From IMG/VR virus record IMGVR_UViG_3300022751_000020, positions 1 through 50,498 of that record: a DNA stretch of 50,498 nucleotides. The stretch is one strand, 5' to 3'. How positions within the stretch are numbered: position 1 is the stretch's first letter; each line of letters begins with the position of its first letter. The notes beneath the pieces were generated by a model that saw only the letters and a list, made by a program, of their open reading frames with translations, was not told the origin of the DNA and did no database searches. This DNA is from a virus. This document shows, piece after piece, positions 1 through 50,498 of the stretch. The position numbers and the translations under genes are program-made.

Positions 1-483
1 GGGGTCGCCCTTCTTGAGAGCGGGGTAAAGAGGTCCAGGCTCGGGCTGGGTCTCGGCGACTTCAGCGGGAGGCGTGGCGAACCGCGCAGTCGGCGAAGTC
101 GGCTTGGGGAAATCCTCCTTGAACTTGCGCAGGCGTTCGTCCATCGACTCTTGTAGCATCGCCAGCTCTAACTTGACCCGATCCAGCTCGGTGGGTTCGG
201 GGACCTGCTCTGAGATCTGGGCGACTTTCGCTTCGAGAGCTTCGCGTTGAGATACTGCGAAAGCATAGACTCGAGCTGAGGTCATGATAACTTCCGAGAT
301 CTGGTTGACACGAAGAGCTTCCTCTTCCATGGAGGGTCGCATGACGCCAGCCAGTAAGTTCGCTACACCCTGCTGGAACAGTCGATCCAGCGGATCAGTG
401 ATGTCGTCCCGGAATGTAAAGTGGCCGGGGGAGAGTTCAAGTACATCCTCTGGATCAGACTTCGGTGATGTATCAAACGTCAT
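1..483 (-). CDS. Hypothetical protein, 3' part cut by window edge
   Basis: Reading leftward from an ATG at 483, 161 codons stay open to base 1, so the C-terminus lies outside the window. A Shine-Dalgarno AGAAGGA sits about 10 bases upstream. The protein is acidic at the N-terminus (MTFDTSPKSDPEDVLELSPG), then largely helical with a likely coiled coil (residues about 50-110, rich in Glu, Leu, Gln), then a Pro-rich linker. The start overlaps the end of the small membrane-protein gene by 11 bases, so it belongs to the leftward operon. I do not recognise the family. Confidence 0.75.
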   Translation of the reverse strand, partial: MTFDTSPKSDPEDVLELSPGHFTFRDDITDPLDRLFQQGVANLLAGVMRPSMEEEALRVNQISEVIMTSARVYAFAVSQREALEAKVAQISEQVPEPTELDRVKLELAMLQESMDERLRKFKEDFPKPTSPTARFATPPAEVAETQPEPGPLYPALKKGDP

Positions 484-616
484 GGCGGGTACGGTCCTTC
501 TTGTTGCGGAGCTGATGCTCTTTGATCCGTATGGCGGGGTCTATTGAGGGTGGGAGGAACATGAGGATGATCGATGCTGCGATCAAGATCATGGCGGCAG
601 GTTCGAGTTCGTCCAT
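473..616 (-). CDS. Small single-span membrane protein (47 aa)
   Basis: ATG at 616 is preceded by a strong GGAGGAG Shine-Dalgarno that lies inside the last codons of the upstream gene. The stop (473-475) overlaps the start of the next gene. The 47-residue product begins MDELEPAA, has a hydrophobic stretch MILIAASIILMFL at about residues 9-21, and a basic tail (KKDRTRHD). This is the layout of a small membrane peptide with the N-terminus out. Tight packing and an excellent ribosome site support a real gene. Function unknown. Confidence 0.7.
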   Translation of the reverse strand: MDELEPAAMILIAASIILMFLPPSIDPAIRIKEHQLRNKKDRTRHDV

Positions 617-620
617 CGAG

Positions 621-1247
621 TTACTCCTCCGTGGGATAGTGTTCGAAGAGATCGGTGTCGTCGAGGATACGGGAGATGTGAAGAAGAAGTTGTTCCGGGG
701 ACAAATGGTTCACCACGTAGTTAATCTGGTACTCACGAGAGTCCGCCGAGAGATCAGAAAGTTTATCTCCGATTTCCTTGCGAATGAGATCGTAGAGGCT
801 CGGCTTGGGTTCGGGGACGCGAGTCGGCGGCTGTTCTGGGACAGGGAGGCAGGTCTCCGGTTCCAGCAGATCCAGGAACTCGTCAGTGGTCAGCCACTGG
901 AGATCGGCTTCTTCGCATCTCTGGAAGGAGTCGGGAGTGAGTTGGACGACGTAGGGCCATGTCTCCTCGGGAGTCGGTACGAACTGAGTTACCTTGGCGA
1001 GGGCGCGAGCTCCATTGTCGAGATACTTGACGAGTGCGCCGACGGGGTATTTGGGGTGGACGACCGTTGTGACGGGAGGTTCCTGTTTCAGGACAGTGAA
1101 CTCGGCGGCTGGCCGCACGACATGAGCGTTGGTCTGCGATTCGGTGAGGTCGATGATGTAGAGCTGACTGACTGGGTAGTAGCTGACAATCGTTCCGGCT
1201 TGACTAGTGTCTCGGACGACGACTCGGGTTCCTTCGGGGAGGGTCAT
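621..1247 (-). CDS. Hypothetical protein (208 aa)
   Basis: A 208-residue protein starting MTLPEGTRVVVRDTSQAGTI, with an N-terminal segment of short beta-strand-like stretches typical of a small barrel: VVVRD, GTIVSYYP, YPVGALVKYLDNGARALAKV. A Pro-rich linker (about residues 130-150) leads to a helical acidic C-terminus. It overlaps the upstream gene by ATGA, so translation is probably coupled. The barrel-like part could bind a ligand or a partner protein, but I do not recognise the family. Confidence 0.75.
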   Translation of the reverse strand: MTLPEGTRVVVRDTSQAGTIVSYYPVSQLYIIDLTESQTNAHVVRPAAEFTVLKQEPPVTTVVHPKYPVGALVKYLDNGARALAKVTQFVPTPEETWPYVVQLTPDSFQRCEEADLQWLTTDEFLDLLEPETCLPVPEQPPTRVPEPKPSLYDLIRKEIGDKLSDLSADSREYQINYVVNHLSPEQLLLHISRILDDTDLFEHYPTEE

Positions 1248-1762
1248 GAGCTGGTGCTTTCGGTTGCGGGCTGATAGTCGACGCGATACGGCGCGTACAG
1301 GGCGACGGCTTCATAAGAGTAGAAGGTGTCGACGGTGAATTTCTCGGGAGGGTGACCGTGGTCCAGTAGATAGCGGATGCGAGCTGCTGCCCCGTAGTGA
1401 GTGTTTTCGACTCTCTCCCACGCACCGCAGAAGAGCCAGTAGAATTCAGCTCTGAGGAGTTGTTCTCCACGAGGGATGAACTTTTCGGAGTAGCCGCTCC
1501 ACGTAAAGGATTCTGTCTCTGTCGGCTTGACTCCAGAGGCGGGTCCGTGGCCGAGCGCGCAGGCGACTGTTCCGCATATATTGATACGTTCAGGGTCTTT
1601 GAAGTAGTCGTGGGTGGAACGGTCGATTGTGACAGACGCGGCGGAATAGAAGTACAGCCCCATGTTGAAGTGATTGTAATCAACCGGGAGTGATTCCAGA
1701 TGGGTTGCGAGTTTGGCGAGGTTCTCGCGGTGGAATTCGGTGAGTGGGATAGATTCATACAT
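1244..1762 (-). CDS. CGTVAC/LGHGP-motif phage protein, copy 2 (172 aa)
   Basis: Paralogue of the protein at 1856-2362. Shared landmarks are RENLAxLATxLExLP near the N-terminus, HFxM, CGTVACxLGHGPA in the middle, YxWLFxGAW, GAAARIRxLLD, and a final AVALY. The conserved Cys pair and Gly-His suggest a metal site or structural core, but no function is known to me. I chose ATG 1762 (MYESIPLTEF) because a separate 34-codon gene ends across this ATG (GTATGA), although the frame is open to 1819. The stop overlaps the next start by ATGA. Confidence 0.8.
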   Translation of the reverse strand: MYESIPLTEFHRENLAKLATHLESLPVDYNHFNMGLYFYSAASVTIDRSTHDYFKDPERINICGTVACALGHGPASGVKPTETESFTWSGYSEKFIPRGEQLLRAEFYWLFCGAWERVENTHYGAAARIRYLLDHGHPPEKFTVDTFYSYEAVALYAPYRVDYQPATESTSS

Positions 1763-1859
1763 CGGAAGGGGTGCTTTCGGCTGGAGGGGTGGCTGGGAGC
1801 GACTCGAGGTATGTGGCAAGCTTATCTAGGTTGGAGCGCTGTTGGTCTGTGAGGGTCAT
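1755..1859 (-). CDS. Truncated N-terminal copy of the CGTVAC family (34 aa)
   Basis: A 34-codon reading frame starts at ATG 1859, overlapping the upstream stop as ATGA, and ends at a TGA overlapping the next ATG. Its peptide contains QRSNLDKLATYLESLP, which matches the N-terminal motif of both flanking paralogues (RENLAKLATHLESLP and RENLALLATYLEQLP), then diverges into a Pro/Thr-rich tail. It is either a decayed third copy whose body was deleted or a short regulatory peptide of the family. The ATGA overlaps on both sides argue that it is still translated. Confidence 0.55.
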   Translation of the reverse strand: MTLTDQQRSNLDKLATYLESLPATPPAESTPSDV

Positions 1860-2362
1860 TGTACTACGAACTCCTGATAGAGGGCGACGGCTGCGTGGGA
1901 ATAGACAGCGTCTTCATTCGGGTAAGTGCCGAGGTGTGGAATAGGTCGTCCGTCTAGCAGCCAGCGGATCCTTGCGGCTGCGCCGCGATGGCTGTTGTCG
2001 TAGGCTGACCAAGCACCGGAGAAGAGCCACTCATACTCCTCGTAGGAGGATGAGAACAGGTCGGCGTACTGCGACCAAGAGGACATCGAGTCGAAGTTCT
2101 CGGGGAGGACGTTCATCGGAATTCCAGCAGCGGGGCCGTGGCCGAGCGAGCAAGCAACTGTTCCACAGGTGTTGAGGATAGTCTGGGGGTCAGTAAGGAA
2201 GTCGAAGGTGGTGAATTTGCGACGTTCTAGGAGGTGGCAGGTCGTCCAGTCGTAGAAGAAATGACTCATGTGGAAGTGAGTATAGTCGGCCGGAAGTTGT
2301 TCGAGATAGGTGGCGAGAAGAGCGAGGTTCTCGCGGCGGGTTTCGGGGGAAGTGTTGGTCAT
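1856..2362 (-). CDS. CGTVAC/LGHGP-motif phage protein, copy 1 (168 aa)
   Basis: A 168-residue soluble protein. Residues about 9-30 carry RRENLALLATYLEQLPADY; CGTVACSLGHGPAAG lies near the middle; the C-terminal half has EYEWLFSGAW and RGAAARIRWLL, ending AVALYQEFVVQ. It is rich in aromatic residues. It overlaps the upstream gene (ATGA at 2359-2362) and the downstream truncated copy (ATGA at 1856-1859). Together with 1244-1762 it forms a tandem duplication. The family occurs as unnamed proteins in phages; no function is known to me. Confidence 0.8.
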   Translation of the reverse strand: MTNTSPETRRENLALLATYLEQLPADYTHFHMSHFFYDWTTCHLLERRKFTTFDFLTDPQTILNTCGTVACSLGHGPAAGIPMNVLPENFDSMSSWSQYADLFSSSYEEYEWLFSGAWSAYDNSHRGAAARIRWLLDGRPIPHLGTYPNEDAVYSHAAVALYQEFVVQ

Positions 2363-2760
2363 GGTGTGGGGAGCTCCTTGCGGGCCAACTCAAGAGTGAG
2401 TTCTCGTATCTCGTCGGCCTGTTCCGTGATGATGGGTTGGGCTTCGTCGAGGAGTTCGTTGCCCTGTGTGATTAGGGCGTTTGCATGCTCCAAGGCGGAG
2501 GTTAGTCTGGTGATTTCGGTATCGAGAGCGGCGCGCTCGGCTTCTCCCCGCGCGTGGCCGCGTTGCTCGGCTGCTATGCGGTGCGCTGCGAGGACTTGGA
2601 TAGCCTTACCTTCTGATAAACGGTCATACCAACCAGCGAACCAACGATACCTCATCTGGCTGTCTGGCAGGCAATGGAACCTCCTAAAATCCCATGCTGC
2701 GGTGCGATCTTCCGGCGTCACGTCCGCCGCATCCCGCGCGCTCTGGCTCGGGTCAACCAC
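2359..2760 (-). CDS. Coiled-coil hypothetical protein (133 aa)
   Basis: I chose GTG at 2760 because AGGAGG lies six bases upstream, in the end of the preceding gene; an ATG at 2802 would give 14 extra residues but overlaps the MazG-like gene by 50 bases. The N-terminal half has aromatic/Arg-rich MRYRWFAGWYDRLSEGKA, and the C-terminal half (about residues 70-130) is a long heptad-like helix rich in Ala, Glu and Leu. It could be a structural or partner-binding helix protein. Function unknown. Confidence 0.7.
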   Translation of the reverse strand: MVDPSQSARDAADVTPEDRTAAWDFRRFHCLPDSQMRYRWFAGWYDRLSEGKAIQVLAAHRIAAEQRGHARGEAERAALDTEITRLTSALEHANALITQGNELLDEAQPIITEQADEIRELTLELARKELPTP

Positions 2761-3388
2761 GTTCGGCCTCCTGCACAGGAATGTGGTAGCCGGTGCCGTC
2801 ACCCATCAGCCGCCATTTGCGCGCCCGGTTGATCGTCATTTTCCGCTGGATGGCATCGGCAATGCCGGGGATGCGCATCAGGCAAATGATTACGTCAGCA
2901 GCTTCGATTGGCACATCTGCGCCGGGTTCGATCATCTCCTGCCATTCTTCGCCAGCGCGGCTAATCGCCTTGTCAGCTGTGCATGGGCCGAACGTCTCAT
3001 CGCCCCACTGGATCATGCTAGCGATGGTTTCCAGCGTTGGCCCGGCCTCCTGTGTGTGACGGGCGAGGAAGGCGCGGGCGGCATCCATTTCCGCAACAGT
3101 CACGACGATGTGGACTGCCGAAACACCTTCAAAGAAAGGTGCGTGCGCGACGAACGGTTTAATGATCCCCACCGCCTCATCCATATCGGCGCGGGCTTGG
3201 CCTGCTAGAAGGGTGTCGCGTTCGGTGGTGAGTGCTACATAGAGCGCCGCCTTCATCGCCTCCAAAGGCTGGTAGCGGGTGGTGAACCCTCGCGTATTGT
3301 TCTCGTCGGGGACATTCACCAGCCCGCCGTTGAAAAGTTCAAGCACAGTTGCCGCCAACGCAGCAGCTTCCTCGGTGGTCGGGGTCAT
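2753..3388 (-). CDS. MazG-like / DUF550 nucleotide pyrophosphohydrolase
   Basis: The C-terminal half matches the DUF550/MazG-like pattern: SMIQWGDETFGPCT (residues 124-137), then GEEWQEM with E147, E148, E151, and about 10 residues later E162-AAD165, the EExxE and ExxD metal-binding motifs of all-alpha NTP pyrophosphohydrolases. Such enzymes convert (d)NTPs to NMPs with pyrophosphate release, and some phage versions act on dATP/dGTP. The N-terminal 100 residues are an extra helical domain not seen in minimal family members. The start overlaps the upstream gene (ATGA). No PurZ-like adenylosuccinate synthetase is visible nearby, so a link to 2-aminoadenine DNA cannot be claimed. Confidence 0.8.
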   Translation of the reverse strand: MTPTTEEAAALAATVLELFNGGLVNVPDENNTRGFTTRYQPLEAMKAALYVALTTERDTLLAGQARADMDEAVGIIKPFVAHAPFFEGVSAVHIVVTVAEMDAARAFLARHTQEAGPTLETIASMIQWGDETFGPCTADKAISRAGEEWQEMIEPGADVPIEAADVIICLMRIPGIADAIQRKMTINRARKWRLMGDGTGYHIPVQEAERG

Positions 3389-3771
3389 GGGACGTTCCAG
3401 TCGATGTCTGAGGAGAGTAGGGGTCTGTTTTGGAGCTGGCGGATCTGGGATGCTGCGAGGGCGATCGGCTGTGCTTCGGAGCGGGTTACGAATCGACCGT
3501 CGGAGGTGAAGAAGCCCGAGATGTCGGTCGGCTTTTCGGTGTAGGGGTCTGGGTCGCCAAGGGATCCGCGTAGGTTGGCGTGAGACTGATATCCGCGGTG
3601 AAGGAACCCGTCACGCATGATGGCGCAGGAGATGAGGTGTGTGGTTGAGTTCGGTCGTGTCGCGTCGGTGCGGCGGCCAGTTTCTAGATAGGAATAGCGG
3701 CGTTCCGTGATGCTTGAGGACTTGTTACGGATCTTGCGTCGGCGACGGAGGTTGTCGGTGTAGATTCCCAC
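3385..3771 (-). CDS. Hypothetical protein (128 aa), first gene of leftward operon
   Basis: GTG start at 3771 with GGAG about ten bases upstream. The N-terminus is very basic (NLRRRRKIRNK). The C-terminal half contains GFFTSDGRFVTRSEAQPIA, a pattern I recognise from small unnamed phage proteins with a nucleic-acid or nucleotide context, and HLISCAIMRDG earlier. It is the first gene after the putative leftward promoter at 3818-3846 and overlaps the MazG-like gene by ATGA. Function not assigned. Confidence 0.7.
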   Translation of the reverse strand: MGIYTDNLRRRRKIRNKSSSITERRYSYLETGRRTDATRPNSTTHLISCAIMRDGFLHRGYQSHANLRGSLGDPDPYTEKPTDISGFFTSDGRFVTRSEAQPIALAASQIRQLQNRPLLSSDIDWNVP

Positions 3772-3817
3772 GAGGATGCTGCTCCAAACTTGGCTAGGGG
3801 TAGCCGGAATGTAGTTA

Positions 3818-3846
3818 ATAGTGCGCTTTTGTTAATCCAAAGGCAA
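3818..3846 (-). promoter_or_regulatory. Leftward sigma70-type promoter
   Basis: On the minus strand TTGCCT (3846-3841), a 17-base spacer and CACTAT (3823-3818). The start point would fall about 40 bases before the GTG at 3771. The -35 box matches the recurrent CTTG(T/C)C boxes seen elsewhere in the window. Confidence 0.55.
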
Positions 3847-3880
3847 GGTGTTATTTGGTCTAAAGTAGGTCTGTATAGAA

Positions 3881-3933
3881 GGCTAGAATAGCTTTTGGGG
3901 TAGGCTAGAATAGGGGCTAGAAGGCTAGAATAG
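3881..3933. repeat. Direct repeats GGCTAGAATAG (iteron-like)
   Basis: Complete copies at 3881-3891, 3903-3913 and 3923-3933, with a partial copy GGCTAGAA at 3915-3922. Inverted near-copies occur at 4153-4161 and 4238-4248. Spacings of 22 and 20 bases put the complete copies roughly two helical turns apart, as expected for a protein that binds one face of the helix. Confidence 0.75.
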
Positions 3934-4056
3934 AGGAGTCTTCAAGACGATCCTGATTTCTGCTTGTTTACCAAAGGGTTGGCTGTTAGCTTAGAATACT
4001 TCATTACAATAGAATATGTATATAGCCGTCGAGTACTAGAAGTTTTTACTAAAAGA

Positions 4057-4073
4057 TTATCGTTTAACGATAA
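4057..4073. repeat. 17-base palindrome
   Basis: TTATCGTT and AACGATAA flank a single central T, a perfect inverted repeat with 8-base arms in the AT-rich region. Its size and symmetry fit an operator for a dimeric repressor or an initiator site. Confidence 0.6.
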
Positions 4074-4191
4074 ACTCTCACTGGTAAAGCATCACAGTAG
4101 GGCTGTATAAATTACTACCAGTAACCATAGGGGGTGAAGCATAGACCGGTGATATTCTAGCGTGACGGGTAAACTACTGTAACTGCTAGTA

Positions 4192-4227
4192 AAACAGAAG
4201 CGTAGACCGGCTTCTATGCTTCTGTTT
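4192..4227. repeat. Long inverted repeat (hairpin)
   Basis: A 15-base arm (4192-4206) pairs with 4213-4227 around a six-base loop, with one mismatch that becomes a G-U pair in RNA. The left arm contains the element GAAGCGTAGACCGG (4197-4210), which also occurs as GAAGCATAGACCGG at 4136-4149. It may be a bidirectional terminator or cruciform site. Confidence 0.6.
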
Positions 4228-4381
4228 GGTTAAAATGCTGTTCTAGCCTAAGGGTCTAGGGGTCCCTATTTTGGTGTTCTGAGGGGGTAATTCTATGCTA
4301 CTCTAGATAAAATAGCACTTGTCCGCTGAACCAGCTTAGGCTATCGAGAGTGGACGTCCGGATGTAGGGTCTGGCTGTAGC

Positions 4382-4430
4382 AAAAGAAAGCCCCGTCGCG
4401 CTCTCACGAGTTCGTCGGGGTCTTTCTTTA
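4382..4430 (-). terminator. Rho-independent terminator of leftward operon
   Basis: AAGAAAG-CCCCG and CGGGG-CTTTCTT-type arms form a stem with a loop of about 20 bases, directly after the TAA of the gene at 4428. Read leftward the stem ends in GGGGCTTTCTTTT, a typical T-rich tail. Confidence 0.75.
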
Positions 4431-5078
4431 TTCTCCGTAGAGTTCAAGCCATTTTGCAGCCATCCAAGGCTTCGCTTTCCGGAGTTGAGCTCTGGCTTCT
4501 GTCGGGGCCTTCTCGTAATCAGCGTAAGGGTCGGTCAAATCCGTGCGACCACTGTCCTTATCTTTGGTTTTCTTGGACAGATCGACCCACATCACCTGAT
4601 TAGACGTGTAGTTTAGATGAGAACGGCGACCGAGATCAATTTTTCTCAACATTTGGTTGAGATTTTCAACTCTGTGATTCTCAGGCTCGTCGATCCAACT
4701 CCCAGACTTCAGCAGGTCGCCCATAGACCCACGAATCCCTTTGTCAAAGAACTTATCAATCACATCGTTGGTCGGGTATCTCGCCATGTATATTTCACGT
4801 CGAATCAACCATGTCAGGACTAAAATATGATGATCTGACACCAAACTGGAGTCTCTCGCCCGGAGAATGTCGTCGCGTTCAGCGTCGATTCTCACCATTG
4901 GGATGCTCTTACTCTTGTACACCATCCGATCCATTGGAGGTGCCGTGATCGTGATCGCCTCCGGATCTTCTCGGGAAAAGCTCAACATCTCTTCCCATTC
5001 TTCTCCAACAACCCTCCGAACGGCTCTCCCTCGCAGGCCACCGATCAATTTTACCGTATTTGTATGAAACAAACTCAC
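4428..5078 (-). CDS. Hypothetical protein (216 aa)
   Basis: GTG start at 5078 with GGGAGAAGG just upstream and a GTGA overlap with the preceding stop. The product begins MSLFHTNTVKLIGGLRGRAVRR, has a helical acidic middle (GEEWEEML) and a long C-terminal part rich in Lys, Arg and Asp with KKTKDKDSGRTDLTDPYADY. No membrane segment is visible. It ends one base from the terminator, closing the leftward operon. Not recognised. Confidence 0.75.
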   Translation of the reverse strand: MSLFHTNTVKLIGGLRGRAVRRVVGEEWEEMLSFSREDPEAITITAPPMDRMVYKSKSIPMVRIDAERDDILRARDSSLVSDHHILVLTWLIRREIYMARYPTNDVIDKFFDKGIRGSMGDLLKSGSWIDEPENHRVENLNQMLRKIDLGRRSHLNYTSNQVMWVDLSKKTKDKDSGRTDLTDPYADYEKAPTEARAQLRKAKPWMAAKWLELYGE

Positions 5079-5317
5079 GCCTTCTCCCTCCGAATCACGA
5101 CACTCACCTCAATCTCAAACCCGCCGATCCGATCGAGAGTCCACTTTCCGGACGTCCCGTCATAGGCTGGATCATAGTGAACACACTCGCTCACCTTATC
5201 GCAGAGATCATCAATCTTGGAAATGACCTGACGCCGAGTGACGTCGTTAATTCGTACCGTCGGCTGGACTTTCATCCGCATTCGATCGGTCGTACTCCTC
5301 AAGTCGCTGTCGTTCAT
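5075..5317 (-). CDS. Hypothetical protein (80 aa)
   Basis: ATG at 5317 is chosen because GGAAGGAG lies eight bases upstream; a longer frame to 5359 has no ribosome site. It overlaps the upstream gene by about 70 bases in another frame and the downstream gene by GTGA. The protein starts MNDSDLRSTTDRMRM and contains VRINDVTRRQVISKIDDLCDK, with a beta-rich C-terminus (KWTLDRIGGFEIEVSVVI). Function unknown. Confidence 0.7.
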   Translation of the reverse strand: MNDSDLRSTTDRMRMKVQPTVRINDVTRRQVISKIDDLCDKVSECVHYDPAYDGTSGKWTLDRIGGFEIEVSVVIRREKA

Positions 5318-5708
5318 TCCTGGACTCCTTCCACTGTGCCATATTAACCACAGTAGCACAGACTGTCTCAGGTGCCAAACTCAGTTTAGTCCCACGACGG
5401 ACATGAATTGACCCGACCACTTCATCTGTGTCAGTATCAATGATCTCGATCGCTGAATGATCCATCTTCTTATGAAAGACGAATGATCCCCAGTCTATCC
5501 CCGGAGCCTGAGTCTGCAACAGCGCGAGCAGATACGTATCCTCATGATCGTACCAGATCCCGTTGTCAGCAACTAGATCAACCTTACACGCTTGACCGAG
5601 GCGATTTCCGTAGCCTTGGACTGTGAAAACTACTTCGCGTCGAACTGACCGGAACGTTTCTCCAGAAAAGCACGACTCCTCTACGAACGATACGACATTA
5701 CTACTCAT
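5247..5708 (-). CDS. Hypothetical protein (153 aa)
   Basis: A 153-residue protein, MSSNVVSFVEESCFSGETFR at the start, largely beta-rich through about residue 105 (VVFTVQGYG, KVDLVADNGIWYD, VVGSIHVRRGTKLSL), then a charged helix (QWKESRNERQRLEEYD). The ribosome site is weak (AGGGTAA). It heads the leftward operon apart from a possible 22-codon peptide upstream. No family recognised. Confidence 0.75.
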   Translation of the reverse strand: MSSNVVSFVEESCFSGETFRSVRREVVFTVQGYGNRLGQACKVDLVADNGIWYDHEDTYLLALLQTQAPGIDWGSFVFHKKMDHSAIEIIDTDTDEVVGSIHVRRGTKLSLAPETVCATVVNMAQWKESRNERQRLEEYDRSNADESPADGTN

Positions 5709-5724
5709 GTGATTACCCTATAGA

Positions 5725-5793
5725 TTACGAAAAGAGCCACATGACGAAGAAGAACATAACGACCCACATCCATACTGGTGGAACTTGACCCAT
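5725..5793 (-). CDS. Possible 22-aa membrane peptide
   Basis: ATG at 5793 follows CGGAG by nine bases and opens 22 codons: MGQVPPVWMWVVMFFFVMWL plus FS, almost wholly hydrophobic after residue 7. It sits between the leftward promoter candidate and the first clear leftward gene. Composition and position suit a tiny membrane peptide, but its length makes chance possible. Confidence 0.4.
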   Translation of the reverse strand: MGQVPPVWMWVVMFFFVMWLFS

Positions 5794-5824
5794 GTACTTT
5801 ACTCCGGTACTACTTGCTAGCCTT

Positions 5825-5853
5825 AATATGGCCCCGGCCCCGTCCATGCGCAA
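5825..5853 (-). promoter_or_regulatory. Candidate leftward promoter
   Basis: On the minus strand TTGCGC (5853-5848), 17 bases, CATATT (5830-5825), placed upstream of the leftward genes at 5793 and 5708. The spacer is unusually GC-rich, so this is tentative. Confidence 0.35.
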
Positions 5854-6087
5854 TGTAAGACTAGTCCTAGGAGCTAGAGGGACCAAAATGAGCCTTACGA
5901 GCATTGTGGCCTTTATATACGTGCGCGCGTAAGAGTTCCTGGAGAAACTAATTACATCCTTGGACCAGATAGAGTTAGGCGTTTGAGCACGTAGGCCCTA
6001 AAACGTAATGGCAGCGGGGCAAACGGCCCCAAGCACCAAACCCAAGTCCACCCCGGCAAGCGGGCAGGACACAATGTGGAGAATATC

Positions 6088-6696
6088 ATGACCAAGAACA
6101 CCAATGCGAACCGCAAGCCTGTTGAACCCGTGACCAACGAACCTGTCACCGACGGCGGCGCGCCGATCACCCCGATCGTTCCTGATGCTGACCCGGCACC
6201 TGCTCCAGCAGCTGTTGTCGTTGACCCCTTCGCCGACGTCCCGGTCATTGCGCTGGACGACGATACCACGGTGCAGGATCTCACCGACGTGGTCGGCTCG
6301 CCGGCATACAAGTACACCGAGCGTGACGCCGCCGCTCGTGCCGAACGCAGCCCGATGCTGAAGAACTACAAGCACGGCGACAAGGTGCTCATCCCGGGCA
6401 ACAACCACAAGGAACTCCGCGCAGGCAGCGTTTACTCCGATATCCGCGCCATCGTCCAGTCGTTCGGTCGGGCAGGTGTTCCGGTGGTGAAGGTCATCAC
6501 AGAGCTGCGCAAGAAGCAGATCGGCAACAAGCGTTCCAAGTACTGCGAATCGCTGCCTCCGATCGGTTGGGCAGAAGGCTGGCTGGACACCGCCATCACT
6601 AAGGGTTTCGTGAACATCCATGCTACCAAGACGGCGCCGAGCCGTCGGGTGGAAGCAGCGCCTGAAGCCGAACAGAAGAAGATCGCCAACGGCTAA
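6088..6696 (+). CDS. Hypothetical protein with Pro/Ala-rich N-terminus (202 aa)
   Basis: First rightward gene after the divergent region. ATG 6088 has GTGGAG six bases upstream, so it is preferred over GTG 6076. Residues about 1-55 are a low-complexity Pro/Ala/Val segment; after that comes a folded part with KHGDKVLIPGNNHKELRAGS and a basic stretch GVPVVKVITELRKKQIGNKR that could be a helix-turn-helix-like or nucleic-acid-contacting region. The C-terminus is charged and Ala-rich. Function unknown; the position suggests an early protein. Confidence 0.75.
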   Translation: MTKNTNANRKPVEPVTNEPVTDGGAPITPIVPDADPAPAPAAVVVDPFADVPVIALDDDTTVQDLTDVVGSPAYKYTERDAAARAERSPMLKNYKHGDKVLIPGNNHKELRAGSVYSDIRAIVQSFGRAGVPVVKVITELRKKQIGNKRSKYCESLPPIGWAEGWLDTAITKGFVNIHATKTAPSRRVEAAPEAEQKKIANG

Positions 6697-6774
6697 GTCG
6701 CCGGCGACACAACCGGGAGGGGAGGGCTGCGGCTCTCCCCTTTCGCCGTACCCATTTAGTAGGAGTCTCCCCCA

Positions 6775-7020
6775 ATGGTTACAGGATCCATCCGCGTCTC
6801 GTTTGCGGGGTCATGGGAAGAAGCTCAAGAATACGCCGAGCGTCAGCCTGGGATCACCGCCCCCAAGGGTCTGGCGAACAAAGGGGATGACTCGGGTCTA
6901 CCAATGCTCTGCTGGACGTTCCTCAACAAGCAGGAACTGATCCAGGGAGAGGCGACCTTTGAGTATCTAGGCTGGGACCAAGAGTTTCAGTGTGTCCAAC
7001 GACACGGTAACGGGTTTTAG
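6775..7020 (+). CDS. Hypothetical protein (81 aa)
   Basis: ATG 6775 has TAGGAG upstream. The 81-residue product, MVTGSIRVSFAGSWEEAQEY at its start, is a small alpha/beta protein with a single Cys in PMLCWTFL and a second in EFQCVQ. It ends in TAG, one of the few amber stops in the window. Nothing in it identifies a family. Confidence 0.65.
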   Translation: MVTGSIRVSFAGSWEEAQEYAERQPGITAPKGLANKGDDSGLPMLCWTFLNKQELIQGEATFEYLGWDQEFQCVQRHGNGF

Positions 7021-7113
7021 TTCGGCTGCATGGATCCCGGGTGCTAGGTCGGGTGAAGTGTACGCTATGAGTCCAGCGGAGCGCCTGTGAGCACAGAGCT
7101 CTGCTGACGGGAT

Positions 7114-7163
7114 ATACCCTGTTCGGTCCTTACTACCTTGGGGATCGTTCAGGGTATTTCTTT
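7114..7163 (+). terminator. Possible terminator
   Basis: ATACCCTG (7114-7121) pairs with CAGGGTAT (7150-7157), followed by TTCTTT. The 28-base loop is long, so this is a weak call. Confidence 0.35.
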
Positions 7164-7257
7164 GACTATCGCTGAAGAGCTAGACGGGCGGCTGGCCTAG
7201 CCCCTAGGCACCAGCACCAAGAGGCCTTCGAGACCGCCTCGAGAGTACTTTTGCGCG

Positions 7258-7316
7258 CGCTCACACGTAGCGCGCTACCTGTGCCGCACCCATACCCACG
7301 CAGGGCCGTGTGAGCG
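7258..7316. repeat. Nested inverted repeat
   Basis: Outer arms CGCTCACACG (7258-7267) and CGTGTGAGCG (7307-7316) are perfect. Overlapping the left arm is a 22-base palindrome (7262-7283) with core GTAGCGCGCTAC and one mismatched pair. The two structures are mutually exclusive, so this could be an operator or an RNA switch-like leader. Confidence 0.65.
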
Positions 7317-7352
7317 TTTACAAAGTAGCTCGGTTTGGGACTAATCAACGCT

Positions 7353-7380
7353 TTGCGCGTGACTTTACGTGGGGTAGTAC
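7353..7380 (+). promoter_or_regulatory. Candidate promoter of early operon
   Basis: TTGCGC (7353-7358), 16-base spacer, TAGTAC (7375-7380), 45 bases before the ATG at 7426. Confidence 0.4.
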
Positions 7381-7425
7381 AAGGTTAGGGCGTAGGTAGC
7401 GCCATTCATTCCAAGGAGCCTAGCA

Positions 7426-7653
7426 ATGACATATCAGCAAGCCCGCGATATCATCGCCAAGAACGTCCGCATCTGGCCCTACTGGGATGAAGGTGGTGGA
7501 CTCCACTTTCTTCTTCAGCGTGTGGATGCAGTCGGTAAGCCTACCGCCACGATCGGCTCGTGCAAAGCAACTCACGCCGACGAATACATCGGTATGATGA
7601 TGCGAGGCCTTGAAGTCGGCGCGATTATCGCAACGGAGGAGTTAGAAGCATGA
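7426..7653 (+). CDS. Hypothetical protein (75 aa)
   Basis: ATG 7426 with AAGGAG nine bases upstream. A small acidic protein, MTYQQARDIIAKNVRIWPYW at its start, beta-rich in the middle (GGLHFLLQRVDAVGKPTATI) and helical at the end. First of four genes joined by ATGA overlaps (7426-8820), so they are presumably co-translated. Not recognised. Confidence 0.7.
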   Translation: MTYQQARDIIAKNVRIWPYWDEGGGLHFLLQRVDAVGKPTATIGSCKATHADEYIGMMMRGLEVGAIIATEELEA

Positions 7654-7949
7654 CCTTCTACGAATGGCTCATGATCTCGTTCTGCTCGCAGGACAATGAT
7701 CCAGCTGCTCGCTGGCTCGAGGTCGACATCACGCAGCGACCCGCAATGACACGTGACCTCTTCGCTCGGTGCGAAGCGTACTACGAGGCGATGGGTGACG
7801 ATGAGCGTCACGAAGGAGAGCTCCTACTCATGCTCGGCGTCCTGGATCCATCCGGCGTGAAGCAGACGTACCGCTTCGTCCCCGCTATTGAGCGAGACTG
7901 GAAGGAGCTCATGCTCGTGGTGAACGAGATCATGGAGGGGCGGATATGA
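7650..7949 (+). CDS. Hypothetical protein (99 aa)
   Basis: ATGA overlap with the upstream gene and again with the downstream one. It starts MTFYEWLMISFCSQDNDPAA; helical and acidic, with aromatic positions (ARWLEVDI, CEAYYEAM) and no membrane span. The N-terminal FYEWL pattern resembles small unnamed phage proteins. Function unknown. Confidence 0.7.
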   Translation: MTFYEWLMISFCSQDNDPAARWLEVDITQRPAMTRDLFARCEAYYEAMGDDERHEGELLLMLGVLDPSGVKQTYRFVPAIERDWKELMLVVNEIMEGRI

Positions 7950-8638
7950 ACACCGTACCCAATCCCGCTCTCGAGCGCGTCAAGCGCATCATCCGCGAAC
8001 TCCAGGCGAAGACCACCGAGAACGGCTGCACTGAAGCCGAGGCGATGGCAGCAGCCCAGAAGATGGGCGAGCTCCTGGAGAAGCACGACCTTGAAATGGA
8101 CGAGGTCGGCCTGAAGCGGGAGACTGCCGACTGCAAGAAGCAGGTCATGCGAGCAGCCGACAACTACGCAGGCTCGCTGTGTACTGCGATCGGTCGGCTG
8201 TGCGATCTAATCGTGTGGCGCACCGGAGAGGGTAACTTCACTTTCTTCGGGACTCCACACGATCTGCTGGTCGGCGAGTATCTGTACGAAGTCTGCTCCG
8301 AGGCCATGGACTATGGCTGGAGCGAGTACATGCAGGTTCACGGTTATTCCATGAAGAAGCGGCAGTCCTACCGGATGGGATTCGCTAATCGAGCTGGAAC
8401 TCGCTTGATGGAATTGCGTGAAGCTCGTAAACGAGCAGCGACTGGTAACTCTCTGGTCGTTGTCAAGGATCAGCTCGTGAAGAGCGAATTTGACAAGCTC
8501 GGCATGAACCTGAGGAAAGCGGCTCCCCAGCAGATAGCTGATACTCAGGCTTATCTCCAGGGAGTCGCGGCTGGTGAGCGCGTGAACCTCAACAATCCGC
8601 TCGGTGGACCGAGCCAGAATGGAGCACAGATCCGATGA
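7946..8638 (+). CDS. DUF2786-like protein (230 aa)
   Basis: The N-terminal 50 residues fit the DUF2786 helical pattern: RVKRIIRELQAKTTENGCTE, then AEAMAAAQKMGELLEKHDLE. In this family the segment precedes a variable alpha/beta domain. Here residues about 70-140 contain a Cys/Trp-containing core (LCTAIGRLCDLIVWRTG) and later RMGFANRAGTRLMELREARK. DUF2786 proteins are common in phages and actinobacteria without a defined activity. It sits in the ATGA-coupled early gene chain. Confidence 0.75.
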   Translation: MNTVPNPALERVKRIIRELQAKTTENGCTEAEAMAAAQKMGELLEKHDLEMDEVGLKRETADCKKQVMRAADNYAGSLCTAIGRLCDLIVWRTGEGNFTFFGTPHDLLVGEYLYEVCSEAMDYGWSEYMQVHGYSMKKRQSYRMGFANRAGTRLMELREARKRAATGNSLVVVKDQLVKSEFDKLGMNLRKAAPQQIADTQAYLQGVAAGERVNLNNPLGGPSQNGAQIR

Positions 8639-8820
8639 GCGTGAATACACTGGATGAGCTGACACCTGACAAGTACGTCCTCGCTGAAAAGGCGATCAAG
8701 AAGTTCCGGAAGTCGAAGAAGACTCGGAATAACGAGCTCGAGCTGTACGATTCGCTGACCAACGCGGGGCCGAGCTCCGAGTCGGCCGATGAATACGTGA
8801 ACCTGGAGACGCAGGAGTAA
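8635..8820 (+). CDS. Hypothetical protein (61 aa)
   Basis: Starts in an ATGA overlap and ends at TAA 8820, directly joined to the recurring intergenic module. It has a basic middle (KAIKKFRKSKKTRNN) and an acidic end (SSESADEYVNLETQE), giving a strongly polarised 61-residue protein. No family recognised. Confidence 0.65.
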   Translation: MSVNTLDELTPDKYVLAEKAIKKFRKSKKTRNNELELYDSLTNAGPSSESADEYVNLETQE

Positions 8821-8867
8821 ATAACCCTTTGCGTGTGACAACTATGCCTGCATAAAGGTGTTGCGGC
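8819..8867 (+). repeat. Recurring intergenic module, copy A
   Basis: AAATAAC (8819-8825), 25 variable bases, CATAAAGG-TGTTGCGGC (from 8851). The distance between the two conserved parts is identical in the copies at 10596 and 10895. It lies just before the small gene at 8901 and probably carries a promoter or RNA leader. Confidence 0.7.
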
Positions 8868-8900
8868 CACCCACCCCGGCAGGCTCAGGAGATTACTAGC

Positions 8901-9080
8901 ATGAACATGACCAAGGCTCAGATGCGTGAACAGACTGCGAATGCGGTTATGAGCGCCAAGGGTGTGACCGTCACCAAGCTGCCGACCAAGCTGGCTCGTG
9001 GTAGCGACGACTCTCTGTTCGTCCACGCTCGGCAGGCGATGAAGGATGCTCGGAAGGCTGACCGTGAAGTTCAAGGTTGA
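8901..9080 (+). CDS. Small basic protein (59 aa)
   Basis: ATG 8901 with CAGGAG nine bases upstream opens 59 codons: MNMTKAQMREQTANAVMSAK at the start, rich in Lys, Arg and Ala. A predominantly helical basic protein, possibly nucleic-acid binding. It overlaps the next gene by 17 bases. First gene after intergenic module A. Confidence 0.65.
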   Translation: MNMTKAQMREQTANAVMSAKGVTVTKLPTKLARGSDDSLFVHARQAMKDARKADREVQG

Positions 9081-9273
9081 GCGAACGAGCCCCTTAACGG
9101 GGCTTACGAACTCGATAATGATCGAGGTCACGAACGAAGAGCTTCTGAGGTGGAAGAACGGGGAGTTGATTCAGGATTGCTTTCCCAACTTGACTCCTGA
9201 TGAGCGACAGTTCATGATTACCGGATACACTCCTGAGGACCGGTTGGCGATCTTTGGAGATGAAGATGCTTGA
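9064..9273 (+). CDS. Hypothetical protein (69 aa)
   Basis: GTG at 9064 is preferred because GGAAGG lies six bases before it; the in-frame ATG at 9046 lacks a spaced site. The product begins as VKFKVERTSPLTGLTNSIMI and contains LTPDERQFMITGYTPEDRLA, a Pro-containing acidic C-terminus. It overlaps the genes on both sides. Function unknown. Confidence 0.6.
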   Translation: MKFKVERTSPLTGLTNSIMIEVTNEELLRWKNGELIQDCFPNLTPDERQFMITGYTPEDRLAIFGDEDA

Positions 9274-9937
9274 TGCTAGACAGGTCGGCGGTCTCGGACT
9301 CGCGATGATAGAAGCTGAAAAGAAGAGGATTATCCCTATGAGTGAACTCGGTACTGCTCGCGTCGGCCTGACGCGGGATAGGATTCTGTCGGTACACATC
9401 CCGGAGAAGTACCGTTCCATGTATGATCAGGGTGCATACATCCGGCTGACCACGATCGTCGGCGGGAAGCTGGAGCTGGTGGTTACTCCCGCTAAGGACT
9501 CGAAGAAGAAGGTCCACCCTTCGACTACCACTTTCCTTCGCGAGGGACAGACCACGTTCCGACTGATGGCCTATGATGGGAGCAGGGGCTCTTTCGTTGA
9601 GGCTCGGGTCAAGCCCTTTGGCCTCATGGACGTCCCGGTGTCGGCTATTGAGGGGAGCACGATCGTCGTCTCCATCCCCGAGATCCGCAAGGCTCCGATG
9701 GAGGTCAATCGCAAGAATCGCAAGGGTGCGAAGATCACGGTTCAGAGCGTCCCAATCGCTGCTCCGACCCAGAAGATGGAGATCCGCACTGACGTATCCA
9801 CCATCTCACGCGATGACTTCCGCAAGGCGATCCAAACGGTGAACGGCTTCGCGAGGCAGAACGGCGAGGCTCTTTCATTGGAGGTCGTGGAGAACAGGCT
9901 GAAGGCGACGCTCATGGAGGAGTTTAACGAGTACTAA
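9266..9937 (+). CDS. Hypothetical protein (223 aa)
   Basis: ATG 9266 follows GGAG by six bases. The N-terminal helix (MLDARQVGGLGLAMIEAEKK) is followed by a beta-rich middle (RVGLTRDRILSVHIPEKY, YIRLTTIVGGKLELVVTP) and a C-terminal helical part (ISRDDFRKAIQTVNGFARQN). A Lys/Arg cluster (VNRKNRKGAK) joins them. The fold hints at a DNA- or partner-binding two-domain protein but matches no family I know. Confidence 0.7.
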   Translation: MLDARQVGGLGLAMIEAEKKRIIPMSELGTARVGLTRDRILSVHIPEKYRSMYDQGAYIRLTTIVGGKLELVVTPAKDSKKKVHPSTTTFLREGQTTFRLMAYDGSRGSFVEARVKPFGLMDVPVSAIEGSTIVVSIPEIRKAPMEVNRKNRKGAKITVQSVPIAAPTQKMEIRTDVSTISRDDFRKAIQTVNGFARQNGEALSLEVVENRLKATLMEEFNEY

Positions 9938-9973
9938 GGGCTTGGTGAAGGAGCATAGGTAGGGCATAACAGG

Positions 9974-9995
9974 GGTGCGGCAATAGGGCCGCACC
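9974..9995 (+). repeat. GC-rich hairpin before gene at 10016
   Basis: GGTGCGGC (9974-9981) pairs perfectly with GCCGCACC (9988-9995) around AATAGG, followed by CTAGCAAGG. The preceding GGGCATAAC resembles the CATAA part of the intergenic modules, so this looks like a diverged copy. Confidence 0.55.
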
Positions 9996-10015
9996 TAGCA
10001 AGGTTCAATTCCACT

Positions 10016-10414
10016 ATGGCCAAGACTGTTCAGGAACTCCAGGCACACTTTGTCACCATGTTCACCGCTGATCTGGCGGCTGGTCAGCAGGCTGCCATGG
10101 AACTCAACATCATCCTAGCGGCCATAGCCGCTCTTCCCGATGTCCCAGGTGAACACTACGAAGTCTACGATCCAGAAGACGGTACGGAACTCCCGGCTGG
10201 TATTTACGGCCTACCAAGTCAATCCATCGCCTCCTGGGACGGAGCTCACCCACTGTCATGGGGTCACGGGCAGACCTCTTGGGGCTACGGTGATGTCGCG
10301 CGCACAGAAACTCGCGCTGGGCCGGGGCTTATCATTTCCATGGGTGGTAGCCCACTCCAGTCGGCAGGCTCTGTCTGGATCTTGCCGGTTGCGTACGAGG
10401 GTAGTGTGGCCTAG
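10016..10414 (+). CDS. Hypothetical protein (132 aa)
   Basis: ATG 10016 after CTAGCAAGG. The N-terminal half is helical (MAKTVQELQAHFVTMFTADL, AAGQQAAMELNIILAAIAAL), the C-terminal half Gly/Trp/Ser-rich (PLSWGHGQTSWGYGD) like a small beta structure. It ends in TAG; amber readthrough would add 19 residues before a TGA. Not recognised. Confidence 0.65.
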   Translation: MAKTVQELQAHFVTMFTADLAAGQQAAMELNIILAAIAALPDVPGEHYEVYDPEDGTELPAGIYGLPSQSIASWDGAHPLSWGHGQTSWGYGDVARTETRAGPGLIISMGGSPLQSAGSVWILPVAYEGSVA

Positions 10415-10437
10415 AATCTTGACCGGAGGACTTTGAC

Positions 10438-10593
10438 ATGGGAAGTAAGACCAAGCGCAATCCGTTCGCTATGATCGCGAGGACGACCACTCATCAGGTC
10501 GTCCAGGACAAGAGGTCGGCCGAGCAGAAGAAGCGTGATAAAGCCAAGATGCGAGCTGCACTGGCTGAGCACCTGACCCTGCGATATCCGTGA
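10438..10593 (+). CDS. Small basic protein (51 aa)
   Basis: ATG 10438 has GGAGGA eight bases upstream. The 51-residue product (MGSKTKRNPFAMIARTTTHQ at the start) is rich in Lys and Arg throughout and lacks hydrophobic segments, so a nucleic-acid role is possible. Its TGA abuts intergenic module B. Confidence 0.65.
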   Translation: MGSKTKRNPFAMIARTTTHQVVQDKRSAEQKKRDKAKMRAALAEHLTLRYP

Positions 10594-10595
10594 GC

Positions 10596-10646
10596 AAATA
10601 ACGCTAGGGGCGCGACTAGTTGCGCCCCATAAGCGGGTATGGCAGC
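10596..10646 (+). repeat. Recurring intergenic module, copy B
   Basis: AAATAACGCTAGGGGCG begins at 10596 and CATAAG at 10628, the same spacing as copies A and C. Inside lies a 22-base near-palindrome with GGGGCGC and GCGCCCC arms (one mismatch). The gene start at 10680 follows. Confidence 0.75.
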
Positions 10647-10679
10647 AGCAGGCTGTCTCCTAGCAAAGGTAGTCCAATC

Positions 10680-10889
10680 ATGCGTATCGCTCTTCACCTC
10701 GTCGCCATGCTGGCCTCGGCTTTCTGCCTCGGAATGATCATCATCCAACAGGATGACTTCGGTCTTCTGATCCATGGTTACATGGGACTGCTCGCCGTCT
10801 GCCTCGTCCTCCTCTTCATGGTCATTGGTCATGCCGTCTGGTTGTTCAGCATCCTGGACGACAAGATCGTGGACGCTGAGTACGAGTAG
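10680..10889 (+). CDS. Two-span membrane protein (69 aa)
   Basis: ATG 10680 with AAAGG upstream; a longer frame from 10620 runs through the intergenic module and is rejected. Residues about 3-23 and 33-56 are hydrophobic (LHLVAMLASAFCLGMIII and LLAVCLVLLFMVIGHAVWLF), separated by QQDDFG. The tail is acidic (DDKIVDAEYE). It could be a superinfection or early membrane protein. It is unlikely to be the holin, which is found at 40486. Confidence 0.7.
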   Translation: MRIALHLVAMLASAFCLGMIIIQQDDFGLLIHGYMGLLAVCLVLLFMVIGHAVWLFSILDDKIVDAEYE

Positions 10890-10894
10890 GGAGC

Positions 10895-10943
10895 AAATAA
10901 CGCTAGGGGCGTGAGCGAATGCCGCGCATAAGGGTGTTGCGGC
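10895..10943 (+). repeat. Recurring intergenic module, copy C
   Basis: AAATAACGCTAGGGGCG (10895-10911) is identical to copy B over 17 bases; CATAAGGGTGTTGCGGC follows at the conserved spacing and matches copy A. A GCGGC/GCCGC hairpin and CTAGCAGGAG come after it. Confidence 0.75.
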
Positions 10944-10976
10944 GGGGTTGCCGCGTTCCTAGCAGGAGTCAAGGTC

Positions 10977-11144
10977 ATGACAGACAAAGAGTTACGTAAT
11001 CGGGCCCGCAGGATCCTACCTCGGCCCGTCGGGGAGAACGAGAGTATTGAGTCGCTTCGTAATCGGCTAGAGCACTTCCCGGCTGGGAAGCGGCTGGTTC
11101 AGTCGTACGACAACTACGTCGGCGCTCTGGGAGGACATATTTGA
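10977..11144 (+). CDS. Small basic protein (55 aa)
   Basis: ATG 10977 after CTAGCAGGAG. The product is Arg-rich (KELRNRARRILPRP, ESLRNRLEHFPAGKR), with two RNRL/RNRA helices. It overlaps the next gene through TGATG. First of four tiny overlapping genes ending at 11639. Function unknown. Confidence 0.65.
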   Translation: MTDKELRNRARRILPRPVGENESIESLRNRLEHFPAGKRLVQSYDNYVGALGGHI

Positions 11145-11284
11145 TGACCGACTGGCAACATGGATATGCAGACGCTTACTGCAATCCAAAGTCGCGTGGC
11201 TATCCAGCTCGTCCTAAGAACGACGACTACATGGATGGCTTCATGGTCGGGCAGGAAGAGTGGAGAAAGGGGAACAACGTATGA
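11144..11284 (+). CDS. Small protein (46 aa)
   Basis: Begins in a TGATG overlap and ends in an ATGA overlap. The product is MTDWQHGYADAYCNPKSRGY and onward, aromatic and Asp-rich, with DGFMVGQEEWRKG near the end. The pattern GYxDxxxG...YxDGFxxGxxxW resembles short phage proteins built of repeated small helices. Function unknown. Confidence 0.6.
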   Translation: MTDWQHGYADAYCNPKSRGYPARPKNDDYMDGFMVGQEEWRKGNNV

Positions 11285-11436
11285 CCTATATCTCAAGCTT
11301 CGGGTTCTCGCTTGAGGACATTCAAGACTGCTCTCGCCGGCTGGATATCGGTTACGCCGCAGCCGATCTCTATCTCCAGGATCAGTTCCTGAAGGAAGAG
11401 CGCGCGAAGAGAGAAGAAGAGGAGTATTACGCATGA
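11281..11436 (+). CDS. Small protein (51 aa)
   Basis: ATGA overlaps on both sides. The product starts MTYISSFGFSLEDIQDCSRR and ends with a highly charged helix (KEERAKREEEEYYA). It is related in style, not clearly in sequence, to its upstream neighbour: each has a short G-Y-A-A/D-A element. Confidence 0.6.
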   Translation: MTYISSFGFSLEDIQDCSRRLDIGYAAADLYLQDQFLKEERAKREEEEYYA

Positions 11437-11639
11437 CTCGGACCAATGCAGCTCTACTTATGTTCGCCCTCTTCTCAACTCTTCTTACGGGATTCAGCGC
11501 TGGTAGACTTCATGAGCGATTGAATCAGCCTCGCTTGATCGGTTTCGGTTGCGACGGGACGCGAGGTCCGATCTGGGCGACCGAGGAGGATGATTTCCTG
11601 GCTGGATGCGAAGAGATTAGAGTCTGGGGTCGGGACTGA
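11433..11639 (+). CDS. Small membrane-anchored or secreted protein (68 aa)
   Basis: ATGA overlap start. Residues about 5-24 (NAALLMFALFSTLLTGFSAG) form a signal-anchor or signal peptide; the remaining 44 residues contain two Cys (GCDG and AGCEE), possibly a disulfide in the periplasm. Last gene before the 385-base gap that precedes the GA/TC-free unit. Confidence 0.65.
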   Translation: MTRTNAALLMFALFSTLLTGFSAGRLHERLNQPRLIGFGCDGTRGPIWATEEDDFLAGCEEIRVWGRD

Positions 11640-11755
11640 TCGCCGAAGATTTGAGCGAGAAAATTGACCGGAGGGTTTTCGCTCTCGAGGTCAAGTCTTG
11701 CTCAAACTCAACTCTAGAAGACTTAGAGCGAAGAGAAGAGTTTAGACCAGAATCT

Positions 11756-11811
11756 GGTCCTCCTCAGCTCAGTCTGGCACGGTCCTCCTCAGCTCAGTCT
11801 GGCACGGTCCT
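11756..11811 (+). repeat. 25-base perfect tandem repeat (2.2 copies)
   Basis: The unit GGTCCTCCTCAGCTCAGTCT plus GGCAC occurs at 11756-11780 and 11781-11805, followed by the start of a third copy. Its core CTCCTCAGCTCAGTCT matches CTCCTCAGATCAGTCT just after the amber tRNA (from 14841) at 15 of 16 positions. A unit length not divisible by three argues against coding. Confidence 0.85.
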
Positions 11812-11838
11812 TGCATCAGGTCTCGGGCATGTTATAAC
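11811..11838 (+). promoter_or_regulatory. Sigma70-type promoter of the GA/TC-free unit
   Basis: TTGCAT (11811-11816), 16-base spacer, TATAAC (11833-11838). The expected start point, about 11845, coincides with the base after which GA and TC disappear (last TC at 11842-11843). Confidence 0.65.
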
Positions 11839-11884
11839 GTATCATGCACCAGTGCGGCCCTAGTGCCCTAGTGCTTAGGCCCTA

Positions 11885-11922
11885 AGCGCATTTATTTTAG
11901 CCTAAGTGCAAATAAATGCGCT
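11885..11922 (+). repeat. Leader hairpin
   Basis: AGCGCATTTATTT (11885-11897) pairs perfectly with AAATAAATGCGCT (11910-11922), about 40 bases after the predicted transcript start. The following TTAGGG is not a strong T-run, so an attenuator or stability hairpin is as likely as a terminator. Confidence 0.65.
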
Positions 11923-12002
11923 TTAGGGCTTTACAGGCCTAAAAACCGCCACTAGGTAAAGGGCAGGCAACACGGTGTTGCCCTAGGGCCTAGCCCCTAC
12001 CA

Positions 12003-12035
12003 CTAGCACAAGGTACAAAGTAACATGGCACAAGC
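12003..12035 (+). repeat. 33-base direct repeat, copy 1 (leader and start codons)
   Basis: Identical to 12692-12724. It spans CTAGCACAAGGTACAAAG, then TAAC, the ATG and the codons for Ala-Gln-Ala. The ribosome site is AAGG, a form that avoids GA. The identity of both leader and first codons implies recent duplication or gene conversion. Confidence 0.9.
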
Positions 12036-12516
12036 TGCAACCAAAACCGCCCCCGCTGCAACCCCTGCAACTGTTGTTGTAAACCCCAATGCGGCCATTG
12101 CCGCTACCCTTGCAGCGCAAGCGCATAACGTGCTTACAATGGGCACCGCGCCCCTTACGGCTGCAAGTATTGCGCGCAAGTACACTAAGGGCCTTGCACC
12201 GGCCTTTGCCGCGCGCACCTTTACCCTAACGCCCGCTGGCCATGCGCTTATTGCCAACAATGGCCTAAACGCGCACGGCAGGCTAACGGCTATAGGTGCA
12301 ACATGCCTTGCGCTTGGCATTGCCAGCAACGGGGGCAACAGTGCAACAGGCGCGGCCATTGTTACGGCCATGCTAACTAGCCCGGCTTGCTTGGCGGCAT
12401 TTTTGGGCACTAAGGCTAACGGTGTACACTTTACCGCAAGCAACCCGCCAACGCCCGGGTTTGCCGCTGGCTATGTTAAGGGCCTTGCAATGGCCAAGCA
12501 CGGCCTTGCCAAGTAA
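12025..12516 (+). CDS. Asp/Glu-free Ala-rich basic protein (163 aa)
   Basis: The 163-residue product MAQAATKTAPAATPATVVVN and onward contains no Asp or Glu, because every GAN codon is excluded by the island. Ala, Thr, Gly, Asn and Leu dominate; charge comes only from Lys, Arg and His, so it is very basic. All Ser codons are AGY, all Phe codons TTT, and the stop is TAA. After an unstructured first 25 residues there are amphipathic stretches (LTAASIARKYTKGLAPAFAA, ALIANNGLNAHGRLTAIGAT) that read like a folded helical domain. No homologue is recognised; DNA or RNA binding is an inference from charge. Confidence 0.7.
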   Translation: MAQAATKTAPAATPATVVVNPNAAIAATLAAQAHNVLTMGTAPLTAASIARKYTKGLAPAFAARTFTLTPAGHALIANNGLNAHGRLTAIGATCLALGIASNGGNSATGAAIVTAMLTSPACLAAFLGTKANGVHFTASNPPTPGFAAGYVKGLAMAKHGLAK

Positions 12517-12583
12517 CAAGCACAAGGGGCGCGCGGCATGTGCTGCGCGCCCTACACGCAACACAAGCACAAGGTTTAATGTT

Positions 12584-12682
12584 ATGCGCTACTATACCCT
12601 AGTTGCTATGCGCGCCCTAGTATGGGGCGCGGCGGCCCTTAGCTGGCCTATTGCCCTAATGGTCGGCAACGCTGTATTTTAA
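12584..12682 (+). CDS. Small membrane peptide in the GA/TC-free unit (32 aa)
   Basis: ATG 12584 follows CACAAGG, the same ribosome-site type as its two neighbours. The product MRYYTLVAMRALVWGAAALS plus WPIALMVGNAVF has one hydrophobic span and a basic N-terminus. Its Val codon GTC (12662-12664) contains the only TC of the whole island. It is short but well placed between two sibling genes. Confidence 0.55.
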   Translation: MRYYTLVAMRALVWGAAALSWPIALMVGNAVF

Positions 12683-12691
12683 CCCGCAACC

Positions 12692-12724
12692 CTAGCACAA
12701 GGTACAAAGTAACATGGCACAAGC
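12692..12724 (+). repeat. 33-base direct repeat, copy 2
   Basis: Perfect copy of 12003-12035 placed at the start of the third gene of the unit, again covering CTAGCACAAGG, spacer, ATG and first three further codons. Confidence 0.9.
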
Positions 12725-12944
12725 AAACGCCTATAACGTAGCATACCCTAGCGCCGCCGCATTTGCGCGCGCCACCCGCTACTATGCCCCCGCCCCACGC
12801 AAGGCAAAGGGTTGCGGCCCGGCGCGTAGTATGCGCGCGGCCCTAACGGCCAAGGGCCTATTGCCTAGCCTAGTGCAAGGCTGGCTTAACGTAAATGCAA
12901 GGCGCGCGGCTAAGGGCTTGCCGCTTGTATGGCCTAGCGCATAA
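12714..12944 (+). CDS. Asp/Glu-free basic protein (76 aa)
   Basis: The product starts MAQANAYNVAYPSAAAFARA and is Ala-, Arg- and Tyr-rich with no Asp or Glu. Lys and Arg clusters (YYAPAPRKAKGCGPARSMRA, NVNARRAAKGLP) make it strongly basic. It shares leader and first four codons with the 163-residue gene, then diverges. Stop is TAA. Its length and charge suit a small nucleic-acid-binding protein, but this is inferred from composition only. Confidence 0.65.
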   Translation: MAQANAYNVAYPSAAAFARATRYYAPAPRKAKGCGPARSMRAALTAKGLLPSLVQGWLNVNARRAAKGLPLVWPSA

Positions 12945-12968
12945 ACGCCCACACAAGCCCCAAGCGTT

Positions 12969-12998
12969 GCGCCCGCTACTACCCCTAGCGGGCGCTTT
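12969..12998 (+). terminator. Terminator of the GA/TC-free unit
   Basis: GCGCCCGCTA (12969-12978) pairs perfectly with TAGCGGGCGC (12986-12995) around a seven-base loop, followed by TTTGC. It comes 25 bases after the last stop codon and also lacks GA and TC. Confidence 0.65.
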
Positions 12999-13118
12999 GC
13001 TATGCGCGCCCTACGGCCCTTGCAGGCGGGTATAGGGCCTAGGGTACACGGTACCTCGGCGGGGTATACCCCCGGCCCACCCTGCGGCCCTCAGTGAATG
13101 TTTCAGTAAATTCATTTC

Positions 13119-13137
13119 TCGAAAATAATTATTTCGA
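13119..13137. repeat. AT-rich inverted repeat, possible operator
   Basis: TCGAAA (13119-13124) and TTTCGA (13132-13137) flank ATAATTA. It lies 25 bases upstream of the -35 box of the next promoter, a usual place for a regulator site. Confidence 0.5.
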
Positions 13138-13160
13138 AAATCTCAAGGAACAATTAACCC

Positions 13161-13189
13161 TTGCCACCAGACCAAACCACCCCTAACCT
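13161..13189 (+). promoter_or_regulatory. Promoter before gene at 13351
   Basis: TTGCCA (13161-13166), 17-base spacer, TAACCT (13184-13189). Same -35 type as other module promoters. Confidence 0.5.
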
Positions 13190-13350
13190 ACAACTTATCA
13201 ACCTTTAACCGCCCACTTAGGACTCTCACCATGCGCCGTTAGACTCCCCACAACAAAGACCCGCCCTCCGGCTCCAGAACGATACTCATGCGAACCCAAT
13301 CGCATAACCCGGAATCAGCGACACAAATACTCTATCTGGAGCCTACCACC

Positions 13351-13980
13351 ATGTCACGTAAAACCTTCATCTCCCGCCCGTTCTACATCAGCTTCAATTT
13401 CCACCGCCCTCACTCAGCTGAACGTCTGGACCAGATCTTCAAGCTCACGAGGAACTTCGTGGCGTCCTTGGACCTCGGCTGCCCGAACGTAGCTCACTCC
13501 CCGAATGTCGGCCTTCGGTCCATAAACGGTGACGGCTATCTGGAAGTAGTCTCGATCCACGGCATGTCCGAGCGAGATCGCTACCTCCTCTGGGTCAAAG
13601 AATGGAAGCAGATCTACGCCTCCCTCTCCACTCTTATCCGCAATCTCAAGCTGGACCGCAAGACTTCCAAGAACCAGCGACGCTTGTCGGACATACAGAC
13701 CACCCAGATTCACGCCCTGATGAAGAGCTTCGGTACGAACGAGGGTATTCGCGAGTACCTCACGAAACTCTCCGCGAATCACCTCCCCGATCTCCAGGAA
13801 GCCGCGCAGATCATGCTGAACGCCCGCTACAACGCGAAACTCGCCGCTGGAATGCGCCGACAGATCGAGATTATGCAGGCCGAAGCTGACCTGGACGCTC
13901 TGACGGCGTCCCATTCACACTCCGGCGAGAATGAGATCGACTTCGTCTGCTACCCGAAGAGCGAGACTTCCGATGCCTGA
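13351..13980 (+). CDS. Hypothetical protein (209 aa)
   Basis: ATG 13351 (MSRKTFISRPFYISFNFHRP) has GGAG nine bases upstream; the in-frame ATG at 13288 has no site. The protein is alpha/beta in its first 90 residues (GDGYLEVVSIHGMSERDRYL) and helical afterwards, with a basic middle (LIRNLKLDRKTSKNQRR) and an acidic end. It overlaps the next gene by eight bases. It looks like a cytosolic regulator or virion-associated protein; family not recognised. Confidence 0.7.
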   Translation: MSRKTFISRPFYISFNFHRPHSAERLDQIFKLTRNFVASLDLGCPNVAHSPNVGLRSINGDGYLEVVSIHGMSERDRYLLWVKEWKQIYASLSTLIRNLKLDRKTSKNQRRLSDIQTTQIHALMKSFGTNEGIREYLTKLSANHLPDLQEAAQIMLNARYNAKLAAGMRRQIEIMQAEADLDALTASHSHSGENEIDFVCYPKSETSDA

Positions 13981-14473
13981 GGATACCCCGAAGAAGACCA
14001 TCTCGCTGGAGAAGATGAGAGATAGTCTTCTCCGGCGGGTCTCTCGAGAGAAGTACAATAGTCGTGATTTCTACTCATCTGTAATCATGGATCTCGAGAC
14101 CTGTACCCCGGAATCTTTCGCCCAAGAGTATCATGATCTCTTCGACGATCAATTCGCCTTCAAGTACAACACTAACGATAGGAACTACCCTATGACCGAT
14201 ACCGAACACACCACGCTCACTGCCGAAGATTCCGAGCAGAGCATCCACATCCTGATTCGCGCTTCCCAGGAAATGGTCTCTGACTGCGACCCAGAAGCCG
14301 CTTTGGGCTTTGCTCGCGCAGCCGAGAAGTGCGCCGGTGCTCTTGCATCTCTGACCTACCGCGCTCAGTCCTGTGAAAATCACGAGCAGCATATGCTTGC
14401 GCGTCAGCGTGGGGAACAACTCTCCCAGGTCAAATCCGGCTCTGGCCTATCACCTTCGCTTCAAGAGGACTAA
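13973..14473 (+). CDS. Hypothetical acidic protein (166 aa)
   Basis: ATG 13973 (MPEDTPKKTISLEKMRDSLL) overlaps the upstream stop. Predominantly helical, Glu/Asp-rich, with Cys at ETCTPES, DCDPEA, EKCAGA and QSCENH. A well-placed internal ATG at 14191, after TAGGA, could give a shorter 94-residue product (MTDTEHTTLTAEDSEQSIHI), so either start may be the real one. Followed directly by the tRNA region. Confidence 0.6.
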   Translation: MPEDTPKKTISLEKMRDSLLRRVSREKYNSRDFYSSVIMDLETCTPESFAQEYHDLFDDQFAFKYNTNDRNYPMTDTEHTTLTAEDSEQSIHILIRASQEMVSDCDPEAALGFARAAEKCAGALASLTYRAQSCENHEQHMLARQRGEQLSQVKSGSGLSPSLQED

Positions 14474-14481
14474 CTGTCCCG

Positions 14482-14562
14482 TTCCCCGCAGCTCAGCGGT
14501 AGAGCAGCCTGTCGTGCGCACATCAGGTTATGTCGTTGGTTCAAATCCAACCGGGGACACCA
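14482..14562 (+). tRNA. tRNA-like sequence with enlarged anticodon loop
   Basis: A D-arm GCTC-AGCGGTA-GAGC, a T-arm GTTGG-TTCAAAT-CCAAC, an acceptor stem of six good pairs (TCCCCG/CGGGGA) with a mismatch at the first pair, and an encoded CCA end are all present. The anticodon arm is odd: stem GCCTG/CAGGT encloses 12 bases instead of 7, so no anticodon can be assigned. His (GTG) or Asp (GTC) ancestry is conceivable. It could be a degenerate tRNA or a tRNA-like RNA with another role. Confidence 0.6.
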
Positions 14563-14564
14563 AG

Positions 14565-14639
14565 ATTCGCAGGGTTCATTCCCTGATCCATCTCCGGGTG
14601 GGTTGGAGGCTATCGTAACAGACGTCCCGCCCTGCGAAT
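14565..14639 (+). repeat. Perfect 10-base inverted repeat enclosing 55 bases
   Basis: ATTCGCAGGG (14565-14574) and CCCTGCGAAT (14630-14639). The whole element is 75 bases, about tRNA size, and begins three bases after the preceding tRNA-like CCA. I cannot fold a cloverleaf inside it. Confidence 0.6.
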
Positions 14640-14640
14640 A

Positions 14641-14681
14641 TCAGCCCCTACGTTGTGAGTCGTGTCCGACGTAGGGGCTGA
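14641..14681 (+). repeat. Strong hairpin, 13-base-pair stem
   Basis: TCAGCCCCTACGT (14641-14653) pairs perfectly with ACGTAGGGGCTGA (14669-14681), followed by TTACTTCTTC. It may be a terminator with an imperfect T-tail or an RNA-processing hairpin between the two tRNA genes. Confidence 0.75.
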
Positions 14682-14693
14682 TTACTTCTTCAA

Positions 14694-14767
14694 ATCAGGG
14701 CATGATCACCTCTACCCTGTAGCTCGTCCCAGACATGATCACCGCTGTCTGGGACGAGCGCCCTGAT
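14694..14767 (+). repeat. Long two-part hairpin before the amber tRNA
   Basis: Outer arms ATCAGGGC (14694-14701) and GCCCTGAT (14760-14767) and inner arms GCTCGTCCCAGAC (14722-14734) and GTCTGGGACGAGC (14747-14759) are perfect. CATGATCACC occurs twice, at 14701-14710 and 14734-14743. The structure abuts the tRNA start at 14770. Confidence 0.75.
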
Positions 14768-14769
14768 CT

Positions 14770-14842
14770 GGCTCCGTCAGCATAACGGTAAATGCCTCGG
14801 CCTCTAACACCGAAGATGCGGGTTCGAATCCCGCCGGAGCCT
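14770..14842 (+). tRNA. tRNA with CTA anticodon (amber suppressor)
   Basis: Acceptor GGCTCCG (14770-14776) pairs fully with CGGAGCC (14835-14841). T-arm GCGGG-TTCGAAT-CCCGC is perfect. D-arm has a three-pair GCA/TGC stem. The anticodon stem TCGGC/ACCGA (one C-A mismatch next to the loop) encloses CTCTAAC, giving T33, anticodon CTA at 14804-14806 and A37. CTA reads UAG. The CCA end is not encoded (CCT follows). The amino acid it carries cannot be read from sequence. Confidence 0.85.
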
Positions 14843-14902
14843 CCTCAGATCAGTCTCGAATGGTCACCCAGCGCCCCTCCCTACCGCTCTAGCCCAAGTC
14901 AC

Positions 14903-14931
14903 TTGCATCCCTTAACAGAGGCTGCTAACCC
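14903..14931 (+). promoter_or_regulatory. Promoter of the structural operon
   Basis: TTGCAT (14903-14908), 17-base spacer, TAACCC (14926-14931), 31 bases before the portal start codon. Confidence 0.45.
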
Positions 14932-14962
14932 TGCCTGAGATACTCAGCCGTAGGACCACACC

Positions 14963-16549
14963 TTGACCGATCCAACAGCCTCCGCATACGCACGAACGGG
15001 TTCAGAGAACCACTACTCGTACTGGAGTCATCCGGTCAAGCAAGTTGTCGTCACCGGCTACTCGTTTGAACAGCCTAACTCATACGCCACCATGTCCCCG
15101 ACGTGGACCACGCTTCGTGACTGCTACGGCGGCGAAGGTCGTGTGAAGTCCCGTGGTAAGATCTATCTCCAGAAGTTCTCAGCTCACAGCGAAGACGACT
15201 ACACTTCGTATCTGCGTCGTGCGTACTTCTACAATGCTGTTCGTCGTACTCACACCGGTCTCATGGGTTCGCTCTTCCGCAAGCCTCCCGAGTTCACGAT
15301 CCCGAGCGCTGTGAAGTTCGACCAAACGAACATCACTCTGGATGCTGAATCCCTGAGAGCTTTCTCCAAGAAGATCGGCTTTGAGCTACTCCTGGTGGGG
15401 AGGTACGGCGTCCTCGCCGACTTCAAGGACAGTAATGCGGACGAAGCCTACCTGACAGGCTACGACGCTGAGAATGTCTACGGCTGGCGTCAGATCGTTC
15501 ACAAAGGCCGGAAGATTACTGACCGCGTCGTTCTCATTGAGAATGAAGTCACCCTCACCGAATACGGCTCCGAGTCTGTGGAAATATACCGCATCCTCCG
15601 GCTGGACCCAGATCCCGAGTTTCCAGGCGAACTGCGCTACAGCCAGGAGATCGTGCGACCGAATGCTGCGAATATCGCCGGCACCCCGATCTCTACCAAG
15701 ATTCCGTACGCGGCCAAGGGTGGGCGTCCTCTACGATACATCCCCTTCGTGTTCTTCAATCCGATGGACCTGCTTCCGGATGCGAAGCTGCCGATCCTCT
15801 ACGACATCGCCACGATGAATCTGACGCACTACACCTCAACCGCTCAGCTAGAGCATGGTCGCTTCTATGCTGGTATGCCGACTTACGTTACCTCGGGCGA
15901 TCTGTCCGAGCACATCCCGGGAATAGGTTCTCCTAACGCTCCCCGGACTGTCGGCCCGAGCTCAATTTGGGAATTGGAAAAGGATGCAAAGGCTTGGCTT
16001 CTCGAGTTCACGGGACACGGACTAACATTTCTGGAAAACGCCGTAGACTCCAAGCAGCTTCAGATGCAAAGTCTCGGGGGGCGCTTGATCTCATCGACGC
16101 GGCGAGCAGCCGCGCTGAGCGACGAAGCATGGCAACTTCTGGAGACGGGCGACGAAGCGACTCTGCTTGACGTAGCCGAGGTCCTGGACGAAGGTCTTGC
16201 TCAAGCGCTCAGCTATCTAGCTCATATCCGCGGGGATATTTCCGACCCTGAAAAGTCAGGTATCGTGGCTGAGTTCAACAAGGAGTTCGTCCGCTCCGAG
16301 CTTACGGCTCGCGAATTGCGCGCACTTCAGTCCCTGTACGAGCGGGGAATCATTCCGCTGGACGTCATGTACTATGCTCTTCGCGAAGTCAGCGTGATCC
16401 CGGTCGAATACAGCCTGGAAGACTTCACAGCATTGATGAAGAAGAAGGATCAGATCTACGAGGCTCCTCCACTTCCAGCCCCGGCTGGCCCCGGCCCAGG
16501 AGTTCGCCCGCCTAAGAAGACCCTGAGTCTCCCCAAGAATGGAGGGTAA
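14963..16549 (+). CDS. Portal protein (DUF4055 type)
   Basis: A 528-residue protein whose order of motifs fits DUF4055 portal proteins: RRAYFYNAVRRTHTGLMGSL (residues about 85-105) then FRKPPEF, ELLLVGRYGVLADF, YDAENVYGWRQI, and the later core IPFVFFNPMDLLPDAKLPIL with DIATMNLTHYTSTAQLEHGR. The C-terminus is a Pro-rich tail. Portals form the dodecameric vertex ring through which DNA enters. The start is a TTG with TAGGA upstream. The usual upstream terminase genes are absent here; tRNAs and hairpins precede it, so the terminase must lie outside the window. Confidence 0.85.
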   Translation: MTDPTASAYARTGSENHYSYWSHPVKQVVVTGYSFEQPNSYATMSPTWTTLRDCYGGEGRVKSRGKIYLQKFSAHSEDDYTSYLRRAYFYNAVRRTHTGLMGSLFRKPPEFTIPSAVKFDQTNITLDAESLRAFSKKIGFELLLVGRYGVLADFKDSNADEAYLTGYDAENVYGWRQIVHKGRKITDRVVLIENEVTLTEYGSESVEIYRILRLDPDPEFPGELRYSQEIVRPNAANIAGTPISTKIPYAAKGGRPLRYIPFVFFNPMDLLPDAKLPILYDIATMNLTHYTSTAQLEHGRFYAGMPTYVTSGDLSEHIPGIGSPNAPRTVGPSSIWELEKDAKAWLLEFTGHGLTFLENAVDSKQLQMQSLGGRLISSTRRAAALSDEAWQLLETGDEATLLDVAEVLDEGLAQALSYLAHIRGDISDPEKSGIVAEFNKEFVRSELTARELRALQSLYERGIIPLDVMYYALREVSVIPVEYSLEDFTALMKKKDQIYEAPPLPAPAGPGPGVRPPKKTLSLPKNGG

Positions 16550-16552
16550 GTT

Positions 16553-17014
16553 GTGTCCACTGTCCAACCTATTCCTCCGGGTTCTCCGGTAGCTCGTCAA
16601 GAGTCGGGCATCGTTCAGGGTCTCTCTGAGACTTCCGAAACAGGCTCGTACCAGACGGAATTCGTTAGGGTCTATCAGGACGCCGGGGTAATCGGCGTCA
16701 GTATGCTAACGCTTCTCGCGTTATGTCTGCTGCTCGGTCTATTCTCACTCCGTCTTCTTAAGATGTACGTCGCGCTTACTGAATCAAGAGATAAAATCGA
16801 TCAGGCAAGAAACGAAATCGCATTGAAAGTAGCCGAGAGCCTACTAACACTCGAGCACAGAGTGATGGCTAGACTCAACGAACTCACCATCGAGATCAAC
16901 GCTGAGCATGGAACTCATCGCGAAGGTCTTGCGAGTTTGAACACGGGACAGGAACGAATTCATGCAAGACTTGATGCTCGCAGCTCGCCACCTAGCTCAA
17001 ATCCCTCCGAATAA
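16553..17014 (+). CDS. Membrane protein with coiled coil (153 aa)
   Basis: GTG 16553 with GGAGG seven bases upstream. Residues about 46-72 are a transmembrane segment (GVIGVSMLTLLALCLLLGLF), flanked by a hydrophilic N-terminus and a long helix with heptads (KIDQARNEIALKVAESLLTL) after it. Located between portal and scaffold genes, which is unusual for a membrane protein; an injection or superinfection role is possible but not shown. Confidence 0.7.
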   Translation: MSTVQPIPPGSPVARQESGIVQGLSETSETGSYQTEFVRVYQDAGVIGVSMLTLLALCLLLGLFSLRLLKMYVALTESRDKIDQARNEIALKVAESLLTLEHRVMARLNELTIEINAEHGTHREGLASLNTGQERIHARLDARSSPPSSNPSE

Positions 17015-17024
17015 TGAGGTTGCT

Positions 17025-17198
17025 ATGAGTCTGTTACGAGTCCTTCGTGAAGTTCTTACTCCCGGTTCTGCGGAGTTCAAGGCACACCTGACGCGCCTAA
17101 GTAATCGTGAGGCTGAGCTAGTAAAATGCTTGCACTCGTTCGAGCAACCTGCTATTCGGGACGTGAGAGACGCCACGGACGAAGCAGCGGAGTTCTGA
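17025..17198 (+). CDS. Small helical protein (57 aa)
   Basis: ATG 17025 (MSLLRVLREVLTPGSAEFKA) follows TGAGGT by five bases and avoids the 52-base overlap that an upstream ATG at 16962 would cause; that longer version (78 residues) also has an AGGA site, so the start is uncertain. Helical, charged, one Cys. Function unknown. Confidence 0.55.
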   Translation: MSLLRVLREVLTPGSAEFKAHLTRLSNREAELVKCLHSFEQPAIRDVRDATDEAAEF

Positions 17199-17199
17199 G

Positions 17200-17727
17200 A
17201 TGATTGTCACTCTCGATGAGTACGTACTAAGGGTCTTCATCTCCATCTACATTCTCTGGGGTGTTCTGTGGGCGATGGTGGCCTATCACTATGGTCGGGC
17301 ATCCTACTCCACCTGGAGGCAGCAGGGAGGTCTGTGGGCCAACTCGTTTTCTGATCTGATGCGCCCATATCTTCACGGATGGCTCAGGTTCTTGTGCTGG
17401 ATCAAGGTACTCAAGTCCGAAGACTTCTGCGACAGGGAACTTCCCAGTCGCTATACGATAGGGCATTATCTTCGATTCTCTATTTTTCTCGGTGCTCTGT
17501 CTCCGGGTCTCATGACTCTTGCTTTCGTGACGAACGATCGTGAAGGCTGGTCGGTGACTTCCTTGGCGATCGGCTGCGTAATCTTCTTCGTAAGCGTCCT
17601 TGGGGCAATCGGGCACCTGTTTATCGCATATCGCCTCATCCCCTCGGGCTGGACGCGGGTGACGATACTGTCAACATTCTGGCTGTTCGCTGCCCCCATT
17701 CTCCTGATCTACACGAACTGGCCCTAA
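17200..17727 (+). CDS. Multi-span membrane protein (175 aa)
   Basis: ATG 17200 follows the previous stop directly, with GGAG in the end of that gene. About four hydrophobic spans are visible: residues 8-30 (LRVFISIYILWGVLWAMVAY), about 92-110, 118-140 (SLAIGCVIFFVSVLGAIGHL) and 152-172 (ILSTFWLFAAPILLIY). A loop with WRQQGGLWANSF and many Trp sits between spans 1 and 2. Not recognised; possibly host-membrane interaction during infection. Confidence 0.7.
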   Translation: MIVTLDEYVLRVFISIYILWGVLWAMVAYHYGRASYSTWRQQGGLWANSFSDLMRPYLHGWLRFLCWIKVLKSEDFCDRELPSRYTIGHYLRFSIFLGALSPGLMTLAFVTNDREGWSVTSLAIGCVIFFVSVLGAIGHLFIAYRLIPSGWTRVTILSTFWLFAAPILLIYTNWP

Positions 17728-17741
17728 GGAAAGGAACTGTC

Positions 17742-18044
17742 ATGCCTGATAAAACACCACTGACTGAGTCTGAAATCAACACCACTGAGAACCCAGAGGT
17801 CGTAGAAACTACGAACGAAGTCCAAGCTGAACCTGTCGTAGTGGTCACTGATCGTGAGTACCGCCACGAAACCTGTGGTACTGTTTCACCACTTGAAGCT
17901 CATTCGGTCGCCGACATGCGTTCAAACCCCGAACGCTGGAAGAGCCTGTTCTGCCCCTGCCAGATGGTCGGTATCGCGATCGGCCCCAATGGTGAAGTCG
18001 TTTGGAACGACACCGGCAAGAAAGTTGATCCTTACGATATGTGA
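17742..18044 (+). CDS. Small zinc-binding-like phage protein (100 aa)
   Basis: The first 35 residues are acidic and disordered. The core is HETCGTVSPLEAHSVADMRS, then NPERWKSLFCPCQM. The spacing HxxCG...CPxC recalls a widespread small phage family with a single Zn site near the head genes. The C-terminus (GEVVWNDTGKKVDPYDM) is short. AAGGAAAGGA precedes the ATG. Role unknown; position suggests a head or assembly accessory. Confidence 0.65.
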   Translation: MPDKTPLTESEINTTENPEVVETTNEVQAEPVVVVTDREYRHETCGTVSPLEAHSVADMRSNPERWKSLFCPCQMVGIAIGPNGEVVWNDTGKKVDPYDM

Positions 18045-18051
18045 CCAGTTA

Positions 18052-18085
18052 GGTGCTCGGCTAGAATGGAAGCTGGCCGAGCACC
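18052..18085 (+). repeat. Hairpin after gene at 17742
   Basis: GGTGCTCGGC (18052-18061) pairs perfectly with GCCGAGCACC (18076-18085). No T-run follows, so it may protect the 3' end of the upstream transcript instead of terminating. Confidence 0.65.
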
Positions 18086-18101
18086 GCCCTCAAAATAATA
18101 C

Positions 18102-18130
18102 TTGTCAAGTGATTTACTTCCTGCAATACT
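18102..18130 (+). promoter_or_regulatory. Promoter before the scaffold gene
   Basis: TTGTCA (18102-18107), 17-base spacer, AATACT (18125-18130). One of the clearest members of the CTTGTCA promoter family in the window. Confidence 0.55.
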
Positions 18131-18191
18131 CCACGCGCTACCTGAGGGTCAGGTAGTCTTGTCGGCGGGGCCGACACGATAGGAGACTAGA

Positions 18192-18980
18192 ATGCCTGAG
18201 ATTATGTATGATACGCAGGAAGCTGTGCCTGAGCCCTTCCGCGCTATCGCTGCCGAAAAAGACGGCAAGTATATGATCAACGTCGTGCCTAAGGCCGACC
18301 TCGATCAGTTCCGCAACACCAACATCGCAGTAGTCAAGGAACGGGATACTCTCGGAGGCCTCATCGGTCGCTTGAAGACTGATCTTGAGTTCGACGACGC
18401 TGATCCTGATACGTTCATCACGAACTACAAGGAAATGGTCGACATCAAGAAGAAGGTTGCCGACGGTAAGCTCGTCGCAGACACTTCCCTGGAGTCTGCC
18501 CTGGAAGCCAAGACCGGCGAGATGAAGCGGACGTACGATGGTCAGATCCTTGCCTTGACGAATACCAACAAGGCGCTCGCCGGCGAGAACGGTACACTGA
18601 AGACGCAGCTTCAACGTACCCAGATCGATACGAAGCTCACCGAAGCGATCAACCACCCTGAATCCGGCGCGCTGCCTCAGGCTACCCGCCAGATCCTCCG
18701 CGAAGCCCATGAGGTCTTTTCGGTCGATGAACACGGCGACCTGATCCCGAAGGATCCCAAGGGAAATATCATCTACGGTGCCGACGGTGCCACTCCGATG
18801 ACCCCTGCTGAATTCCTGAAGACGCTGGAAGAAACTAGCCCGTTCTTCTTCAAGACCGCTCAGGGCGGCGGAGCAGGCGGCGGCAATGGCGGCGGCGGCG
18901 GGCTGACCCCAGCTCAAATCGCAGCTATGTCTCCGGCCGAGAAGATGAACTACGGTCGTCAGCACAATATGAACGGCTAA
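18192..18980 (+). CDS. Putative head scaffolding protein
   Basis: A 262-residue, highly charged, helical protein placed directly before the major capsid gene. Residues about 95-150 form a coiled coil (EAKTGEMKRTYDGQILALTN, KALAGENGTLKTQLQRTQID). The C-terminus has a Gly-rich linker (AQGGGAGGGNGGGGG) followed by a short helical tail LTPAQIAAMSPAEKMNYGRQ, which resembles the capsid-binding tail of scaffold proteins. Scaffolds guide procapsid assembly and then leave. No protease motif is seen. Family-level match is by layout and composition. Confidence 0.75.
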   Translation: MPEIMYDTQEAVPEPFRAIAAEKDGKYMINVVPKADLDQFRNTNIAVVKERDTLGGLIGRLKTDLEFDDADPDTFITNYKEMVDIKKKVADGKLVADTSLESALEAKTGEMKRTYDGQILALTNTNKALAGENGTLKTQLQRTQIDTKLTEAINHPESGALPQATRQILREAHEVFSVDEHGDLIPKDPKGNIIYGADGATPMTPAEFLKTLEETSPFFFKTAQGGGAGGGNGGGGGLTPAQIAAMSPAEKMNYGRQHNMNG

Positions 18981-19019
18981 CCTCGAGAAATACTGGTTCA
19001 TACTCAAGGATACTAAGTT

Positions 19020-19268
19020 GTGGCGGAGTTCAGGTACACTGTTTCTAATCCTAAGGGCAGTTCATCTGATCTCCGCCTCACCTTCCTCAACAAGGAAGGT
19101 GTTCGTAAGCCTCTCGGTCTCGTAAAGCCCGGTGAGTCGCTTCTAGTAGAAAGATCTACCGTACAGATCATAGAAGTCCCTCACCCGCTTAGACTGGAAG
19201 TCTGCCCTGATGGCACCTTTCGTAAAGACTCGCGGTCAACGGCCCCTTCTCTCAAGCCTAAGTCATAG
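19020..19268 (+). CDS. Hypothetical protein (82 aa) between scaffold and capsid
   Basis: GTG 19020 with AAGGA upstream. An 82-residue beta-rich protein (AEFRYTVSNPKGSSSDLRLT, GVRKPLGLVKPGESLLVERS) that looks like a small beta-sandwich; a capsid-associated or head-completion role would fit the position. It ends in TAG. If amber were read as sense, the frame would stay open to a TAA at 19489-19491 through two further TAGs. Confidence 0.6.
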   Translation: MAEFRYTVSNPKGSSSDLRLTFLNKEGVRKPLGLVKPGESLLVERSTVQIIEVPHPLRLEVCPDGTFRKDSRSTAPSLKPKS

Positions 19269-19404
19269 CGGCCTAAGCCTTCTGAGCGTAGGTGGGCGCG
19301 CTAGGCGGTAATGCCCCAACGGCCCCGGCCCCTATACTCGAGAGCCTTCGCTGTGGGCCTAGACCGGCCGAATAAACGCCCCGCAAATAATTTGCAAATA
19401 GGGC

Positions 19405-19432
19405 TTGCCAAACCCTCTGATCTGCGTTAGAA
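19405..19432 (+). promoter_or_regulatory. Candidate promoter before the capsid gene
   Basis: TTGCCA (19405-19410), 16-base spacer, TTAGAA (19427-19432), about 70 bases upstream of the capsid ATG. The -10 box is poor. Confidence 0.4.
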
Positions 19433-19501
19433 GCTCGACTTGTGTCCCGAACCGGACGCCCCATCAGTCGCGGTCTACGCGAAGTAACGAGGAATTAGAT
19501 C

Positions 19502-20431
19502 ATGCCAATGACTCTCGTAGAGGCCGCAAAGCTTGAGACCCGTAATCTGGTCCGCGCTGGCGTCATCGAACAGTTTGCTCGGAGTTCGGAAATTCTCCGC
19601 GTTCTCCCTTTCCAGGATATTCAGGGTAACGCCCTCGCGTATAATCGTGAAGAGCAGCTCCCAGGCGTCGCGTTCCGCGGCGTGAACGAAGGGTTCCCAG
19701 AAAGCGTGGGTGTCATCAACCCAGCGACCGAAACCCTCTACATCGCCGGCGGTGATCTGGACGTGGATCGGTTCATCATCCAGACGATGGGTGCTCAGGT
19801 TCGGTCGACCCATGAAAACATGAAGATCAAGGCTCTCGCTCAGGCGTGGACCACGAAGTTCTTCAAGGGCGACACTACGATCCAGCCACGCGAATTCGAC
19901 GGTATGCAGGCCCGCCTGACTGGCGGTAACCTGATGAACGCTGGTGCCACTTCGGGCGGCGACGCTCTGTCGCTGGAACTCTTGGATGAAGCGATCGATC
20001 GCGTCAGCGGCGCTACTCACATCGTGATGGCTCGCGCAATGCGCCGGAAGTTCAAGTCGGCTCGTAACAGCACGGCTCTCTCCGGTAACATCAGCCTTGA
20101 GAAGGATGACTTCGGTCGCCCTGTCGAAGTGTACGCCGGTCTGCCTATTCTCACCACCTACGGTGACAACATTAATCCAGACCCATTAGGCTTCAACGAA
20201 GCGAACCCCGGTGGCGGTGCAAACGTAGGTACTTCGGTCTACGTCATGAACTTCAGCACCGAAGGTGTTTCGGGTATCCAGAACGGCGGCATGAGTGTTC
20301 GCGATCTGGGTGAGCTGGATACGCTCCCACTGTTCCGTACCCGTGTTGAATGGTATGCCGGTATCGGTGTGTTCAATGGTTCGGCTGCGGTTCGTATCCG
20401 CGGTGTCAAGAACGCACCGCTGGTCGCCTAA
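19502..20431 (+). CDS. Major capsid protein (HK97-like fold)
   Basis: The 309-residue sequence follows a well-known siphophage capsid pattern: MPMTLVEAAKLETRNLVRAG, VIEQFARSSEILRVLPF, GNALAYNREEQLPGVAFRGV, NEGF, then IAGGDLDVDRFIIQT, and TTKFFKGDTTIQPREFDGMQ. The C-terminus has the expected RTRVEWYAGIGVFNGSAAVR segment of the A-domain/P-domain junction. It forms the icosahedral shell. GAGGA precedes the ATG. Neighbouring scaffold and decoration-like genes agree. Confidence 0.92.
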   Translation: MPMTLVEAAKLETRNLVRAGVIEQFARSSEILRVLPFQDIQGNALAYNREEQLPGVAFRGVNEGFPESVGVINPATETLYIAGGDLDVDRFIIQTMGAQVRSTHENMKIKALAQAWTTKFFKGDTTIQPREFDGMQARLTGGNLMNAGATSGGDALSLELLDEAIDRVSGATHIVMARAMRRKFKSARNSTALSGNISLEKDDFGRPVEVYAGLPILTTYGDNINPDPLGFNEANPGGGANVGTSVYVMNFSTEGVSGIQNGGMSVRDLGELDTLPLFRTRVEWYAGIGVFNGSAAVRIRGVKNAPLVA

Positions 20432-20462
20432 TCAATCGGTCAACACCGAAAGGAGAATTCAA

Positions 20463-20927
20463 ATGGGTACGAATCGTAACTTCCACACCACTACCTTCGA
20501 CGCAGCCACTGAGCTGAAGGATGTGAGTACTGCAATCATTGCTTCCGGTGCAGGCACCGTCGGCGGCTCAGCTCGGGTCGTCAACGTCGGTCAGGCCATT
20601 CTTCAGGCTGTCATGACTGTCGACTTCCTTACCTTGGATCTCGCCGGCGGTGACGAAAGCTATGAAGTTCGGCTCCAGGGTTCGAACGATCCCACCTTTG
20701 CTACGGACATTTCGATCCTCGCATCGGTGCGAGCAGGCAAGGGCGCGGCTGGCGCGGGCGAACAGGATACCGGCATTGGCCGTCGGGCAGTCCCCTTCAC
20801 CAATATCGGTGAAGACGGTACGCCTCTGGCATATCTTCGTTCGTATGCGGTCATTACCGTAGGCGCTGGCTCTGGCTCGATCAGCTACCGCGCTTTCATC
20901 ACCCCCAATGCCGCGAAGGGCATCTAA
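20463..20927 (+). CDS. Putative capsid decoration or accessory head protein (154 aa)
   Basis: ATG 20463 with AAGGAG nine bases upstream. A beta-rich 154-residue protein (ARVVNVGQAILQAVMTVDFL, DESYEVRLQGSNDPTFATDI, YLRSYAVITVGAGSGSISYR) resembling a single jelly-roll-like domain. The SNDPTFAT segment is typical of small phage head proteins placed after the capsid gene. It probably decorates the shell or adds to capsid stability. Inferred from position and fold style. Confidence 0.65.
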   Translation: MGTNRNFHTTTFDAATELKDVSTAIIASGAGTVGGSARVVNVGQAILQAVMTVDFLTLDLAGGDESYEVRLQGSNDPTFATDISILASVRAGKGAAGAGEQDTGIGRRAVPFTNIGEDGTPLAYLRSYAVITVGAGSGSISYRAFITPNAAKGI

Positions 20928-20948
20928 CTCAAAGAAGGAGTTGTTCTA

Positions 20949-21422
20949 ATGGAACAGATGATTCCCAGCGCAATGGTCCCCGGTCTGGTGACGATCTCTG
21001 ATAAGAAGGGGGCGATGCAGAACGTATTCCCCATCGACGCTCTTGAACTCATCAAGAGCGGCGAATACACTCTGGTTGAAAACGGCGCAGTGGAAGCTGC
21101 TCGCATGAATGCCAATCCTCTGCGGTCTTCGCACTTCGGTACTAACCCCGATTTCGTGGTCGCTGAAGTCACCGGCATCGCGGGAGCAGTGATCGTAGCA
21201 GCTACTGAAAAGTCGGCTGAAGACATCATCGCTGCCGGCGATCAGCCTGACGCGGTGACTGAAGCTGCCGAAGCCGCTGCTAAGGCTGCTGCCGACAAGC
21301 TCGAGGCCGACAAGAAGGCCGCTGCTGCTAAGGCTGCCGAAGACGCCGCGACTGAAGAAGCTGCCAAGAAGCTCGCTCAGGCTGCTGCTGACAAGGCCAA
21401 GGCTGACGCAGCCAAGAAGTAA
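20949..21422 (+). CDS. Head-associated protein with Ala/Lys-rich helical tail (157 aa)
   Basis: AAGGAG before ATG 20949. The first 80 residues fold as alpha/beta (PGLVTISDKKGAMQNVFPID, ALELIKSGEYTLVENGA). Residues about 95-157 are an Ala/Lys/Asp/Glu helix of repeated AAEAAAKAAADK and AAAAKAAEDAA units, a long single helix or coiled coil. A terminator follows at once, closing the capsid operon. Possible internal head or DNA-contacting protein. Confidence 0.65.
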   Translation: MEQMIPSAMVPGLVTISDKKGAMQNVFPIDALELIKSGEYTLVENGAVEAARMNANPLRSSHFGTNPDFVVAEVTGIAGAVIVAATEKSAEDIIAAGDQPDAVTEAAEAAAKAAADKLEADKKAAAAKAAEDAATEEAAKKLAQAAADKAKADAAKK

Positions 21423-21448
21423 GTTCGCCCTCGTCCAGCGAAAAGAAG

Positions 21449-21484
21449 CGCCTGATGTAGTCTGCTACGTCAGGCGTTTTCTCT
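21449..21484 (+). terminator. Rho-independent terminator of the capsid operon
   Basis: CGCCTGATGTAG (21449-21460) pairs with CTACGTCAGGCG (21465-21476), one G-U, four-base loop, then TTTTCTCT. Confidence 0.88.
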
Positions 21485-21494
21485 AAATGCTCAC

Positions 21495-21522
21495 TGGTCA
21501 AATTATTTCTCTGTGGTATGTT
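21495..21522 (+). promoter_or_regulatory. Promoter after the capsid terminator
   Basis: TGGTCA (21495-21500), 16-base spacer, TATGTT (21517-21522), 17 bases before the ATG at 21539. Confidence 0.5.
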
Positions 21523-21538
21523 GGAACGAGGAGTAGAA

Positions 21539-21883
21539 ATGCCTTCTTTGCCTCCAACTATTGATTCCAAGGGTACGATCACCATCCTTCCGGATGAGGG
21601 TCTTGTCTTACCTATTATTGAGAAGAGTCTGTACACGGAAGATCAGGTAGATCTTTCTGCTCGGTATGTGTTCTTCTCTATTTCTGGAGGATTCTCAAAA
21701 GCTTTAGAGGTCGATCCCAATGATGTGAAGGGTCTTGTAATAAAGATCACTGAAACTGAGCTGGAGGAACACCTGCCAACTTCAGGTTCTACGTACACCT
21801 TAACTGATCGTAGTGACCCGGAATATCCGGTCACTCTCTGCCACGGTAAGATCGTGTGGGGAGACCCCTCATGGATAGACTAG
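21539..21883 (+). CDS. Hypothetical structural protein (114 aa)
   Basis: ATG 21539 with GAGGAG five bases upstream (a longer frame from 21518 overlaps the promoter). Beta-rich: MPSLPPTIDSKGTITILPDE, YVFFSISGGFSKALEVDPND, VKGLVIKITETELEEHLPTS. It looks like a small beta-sandwich and is followed by fibre-like genes, so a virion attachment role is plausible. It ends in TAG inside the next gene's start region. Confidence 0.65.
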   Translation: MPSLPPTIDSKGTITILPDEGLVLPIIEKSLYTEDQVDLSARYVFFSISGGFSKALEVDPNDVKGLVIKITETELEEHLPTSGSTYTLTDRSDPEYPVTLCHGKIVWGDPSWID

Positions 21884-22203
21884 TATTCGTACGAGGGGGA
21901 AGTTCTGTCGAACTCCTACGTGCTGGGAGTAGGATTGAATTCCTCCGAAGCGGCATTCCCGGCGCGAAAGGTGATAAGGGAGACTCTGGTAACGGCGGCG
22001 GTTCAGTAACTCCGTTTGTTCACTCTCAGAATTCACCTTCTCCTGCCTGGACGGTCAACCATAATTTTTCTCGGTATCCTGCTGCTGTCTCAGTCCTAAG
22101 TATCGGTGGTGTGGAAGTCGAAGCTTCGGTAATTAACATTTCAGTAAATCAATTACTGGTCGAGTTCTCATCACCCCAGACAGGCTCTGTGAGAGTATTG
22201 TAG
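21871..22203 (+). CDS. Collagen-like short fibre protein (110 aa)
   Basis: ATG 21871 has GGGGAG eight bases upstream. Residues about 28-44 contain GIPGAKGDKGDSGNGGG, a short collagen-like Gly-X-Y run expected to trimerise. The C-terminal part (FVHSQNSPSPAWTVNHNFSR, YPAAVSVLSIGGVEVEASVI) recurs in phage fibre proteins. This suggests a trimeric head or tail fibre. It overlaps the previous gene and precedes two more fibre-like genes. Confidence 0.75.
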   Translation: MDRLVFVRGGSSVELLRAGSRIEFLRSGIPGAKGDKGDSGNGGGSVTPFVHSQNSPSPAWTVNHNFSRYPAAVSVLSIGGVEVEASVINISVNQLLVEFSSPQTGSVRVL

Positions 22204-22216
22204 AGGAGTATTTTCA

Positions 22217-23020
22217 ATGCCCAGTCGCCCTCAGTTAGTTGATCTTGACTTCGGTTCTAATGCCCGTATCCTGAGTCTCCCTGATCCTACGCTCGCGCAA
22301 CACGCGGCTACGAAGGCGTATGTCGACGCAGTCGTAGAAGGTCAGGCCTGGAAAGACAGCGTCCGAGTCGCCTCTACAGTCAATATCAACCTGACTGCAC
22401 CGGGAGCATCTATTGACGGTGTGAACATGGTTGCTAACGACCGGTTCCTCGCCAAGGATCAGACTCTTCCGGCGGCTAACGGTATCTATATCTGGAATGG
22501 TGCAGCGACTCCTGCGACCCGCGCCCCAGACATGTCTACCGCTGCTGAGGTTGAGCAGGCTGTCACCACCGTAGAGGAAGGTTCTTCCGCAGGCTCGACC
22601 TTCCGCCAGACTGCCGTCAATGTCACACTAGACACTACCGCCCTGAACTTCGGCAGCTTCGGCACTGGTGCCCCCTCTGCCTCGGAGTCTACTCCTGGTA
22701 TCGCTGAGTTCGCAACTCAGGCCGAGGTGGACACTGGTACAGACGACAATCGCATTGTCACGCCTCTGAAGTTGAAGAATTCAAAGCTCTTTGACCGTAC
22801 TCTCGCCGCCACTATCGGTGACGGTTCTGCCACCAGCTTCAATCTGGATCATAATCTCGGTACTCGTGACGTGACCGTAGCGGTGTATCGCAACTCTGGC
22901 AGCTATGAAGAAGTCAACGTTGAAGTCACTCGGCCTACCGTTAACCGAGTAACCCTTCTGTTCAATGTGGCTCCGGCGTCTTCGGGTTTCCGAGTTGTTG
23001 TTCAGGGTACAGCAGTCTAA
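22217..23020 (+). CDS. Phage fibre protein (267 aa)
   Basis: Starts MPSRPQLVDLDFGSNARILS and continues LPDPTLAQHAATKAYVDAVV, a pattern typical of fibre N-terminal shafts. The middle has ANDRFLAKDQTLPAANGIYI. PGIAEFATQAEVDTGTDDNR then IVTPLKL is the classic tail/head fibre repeat motif. The end (TSFNLDHNLGTRDVTVAVYR) is the same C-terminal domain type as in the preceding gene. Its position after the capsid genes suggests a head fibre, though a tail fibre is possible. Confidence 0.8.
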   Translation: MPSRPQLVDLDFGSNARILSLPDPTLAQHAATKAYVDAVVEGQAWKDSVRVASTVNINLTAPGASIDGVNMVANDRFLAKDQTLPAANGIYIWNGAATPATRAPDMSTAAEVEQAVTTVEEGSSAGSTFRQTAVNVTLDTTALNFGSFGTGAPSASESTPGIAEFATQAEVDTGTDDNRIVTPLKLKNSKLFDRTLAATIGDGSATSFNLDHNLGTRDVTVAVYRNSGSYEEVNVEVTRPTVNRVTLLFNVAPASSGFRVVVQGTAV

Positions 23021-23859
23021 TGTCTAACAAGTTCTCCTCTCCCATACTTATGGAGAACGGACCAGATCCGGCTCCCCCGAGTGCGGGAACTTTAGCTCTA
23101 TACGCCAAGGCTATCGCAGGTCGGCTGATTCTGAAGTTCCTCGGCCCGAGCGGCCTAGATAGTCCGGTCCAGGGTGCTCTCTGGGCGAACATGCTTACGG
23201 GATGGTTTCCCGGCGCGGCTACAGCTATCTCGGTTCTCGGTGGTACTCTGACGGCTTCTGGTACAGTCAGTCACCCTGCATTGGCGGCTACGAGTCTTCG
23301 CACCCGTTCTCGTCGAGCACTGGTGACTGGTGCAGCTAGTGCAGGCACGATGGTCTTTCTGCGCCCGAACGGTGTGGCTTCTTGTAGTCGGGAGACGGGG
23401 TTCTTTCTAGTGTGGCGAGGCGGGCTTGCTTCTCTCACTAGCGATTCACGGTTCTTTGTCGGGCTAGTAGACAATCCTTCTACCGCTCCGGTGAACGTAG
23501 ATCCTCTGGTTTCAATCACGCGAGATCGTGTGGGGATAGCTTTCAACTCTAGCACTGGGAACTTCAACGTTGTTCATAGTGAAGGGGCGGTGGCTCTAAC
23601 CGCTATTGATCTAGGCTCGTCTTTCGCAGTTGACGTTACTTCGATGTGGGAGCTGATTGTCGCTTCCGCCCCGAATGCCAATAAGGTGTCCTACCGAGTA
23701 AAGAATCTTACTACCGGCGTGGAAGTTTCTGGAGATATCACGACGAATTTACCGCCTATGTCTTCGTTTCTGGGGATGCAGGTCTGGCTGACTAATAATG
23801 CTACCGCCAGTGCTGTTGCGTTTGATCTCAGCCGCATGGTCATTGAAACTGATTTTTAA
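23020..23859 (+). CDS. Fibre or receptor-binding protein with lectin-like domain (279 aa)
   Basis: TAATG overlap with the upstream fibre gene. The N-terminal part LALYAKAIAGRLILKFLGPS then GLDSPVQ is a widespread attachment segment of phage fibres. Residues about 55-279 look like a jelly-roll carbohydrate-binding domain (GTMVFLRPNGVASCSRETGF, FLVWRGG, SMWELIVASAPNANKVSYRV). It likely binds surface glycans or sits on the capsid. Together with the two preceding genes it forms a three-gene fibre cassette between capsid and connector genes. Confidence 0.75.
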   Translation: MSNKFSSPILMENGPDPAPPSAGTLALYAKAIAGRLILKFLGPSGLDSPVQGALWANMLTGWFPGAATAISVLGGTLTASGTVSHPALAATSLRTRSRRALVTGAASAGTMVFLRPNGVASCSRETGFFLVWRGGLASLTSDSRFFVGLVDNPSTAPVNVDPLVSITRDRVGIAFNSSTGNFNVVHSEGAVALTAIDLGSSFAVDVTSMWELIVASAPNANKVSYRVKNLTTGVEVSGDITTNLPPMSSFLGMQVWLTNNATASAVAFDLSRMVIETDF

Positions 23860-23874
23860 CGAGAAGGATTTGTT

Positions 23875-24180
23875 ATGGCAATGGTTCGTTATGTCACTGT
23901 GAATGAAGTAACCGGCAAAGTTGTGAACGTGGGTCAGGTCGGCTCAGAACGTACTCTTGAATCTCCTGGGATCAATCAACGCCATATCTTGGAGACCGAT
24001 TGGGTAGTAGGTTCGGACCCAGCTCTAAACGATGAGTGGGACGGTCAGACTCCGACGACGTTCCTTCGTCCCGCGGAGACGGTAGAGGAGATGAGTGCTG
24101 ATGAGATTCTCAACGAAATGGCACTCCACGAAGCGACAGGTGCAGCTTTGCGTGAGCGTCTTCGGGTGCTTCTGGGCTAA
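23875..24180 (+). CDS. Hypothetical protein following fibre genes (101 aa)
   Basis: AAGGA before ATG 23875. The 101-residue product (MAMVRYVTVNEVTGKVVNVG) has a beta-rich first half containing ETDWVVGSDPALNDEWDG and a helical second half (SADEILNEMALHEATGAALR). Size, position after a fibre gene and the VTVNEVTGKVVNV start recall tail-fibre accessory or assembly proteins. This is an inference. Confidence 0.6.
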   Translation: MAMVRYVTVNEVTGKVVNVGQVGSERTLESPGINQRHILETDWVVGSDPALNDEWDGQTPTTFLRPAETVEEMSADEILNEMALHEATGAALRERLRVLLG

Positions 24181-24188
24181 CTAGCTAG

Positions 24189-24218
24189 AGACCCGCGAGC
24201 TACTCTGTTCGCGGGTCT
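24189..24218 (+). repeat. Hairpin after the fibre cassette
   Basis: AGACCCGCG (24189-24197) and CGCGGGTCT (24210-24218) pair perfectly around 12 bases; no T-run follows, so termination is uncertain. Confidence 0.6.
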
Positions 24219-24225
24219 GACAGGC

Positions 24226-24254
24226 TGGTCAAGGTGTAGACTACAGTATATAGA
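24226..24254 (+). promoter_or_regulatory. Promoter of the connector genes
   Basis: TGGTCA (24226-24231), 17-base spacer, TATAGA (24249-24254), 20 bases before ATG 24274. Confidence 0.5.
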
Positions 24255-24273
24255 GTAAGTACAGGAGACTCAC

Positions 24274-24786
24274 ATGCGGATCATTGTCGAAGATGGGACC
24301 GGCGTCGTGGGTGCGAACAGCTACTCTTCTCTTGAGTACGCTGATAACTACTTCTCCACTCATGAATTCCATTCAGATGAATGGGAAGATACGGACATTC
24401 TGACACGCCAGAGCCTGCTGGTCTCGGGAACTCGCAGTCTAGATCTTATGTTCGATTGGGAAGGCTTCCCACTCTATCTCGAGCAGAATCTAGGATTCCC
24501 TCGCCAGCGTATTTGGTCGTCTTCATACCGTGTGTGGCTCAATCCACTGATCATCCCTTCTCGTCTCAAGGACGCCACCTGTGAGATGGCGATGTACTTG
24601 AAGAAAGGTGACCCGTTTAAGCCAGCTGAATCAGAGGGTCTCGAAAGTCTTAAGATAGACGTAATCGAGCTTAAGTTTAGCAACTCGTCGAGCAAGACGC
24701 CTGTGCCACAGGCGGTACTACCCCTGTTGAGAGGGCTTGGGGAATACATATATGGCAAGCGTAGTGGGAAGGTTCTAGTTGGGTGA
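24274..24786 (+). CDS. Head-tail connector, DnaT-like family (170 aa)
   Basis: Contains IVEDGTGVVGANSYSSLEYA then DNYFS, LTRQSLLVSGTRSLDLMFDW, GFPRQRIW, and LKDATCEMAMYLKKGDPF. This order (GANSY...A..Y....W....QAL..A...LD....W.G....QLL.WPR......IP..L..A..E.A) is characteristic of phage proteins often labelled DnaT-like, which work as head completion connectors. The next three genes are also neck and tail-completion types, which supports this role. Confidence 0.8.
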   Translation: MRIIVEDGTGVVGANSYSSLEYADNYFSTHEFHSDEWEDTDILTRQSLLVSGTRSLDLMFDWEGFPLYLEQNLGFPRQRIWSSSYRVWLNPLIIPSRLKDATCEMAMYLKKGDPFKPAESEGLESLKIDVIELKFSNSSSKTPVPQAVLPLLRGLGEYIYGKRSGKVLVG

Positions 24787-25154
24787 GTCTGACAGACACC
24801 CTACGCGCAGGAGTTGAACTTGCTTTTGCCCAAGTACCTGATCTCGTCAGGTTGGGAACCTACGTCACGAAAGGAGGTGATCCAATCTACGATGCCGAGA
24901 GCGACACACTCGTCGGCGGAGTTCGGCAAATACCGGACGTTAGAATCCTAGAGACTTCGTCCACTGCCGAAGAACGTGAAGCCTCTCCCGTCACGGTGAA
25001 GGACTCTAAGTTCCTGATACCCTGGGTCGATCTTCCGGGAATACGCCCTTCTGAAGTAGATCATATCGTGATGGACAATGTGAAATTCCACATCCTAGTA
25101 GCCGTCAAGGTTCCTGGCGACGCTCTCCACATCGTATTCTGTCGAGAAGCTTGA
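24783..25154 (+). CDS. Head-tail adaptor protein (123 aa)
   Basis: GTG start in a GTGA overlap with the connector gene. Beta-rich 123-residue protein: LVRLGTYVTKGGDPIYDAES, KFLIPWVDLPGIRPSEVDHI, VKFHILVAVKVPGDALHIVF. The layout and size match head closure/stopper proteins (gpFII- or SPP1 gp16-like) that join the connector to the tail. Assignment rests on position and size. Confidence 0.65.
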   Translation: MSLTDTLRAGVELAFAQVPDLVRLGTYVTKGGDPIYDAESDTLVGGVRQIPDVRILETSSTAEEREASPVTVKDSKFLIPWVDLPGIRPSEVDHIVMDNVKFHILVAVKVPGDALHIVFCREA

Positions 25155-25660
25155 TGATGAGCGCGAAATTCAAACGGCCTCCAGGCTTCGCGACAGAAGG
25201 TCGTAGGCAGGAGCGTCTTGTGAAACAGTTCGTAGCAGCGAAACTAATCGCCGGCCTGACCGCGTTCCACTCTTCGCTAAAGACGACGCCTGTCTATACT
25301 GGTAGAACACTAGTGAATTTTCGCTGGTCTCTGGGTAATGCTGTAGAGGGTACGAGGGCAGCAGTCAAGTCCCCCGCGCTTCCTGGTAAGACAAGTGATC
25401 TCGGTATAGGCGAAGAACCTCGTCGTGCAGCAAACGAAGACGTTATCAACGCTGAGTTCGCAGCCATGATCGCCTCTCTGAGACTGGATCCTTTCCAGAA
25501 AGTTCACCTGAGAAATAATCTGGCGAACTATTCTGATATTGAATACGGTGTCTATGCAAGAGAGGGTAAAATCAATCGTACTCCTCCGGGAGGCATGACT
25601 CGCCGGGGTGAAGAGCAGTTGAAGTTTGCAATGGGGAGTACTCTCAACCGTGTCGCGTGA
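25154..25660 (+). CDS. HK97 gp10-like tail completion/neck protein (168 aa)
   Basis: ATG 25154 in a TGATG overlap. Helical N-terminus, then the signature-like TPVYTGRTLVNFRWSLG (residues about 45-61) and later LANYSDIEYGVYAREGKINR, features of the HK97 gp10 family (TPVdTGrlr.s..........N...YA...E.G). The family sits at the head-tail junction in siphophages. Neighbours on both sides agree. Confidence 0.75.
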   Translation: MMSAKFKRPPGFATEGRRQERLVKQFVAAKLIAGLTAFHSSLKTTPVYTGRTLVNFRWSLGNAVEGTRAAVKSPALPGKTSDLGIGEEPRRAANEDVINAEFAAMIASLRLDPFQKVHLRNNLANYSDIEYGVYAREGKINRTPPGGMTRRGEEQLKFAMGSTLNRVA

Positions 25661-26093
25661 AACCGAACGTAAGAAAGTTATGGCTCATTTTCTCGCGACG
25701 TGGAATACGGCGGACGGGAAGATTGCGATCCAGAATCAGCCGTTTGATACCCCGTCTAATTCTATGTTCGCCACAGTCTTCCTTCTGGAGCTGGGTACTT
25801 TCCGCATGAGTCTTGGGAACACTTTCTTTAAGCGTCACTCCAACACACTTCAGATAGATATCTACTCTCCGGCAGACTCTGGAACTACCAAATCGCGCCA
25901 GATCGCAGATCGGCTGGAGAGTGTCTATCAAGATCTCGTTCTTCCTCTTAGCGACGGAGAGTTTGTTAAGTTCGGCACCCCTGCTGCCCGGACTCTTTCT
26001 CTGAATGAGCAAAGAGCTGGGAATCTAGAGGATGTCTGGGACCGGTATCTTCTAGAGTGTCCGTTTTACCGAGACCAATTTGTCGAAAACTAA
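25650..26093 (+). CDS. Tail terminator protein (147 aa)
   Basis: GTG 25650 with GGGGAG 11 bases upstream; overlaps the previous gene by 11 bases. The alpha/beta protein has FLATWNTADGKIAIQNQPFD, ATVFLLELGTFRMSLGN, RHSNTLQIDIYSPADSGTTK, RQIADRLESVYQDLVL and a final WDRYLLECPFYRDQFVEN. This is the layout of lambda gpU-like tail terminators, which cap the tail tube. It precedes the tail tube gene, as usual. Confidence 0.8.
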   Translation: MSRETERKKVMAHFLATWNTADGKIAIQNQPFDTPSNSMFATVFLLELGTFRMSLGNTFFKRHSNTLQIDIYSPADSGTTKSRQIADRLESVYQDLVLPLSDGEFVKFGTPAARTLSLNEQRAGNLEDVWDRYLLECPFYRDQFVEN

Positions 26094-26149
26094 TGCTTGC
26101 TCACCTTAGATAAATGAGGTAAGCGTAGTGAAATTCAGGAGGCCTACTC

Positions 26150-27661
26150 ATGGAATCTAATCGTACCGCTCTTCGTGTAGTCAAGGAAACCTCCTTCGGG
26201 GTTGCTCCGGCTAACCCTATCTACAAAGAGCTTCGTCGGACCTCCGATGCTCTGGCGTTCACGCCTACGACTGAGATCTCCAACGAGATCGAAGCCACTC
26301 GTCAGGTCACGGATCTCATCCGTACCGGGAACGATGCTGGCGGCGACGTAGGTATGGAATTCTCCATTGAGAACACTGACGTGTTCATGGAAGGCCTGTT
26401 CTGCAACCCTTGGCTCCGGACACCGGAAGTTCTTAACGGACCTTCCTGGAAGTACGGTGCTTCGGCTACCCGCATCTCGGCTATTGCCCCGACTACGATC
26501 ACGATTGCTGCTGGTTCGGTAATGGCTGGTTCGGTCATCAACTCTGATGCTACCGCTTTCAAGGCTGGTCACCTGCTTCGTCTTTCGGGTCTGGCGACTG
26601 GGAACGGTCTCTTCGTTGCAAGTGCTTCTAGCGCCACTTCGGTCACTGTCGCCGGTGCTCCGACGGTAGCTTCGCCTCCCGCGACTGCCAAGGTGAAGGT
26701 CGTGGGATTCCAGGGCGCTGTGGGTGACATTGTCGCCACCATCACTGGTGGTCCGGCTCTTACTTCGACGACGCTGAACTTCACAAACATGGGTCTTATC
26801 GTAGGACAGTGGGTCAAGATCTCGAGCGAAGGTAGTCTCTTCAGTTTCGATACTCTGGCAAACAATGGCTATGCTCGTATCTCGGCTATCGCCGCTGGTC
26901 GTCTCAGCTTCGACATGACTCAGGGAACCTTTGCTGCCGATACCGGAACGACCAAGACCATCCGCGTGTATTTCGGCGACACTATTCGCAACGGTATCAC
27001 TCAGTTCACTTACCGCTTTGAAAAGCAGTATGCTCTGGGCACCGCTGGCGAGAACATTCGCTACTCGTACTTCAGTGGTCAGCAGCCTTCTTCCATGAGC
27101 GTCTCGGGTGAAACTCGCGGCATTCTTACGGAGACTATGACTCTGCTCGGCGCGAACGGTACTGCCCCTAGCCCGACTCGGGATTCGGGTGCCTCCACCG
27201 AAGTGGTGGCGACGAACTCGGTCCTGGACGCTTCTAACTCGGTCCCGATGATTATGGAAGGTTCGGCTGTTCTCGCTGCTCCCAACTACGTCAGCGGCTT
27301 CACATTCACTCTGGATAACGGTCTCCGTGCTCGTAACGCTATCGGTTCGCCAGGCGCTATCGGTCTGGGTCTCGGTCGTGCGAACTTTAGTGGGACTCTG
27401 ACCACCTACTTTGGTGACGAGTCGATGCTGGCAAAGCTTCAGCAGGGTACGCCGTCGGGCGCTACGATCGCGTTCCGCGATCAGGCAAACTCGAAGGGTG
27501 AAGTGTGGGATGTCCCCCGTCTCAAGTATTCCTCGGGCTTCCCAGAAGTCCCAGGTATTGATACGGATCTTACCACTCCTCTGGGTTTCCAGGGTCTCCG
27601 TGACATTGCTGCTGGCCGCGATTATACGGTGCTTCTCAGCCGGTTCGATTATCTCCAGTAA
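26150..27661 (+). CDS. Major tail tube protein (503 aa)
   Basis: AGGAGG before ATG 26150. It begins MESNRTALRVVKETSFGVAP, contains ALAFTPTTEISNEIEATRQV, and is beta-rich through to YTVLLSRFDYLQ, as in phage tail tube proteins of the long type. At about 503 residues it is larger than lambda gpV-like tubes; the middle carries inserted Ig-like segments (TVTVAGAPTVASPP region). It polymerises around the tape measure. A terminator follows. Confidence 0.85.
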   Translation: MESNRTALRVVKETSFGVAPANPIYKELRRTSDALAFTPTTEISNEIEATRQVTDLIRTGNDAGGDVGMEFSIENTDVFMEGLFCNPWLRTPEVLNGPSWKYGASATRISAIAPTTITIAAGSVMAGSVINSDATAFKAGHLLRLSGLATGNGLFVASASSATSVTVAGAPTVASPPATAKVKVVGFQGAVGDIVATITGGPALTSTTLNFTNMGLIVGQWVKISSEGSLFSFDTLANNGYARISAIAAGRLSFDMTQGTFAADTGTTKTIRVYFGDTIRNGITQFTYRFEKQYALGTAGENIRYSYFSGQQPSSMSVSGETRGILTETMTLLGANGTAPSPTRDSGASTEVVATNSVLDASNSVPMIMEGSAVLAAPNYVSGFTFTLDNGLRARNAIGSPGAIGLGLGRANFSGTLTTYFGDESMLAKLQQGTPSGATIAFRDQANSKGEVWDVPRLKYSSGFPEVPGIDTDLTTPLGFQGLRDIAAGRDYTVLLSRFDYLQ

Positions 27662-27682
27662 GATCCTACACCGCCAGACTCA

Positions 27683-27708
27683 GGGGATCCTTCGGGGTCC
27701 CCTTTTTC
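27683..27708 (+). terminator. Terminator after the tail tube gene
   Basis: GGGGATCC (27683-27690), loop TTCG, GGGTCCCC (27695-27702), then TTTTTC. A textbook UUCG-capped terminator. Confidence 0.92.
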
Positions 27709-27730
27709 TTATGCGCGCTGCATTTATCGA

Positions 27731-27759
27731 TTGTCACAGTGCCTCCGGCACCATATAGT
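27731..27759 (+). promoter_or_regulatory. Promoter of tail assembly genes
   Basis: TTGTCA (27731-27736), 17-base spacer, TATAGT (27754-27759). The best promoter match in the tail region, 55 bases before the tail chaperone ATG. Confidence 0.65.
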
Positions 27760-27813
27760 GACCAAATACTGAGAAAGCCATTTCTCAAGAACATCTATAC
27801 AGAGGACTACATC

Positions 27814-28221
27814 ATGGCAGGTTTCTTTGATCGTTATGCTACATCGCCCGAACTCGAAGAGTCCGGTACGTGGGTTGATTATGGTGACGGACTTAAAGTT
27901 CGTGTTCGCCGCCTAAACTCGAAATTCTCCAAGGACGTTCGGCGTAAGCTGGAAAAGCCCTACTCGGGTCAGTACCGTGGTCGTGAAATGCCGGAATCTC
28001 TCCAGGACGAGCTTCTGAACAAGCAGATGGCGAAGGCGATCATCGTTGACTGGGAAGGGGTTCCGAACCCTGATAGTCCGGAAGAAATGCTGGCCTGCAC
28101 CGAGGAAAACATCCTCCGCATGGTTGGCGAGTTCAAGGACTTCCGAGACGACATCCTTACCGCTGCTATGGAACGCACTACCTTCCAGAAGGAAGATGTG
28201 AGGGAACAGGAAAAAAACTAA
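27814..28221 (+). CDS. Tail assembly chaperone (G-type)
   Basis: ATG 27814 after AGAGGA (a longer frame from 27739 crosses the promoter). The 135-residue acidic protein MAGFFDRYATSPELEESGTW contains VRVRRLNSKFSKDVRRKLEK and KAIIVDWEGVPNPDSPEEML, features of tail chaperones. It stands between tail tube and tape measure and ends with a slippery A AAA AAC, so it is the lambda gpG equivalent. Such proteins bind the tape measure and recruit tail tube subunits. Confidence 0.85.
   Translation: MAGFFDRYATSPELEESGTWVDYGDGLKVRVRRLNSKFSKDVRRKLEKPYSGQYRGREMPESLQDELLNKQMAKAIIVDWEGVPNPDSPEEMLACTEENILRMVGEFKDFRDDILTAAMERTTFQKEDVREQEKN
28212..28218 (+). promoter_or_regulatory. Programmed -1 frameshift site A AAA AAC
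   Basis: The heptamer lies in the right phase (GA A-AAA-AAC TAA) two codons before the stop of the chaperone. Slipping back one base opens the frame CTA AGA GAA CTC and continues to 28577 without a stop, fusing the two chaperone halves. Confidence 0.88.
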
Positions 28222-28577
28222 GAGAACTCCTTGTCTGGGAATTGAAACCAAAACCCGACTTGGAGAAGATGCGAGAAGAAATACTGGAGCGCGGTGAAGA
28301 CCCTGCTCTCTTCCCAATTCTAAATAGCAAGCCTACGATCTTCAGTGATCTCGTTTGGATTTGGGAAGGGTTTCTAGTGTTGACTTCGAGTCGTCAGACA
28401 GGTTATGCTTCCCCACAGCCGATCGCGCTGTCAGAGATACTTGCGTACTGTGAGTTCGCAAGTATCTCTGACCGAGAAGACCGAGATCATTTTCTCCACC
28501 ACGTCCAGCTTCTGGACAACTATACTCTGGCAGACTTCCGGGCTAAGAACAAGCCGAAAGAGGGCAAGAAGCCATGA
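28218..28577 (+). CDS. Tail assembly chaperone T extension (made by -1 frameshift)
   Basis: Reading from 28218 in the -1 frame gives 119 codons, LRELLVWELKPKPDLEKMRE and onward, helical, then ASPQPIALSEILAYCEFASI and a basic end (KNKPKEGKKP). No ATG or good ribosome site begins this frame; the only alternative start is a TTG at 28242, which has no need to be used. The fusion product would have about 254 residues, as in the G-GT pair of many siphophages. ATGA overlap leads into the tape measure. Confidence 0.85.
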   Translation, partial: LRELLVWELKPKPDLEKMREEILERGEDPALFPILNSKPTIFSDLVWIWEGFLVLTSSRQTGYASPQPIALSEILAYCEFASISDREDRDHFLHHVQLLDNYTLADFRAKNKPKEGKKP

Positions 28578-31500
28578 GCGTCTATGAATTAGATATTGAC
28601 GGCAGTGGCGCTCAGGCTGGCGCTGATCGTATTGTCAAAAGCTTCGACTCCATCCGGGCTGCGGCAACTCGGATGGAGGGTGGAGTCAGCGAAGCCGCAC
28701 GTAAAGCGACTTCCAGCTTCAATGCTTTCTCCAGCGTCAAGGGTCCTAGCGATCAGGCTCTGTCGGCCATCCGTCAGCTTTCTACGCTGATGAAGGACTT
28801 TCGTGGTCCCGGTCAAGCGACTGTCAAGAACACGCTGGACTTCCTCAACGGTCTGAAGGCCGTCGGGTCTATGAAGGTGGGCGTCACCGGACTAAGTGGT
28901 CTCTTGTCTGCGTTGTCTGGCTATAAGGGTCCGTCAGCTTCTTCTAGTACGAATACAGCCAAGTTACTCACAGCCTTAGGTAAGTTCTCTGGGCTTGGAG
29001 GTTCTGCCCGAGGTGCCGGTTCTCTAATTACCACGATGAATGGGTATCGCGGGCCAAGTGCATCCTCTGTGCGAAACACTCAGGGACTACTGGACACACT
29101 GAGGACCTTCCAGGCTCCCAAGGGATTGGCTCAGGTAGCTCGTGCATTTGAGGCTCTGGCAGCTTCTGCTCGTGCCGCAACTCGGGACGTCGCTAAGCTG
29201 AAGAGTCTGGCTGCCGGAACTACGACCATAAATGTGAACACCCGTCAGGCTTCTTCTGGTATTCAGGGTCTCGTTCGTGATCACGGTCTCCTTCATTCAG
29301 CTATCTTCAAGACCCAGACTCTATACCATTCTCTCGGGGCAGTCTTTGCTGGTCGCGCGATCATCAACGCTTCCAATGATATCCTGAGGATTCGAGCTCA
29401 GCTGGAAGCCGCTACTGGTTCTACTCAGCAGGCAGCAGTTCAGTTTCAGTTCCTGAAGGGATATGCTGAAGATCTCGGTCTTGAATTTGTCAGCTTGTCT
29501 CGTTCTTACGGGTTCTTCCTCGGTTCTATCAAAGGGACCAATGTGACGATGGATGAGGCTCGCGAGATATTCGTGGGTTTCTCTACCGCTGCCCGAGCAC
29601 TTCAGCTCTCAACTAGCGACGTAGACGGTGTGTTCCGTGCCCTTGGTCAGATCATGTCCAAGGGTAAGCTTCAGGCTGAAGAGCTCCGTGGTCAGCTGGG
29701 CGATCGTCTCCCAGGTGCTTTCGTGCGTTTCGCTCGTGCGCTGGACATGACCAAGCCCGGTGAGCTGGATGATGCTCTGAAGCGAGGCGCTATCAGCGGA
29801 GACCTTCTCAAGAACGCCATCCTTGAAGTGTCGCGCACAATGGAGGAAGAGTTCTCTGTTTCTGCAGATAAGATGTCTAGGACTGTAGACGCGGCATTCA
29901 ACCGTCTCAAGAATAGCTTCACTTTCGCTTCGTCTGACCTCGGCAACAGTGGTCTCAATCAGGCAATCATAAGCATAACAGATGCTCTTCGTAAGTTCAT
30001 TGAGTCTGAAGGCTTCAATAACGCGATGAAAGTTCTCGGCTTCGCCTTTGAAGTCCTGGGGAATAATATTGAGTTAGTTACTTCTGTTCTAACCGCGCTA
30101 GTCGCGGGAGCGTTCCTAAAGTGGATCGTAGGTATCGGGACGGCAACGAAGGCTATGGTCGGACTCAATGTCGTGACCAAGATGTTCGCGGCCTATTCGG
30201 CAACGACAACTGTAGCTCAGATGGCCGCTGGCCTCGGGAGCGTAGGTGTCGCAGCTACGGGCGCAGGCAGAGCTATGGCGATTCTCAATGTCACCATGAG
30301 GGCGAATATAATTGGGATAATCGTGACCGCTCTAGCTGGCCTGATCTACTACATGGTCAAATTCTCAGAGGCGACCTATACGGCACGTGATGCAATCAAC
30401 GATGTTAACGCCACCGGGACAGCCGCCGACAACTTCTTCAAAACGTACACCCAGAATGTCTTCGACTCCACTAATGCCCTGGCTGGAGAGAATGCAGAAC
30501 TTCGTGAGAATATAACTCTTCGTCTTCGACAGGCTCAGTCGGGAAGAATAGACGGTGGTGTCCGTCGTGGGATGGGGGCAGGCGGTCCGTTCGGCGGCAT
30601 AGTAGATACTTTCCGGGACACTTTCGGTAAGACAGAGGGTGAAGGACTTCGCGTCAACGGTGTTCAAATCACCAATAGGCAGCTTCTCAGGGATGTCGCT
30701 GCGATTACTTCCCAGAACGGAGTTCGTTCTGCTGGGAGAACTGAAGGTTCTATATCCAACTTCGCGGCTACTGCTTCTCGCATCAATGCTGCGACTGAGG
30801 GGAGTTCTGATGCTCAGGCAGTAGCCATCCAGGAAGCTCTGGTTCCTATTCTCCGCGGTCGTTTGAACGCAGTCGTTCAGGAGTTCGAAATGAATCCTCG
30901 GGCCTTCGGGTTCGATGTGAATGCGGTCCTTAACCGTACTGCAAACTCTTCTGACTACAACAATCCAGTTCCCGCGGGAGAGGGTCTGTCCGGTGATCCA
31001 CTGGAACGTCCCGATCGCGCGGGAGCCTCTGAAGCAGCGTCCGCCGCTCGCCAGGAAGCCGCCGATATTGAGCGCGCTATGGATTCTCTTCGTGACCTTC
31101 GTAAGGAAATAGGCTATTCTGAGGCCGCAGTCGCAACCCTCTTAAACGGCTCTACAACGGCGCTAGCCGCGCAAGCTAGGGGTGCCGCTGACGCACAGCT
31201 AGACAACTTCGAAGATGCCTTTGGCGACGTCGCGAAGGGGCAAGCCGGCATGGTTAAGCTGGCACAGGAGATGCGCCGTAGTGGTGCTCTGGATCCTGGT
31301 ATCAATATCAGCGATTACGATTCTGCTCGTGCGGCTGTTGAGAATTACACAGCGGCTCTTCACCAGAATGCCGCCGAAAAAGCTAAAGATCAAGATGTAG
31401 CGACTTCTATTGCTGATCTTCGTAATGAAAATGATGCTCGCGCTCGAGTCGTCCAGCAGATGTCAGAAAGCGGAGGCGCTCTAGAGGAGGCGAATAAGCA

Positions 31501-33961
31501 ACTAGAAATAGAGAACGCTCTTCTCGGTACGAGCTCTGAAAATCGCAATGCTCTAGAACGCCAGCTTTCCGACGAGATAGACCGCCGTAACGAACTGAAT
31601 CGTTCGATGGCCGAGGCCAACGCTCTCCGTGACCTAAATTCTTCTCTCGCAGTGGAACAGGATATGGCGGGCCTAGCCGGACAAGGCTTCAGTCGCGAGG
31701 AATTAGACTATTATCGTGAGCTTTACACGTACCGTCAGCAGTTGATCAACGATAACTACGAAGGCGATCGTCTTCGTAACATGATGGCGATACGAACTGC
31801 TACTCTTGATCTTGCTAATGTGACTCGTCAGGCCGCTGAGGAGGAAGAAAAGCTTCGCCAGCTTTCTGCTGATCAAGCCGACGCGATCGTAGGTGCGTTC
31901 CGGGACGGTGCTGAAGCCGGCGACAACTTCCTTAAGACGATGAAGAATATCTTCAACGATCTCAAGAACATCATGCTGGATTTCGTACTCTACAACCCAC
32001 TCCGTGAGTTCCTGGCGTCTACCTTAACCGGAGGCGCAGGCGGGACTCCACAGCAGAGAAGTTCTACTACTCTTCAGGACGTAGTCAACTCTGCTCCTAG
32101 TGTTATGACCGGGATCAGTAATGTTGCTGGACTCGGAGGCTTTGGTCCGACTGATACGGTGACGCAGGGTGTCCCCTCTAGTTCGCAGATTGCCAACTCG
32201 CCCGCCGCTCAAGCGACGGCTGCCGGAATGTCACAGGCTCTTGACCCTCTAAGTGACATGATCGTAGTTGCGGGACAACGCCAGACGAAGGACACTCAGG
32301 CCGACATCAATGTCGCAAGGAGAAGTCAGGGTGACCCGTTCGAACGAGTGAAGCAGGTCTTCGACTTCAAGAGTAACGGTAAAGCTCTGTTGAATGCGGG
32401 CAATAGTCTTGCCGGTGCCGCTCAGGCGGCGGGTAATGCGTTCGCAGCGTTCGGTATGGGGCAGGGTGTCGGCAAGATGCTCGGCTTGGGTCGTACAGGC
32501 TCTAACGTTCTTGGTGGTGCAGCAGCAGGTTTCTCGGTAGGTGGTCCTATCGGCGGCGCTATCGGTGCAGCGGCAGGACTCATCGGTTCTATTCTTTTCA
32601 AGAAGAAGGACCCCTCGTCCTACTCCAACGTGACAGTAGGAGCCGACGGAGTAGCTACCGGAGGAAGCGGATCTATCTACGGTAAGGGAGATCGGGAACT
32701 AGCAGCTAAGTACGGCAAGGCTGGCGCAAGTCTGTTCAATGACTTTGCCGAGTCGTACGACGCCACTCTTCGCGCTGGAAACTATGGTACGTTCGGTAAG
32801 AGCCAGTGGAAGATCAACGGTGAGAAGACCGATCTAGACTTCTACTCCCTCACCGGAGGAATGAAGAAGGGTAAACCCACCGGACGCGAAGGTATTGACT
32901 GGATCAAGGGTACGGCCGAAGAAGTTCAGGGATTTGCTCTACGTAATCAGTTGAATTCTGGACAAATCGGCGGATTCACCGGCGCACTGGCAACAGTCGC
33001 CAAGAATACGAAGGGTACTACAGTCGACGAGATCCAGCAGGACTTCGCCGTCGGTAAGGCATATGACGAGTTCGTCACCGCCTCTTTCGGTATTTCGGAA
33101 GCCGCCAGTGAAGTTAAGAAGCTCAACGAGACCACGAATAAACTGGCCCGTCAGGCTCGTGAGCTCGGTCTTTCTGAAGGGACTCTGTTTCGAGCTCGTG
33201 ATCGTATCCTACAAGGTCTTAAGAAAGACTTCGACTATGAGATTAGTCAGGGCATTCTAGGTTACGAGAATCCAGCTCTAGCTTCATACAATCAGCTGGA
33301 AAAAGAGTATCGTGAAGCTGTAGAAAATGGCATGGCCGTCGGCGGCGATCTCATAGCCGTTGAGAAATACTACGGAATGCAGAGAATTGAGCTGACCAAG
33401 AAGGTCGCTGAAGAGCAGAACAATATATACGAGGATCTTCTCGCGTCCATGACTGCATCTAGCAGTTCGCCGCTGGGACCAGAAGCAGTCTTCAATAACG
33501 CTCAGCGGAGGTTCAACACTCTTCGCGATGAATTGAGTGCTGGGAACTATAAGAACATCGGTGATCTAGACACTACGGCCAATAATTACCTTGATGCAGC
33601 ACGAAGCATGGAGGGGGGCGGCTCAGGCTTCTTCGACATCTTCACTCAGGTTACTGACTTCCTACAACTGATGTCCGGTCGTACCGAAGTAGACATGGAC
33701 ACCGGCGGAACTATCGAACTTCCCGCGTTCCCGAGCCTGGATTCACTAGTCGCAGAGATAACCGCCAGTAATGCTGAAATGACTGAGATTCAGAACGGCA
33801 TCGGAGTAGCAATTGTTGAAGGTTCAGCTGAGACAGTAGCAGCGGTACAGGGTCTCAATCTGACCCTTGAGCAGATCCGGGATCTTCTAGGAGGCTCGCC
33901 TGCCTTTGCCAGTAGGAGCACAGAGCTTGTTCGTTCTATGACCAATAAGGTAGCGTTATGA
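28574..33961 (+). CDS. Tail tape measure protein (1,795 aa)
   Basis: Longest gene in the window. N-terminal 400 residues are helical with repeated KGPSASSxxNTxxLLxxL-like units (near residues 115, 155), then the tape-measure core around residues 250-470 with GFSTAARALQLSTSDVDGVF, FRALGQIMSKGKLQAEELRG and QLGDRLPGA, the hallmark of this family. Hydrophobic spans at about 499-520, 577-597 and the Gly-rich 1296-1344 (NVLGGAAAGFSVGGPIGGAI) fit membrane insertion during DNA entry. A length of 1,795 residues predicts a tail of roughly 270 nm at about 0.15 nm per residue, an inference from known siphophages. Confidence 0.95.
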   Translation: MSVYELDIDGSGAQAGADRIVKSFDSIRAAATRMEGGVSEAARKATSSFNAFSSVKGPSDQALSAIRQLSTLMKDFRGPGQATVKNTLDFLNGLKAVGSMKVGVTGLSGLLSALSGYKGPSASSSTNTAKLLTALGKFSGLGGSARGAGSLITTMNGYRGPSASSVRNTQGLLDTLRTFQAPKGLAQVARAFEALAASARAATRDVAKLKSLAAGTTTINVNTRQASSGIQGLVRDHGLLHSAIFKTQTLYHSLGAVFAGRAIINASNDILRIRAQLEAATGSTQQAAVQFQFLKGYAEDLGLEFVSLSRSYGFFLGSIKGTNVTMDEAREIFVGFSTAARALQLSTSDVDGVFRALGQIMSKGKLQAEELRGQLGDRLPGAFVRFARALDMTKPGELDDALKRGAISGDLLKNAILEVSRTMEEEFSVSADKMSRTVDAAFNRLKNSFTFASSDLGNSGLNQAIISITDALRKFIESEGFNNAMKVLGFAFEVLGNNIELVTSVLTALVAGAFLKWIVGIGTATKAMVGLNVVTKMFAAYSATTTVAQMAAGLGSVGVAATGAGRAMAILNVTMRANIIGIIVTALAGLIYYMVKFSEATYTARDAINDVNATGTAADNFFKTYTQNVFDSTNALAGENAELRENITLRLRQAQSGRIDGGVRRGMGAGGPFGGIVDTFRDTFGKTEGEGLRVNGVQITNRQLLRDVAAITSQNGVRSAGRTEGSISNFAATASRINAATEGSSDAQAVAIQEALVPILRGRLNAVVQEFEMNPRAFGFDVNAVLNRTANSSDYNNPVPAGEGLSGDPLERPDRAGASEAASAARQEAADIERAMDSLRDLRKEIGYSEAAVATLLNGSTTALAAQARGAADAQLDNFEDAFGDVAKGQAGMVKLAQEMRRSGALDPGINISDYDSARAAVENYTAALHQNAAEKAKDQDVATSIADLRNENDARARVVQQMSESGGALEEANKQLEIENALLGTSSENRNALERQLSDEIDRRNELNRSMAEANALRDLNSSLAVEQDMAGLAGQGFSREELDYYRELYTYRQQLINDNYEGDRLRNMMAIRTATLDLANVTRQAAEEEEKLRQLSADQADAIVGAFRDGAEAGDNFLKTMKNIFNDLKNIMLDFVLYNPLREFLASTLTGGAGGTPQQRSSTTLQDVVNSAPSVMTGISNVAGLGGFGPTDTVTQGVPSSSQIANSPAAQATAAGMSQALDPLSDMIVVAGQRQTKDTQADINVARRSQGDPFERVKQVFDFKSNGKALLNAGNSLAGAAQAAGNAFAAFGMGQGVGKMLGLGRTGSNVLGGAAAGFSVGGPIGGAIGAAAGLIGSILFKKKDPSSYSNVTVGADGVATGGSGSIYGKGDRELAAKYGKAGASLFNDFAESYDATLRAGNYGTFGKSQWKINGEKTDLDFYSLTGGMKKGKPTGREGIDWIKGTAEEVQGFALRNQLNSGQIGGFTGALATVAKNTKGTTVDEIQQDFAVGKAYDEFVTASFGISEAASEVKKLNETTNKLARQARELGLSEGTLFRARDRILQGLKKDFDYEISQGILGYENPALASYNQLEKEYREAVENGMAVGGDLIAVEKYYGMQRIELTKKVAEEQNNIYEDLLASMTASSSSPLGPEAVFNNAQRRFNTLRDELSAGNYKNIGDLDTTANNYLDAARSMEGGGSGFFDIFTQVTDFLQLMSGRTEVDMDTGGTIELPAFPSLDSLVAEITASNAEMTEIQNGIGVAIVEGSAETVAAVQGLNLTLEQIRDLLGGSPAFASRSTELVRSMTNKVAL

Positions 33962-36900
33962 GTCGTGTGACATATCTGTTTGAAGCTACTCCCTACGATC
34001 CCTCACTTCCGGGTCTGAGGAACGTTAACTTTTCGTCCGGTCTTCTTGAAGAGACGATACCCGGATCCTCGGCTTCTTTCCCTGTACGTCTAGCGGAAAC
34101 GTTCTCGTACGAGGTTACTATTTTCTCGGACGGTAATCCAGGATCGACTTCCACTTCTATCGGAACCTGCGTAGTCAACAACGTGGACGGCAGGTTCGAT
34201 CATCTACTTCTACACAACTGGGATGATCGTCCTTTAGTCATCAAGCAGGGTATTCGTGGTCAAAGTTATGGGGACTACTCAACTCTCTTTGTAGGTAGGA
34301 CTCTGGAAGCCACTGCCGACGGGACTAACCTAGTCTTCTCACTGAAAGATAATGGTGCCAAGTTAATCAAGATGGCCCAGACTCTAACCTATCTCGGGAC
34401 GGGTGGTAAAGAAGGTGGAGCCGATCTTCGCGGTCTGGAGAAGCCTCTGCTTTACGGCGATGTTCGTAACGCCAATCCTGTCCTGGTAGACCCCATCCGT
34501 CTGACTTATCAGTTCAGCACTGATCCCCTGACTAGCATCACGGGAATCTACAATAGGGCGATCCCGTTGACGTTCTCGGCGGACTACCCCACCTATGCTC
34601 ATCTTCTCGCTGCACCTCTCCTGCCGGGATCGTATTCTAGTTGTAGGGCTGAGGGTTTTATTCGGTTAGGTGCGCCACCCGACGGCCTACTCACAGGCTC
34701 TGTTCGTGGTCCGAAGTACTCCGACTTCCTCGGAAACATGGCTCGTCTCATCCTCAAAAACAAGGGAGGCTTCGTAGACGCTGACTTTGATCTCACGAGT
34801 TTCAATCAACTAGATACAGACTTCCCGTACGATTTTGAGGGTATGTATTACCGCCAACCCACATTCCAGTGGAATGAGTTTCTGGATACGATTGCTACTT
34901 CTATCAACGGATACTGGTATCTGTCTCGCACCGGCTTAATTCGCCTGGAACAATTCAAGTTTCGCACTCCCTCGGCGGTAATTCGGTCAGAGGATATGGT
35001 GAATCTGTCTCGAGTCTCTTCACCTGCTCCGGTGAAGAAAGTCAAGGTAGACTATGCGCGCAACCCCCATGTCGTAGACACGAGTGAATACACAATCCCG
35101 CGTAGTACCTTCAACGGCTTTATCTCAAAGTCTCACCAGTTTATTCAGACCGACAGTAACGGTTCGGGCGGAACCTACGTCACGGATGCCGTCTTCAAGG
35201 TATTCTTAGACGACGAGCAGATTAACGATCTAGGTCTGGTCACCTTTGAGGTACTTCCAGGTTCCGCCTCGGGCATCACTATCGACTCCACTGGTGCAAT
35301 ATTCTTCCCGACTTCTGGCTCAGTCAGTCGTACAGCAACTCTGAGAGCTAACTTCGGCGAGTACGCGGTAGATGCTAACTTCACAGTCACGAAGAGCATG
35401 GGGTCTCTCAAGAGAATTGAATTATCCTCTAATCGCAACCATATCTTGATCAGTGACTCCGGTGCTCTAGAGGGGAACCAGGATGTGACTGTGACTGTCA
35501 CAACTACAGGGACCACACTCACTTCTCTCACTGTAGAAGACAATCTCGGGAATTTCTATACTCCTACGAATAACGGCAACGGGACATACACCTTCTCGAC
35601 CTCTCAGATTCTTCCCATCCAACTAGCCTACTGGCTGGTCTGGAAAGCCTACGATTCTGTAGGTTTGAAGCAGTCTATCCAAACCAGGATTCGCAGAGGT
35701 ACTGTTGCGCCGGTGATCTTACCGATCCGCCCCGGCTCAAACGAGATCAGGCTCACGATTTATCAGCGGTCAATCACGGAACCTGCTCTACCTAGTGTGA
35801 ACGCAGTCTTCTCGTTTATTACAGGTCACACGACAGGTCTGAATAACGGCTGGCTGGAACGTATCCCGCCGATCAACGGACTACCAGTTTGGACTTCCGA
35901 TGTCTTGTTGAACACTTCTGGCACGACCATGACCATAACTCCAGGGCTGTGGAGTCCTGTTAAGACTGCTGCACCGACTGTCGCTCAGCAGATCATAGAC
36001 CTGTTCAACATAACTGAGATTAATACCGACTCTATTCTTTCTCAAGTAATTCACATGGACGAGCTGGAAGTTGTTCTAGACGCGAGAACTCTGGTCGAAG
36101 GTCAGCCAGTCTCTGTCAAGTTCCTAGAGTTCCGCGGATCACAGATAACTGAGAATACAGCGACAGCCTATACTCTAGGTCTCCTCGGGGCCGAGACTGA
36201 AGATGGCACAGCTTTTATTCTCAACATGAACAACGTCAAGGTGAGTCCGGACAAGACCCTCGCTCAAAGATTCTCCGAAGTAGGAGTGATCGCGGAAAAT
36301 GCTTCAGCCGGTTATACAGAACTCGCTAACTTAATAGCTACAGAGTCGGGAGTTCGAGCAGAGGTTATTTCCCAGCTCACTGCTTCATTCAATACGAACA
36401 ATACTCTAGTTACAGCTTCTATTAACGAGATACGGGAGATCGTCATAGGGCCTGATGGTCCTGAAGCGAGAGCCGTACTTCAGGTTGATGCGTTCGGCAA
36501 CTTGGCAGGTATTGTCACCAGTGCTAACGAACTCATAGGTCGTATCGGAATCATCGCCGGCCTCACTGAGATCTGTGCCCCCGATGGTAGTGTACTAGCT
36601 TCTTTTTCCCAGGTCGGTAGTCTAGCGTACATCAGCAATCTCTTAGTAGATAAGGTAGCCTTCAACTCAGTAGGTACAGAACAGCTTCTGGACGACTCTG
36701 TTACGGCTGCTTCACAGGCCTCGAACGGAGCCTCCTGGAGCGGGTCTGGCATAGGTACGTATGTGGCAGTCGTTAGCTATACGGTCAATCTAGCTTATCC
36801 TGGGGACCTGATCTTAATAGGTTCTTTGCAGCTAACTCACGCCGGACAAGGTTACGCTTTCCGCCTAATGGTAGATGGGAACGAAGTTCAGTCAGGGACA

Positions 36901-37050
36901 GGTAATGAAGACCACTATCTCCCGATGCAGGGGAGAATATGGATCGGGACAGCCGGTAGCAAGACTGTGTCTATTGAGGTTGCAGGTGCGGTGGGTGTGT
37001 CATTGAATCCTGGTGCCGCTTCTCTAGTGACTATCAGGAGGTATCGTTGA
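33958..37050 (+). CDS. Tail hub/central tail tip protein (1,030 aa)
   Basis: ATGA overlap with the tape measure gene. The first 400 residues resemble phage tail hub or distal tail proteins (VTYLFEATPYDPSLPGLRNV, SYGDYSTLFVGRTLEATADG, FQWNEFLDTIATSINGYWYL). Residues about 430-600 hold Ig-like segments (FEVLPGSASGITIDSTGAIF). Residues 760-900 form a helical region with repeated INEIREIV-like elements and a lambda gpJ-like fibre stem. The last 150 residues are a beta-domain with GQGYAFRLMVDGNEVQSGTG. It likely forms the tail tip and links to the receptor-binding proteins. Confidence 0.75.
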   Translation: MSRVTYLFEATPYDPSLPGLRNVNFSSGLLEETIPGSSASFPVRLAETFSYEVTIFSDGNPGSTSTSIGTCVVNNVDGRFDHLLLHNWDDRPLVIKQGIRGQSYGDYSTLFVGRTLEATADGTNLVFSLKDNGAKLIKMAQTLTYLGTGGKEGGADLRGLEKPLLYGDVRNANPVLVDPIRLTYQFSTDPLTSITGIYNRAIPLTFSADYPTYAHLLAAPLLPGSYSSCRAEGFIRLGAPPDGLLTGSVRGPKYSDFLGNMARLILKNKGGFVDADFDLTSFNQLDTDFPYDFEGMYYRQPTFQWNEFLDTIATSINGYWYLSRTGLIRLEQFKFRTPSAVIRSEDMVNLSRVSSPAPVKKVKVDYARNPHVVDTSEYTIPRSTFNGFISKSHQFIQTDSNGSGGTYVTDAVFKVFLDDEQINDLGLVTFEVLPGSASGITIDSTGAIFFPTSGSVSRTATLRANFGEYAVDANFTVTKSMGSLKRIELSSNRNHILISDSGALEGNQDVTVTVTTTGTTLTSLTVEDNLGNFYTPTNNGNGTYTFSTSQILPIQLAYWLVWKAYDSVGLKQSIQTRIRRGTVAPVILPIRPGSNEIRLTIYQRSITEPALPSVNAVFSFITGHTTGLNNGWLERIPPINGLPVWTSDVLLNTSGTTMTITPGLWSPVKTAAPTVAQQIIDLFNITEINTDSILSQVIHMDELEVVLDARTLVEGQPVSVKFLEFRGSQITENTATAYTLGLLGAETEDGTAFILNMNNVKVSPDKTLAQRFSEVGVIAENASAGYTELANLIATESGVRAEVISQLTASFNTNNTLVTASINEIREIVIGPDGPEARAVLQVDAFGNLAGIVTSANELIGRIGIIAGLTEICAPDGSVLASFSQVGSLAYISNLLVDKVAFNSVGTEQLLDDSVTAASQASNGASWSGSGIGTYVAVVSYTVNLAYPGDLILIGSLQLTHAGQGYAFRLMVDGNEVQSGTGNEDHYLPMQGRIWIGTAGSKTVSIEVAGAVGVSLNPGAASLVTIRRYR

Positions 37051-37418
37051 GTAATTTCTTCATAGGTGTGCCCGGCGAAAAGCCTCGTCTTCTCGTCAAT
37101 GATCTCCGGAGTGCGAAAGAACTTTGCGAACCGGGCGACGTGATCATAAAGAGCGACGAGGTTAAAGACTTCCTAATCGCTAAAGATGGGAGATCTTTAA
37201 CTACAGCCCCTGTCAGTATAGATCTAGAGAAGTCAATACTTCGCGCTCGCAGGAACGCCTTACTGGCAGAAACCGACTGGACCCAGCTTGGGGACAGCGC
37301 ACTAACGAAGAAGAAGAAAGACGAATACCTAGCTTACCGCAAGTCTCTTCGGGATATACCGGAGATCCAAGCTGGAAAGAAAGTAGAAGACATCGTATGG
37401 CCGAAAAAGCCTGCCTAA
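37047..37418 (+). CDS. Tail fibre assembly-like protein (123 aa)
   Basis: TTG start in a TTGA overlap with AGGAGG upstream. The C-terminal half contains RARRNALLAETDWTQLGDSA, then KKKKDEYLAYRKSLRDIP, the signature of small phage tail proteins and tail-fibre assembly chaperones (RN.LLAETDWTQL.D......EWL.YRQALRDIP). The N-terminal 60 residues form a separate small domain. Placed just before the tailspike gene, it may help to fold or attach it. Confidence 0.75.
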   Translation: MSNFFIGVPGEKPRLLVNDLRSAKELCEPGDVIIKSDEVKDFLIAKDGRSLTTAPVSIDLEKSILRARRNALLAETDWTQLGDSALTKKKKDEYLAYRKSLRDIPEIQAGKKVEDIVWPKKPA

Positions 37419-37435
37419 GATACTGAGGATTTACA

Positions 37436-40177
37436 ATGGCCTTATCTCAACAAGTTCTTGACGCTCTAACCAATCTAGTCGGTCGCTGGAACACTCGCGT
37501 CAACGAACTCTCAAACTGGTTTGCAGGAACGGCCACTGGTGGTCCGGGTAATGACGGTATGTATCCGTTCACAGACGCGGCCGGAACCCAGACTCTTAAC
37601 CCGAGTATCGCTAAGATCATCTCTGATTCGGGTCTTGCAGGAGACTCGCATGAGCTACTGATCGTGGGTCACTTCAGTGATATTGCGAATGCGACCGTTC
37701 CTGTCACTAAGAGCACTATCATGACTCTGGGCTACTACGCTCCAGCAGATAGTGGTAACGCTCTGTATGTACGAGTGAATGCCTCGGCAGCCACACCCTA
37801 CTCTCATCTATACCGAATTCAAAGCGCTGATGGTCAGTGGTGGGAATATTCCGGAGACACCGCATGGGTTGAGCAATTCGGTGCTGTCGGTTACCACGCT
37901 CGGAAGTCTGTCCCCAATTCAAATATCCACGACAGCCTGATCAATTTTCAGGCAGCGATAGAATGGAACCGGAGTCGTACTCAGGGTATGATCGGCAGCC
38001 GTTCTTACGGTCGGTATATGTTCTCTGACACTCTTGTGATAGATCCTTCACGAGAAGGCTTTGAAGGGAACTCCTGCGTTCTCGACTGGAGGCTAAAGAC
38101 TTTCTATGATCCAGCAGCCCAGCCCGAACTTATCACCAATCCTAGCTTCAACAGCGGCGTGACAGGCTGGACTGTAACCACTAACACGACAGTTGCCCCG
38201 GTATTCACTGACGGTCGTCTAGACTTTTACCCACCCAATGATCCGGAATCTACCGAGTATCTTGAAATAGGCCAGATGGTCACTTGCGCCGTCGGCGACA
38301 CTCTCATGATAGAGGTAGAGTTTGAAGAAATCCGAACTCGTCAAGTTTCCTTCAACACCTTTCGTAGTGTTCTGTTCACCTTGCGCCGAAATAATGGTAC
38401 TTCGGCAAACAACAACATCGGAATCGGACCACTTCAGACTACTCTCGGTACTGCGACTAATCTACAGTCTCAATACGCTGCGGGTAAGATATTTCGTTAC
38501 ACTGCTTCTGTGGCGACTGCTAATCCCTATCTACGTATTCAGACCAACGCCGACGTCTCAATCAAAAGTGTTTCGGTTAAGGTTAAGCCGAAGAACACCT
38601 GTATTCTTCTTCGCACTAGCAGCGTCGCCGAAGGTGGTCAGCTTCGCGGTCATAACTACAAGGATATGCGCAACTTCAAGATCACCGGCAAGGCCGGGGT
38701 AGAACGCGATTGGGGCGTCGGGATGGAGCTCGATACGCCACACGATGGTCTGTCCAGTCGTGTCAACATCTACAACATGGACATCTCAGACAACCTTGGT
38801 ATCGGCCTACTGTTCGGCAACCGAGCATACCTGATGAACTTCTACTCGTGTCGTATTGTTACTCGAGACATCAATATTGACAGCTATACCCAGACTGACG
38901 ACGCAGGTGAGAACATCGTGTTCTACGGAGGCAACTCGGGCGGCGGTCGTATCGGGGTTCGTAATGAAGGTGCTATGGCACTTTACTTCTTCGGTCATTC
39001 TATTGACTTCGCAGGTGAAAGCTGGCTGGTAGGGGGTCTTATCCACTTCGAGGCTGGGTGGTTGGAAATCAACGTCAACAGTATTGATCCAGGTGAATAC
39101 TTGATCAAGGCTACCAAGGGTACGATCTCACTCAGTAAGACTCGTATTACCTTCGGCGGGTCTGCTACTGAGGAGCCTGTCGGGGAAGCAGCATACTATG
39201 TCGCCAAAGGCGCGATCCTTAAGATGGATGTGCTGTATCCGTATAACTCTCGTGGTTACTCAAAGGCTATGTGCGCCGGCGAAGGTCGGTTCGAGCACAA
39301 CAGTCTCGGCGGCGAAAACAAGGCGATCTCCTCAATCGCTATGCGTAACGTAGATCACAACATCCTCGGTCGCGCAGGGTATTTTGAAGGGACCAAACCC
39401 GGCTTCCTGATGTGGACGGAATCTACTGACGCTCGGTCACAAATTAGTCGGGAGCTTGTCGGTTTTCACACTGTTGCTAATACGACCTCTACTTTCTACA
39501 GAGGGCAGCGACTCATCACCGTCGCCAGCACGGCTGGCATGAGTATCGGCTGTGTGGTGACCGGCGACGGTATTCAGCCAGATACGATAGTCCTAGTCAT
39601 TGATCCTATAGCGAAGACTCTCGTCTTGAGTAAAGCTGTCGTCAAGTCGGTCACAGATTCTACCGTAAGAATCGGCAGCCCTAACCCTTCTGGCATAGCT
39701 GGATTTGAGTTGAGTAACGTGGATCATCGTACAACCGACAACGCGGGTGTCCAGGGACTTCACATCTTCAAGCAGGGCATTGGCGGCATCGGCTCTCTTA
39801 AGCTCCAGTTCGCCTGTCCTATTGACGCCTTTCGCACAGTCGGCGCAGAATGGTTCTACAAGATTCCTGCTGGCGGAAGTGGTACAGCCGATGTCTACTT
39901 CACTTCGTACTTTGCGAATATCTATGACAACGGAGATAAGACGCCGTACATAGCTCAGCAGCAATTCATCAGTGATCTTCCGCAAACCGATCTTGATCTT
40001 GTCGCTGGCACTGACTGGATTCGGGTATCTAGTTCTACTGGTCGCATCGACGATAGTACGATACACGACGGGTACAGTCCATTCTGGGCTACTCACTTCC
40101 TGGTCACTCTCAACATGGCTTCAGCCCCAAACGGATTCCAGATGTTCATGGATGATTATCACGTTAATATGATCTAG
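37436..40177 (+). CDS. Tailspike with pectate-lyase-like beta-helix (913 aa)
   Basis: N-terminal 90 residues are an attachment part. Residues about 98-145 read MTLGYYAPADSGNALYVRVN, then QSADGQWWEYSGDTAWVEQF and GAVGYH, the standard neck of phage tailspikes before a right-handed beta-helix. INFQAAIEWNRSRT follows, the first helix cap. Residues about 215-380 contain an inserted carbohydrate-binding-like domain (ELITNPSFNSGVTGWTV, a CBM pattern). The rest is beta-helix repeats and a C-terminal domain. Such proteins bind and often cleave surface polysaccharide. It ends in TAG. Confidence 0.8.
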   Translation: MALSQQVLDALTNLVGRWNTRVNELSNWFAGTATGGPGNDGMYPFTDAAGTQTLNPSIAKIISDSGLAGDSHELLIVGHFSDIANATVPVTKSTIMTLGYYAPADSGNALYVRVNASAATPYSHLYRIQSADGQWWEYSGDTAWVEQFGAVGYHARKSVPNSNIHDSLINFQAAIEWNRSRTQGMIGSRSYGRYMFSDTLVIDPSREGFEGNSCVLDWRLKTFYDPAAQPELITNPSFNSGVTGWTVTTNTTVAPVFTDGRLDFYPPNDPESTEYLEIGQMVTCAVGDTLMIEVEFEEIRTRQVSFNTFRSVLFTLRRNNGTSANNNIGIGPLQTTLGTATNLQSQYAAGKIFRYTASVATANPYLRIQTNADVSIKSVSVKVKPKNTCILLRTSSVAEGGQLRGHNYKDMRNFKITGKAGVERDWGVGMELDTPHDGLSSRVNIYNMDISDNLGIGLLFGNRAYLMNFYSCRIVTRDINIDSYTQTDDAGENIVFYGGNSGGGRIGVRNEGAMALYFFGHSIDFAGESWLVGGLIHFEAGWLEINVNSIDPGEYLIKATKGTISLSKTRITFGGSATEEPVGEAAYYVAKGAILKMDVLYPYNSRGYSKAMCAGEGRFEHNSLGGENKAISSIAMRNVDHNILGRAGYFEGTKPGFLMWTESTDARSQISRELVGFHTVANTTSTFYRGQRLITVASTAGMSIGCVVTGDGIQPDTIVLVIDPIAKTLVLSKAVVKSVTDSTVRIGSPNPSGIAGFELSNVDHRTTDNAGVQGLHIFKQGIGGIGSLKLQFACPIDAFRTVGAEWFYKIPAGGSGTADVYFTSYFANIYDNGDKTPYIAQQQFISDLPQTDLDLVAGTDWIRVSSSTGRIDDSTIHDGYSPFWATHFLVTLNMASAPNGFQMFMDDYHVNMI

Positions 40178-40191
40178 TCAAGCGCAACTAC

Positions 40192-40219
40192 TTGTCATCT
40201 CTAGTTTTGCATGTTATGG
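40192..40219 (+). promoter_or_regulatory. Promoter before the lysis cassette
   Basis: TTGTCA (40192-40197), 16-base spacer, TTATGG (40214-40219), 25 bases before the lipoprotein ATG. Confidence 0.5.
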
Positions 40220-40243
40220 CAGGGTGTTCATAGGAGAATACTG

Positions 40244-40474
40244 ATGAACCGACTTATTATCTTCACCGCCCTCTTGGGTCTACTATCTTCATGCGGCGAA
40301 CCTCCGGCGGTAGATTCGCCAGCGGAACCTCAGGTGACTGAGGACGAAGTTGTCGCCGAATGTCTTCCTGAGGACTTCGATCGTCAAGGGTGTGAAAAGT
40401 TCGTAGAAGAACATCCGGAGCGTCTGGAAGAATATATTGAAGCGCGCCCTGAAGAGTTCCAACTCGCTAACTAA
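40244..40474 (+). CDS. Small lipoprotein (76 aa)
   Basis: ATG 40244 with AGGAG seven bases upstream. The signal peptide MNRLIIFTALLGLLSSCGEP ends in the lipobox LLSSC, so residue 17 would be lipidated. The mature part is very acidic with two more Cys (AECLPED, QGCEKF) and short helices (KFVEEHPERLEEYIEARPEE). It is distinct from the o-spanin at 40906. It could be a second lysis-related or a superinfection-exclusion lipoprotein. Confidence 0.7.
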   Translation: MNRLIIFTALLGLLSSCGEPPAVDSPAEPQVTEDEVVAECLPEDFDRQGCEKFVEEHPERLEEYIEARPEEFQLAN

Positions 40475-40485
40475 GGAGAAGTCCT

Positions 40486-40704
40486 GTGGACTACATCATC
40501 AATCGTCTGAAAGAAGCCTCGACCTGGGCCGGTATCGCCGTGTTCTTCGGCATGTTCGGTCTAGACAATGAGACTATCAACCGTATCGTTGACAATGCTC
40601 CGGCAGTAGTCACGGCTCTAGCTTCGCTCATTGCTATCTTCGCCCCGAGCCTTATCGGGAAGAAGACGGTAGTAGTAGAAACTCCGGCTCCCCCGGTACT
40701 TTGA
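40486..40704 (+). CDS. Holin (72 aa)
   Basis: GTG 40486 with AAGGAG six bases upstream. The pattern MDYIINRLKEASTWAGIAVF then FGMFGLDNETINRIVDNAPA and VVTALASLIAIFAPS matches a common small holin family with two membrane spans (LKEpSTWAGIaall...). Holins form inner-membrane holes that time lysis. Adjacent spanin genes confirm a lysis cassette. Confidence 0.85.
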   Translation: MDYIINRLKEASTWAGIAVFFGMFGLDNETINRIVDNAPAVVTALASLIAIFAPSLIGKKTVVVETPAPPVL

Positions 40705-40979
40705 TGTTCAATCAACTATATCTGGCAGGAGGGTTCTTCGGAGCTCTCCTGCTGGCAATCGTCCTCCTGATCCGGACTGGTCGTAAACAGCGCCAAGCTG
40801 AAAGCGAAAAGGCTGCGGCTCAGGAATATACTGAACAGGTAATTCAGCATCACGAAGCCGTTGTTGAACAGACCCAAGAAATACTTGAAGATGTGGAGAA
40901 AGTCAATGAGACTGAAGATCGCCTCAAGTCTGATCCTGCTTACTCTGGCTGGGTGCGAGATCGATTCACCCGGGATTGA
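40704..40979 (+). CDS. Inner-membrane spanin (Rz-like, 91 aa)
   Basis: ATG 40704 in a TGATG overlap with the holin. One N-terminal span (residues about 4-24, LYLAGGFFGALLLAIVLLIR), then a long periplasmic coiled coil (RQAESEKAAAQEYTEQVIQH, EAVVEQTQEILEDVEKVNET). The o-spanin gene starts inside it in another frame, as in lambda Rz/Rz1. The pair links inner and outer membranes and completes lysis. Confidence 0.85.
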   Translation: MFNQLYLAGGFFGALLLAIVLLIRTGRKQRQAESEKAAAQEYTEQVIQHHEAVVEQTQEILEDVEKVNETEDRLKSDPAYSGWVRDRFTRD

Positions 40980-41139
40980 TCCTCTGCCACTTCCGCCGGT
41001 TGATACTTTCTGCGTCTTCTACAAGCCTGTCTATACTTCAGCCAGTGATACTTCTCAGACCAGAGACGATGTCAACCGCAACAACGCAGTCTGGCTAGAA
41101 CGCTGCACCGAGGAGAGGTTTCCAGGAGATGTCTATTAA
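40906..41139 (+). CDS. Outer-membrane spanin lipoprotein (Rz1-like, 77 aa)
   Basis: ATG 40906, preceded by GGAGAAAG, begins within the i-spanin gene. The signal peptide MRLKIASSLILLTLAGCEID has lipobox LAGC; then a Pro-rich linker (PGIDPLPLPPVDTFC) and the family-typical YTSASDTSQTRDDVNRNNAV then WLERC. It would be anchored to the outer membrane and bind the i-spanin. A partial overlap of 74 bases makes it an overlapping, not fully embedded, pair. Confidence 0.85.
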   Translation: MRLKIASSLILLTLAGCEIDSPGIDPLPLPPVDTFCVFYKPVYTSASDTSQTRDDVNRNNAVWLERCTEERFPGDVY

Positions 41140-41494
41140 CCTTTCCCTTCTGGTATTCTCTACCAAGGAATTCCGTACCGAGACCGTAGAAGACGCCTCT
41201 GTCGTAGTTCGCCATCCATTGGCCGTGGAACTCATCCATAGTACCTTAATCAAGAATAAGGCCGACGCTATAACCTTCGGTACTCAGGTTCTGAATCTTA
41301 GGAAAGTCGATAGTTGGACGTGGGTCTGCCAGATACTCAAAGAGAAGTATCCTCTTCTGGAAATCGGGCAGACGATCACTATTGTTCACCCCCGGTTCAA
41401 CTTATCGGCTGGGAAGAACTTCATAATAAAGGGTCTTAAGAAAGACTCAAGCTCTCTGTTTTACGATCTCCAGCTGTTCGGACCGCAACCATGA
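41129..41494 (+). CDS. Tail-type beta protein after the lysis cassette (121 aa)
   Basis: ATG 41129 overlaps the o-spanin stop, with GAGGAG about 15 bases upstream. A beta-rich protein: NLSLLVFSTKEFRTETVEDA, GTQVLNLRKVDSWTWVCQIL, LEIGQTITIVHPRFNLSAGK. The GQTITIVHPRF phrase recalls tail-tip or hub beta domains of phage minor tail proteins. It overlaps the next gene by ATGA. Role inferred only. Confidence 0.6.
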   Translation: MSINLSLLVFSTKEFRTETVEDASVVVRHPLAVELIHSTLIKNKADAITFGTQVLNLRKVDSWTWVCQILKEKYPLLEIGQTITIVHPRFNLSAGKNFIIKGLKKDSSSLFYDLQLFGPQP

Positions 41495-42330
41495 GTATCC
41501 TATTCGCAGCACCCATTGAGCAGTTTCCGCGACACCTGGAGTTCGCTAGTTCTCCGACCTGCTCGGTAGCTGACGCCAACTTCCCAGCAGCTAATCTTCG
41601 GTCCATGGACCCCACTCATGTTCTGAAGACGACCGGTCCGGTGGCTACGATCAACTGGGACTTCGGCGCTGCTCGAGAGTTTGATGTTGTCGCCCTCCTT
41701 CATAATTCACTCAGCTATAAGGCCCTGTGGGTCATATCCGCCAGTACTGACGGTTCTGTCTACACCACGTTAGCGGCTTCTAATCCTGCCGCTGCTCATC
41801 TAGAGTCTGTACCAGGATCTTGGTCTGGGGAGATTAATGATCCTCGAAGGTCGGTTCTACTCCGCAACAAGAGCTTCTGGGTGTCCCCGACTGTACGTAC
41901 CTTTCGGTATCTACGAATCCTCGTAACCGGAGACGCTACCTTAGATCCCACGTTCACGGCCGGACGTCTATTCGTAGGTAAGAAGTTCGTGCCTTCTACC
42001 GGCTGGCAGTATGGTTCTAGTATCGGGTTCCAAGATCTTTCCCCCAGAGAGCGTTCGGATCGAGGCGTTCTACTCACTGATCCTAGAGATCCAATCATAA
42101 CCGCTTCCGTCAAAATGGAGTTCCTGAATAAGACAGAACTCATGGATCATATCTACGAGTTCAACTACTGGCGGGGGTCTGGTCGAGAATTTTTTGCTTG
42201 TCTAGACGTAGAAGATGTGGCAAGGTTGCAAAAGAATATACTATACTGCACGATTACTGAAGGTCGAACCATCACCTTTGATGCGTTCAACACACACAGT
42301 CAAACGTGGATACTAGAAAGCATAGCGTGA
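41491..42330 (+). CDS. Putative minor tail protein (279 aa)
   Basis: ATGA overlap. The N-terminal half is a discoidin-like beta domain (NLRSMDPTHVLKTTGPVATI, NWDFGAAREFDVVALLHNSL, TFRYLRILVTGD), a fold that often binds carbohydrates. The C-terminal half (LFVGKKFVPSTGWQYGSSIG, YEFNYWRGSGREFFACLDVE) is typical of phage tail attachment proteins. Its position between lysis genes and a helicase is unusual for a tail gene. It overlaps the helicase start by GTGA. Confidence 0.7.
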   Translation: MSILFAAPIEQFPRHLEFASSPTCSVADANFPAANLRSMDPTHVLKTTGPVATINWDFGAAREFDVVALLHNSLSYKALWVISASTDGSVYTTLAASNPAAAHLESVPGSWSGEINDPRRSVLLRNKSFWVSPTVRTFRYLRILVTGDATLDPTFTAGRLFVGKKFVPSTGWQYGSSIGFQDLSPRERSDRGVLLTDPRDPIITASVKMEFLNKTELMDHIYEFNYWRGSGREFFACLDVEDVARLQKNILYCTITEGRTITFDAFNTHSQTWILESIA

Positions 42331-44063
42331 CCTCTGTAATCATAGACTCTGATGATAAGAAAGCGTGGATTCTCGGAAGAGTTCCTCCGCACGTCTTTAA
42401 CGCTCTTACAGACCTTCCAGGACGCAAGAAGTACGTTAGGGGCACCCCTTACTTTGAGCTTTCTCGAGCCAACCTAGAGTTTCTCGATAGCCGCCTAGAG
42501 GACATCCAATGGCGCGGCCCTGCCAAGCAGCTTGCGTTGGACTATCAACAGCGTCGTATTGAAGAACGGGAAACTCGTGTTCGTCGACATGAGTTGTTGG
42601 CTTCGGTAGCCTTCCCGTTCAAGCATCAGCCTTACGAGCATCAAAACCAAGCGTTCGCTCTGGCCCGAGGCAAGACTGCATTTGGCTACTTCATGGAGAT
42701 GGGCACAGGTAAGACCAAGGTCACCCTGGATGATGCCGCTGATCTCTACCTCAACGGGGGCGATAATGGGAAGATAGATACTCTCGTTATTATCGCACCT
42801 AACGGGGTTCATGCTCAGTGGGTGAACGAGCAGGTTCCAGAGCATCTTAGCCCTATGGTCCCTTGGTGCGGGGCGTACACGGTTGCAAGCCCTAGTCTTG
42901 AAGAAGGCCGCAGAATGGGCAAAACACTGGCCTTTAAGGAGGGTCTCAGGGTATTTGCGATTCACATTGATATGATGTCATATCCCAAGGGTCTTAAGCT
43001 GCTCCGGGAACTTCTCCTGTCTTCAAACGTCATGCTGGTCATTGACGAAAGTAGCCGAATTAAGGACGACAGTTCCAAGCGTACTAAGAATCTTCTTGAG
43101 CTCGGTAAGCTGGCAAAGTATCGCCGCATTCTGACCGGCACCCCTATTTCACAGGGTGTGGAAGATCTATACAGTCAGTTTATGTTCTTAGATCCGCAGA
43201 TTCTCGGGTACAATAGTTTCTACGCTTTTAGGAATCACTTCTGCCGTATGGGTGGGTTCCGAGGTAAAGCTATCGTCGGCTATATGAACGAGGACGAACT
43301 CAAGAAGAAGATCGATTCGTACACCTACCGAGTTCTCAAGACAGACTGCCTGGATCTCCCCGAGAAGAACTTTATTCGCCAGGAAGTTCTGTTCACTGAG
43401 GAGCAGCGTTCGGTCTATAAGCAGATGAAGAAGGACTTCTTCCTAGAGCTGGAGGAGGGTGTTCTTACTGCCCGTATGGCCCTAACTCGTCTTATTCGTC
43501 TTCAGCAACTGGTTAGTGGCTTCATCTGGAAGCGCGAGAAGAAAGACGAGAACGGAAAAGTCGTGGAACCTGAAATGTATCAGGAGTTCCCCAATCAACG
43601 TGTCGCCCGCACGATCGAGATCATCCAGGCAGCTACCGACAAGGTGATCGTCTGGATGAAGTTTGAAGGGGATCATCGCCTTTTGACTAAGGCTCTTGAC
43701 GACGCCAAGATCGGATACGTAGACTATGTCGGCTCGACTCCGAAAGAAGACCGTAAGCCGAACATTGATAAGTTTCGTAATGATCCGAATATCAAGGTGT
43801 TTCTCAGTACTCCGAAGACTGGCGGTATTGGCCTTAACCTCACAGCCGCATCTGAAGTCATTTGGTACAGCCGGGACTTCTCCCTGGAGAACGAGTTGCA
43901 GGCCAATGACCGCTGCCACCGCATTGGTCAGACTCGTACAGTCAACTATCACATGCTGGTGACTCCAGGCACTGTGGATGAGCGTATTGACAAACTGCTT
44001 CGGTCAAAGAAGTCCGTAGCCGAGAATTTAATTGACATAAGGGATCTCTTCGCCGATGAGTAA
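42327..44063 (+). CDS. SNF2-type DEAD/DEAH helicase (578 aa)
   Basis: GTG 42327 in a GTGA overlap. A 100-residue N-terminal domain precedes two RecA-like domains: Q-region KHQPYEHQNQAFALA, Walker A EMGTGKTK (about residues 124-131), motif II VIDESSRIKD (D240), motif III LTGTPISQG, motif V STPKTGGIGLNLTAASEVIW and motif VI ELQANDRCHRIGQTR (about 523-537). The DESS in place of DEAH is a variant common in phage SNF2 members. It is an ATP-driven double-stranded DNA translocase, likely for replication, recombination or remodelling, and heads the replication module. Confidence 0.93.
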   Translation: MTSVIIDSDDKKAWILGRVPPHVFNALTDLPGRKKYVRGTPYFELSRANLEFLDSRLEDIQWRGPAKQLALDYQQRRIEERETRVRRHELLASVAFPFKHQPYEHQNQAFALARGKTAFGYFMEMGTGKTKVTLDDAADLYLNGGDNGKIDTLVIIAPNGVHAQWVNEQVPEHLSPMVPWCGAYTVASPSLEEGRRMGKTLAFKEGLRVFAIHIDMMSYPKGLKLLRELLLSSNVMLVIDESSRIKDDSSKRTKNLLELGKLAKYRRILTGTPISQGVEDLYSQFMFLDPQILGYNSFYAFRNHFCRMGGFRGKAIVGYMNEDELKKKIDSYTYRVLKTDCLDLPEKNFIRQEVLFTEEQRSVYKQMKKDFFLELEEGVLTARMALTRLIRLQQLVSGFIWKREKKDENGKVVEPEMYQEFPNQRVARTIEIIQAATDKVIVWMKFEGDHRLLTKALDDAKIGYVDYVGSTPKEDRKPNIDKFRNDPNIKVFLSTPKTGGIGLNLTAASEVIWYSRDFSLENELQANDRCHRIGQTRTVNYHMLVTPGTVDERIDKLLRSKKSVAENLIDIRDLFADE

Positions 44064-44412
44064 GGTCTATGTATTGCAGGCCACTCGGTTTCAAGCCGAC
44101 GTCAGCCCTGCCGCCGTTTACGGGGATATTGTCTTTGTGCTTTCTGCCGGAGATCGTACATGCTCTAATCCAGAAGCCTCTATGGATAAGTTATTCCAGG
44201 CTCTTGAGAAATTCAACTACAAAGAAGACTTTATTGTCTGGGCCGGAGGCGATCCTCTTTCGGCCATCTTAGCCGGAATGATTCTCTCCGAGCTAGGTAT
44301 CACTAAATTTCGCTTTTTGCGTTTTGAGAAAAGCCATGCTAGTAAACCGGGACAGCCGGTAAGTGGCTTCTACTCCCCGATAGAAGTATGCCTTGATGCT
44401 GCGGAGGACTAA
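44056..44412 (+). CDS. Hypothetical protein downstream of helicase (118 aa)
   Basis: Starts inside the helicase end (eight-base overlap). A compact alpha/beta protein: SKVYVLQATRFQADVSPAAV, GDIVFVLSAGDRTCSNPEAS, DFIVWAGGDPLSAILAGMIL. The phrase VWAGGDPLSAILAG occurs in small unnamed phage proteins near replication genes. No catalytic motif is evident. Confidence 0.7.
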   Translation: MSKVYVLQATRFQADVSPAAVYGDIVFVLSAGDRTCSNPEASMDKLFQALEKFNYKEDFIVWAGGDPLSAILAGMILSELGITKFRFLRFEKSHASKPGQPVSGFYSPIEVCLDAAED

Positions 44413-44414
44413 CA

Positions 44415-44963
44415 GTGACAGATACTGATGTAGACTTTTTTGAAGAAGACGAAAATACCAACGGGATTGAGAAGTTCAAAGCAGAGGTGACAAACCTTGC
44501 TCGCGAACATCGTCGCCTCGGCGGCGAAGTCGACGAGCTCAAGGAGAAGATGAAGAAGCTAGTTGCTCGTCAGGCTATCATTGAGACGCGGGAATTGCCT
44601 GACCTTCTCCAGCAGGCAGGCGTCAAAGAGATAACAACTCTGGAAGGTCTCAAGGTCACCACGAAGTTCATTGTCGGTGGGATTCCAGCGGAGTCCAAGG
44701 AGGAGGCGTTCGCTTGGCTAGATTCCAATGGTCACTCTGACCTAATCAAGCGCAATCTCAGTCTCGCGTTTGATAAAGGTGCTACTGAACAGGCCGAGAA
44801 GGCCAAGGCCCAGCTCGTGGAGATGGGATTCGATCCGGCACTTAAGCTGGACGTTCATCCTCAGACCTTCATGGCATTTGCTCGCACCCAGATCATGAAT
44901 GGGAAGATGCTGCCGCTTGACAAGTGGGGATGTTTCTATGGCGACAAGGCGGTCATCAAGTAA
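44415..44963 (+). CDS. Coiled-coil replication-associated phage protein (182 aa)
   Basis: GTG 44415 with GGAGG eight bases upstream. Residues about 18-60 are a coiled coil (FKAEVTNLAREHRRLGGEVD, ELKEKMKKLVARQAIIETRE), then LPDLLQQAGVKEITTLEGLK and a compact C-terminal domain with EAFAWLDSNGHSDLIKRNL. This layout is frequent in siphophage replication modules beside ssDNA-binding-like genes. Activity not known. Confidence 0.75.
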   Translation: MTDTDVDFFEEDENTNGIEKFKAEVTNLAREHRRLGGEVDELKEKMKKLVARQAIIETRELPDLLQQAGVKEITTLEGLKVTTKFIVGGIPAESKEEAFAWLDSNGHSDLIKRNLSLAFDKGATEQAEKAKAQLVEMGFDPALKLDVHPQTFMAFARTQIMNGKMLPLDKWGCFYGDKAVIK

Positions 44964-44989
44964 TTATTTACCGGCGACTAAAATATCGC

Positions 44990-45017
44990 TTGCCTACTGA
45001 GCAGTAGGCTTTATAGT
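44990..45017 (+). promoter_or_regulatory. Promoter before the gene at 45064
   Basis: TTGCCT (44990-44995), 16-base spacer, TATAGT (45012-45017). The spacer contains an inverted CCTACTGAGCAGTAGG hairpin, which could serve as an operator. Confidence 0.6.
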
Positions 45018-45063
45018 GAAAGTCCTGGCGGTAAGCTAGTGGACTGAAAATAAAGGAACGAAA

Positions 45064-45909
45064 ATGGCAGCTAAGAAGGACGATACTCCGGCCCCAGACG
45101 AGGCCACAGAATCCACCGCTCTAGCGGCTTCCCAGACAGGTACGGATCTCTTGGACAGCGAAGAGGATGATTTCTTCTCCGGTGCCGGCGAGGGGCTTGA
45201 GGACTTTGAACAGTCCGACATGCTCATTCCGTACGTTCGCATCATCCAAGCACTTTCCAAGGAAGTGCAGAAGAACCATGCGAAGTACATCAAGGGCGCC
45301 GAACAGGGCTTCTTCGTCAACTCAGCTACTCGCAAGCTGATGGACGGTGAAAAGGGCTTCCTCGCTATTCCGGTGAGCTTCGGCCATCGCTATATGGCCT
45401 GGAAACCGAACAACGGCGGACCAGCACACGATTACGGTGATGATCCGACGGTGTACAACGCGACTCCCGAAAATGAAAAGCGTAAGCGAATTGATGCCGA
45501 CGGCAATGAACTCGTAGACGCTATGCAATACTTCGTGATTCTCGTCGATGAAGAAACCGGCGAGTACGAAATGGCGGTTCTCAACTTTGCTGCGAGTCAG
45601 GCAAAGAAGGGTCGTGGATGGGCCAGTACCATCAACAATCGCATGGAACGCCATCCTGGAACGGGTAAAACTATCCGTCCAGCGATCTACTTCTACTCGT
45701 ACAAGATCACCACTCAGCCCGAATCCAACGATCAGGGCTCTTGGTACGGATTCCTCATTGAGGAAGGTGCGAAGGTGAAGGATCTTCCCAACGGAAAGGA
45801 AATCTTCACTCAGGCAAAGCAACTCCGCGAACGGATTACCGCTGGCGAAGTGAAGGCAGCGGTGGAAAACCCTGCCGATGACGACAACGACGGAACCACC
45901 GCGTTCTGA
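45064..45909 (+). CDS. Putative ssDNA-binding-like phage protein (281 aa)
   Basis: AAAGGA before ATG 45064. An acidic N-terminal tail (LLDSEEDDFFSGAGEGLEDF) precedes MLIPYVRIIQALSKEVQKN, GAEQGFFVNSATRKLMDGEK and a beta-rich core GFLAIPVSFGHRYMAWKPNN. The end is very acidic (PADDDNDGTTAF), as in single-stranded DNA-binding proteins. The family is common in siphophages next to helicase, exonuclease or coiled-coil genes and is thought to act in DNA metabolism; the ssDNA-binding role is inferred. Confidence 0.7.
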   Translation: MAAKKDDTPAPDEATESTALAASQTGTDLLDSEEDDFFSGAGEGLEDFEQSDMLIPYVRIIQALSKEVQKNHAKYIKGAEQGFFVNSATRKLMDGEKGFLAIPVSFGHRYMAWKPNNGGPAHDYGDDPTVYNATPENEKRKRIDADGNELVDAMQYFVILVDEETGEYEMAVLNFAASQAKKGRGWASTINNRMERHPGTGKTIRPAIYFYSYKITTQPESNDQGSWYGFLIEEGAKVKDLPNGKEIFTQAKQLRERITAGEVKAAVENPADDDNDGTTAF

Positions 45910-45937
45910 TACTTTCAACCCAAGAAGGAATATGAAG

Positions 45938-46561
45938 ATGGCTGTTAAGTTGGATACTGATAAGAAGCTGTTTCTCGGTGCTACTCCCGTTCGTGAAGGC
46001 ACCGTGCAGGACGTTGTTCGTCAGACGGTCCGTGATCTGAACGGCGGCGACGGCGTAAGCTACGCAGAGCTGGAAACTCACATGCTGGCGAACTTCACTC
46101 CGAAGAAGTCGGATAACTACGGTGCGCCGTTCATCAAGGCATACGTTCGCGACGCCGTGAACAAGTATGGCTATCTGTCGCACGAAGATCTGGGTCTGGA
46201 ATACTCGACAATTGCGGCCACTCCCAAGGCGGCGGCTGAACCGAAGCCTAAGAAGCTGACCAAGGCCCAGCAGGCTGAGATCGACACCTTGAACTTCATC
46301 GTGACCAAGGGCGAAGTGCTCGACTCCGCTGATCTCGACGGCACCATGATCACTGTCCAGGACTTCGTCACCGAAACCGGCAAGAAGACCAAGACCGTTG
46401 AAAATAACCTCGCCAAGCTGGAAGCTGCTGGCCTGATTCGTACCGAGGAAGTCGACGGCAACGAAGAAGGTACAAAGGTGACCTACGTCTATCTGACCGA
46501 AGCTGGTTACACCCATGCTCAGTCGGCGTCGGCGCCTGCTGCGGAAGCTGAAGCAGCCTAA
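45938..46561 (+). CDS. Winged-helix-like DNA-binding protein (207 aa)
   Basis: ATG 45938 (MAVKLDTDKKLFLGATPVRE) lies eight bases after AAGGA; the ATG at 45932 is too close. The N-terminal half has VRQTVRDLNGGDGVSYAELE and FIKAYVRDAVNKYGYLSHED, a helical domain like those of DNA-binding phage proteins. After a Lys/Ala linker, residues about 115-180 (VQDFVTETGKKTKTVENNLA, KLEAAGLIRTEEV, TKVTYVYLTEAGYTH) form a MarR/ArsR-type winged helix. It could regulate transcription of the modification genes that follow. It ends before a strong terminator. Confidence 0.7.
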   Translation: MAVKLDTDKKLFLGATPVREGTVQDVVRQTVRDLNGGDGVSYAELETHMLANFTPKKSDNYGAPFIKAYVRDAVNKYGYLSHEDLGLEYSTIAATPKAAAEPKPKKLTKAQQAEIDTLNFIVTKGEVLDSADLDGTMITVQDFVTETGKKTKTVENNLAKLEAAGLIRTEEVDGNEEGTKVTYVYLTEAGYTHAQSASAPAAEAEAA

Positions 46562-46587
46562 GCTGTACTTCGGGTCGTAGAATACGA

Positions 46588-46617
46588 GGGCGGGTATCTC
46601 TGATGCCCGCCCTTTTT
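46588..46617 (+). terminator. Rho-independent terminator
   Basis: GGGCGGGTATC (46588-46598), loop TCT, GATGCCCGCCC (46602-46612), then TTTTT. It separates the replication genes from the modification cluster. Confidence 0.92.
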
Positions 46618-46634
46618 CTCATTCGGAGACAGAC

Positions 46635-47519
46635 ATGCTTGATAATTTTCAGACTTTCGTTCACTATCTGAACGAGCGAGAATCAATTCGTCAGAAACGC
46701 GAGTCCGGCCTTGATGGTCCCTGGACGACCGACCCAATCCTCAACAAGTATAAGTTCACCAACGTCCTGCGAAAGTACGATCGTACTACCCGCTGGCTGG
46801 TCAAGAACTGGTACGATCCCAATCGCGATGCGCCTGCTGATGTTCAGATCTTGAACTGTGCTATCGCCCGCTATTTCGGGCACCAGGACTTCCTCGGTGC
46901 GATCGGCTATCAGCATACTTGGGATCCCGAGCATCTTCTGAAGACCGCCAAGGATCGCTTGTCTCGACGCGAGAAGGTCTTCACCGGCGCGTACATCATC
47001 ACGAATGCTGGCAGTACCGACCCGAAGCAGAACGTCGTGGTCAACCAGTTCCTTTCCCCACTCCGGATGAACCTAGACCAGCTCGTCCGACTCTGCGAGC
47101 AGGGTTCTTGGCAGAATGTCGCCGAGTTTCTTCAGACTCTTCCGGGCATTGGTCCGTTCATGTCCAAGGAAATTGCGCTTGACATGATGCTGTGCCCTGT
47201 GCTAGAGAATGCCAAAGACAAGCTGACATGGTCGCCAGTTGGTCCTGGTGCTGTTCGGGGCCTGAACCGTCTTGCCGGTCGACCGATTCAAACTGCTATG
47301 AAGCAGGTAGTGGCACTACACGAAATGCGTGTTCTCATGGGTCGACTATCCACCGAAGGTCACTTCAAAGACTATATGCCTCAGATCGGCGTAGAGTTCG
47401 GCGTTACTGACGTTCAGTTCAACCTGTGTGAGCTAGACAAGTATCTTCGGGTGCAGAACGGCGAAGGTCGTCCACGTTCGGGCTACGACTGGAAGAAGGC
47501 GAGGGGGTTAGAGCTGTGA
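46635..47519 (+). CDS. 5-hmdU DNA kinase-helical / thymine pyrophosphorylase-group protein
   Basis: The 294-residue sequence carries the pattern I know from phage proteins of thymine hypermodification: FQTFVHYLNERESIRQKRES, WTTDPILNKYKFTNVLRKYD (residues about 29-49), then RTTRWL. A helix-hairpin-helix-like LPGIGPFMSKEIALDMM lies at 169-185, and GPGAVRGLNRLAG follows. Relatives are the HMUDK helical domain and the alpha-glutamyl/putrescinyl-thymine pyrophosphorylases, which act on 5-hydroxymethyluracil in DNA. No Walker A P-loop is present, so this is not a complete kinase. Exact reaction is uncertain; the glycosylase-like HhH supports base-level DNA work. Confidence 0.78.
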   Translation: MLDNFQTFVHYLNERESIRQKRESGLDGPWTTDPILNKYKFTNVLRKYDRTTRWLVKNWYDPNRDAPADVQILNCAIARYFGHQDFLGAIGYQHTWDPEHLLKTAKDRLSRREKVFTGAYIITNAGSTDPKQNVVVNQFLSPLRMNLDQLVRLCEQGSWQNVAEFLQTLPGIGPFMSKEIALDMMLCPVLENAKDKLTWSPVGPGAVRGLNRLAGRPIQTAMKQVVALHEMRVLMGRLSTEGHFKDYMPQIGVEFGVTDVQFNLCELDKYLRVQNGEGRPRSGYDWKKARGLEL

Positions 47520-47692
47520 AGGAAGGAGCCGAGCTCAACATAACTCTTCGACTCCCAGACGGTCGCCTCATGATGCAGCGTATGACTCTGGCACAGGTCA
47601 TGGTGCAGATGGATGAAGCTGAAGCTAGACAGGCACTGTCAAAGCTGGAAGAATTCTTCTTTAAAGAGTTCAACACGAGGATGGTCAGATGA
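47516..47692 (+). CDS. Small protein (58 aa)
   Basis: GTG 47516 in a GTGA overlap, with GAGGGGG upstream. The product (VKEGAELNITLRLPDGRLMM at the start) has a short beta-hairpin then a helix (QMDEAEARQALSKLEEFFFK). It ends in an ATGA overlap with the next gene. Tight coupling on both sides makes it a likely gene despite its size. Function unknown. Confidence 0.65.
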   Translation: MKEGAELNITLRLPDGRLMMQRMTLAQVMVQMDEAEARQALSKLEEFFFKEFNTRMVR

Positions 47693-47940
47693 AAGCATTC
47701 ATATTTCGCAACGAACGTACTCGCCGAGACTTAGAACGCCAGTTACGTCCTGTCCTGGGTCCCGACTGGAAGTTCTTCACTCTGCGCCAGCAGTTCGCCG
47801 GGTATCGGTTCGAAGCGGTCGTCATTCACGATTGGCACGAGATTAGCCGAACTGAACCGAATGCCCTGCTAACGCAAATGATCGAGACGCTGCGTCTCCG
47901 ATTGAATGTGGGCTGCTCAGGGAATATCGTCTATCTGTAG
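47689..47940 (+). CDS. Hypothetical protein (83 aa)
   Basis: ATGA overlap start. Compact alpha/beta, basic: MKAFIFRNERTRRDLERQLR, DWKFFTLRQQFAGYRFEAVV, IHDWHEI, then an acidic-to-basic helix (LTQMIETLRLRLNVGCSGNI). The FEAVVIHDW segment resembles a core strand of small Rossmann-like proteins. Function unknown; part of the modification-cluster operon. Confidence 0.65.
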   Translation: MKAFIFRNERTRRDLERQLRPVLGPDWKFFTLRQQFAGYRFEAVVIHDWHEISRTEPNALLTQMIETLRLRLNVGCSGNIVYL

Positions 47941-47949
47941 GAGACTCAC

Positions 47950-48180
47950 ATGCACCTGAAAGCCGGCGAAAGTCCTGAATCCAACGAAGTAACAGAAGTC
48001 TTCTTAGACGGCGTCCTGATCCCAGAAGTCTACGAGCTAGACACTCGTGAACGATGGTTGACCCGCTACGCGCGAGATGAACGAGGTCAGCCGATAGCAA
48101 TAGGTAACGCTTGGCAAATGGAGCGTCTTACTGGTACGGTACTGGTGAAGTTCAAAGACGGGAGTCAAGTCGGTGGCTGA
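47950..48180 (+). CDS. Hypothetical protein (76 aa)
   Basis: TAGGAG before ATG 47950. The pattern TEVFLDGVLIPEVYELDTRE then RWLTRYARDERGQPI and GTVLVKFKDGS is a small beta-domain found in many short phage proteins. No catalytic residues are apparent. Overlaps the next gene by eight bases. Confidence 0.7.
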   Translation: MHLKAGESPESNEVTEVFLDGVLIPEVYELDTRERWLTRYARDERGQPIAIGNAWQMERLTGTVLVKFKDGSQVGG

Positions 48181-48388
48181 AGAAGAACAAATGCACGACT
48201 CTGATCTAGCGGTAGCGATCGGCTATGACGCGTTCTGCGCTGGATACATGTCCCGACATAGAGAAGGTCAGCAGATAAAGGCGAGACAGAACACCCTCGC
48301 CGGCCGAATGGAAGATGCTTGGTCCGAATATACCCCTCCCGAAGAACTCTGTGGACGTGAATTCAAGAAGCCCTATACTAAGGAGTAG
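48173..48388 (+). CDS. Hypothetical protein (71 aa)
   Basis: GTG 48173 with GGGAG upstream, overlapping the previous stop. A helical protein (EEEQMHDSDLAVAIGYDAFC then AGYMSRHREGQQIKARQNTL). The G-Y-x-A-F-x-x-G motif recalls the tiny proteins at 11144 and 11281. Followed by the glycosyltransferase gene after six bases. Confidence 0.6.
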   Translation: MAEEEQMHDSDLAVAIGYDAFCAGYMSRHREGQQIKARQNTLAGRMEDAWSEYTPPEELCGREFKKPYTKE

Positions 48389-48394
48389 ACTCTG

Positions 48395-49225
48395 ATGCAA
48401 ATCTTCATACCTACGCGAGATCGCGTAAACGCTCAATTTACCTGGGATAACCTAGGCCCAGAACTCCAGCCATTTACCCGGCTAGTGTGCCCGCCGGAGG
48501 AGCTCGACGACCATCTCGAACGTGGTCGAAGCGCGGTCGCACGGCCCCCGGTGCGGTTGGCCGCTGTACGCCAATGGATTGTCGACGAGCTTTCTGACAA
48601 GGCTCAACCAGTTATCATGTGCGACGATGATCTGGCGTTCTTTGTGCGTAAGGATCCTAGCGCGCACAATCTACGTCCGGCTGGAGCTGATGTCTTCGGT
48701 ATCTTCGCTAGACTTCATACTCTCGTTGCAGTCGGAGAAAATAACTCGCAGGGTGGAGTATTTTCCATATTCAATCACGCCGGACTAAGCCCTCGCCAAG
48801 GCAACAACTGGTCCTTCCCAGAACGCTTCAACATCAATGATCGCATGAATGCAGTCCACTGTGTCTGGGGCGATGCACTTCGACACTACGGCATTCGCTA
48901 CGACGACGTTGATATGATGGAGGACTACCATGTCACACTCAGCCTGTTCGAAAGAGGTGAGAAGTCAGTCTCTATCGTCGACGCGGCTTGGGACCAGTGT
49001 AAAGGATCCGGAGCTCCAGGTGGCTTCTCACATTACCGGACGGGTGAAACTCAATCCGCTGCCGCTCACAAACTGGCCGCGCTCCACCCAAACTCCGTTA
49101 AGGTCGTGCAAAAGAATCCTTCAACCGGTTCTGGTGGATTTGCCGGTGTCCGCGATGATGTGCGGGTGCAGTGGAAGCAGGCTTACAACAAAGGAACTCG
49201 GAGCCCGACTTTTAGCCGAGATTAA
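48395..49225 (+). CDS. Glycosyltransferase resembling the TET-associated type (276 aa)
   Basis: AAGGAG before ATG 48395. Residues 1-80 read MQIFIPTRDRVNAQFTWDNL ... VRQWIVDELSDKAQPVIMCD, a GT-A-like nucleotide-sugar fold with strand-loop IPTRDR and the metal motif CDDDL at residues 76-80. Later conserved-looking parts are NDRMNAVHCVWGDALRHYGI and DDVDMMEDYHVTLSLFERGE, where MMEDYH resembles the ED catalytic motif of family-2-like enzymes. Phage TET-associated glycosyltransferases add sugars to hydroxymethylated pyrimidines in DNA. No TET gene is in view, so here hydroxymethyluracil is the likely acceptor; this is inference. Confidence 0.75.
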   Translation: MQIFIPTRDRVNAQFTWDNLGPELQPFTRLVCPPEELDDHLERGRSAVARPPVRLAAVRQWIVDELSDKAQPVIMCDDDLAFFVRKDPSAHNLRPAGADVFGIFARLHTLVAVGENNSQGGVFSIFNHAGLSPRQGNNWSFPERFNINDRMNAVHCVWGDALRHYGIRYDDVDMMEDYHVTLSLFERGEKSVSIVDAAWDQCKGSGAPGGFSHYRTGETQSAAAHKLAALHPNSVKVVQKNPSTGSGGFAGVRDDVRVQWKQAYNKGTRSPTFSRD

Positions 49226-49343
49226 GCCTCGTTCGCCTCTGGAGATGATGGACATCTTGGTTGACGCTATACGTTCGATGCCGGGCTATGCCCACGATGC
49301 TGAAGAACCATTGATGCGCCAGTTATTCCCGAGGAAATTCTAG
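49155..49343 (+). CDS. Possible small protein overlapping glycosyltransferase end (62 aa)
   Basis: A frame from ATG 49155 runs past the glycosyltransferase stop to TAG 49343. The part after 49190 (TKELGARLLAEIKPRSPLEM and MDILVDAIRSMPGYAHDAEE) looks like a real small helical protein; the start is unclear because no good ribosome site precedes 49155 and the in-frame ATG at 49251 directly abuts GGAG. Function unknown. Confidence 0.4.
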   Translation: MMCGCSGSRLTTKELGARLLAEIKPRSPLEMMDILVDAIRSMPGYAHDAEEPLMRQLFPRKF

Positions 49344-49451
49344 ACTTACGTTGGTCAGGCAACGTGGGTATCCCCTCTACCCGAAGATGTAGCGAGGACC
49401 GAGACGTGACTATCCATAGGAGAACAACCCTCGGTGTCTACATCCCTGAAC

Positions 49452-49485
49452 TTGCCTTTTGAAGATCCCCACGCTAAGATATAAT
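49452..49485 (+). promoter_or_regulatory. Promoter before the last two genes
   Basis: TTGCCT (49452-49457) with TAAGAT 17 bases later, or TTGAAG (49459-49464) with TATAAT (49480-49485) 15 bases later. Either way a -10 ends just before the ribosome site AAGGAG of the gene at 49499. Confidence 0.5.
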
Positions 49486-49498
49486 CAAGGAGACTCCT

Positions 49499-49744
49499 GT
49501 GGCCGATTGCAACATATGTAAACGAAAGCTAGATAATCCAGAAGATGACTACTCCACGGACTGTGGAGGCGACTGCGTTTGGTGCATGGCGGTGGTCGCT
49601 GAAGATCCCGACTGTATTGAATCTGTAGCCAAAATAGCATGGAGTAACATGGTCGACGCTGCCCGGTGGCAGACCTATGGGATTACCAAAGAACTCGACT
49701 TTCTAGACAAATACTTCAAGGATAAAGAAAATGCCACAATTTGA
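49499..49744 (+). CDS. Cys-rich zinc-binding-like protein (81 aa)
   Basis: GTG 49499 with AAGGAG six bases upstream. Cys at residues 4, 7, 22, 26 and 29 (NICKRKL, DCGGDCVWCM) form a CxxC...CxxxCxxC arrangement that could bind one or two zinc ions. A helical C-terminal part (IAWSNMVDAARWQTYGITKE) follows. It overlaps the thymidylate-synthase-like gene by 14 bases, suggesting coupling. Confidence 0.7.
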   Translation: MADCNICKRKLDNPEDDYSTDCGGDCVWCMAVVAEDPDCIESVAKIAWSNMVDAARWQTYGITKELDFLDKYFKDKENATI

Positions 49745-50498
49745 AATCAAAGAACTAAACCTGGGACTGAACCAAGTCCTGATGGATCTAGCTATCTGGA
49801 ATATTGCAGAAGACTCTCGTAACGGGCCAGTACTCCGATTCCCAGAGCCGACTACAATCAAGTACACTGATCCTTGTCGTCGTCTGCTGACCAATCCTGT
49901 CCGGGATGCCAACCCGTTCTTTCATCTGTTTGAAACGATGTGGATGTTCGCCGGCATGAACCAGATTGAGCCTCTACTTCTATTCAATCCGAATATGATG
50001 CAGTACTCGGACGACAGTAAGGTCTTGCGCGGGACGGCCTACGGTCATCGCTGGCGTCGGGAATGGGGTGACCAATTGCTGGAAGTCGTTCGTCAGCTGA
50101 CTGAGAATCCCAGCAGTCGACAGATAGTCATGTCTATGTGGAATCCGACAGACCTGTTCCTGAAGAATAGCAAGGACTTCGCCTGCAATCTCCAGGTGTT
50201 GTTCAGTACTCGGCCCACCGAGAATGAAATTCTGGGTCGCCGAATCCTGGACATGACCGTGACCAACCGTAGCAACGACATCGTCTACGGTGCGCTCGGC
50301 AGCAACGTGTTTCACTTCTCGATGTTGCTGGAGTATGTTGCTTTTCATTCCGGATTGCTAGTCGGTAACTACTACCAGATCGCCAACAACCTTCATCTCT
50401 ACACCGAGAACGAAGTGTCTAGGCGATGCTACAGCGCGAGGGAAGAACTTCCACGCCTCTCTCCTTCGGCAGATCATAGCTTGACCGAGTTCGGCTTA
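49731..50498 (+). CDS. Thymidylate synthase / dUMP hydroxymethylase-like enzyme (C-terminus off window)
   Basis: ATG 49731; 256 codons are open to the right edge. TS-family landmarks are present: NPFFHLFETMWMFAGMNQIE near the N-terminus, TAYGHRWR, SRQIVMSMWNP, the active-site Cys in DFACNLQ (C152), R180-S-N-D183 in VTNRSNDIVYGALGSN, and NNLHLY. The Arg-Ser...Asp block and an Asn after Gly (GALGSN) resemble uracil-specific members, with one extra residue compared with the usual GLPFN. In phages with modified thymine this fold makes 5-hydroxymethyl-dUMP. Context with the 46635 and 48395 genes favours that, but plain thymidylate synthase cannot be excluded without the C-terminus. Confidence 0.8.
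   Translation, partial: MPQFEIKELNLGLNQVLMDLAIWNIAEDSRNGPVLRFPEPTTIKYTDPCRRLLTNPVRDANPFFHLFETMWMFAGMNQIEPLLLFNPNMMQYSDDSKVLRGTAYGHRWRREWGDQLLEVVRQLTENPSSRQIVMSMWNPTDLFLKNSKDFACNLQVLFSTRPTENEILGRRILDMTVTNRSNDIVYGALGSNVFHFSMLLEYVAFHSGLLVGNYYQIANNLHLYTENEVSRRCYSAREELPRLSPSADHSLTEFGL

Follow-up and report, generated by a model that had tools for sequence, protein, structure and literature searches.

Phages of the M6/YuA, ViI and phiW-14 type, which hypermodify thymidine through the 5-hmdU kinase pathway, are among the closest described systems to the locus reported here. Their T is modified in TG/TC contexts: M6, ViI and phiW-14 resist restriction at TG- or TC-containing sites, from which a preference of the kinase for these pairs was inferred by the authors (PMC6449724). 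The hypermodification enzyme of the CmoX carboxymethylcytosine phage, Synechococcus phage S-B43, recognises bare GC (PMC12783734); together with the TG/TC contexts, this makes dinucleotide specificity a known property of such enzymes. With E. coli RNA polymerase, transcription from 5-hmdU templates phosphorylated by 5-HMUDK reaches only 37% of the normal level (PMC6457204), and bacterial RNA polymerase is usually blocked at promoters by bulky pyrimidine modifications (PMC11550810). In vitro, transcription still proceeds on templates that contain 5-glucosyl-hmC (PMC11550810); it follows that a sugar is not necessarily a block to the polymerase.

The window analysed here (the whole stretch of phage DNA, 50,498 bases) contains an island in which GA occurs zero times and TC once, at 12663, where base composition predicts 72 and 74, about 146 in total. 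This recount agrees with the preliminary description, which gave zero GA and one TC in 1,212 bases against some 150 expected. The flanking TCs at 11842 and 13056 bound the island, and the coordinates 11844-13055 are therefore exact. The GA/TC-free gaps within it measure 821 and 393 bases, with geometric chance expectations of 4e-57 and 1e-25, and the runner-up gap in the window is 62 bases. The depletion is local, as first described: GA/TC odds are 1.25 over the whole record, the pair being enriched outside the island, and 600-base windows have mean odds of 1.28 (sd 0.13). This excludes a depletion running through the whole genome, the result that the preliminary description had named as refuting. 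GA/TC density is normal straight from the island edges, where the flanks begin abruptly; the idea that the flanks are extra rich in GA/TC was dropped, as the pattern is inconsistent. No other dinucleotide class has a comparable desert anywhere in the window. The parts of the island and the start of the structural genes downstream are as follows; G005, G002 and G008 represent three further lineages of related phages, all four being uncultivated.

11844-13055, no strand: GA/TC-free island, by recount; homologous islands in G005, G002 and G008
11877-11930, plus strand: 21-nt inverted repeat in the operon leader (arms 11877-11897 and 11910-11930), without a sequence counterpart in the other lineages
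12025-12516, plus strand: gene A, 163 aa, no Asp or Glu, 10 Lys+Arg; homologues in all four lineages
12526-12553, plus strand: GC-rich hairpin directly 3' of gene A (z -3.6)
12583-12681, plus strand: hydrophobic ORF of 32 aa, containing the sole TC
12714-12944, plus strand: gene B, 76 aa, no Asp or Glu, 11 Lys+Arg; no known family
12969-12995, plus strand: terminator-like hairpin 3' of gene B (z -3.8)
13048-13140, plus strand: conserved border element, GGTACC ... CCTCAGT.A ... TCGAAAATTC, from the four-lineage alignment
14963-16549, plus strand: portal protein (DUF4055), first of the block of structural genes that follows the island

The three genes originally proposed for this unit reduce to two that are conserved, A and B; the third, the 32-aa ORF, is found in the window phage only. 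Across the lineages gene A encodes 163-173 aa and gene B 76-77 aa, and both proteins lack Asp and Glu throughout while carrying 10-15 Lys+Arg each; in conserved G008 proteins Asp and Glu together make up a median of 12.6%. The proteins have no acidic residues because all four Asp/Glu codons begin with GA. Gene A is preceded by an AAGGT-type ribosome-binding sequence; GGAG and GAGG contain GA and are impossible inside the island. For both genes dN/dS is below 1 in every lineage pair and the differences cluster at third codon positions, which argues that A and B are both translated. The hairpins behind the two genes differ in sequence but occupy the same places in all four lineages, with z of -2.9 to -4.0 behind gene A and -3.6 to -5.5 behind gene B in the other three; with the dN/dS values, they show that the operon is expressed. 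A confident sigma-70 promoter was not found inside the island. The border element lies partly outside the island and includes the first TC past the ban.

Searches of Pfam, PHROGs, the phage collection and, at sequence level, the PDB place neither A nor B in a known family, and AlphaFold2 models have a mean pLDDT of 39 for gene A (unusable) and 61 for gene B (moderate). A resemblance noticed by eye between the C-terminal W-A-x-G-[WY] of gene A and the 227-aa HTH protein of the window (45878-46561) was rejected, as its profile score is below those of shuffles. When the profile was compared with 46 phage families, a 206-aa protein (6076-6696) ranked first at 19.5, the next scoring 16.8; the maximum of 40 shuffles was 16.5 and p = 0.036 before correction, and this protein therefore counts as no more than a lead.

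Several further elements were noted. About 40 bases upstream of the island, at 11756-11805, a TC-rich unit of 25 bases (GGTCCTCCTCAGCTCAGTCTGGCAC) is perfectly duplicated in tandem; G008 has a different tandem repeat, of 21 bases, at the equivalent position. A tandem pair of segments of ~450 bases each, 67% identical, is present in G002 at 14419-15445. Upstream of the portal gene, a tRNA with the anticodon CUA, which reads the TAG stop codon, is found at 14770-14844 on the plus strand (Rfam, 58 bits); a second tRNA-like sequence at 14482-14563, also on the plus strand, has a TTCAAATCC loop and a 3' CCA and is not called by ARAGORN or Rfam. TAG terminates 4 of 37 conserved complete genes in the window phage, versus 24 of 97 in G008 and 28 of 85 in G005, and no tRNA was found in the parts of G008 and G005 scanned; amber suppression or incipient recoding in the window phage is possible. 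Between the island and the portal gene, a protein with a signature of the type CEFSGIVRDAF ... HPPCTYL is conserved in G005 and G002 (L035 3150-3914, minus strand; L036 5271-5858, plus strand; L056 1-372, minus strand) and absent from the window and G008; it looks DNA-methyltransferase-like by eye and has no Pfam match at E 1.

The HMUDK_hel protein of the window phage led to contigs of which two matched the 163-aa island protein, and the fourth lineage was found with a profile built from three island-protein homologues. GA exclusion in homologues, a point raised at the outset, extends to all three: the island of G005 is 1,102 bp with no GA/TC, that of G002 is 570+682 bp with one TC, and that of G008 is 1,070 bp with none. 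Each of the four lineages thus has one island, with 0-1 GA/TC per 1.07-1.25 kb, placed 3' of a block of small genes and 5' of the portal/head genes. G008 comprises 91,890 bases with a terminal repeat of 127 bases, for which reason the genome is probably complete, and contains exactly one island. G004 and G006 are the G002 phage (100% identity), and the island of G011 has identical gap lengths. Between lineages the island proteins share 35-78% identity, and the islands differ from one another at 323-542 aligned positions. Substitutions placed at random to this extent would give a mean of 90-137 GA/TC where 0-1 are seen, and the ban is therefore actively maintained. Searches with gene B, the portal protein, HMUDK_hel and the major capsid protein added no lineage, giving fragments that end short of the island, further finds of the four lineages and distant desert-free phages; the locus is covered by these four lineages, and the remaining relatives are fragments that stop before the island.

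The ban had also been read as a symmetrical rule on double-stranded DNA, and this holds. Since GA is the reverse complement of TC, a single rule of this kind accounts for the loss of both. The 489 bases of non-coding DNA in the island contain 1 GA/TC against ~76 expected, and the same proteins written with the codon usage of these phages would contain ~42 (41.7) GA/TC in gene A and ~17 in gene B, where 0-1 and 0 are observed. Since non-coding sites and synonymous choice alike obey the ban, the rule acts on double-stranded DNA and is no protein or codon effect. It also far exceeds the avoidance of any single restriction site, as was first argued. Restriction-site avoidance resembles it in that short DNA words are lost by selection; here, by contrast, the word has two bases and its loss is near-absolute, confined to 1.1-1.25 kb, with the pair enriched elsewhere. 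Site depletion through the whole genome was not found, and restriction-site avoidance was rejected as an explanation.

The window phage encodes three candidate DNA-modification genes near the end of the record:

46635-47519, plus strand: HMUDK_hel (PF18723, 4.5e-42), homologue of M6 gp55; candidate DNA-hypermodification enzyme
48395-49225, plus strand: TAGT glycosyltransferase (PF20691, 1.1e-7); candidate sugar transferase for hydroxymethyl-pyrimidine
49731-50498, plus strand, cut by the record end: thymidylate-synthase homologue, 43% identical to M6 gp58; candidate dUMP hydroxymethylase

The HMUDK_hel / aGPT-Pplase1 domain protein (PF18723) is also present in G002, G005 and G008, and its combination with TAGT (matched at 1.6e-12 in G008) and an M6-type thymidylate-synthase homologue is found in every lineage with adequate coverage. 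G002, G005 and G008 additionally encode an HD nucleotidase and a family A DNA polymerase (PolA), and G008 a dUTPase; the members of the cluster are homologues of M6 gp55, gp58, gp59 and gp62. Identities are 32-37% to M6 gp55 for HMUDK_hel and 36-43% to M6 gp58 for the thymidylate-synthase homologue, which, among the enzymes compared, is closest to that of the M6 thymidine pathway. A 652-aa protein of G008 (36976-38934; L028 16976-18934) has weak partial matches to B12-dependent ribonucleotide reductase.

These phages thus share HMUDK_hel, thymidylate-synthase, HD nucleotidase and PolA homologues with the M6/YuA, ViI and phiW-14 type, whose reported TG/TC contexts include the banned pair (PMC6449724). 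They differ in having the TAGT glycosyltransferase instead of the P-loop 5-hmdU DNA kinase: PF18748 has no match in G000, G002, G005, G006 or G008, although it does match M6 gp54 and ViI gene 061, and the chemistry here is therefore not M6 chemistry. TAGT is common to these phages and the TET/TAGT cytosine-hypermodification phages, but the TET/JBP dioxygenase is absent from all four lineages searched. 7-Deazaguanine (DpdA) phages such as CAjan are reported to be modified at GA, and a GA-directed modification would yield the same ban; unlike them, the four lineages searched have no TGT/DpdA-family gene. CmoX phages (S-B43) differ in both base and enzyme, and the accessible text of their report mentions no modification-free island (PMC12783734). 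No dinucleotide-free island is found in the parts examined of cultured phages that carry related genes, namely the HMUDK_hel phages M6, RHph_TM26, Bhz59 and CN2 (50 kb each), ViI (first 50 kb) and the TAGT phages LuckyBarnes and ctUhy936, or in those of the HMUDK_hel phage G016. Hypermodification alone therefore does not demand an island, and there must be a further requirement, perhaps the particular modification made here. TG, the other reported modification context, is not avoided. Outside the island, T before C at codon junctions reaches 1.18-1.71 times the synonymous-shuffle expectation (z 9-38), compared with 0.92-1.28 in ten other phages; this excess is in line with selection to keep modification sites numerous in the bulk of the genome, and a host codon-pair habit could contribute to it.

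It is proposed that the operon is kept clear of a TC-directed base modification so that A and B can be transcribed, a reading to which we give an even chance, with the uncertainty over which base is modified included in that grade. That the island is a modification-free zone of some purpose, whether for transcription of A/B or for another DNA transaction, is probable. In the proposed mechanism thymidine in the phage DNA would be replaced by 5-hydroxymethyl-dU, and the HMUDK_hel/TAGT system would then place a bulky group on T preceding C; 5'-TC-3' would be modified through the genome (GA on the opposite strand) and the island would be a blank zone. Natural selection would purge TC/GA sites from the operon, such that A, B and their regulatory DNA would never carry the modification, not even as the phage DNA enters the host. 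Host RNA polymerase, invoked because no RNA polymerase was found among the large G008 proteins scanned, could transcribe A/B ahead of the machinery for coping with a modified template, or without relying on it. A and B are small cationic proteins and may be regulators of transcription on the modified genome; their location just 5' of the structural gene block suggests a regulatory role. The fuller statement, that these phages hypermodify TC, leave one control operon blank and use the acid-free A and B to help switch the modified genome on, falls a little short of an even chance.

Other explanations place the ban on a different molecule or give it a different origin. A by-product of selection for acid-free proteins or of odd codon usage would be in keeping with the lack of Asp and Glu in A and B, but it is refuted by the codon and non-coding counts given above, and its probability is practically negligible. 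Were the A-B mRNA evading a host or phage RNase or toxin that cuts GA/UC, the ban would suit a region clearly transcribed as a two-gene operon; one enzyme would however have to cut both GA and UC in one strand, the ban reaches 181 bases 5' of gene A and 60 bases beyond the terminator-like hairpin, and it is exactly symmetrical under strand exchange (GA 0, TC 0-1), all of which makes an RNA-level ban improbable. Some deaminases favour TC, and the islands have an excess of TT and AA, as would be expected if GA/TC had been removed by mutation, for example through a TC cytosine deaminase acting on double-stranded DNA and aimed at the operon. Deamination lowers GC, yet the islands are GC-richer (0.59-0.65) than their respective genomes (0.51-0.57); the excess of TA and GC is as large as that of TT and AA, the pattern predicted by plain exclusion, and no trinucleotide is excluded beyond those containing GA/TC. 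With flanks abruptly at normal density and neither lowered GC nor TC-to-TT/GA-to-AA scars found, a TC-deaminase-mutated region was rejected, and mutational removal is considered highly improbable.

The remaining alternatives keep the island unmodified. The island may be left blank for another DNA transaction, such as initiation of replication or packaging, recombination or the binding of a dedicated protein; the non-coding DNA on either side of the genes is banned as well, the 3' edge has the conserved border element, and the sequence is hairpin-rich. Such sites usually span tens to a few hundred bases, however, whereas the ban covers two whole genes; the complete relative G008 has no cumulative GC skew minimum at the island, and its terminase large subunit is distant, at 35.5-36.9 kb. 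A purpose of this kind is rather unlikely. It is unlikely that the island is modification-free with respect to a different base, namely the C of TC or the G/A of GA, for instance where GA carries a 7-deazaguanine or TC a glycosylated hydroxymethyl-C. The ban is silent on which base of the pair is modified, and TAGT, whose name refers to glycosylation that follows TET, is encoded next to a pyrimidine hydroxymethylase in ctUhy936; set against this are the lack of TGT/DpdA and TET family genes in the four lineages and the relation of the thymidylate-synthase homologue to the M6 thymidine-pathway enzyme.

The preliminary description knew of no phage element like this one, and no operon under an absolute dinucleotide ban is described in the open-licence literature searched. 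As far as can be told, the sequence-encoded blank operon is a new kind of feature; the cause inferred for it falls within established ground, the hypermodification of phage DNA. A dinucleotide-free gene kept across deep divergence is a natural footprint of the effect of DNA modification in the cell, and A and B are two functional protein families that have evolved wholly without aspartate or glutamate. The island also opens to experiment the question of how transcription of heavily modified phage DNA begins when the host polymerase is unmodified. If an operon exempt from TC-directed modification is the correct reading, the TC specificity of an uncharacterised hypermodification system would be readable from sequence alone, phages would have to exempt certain genes from their own DNA camouflage, and the genome would be divided by its sequence into a modified bulk and a permanently unmodified control operon.
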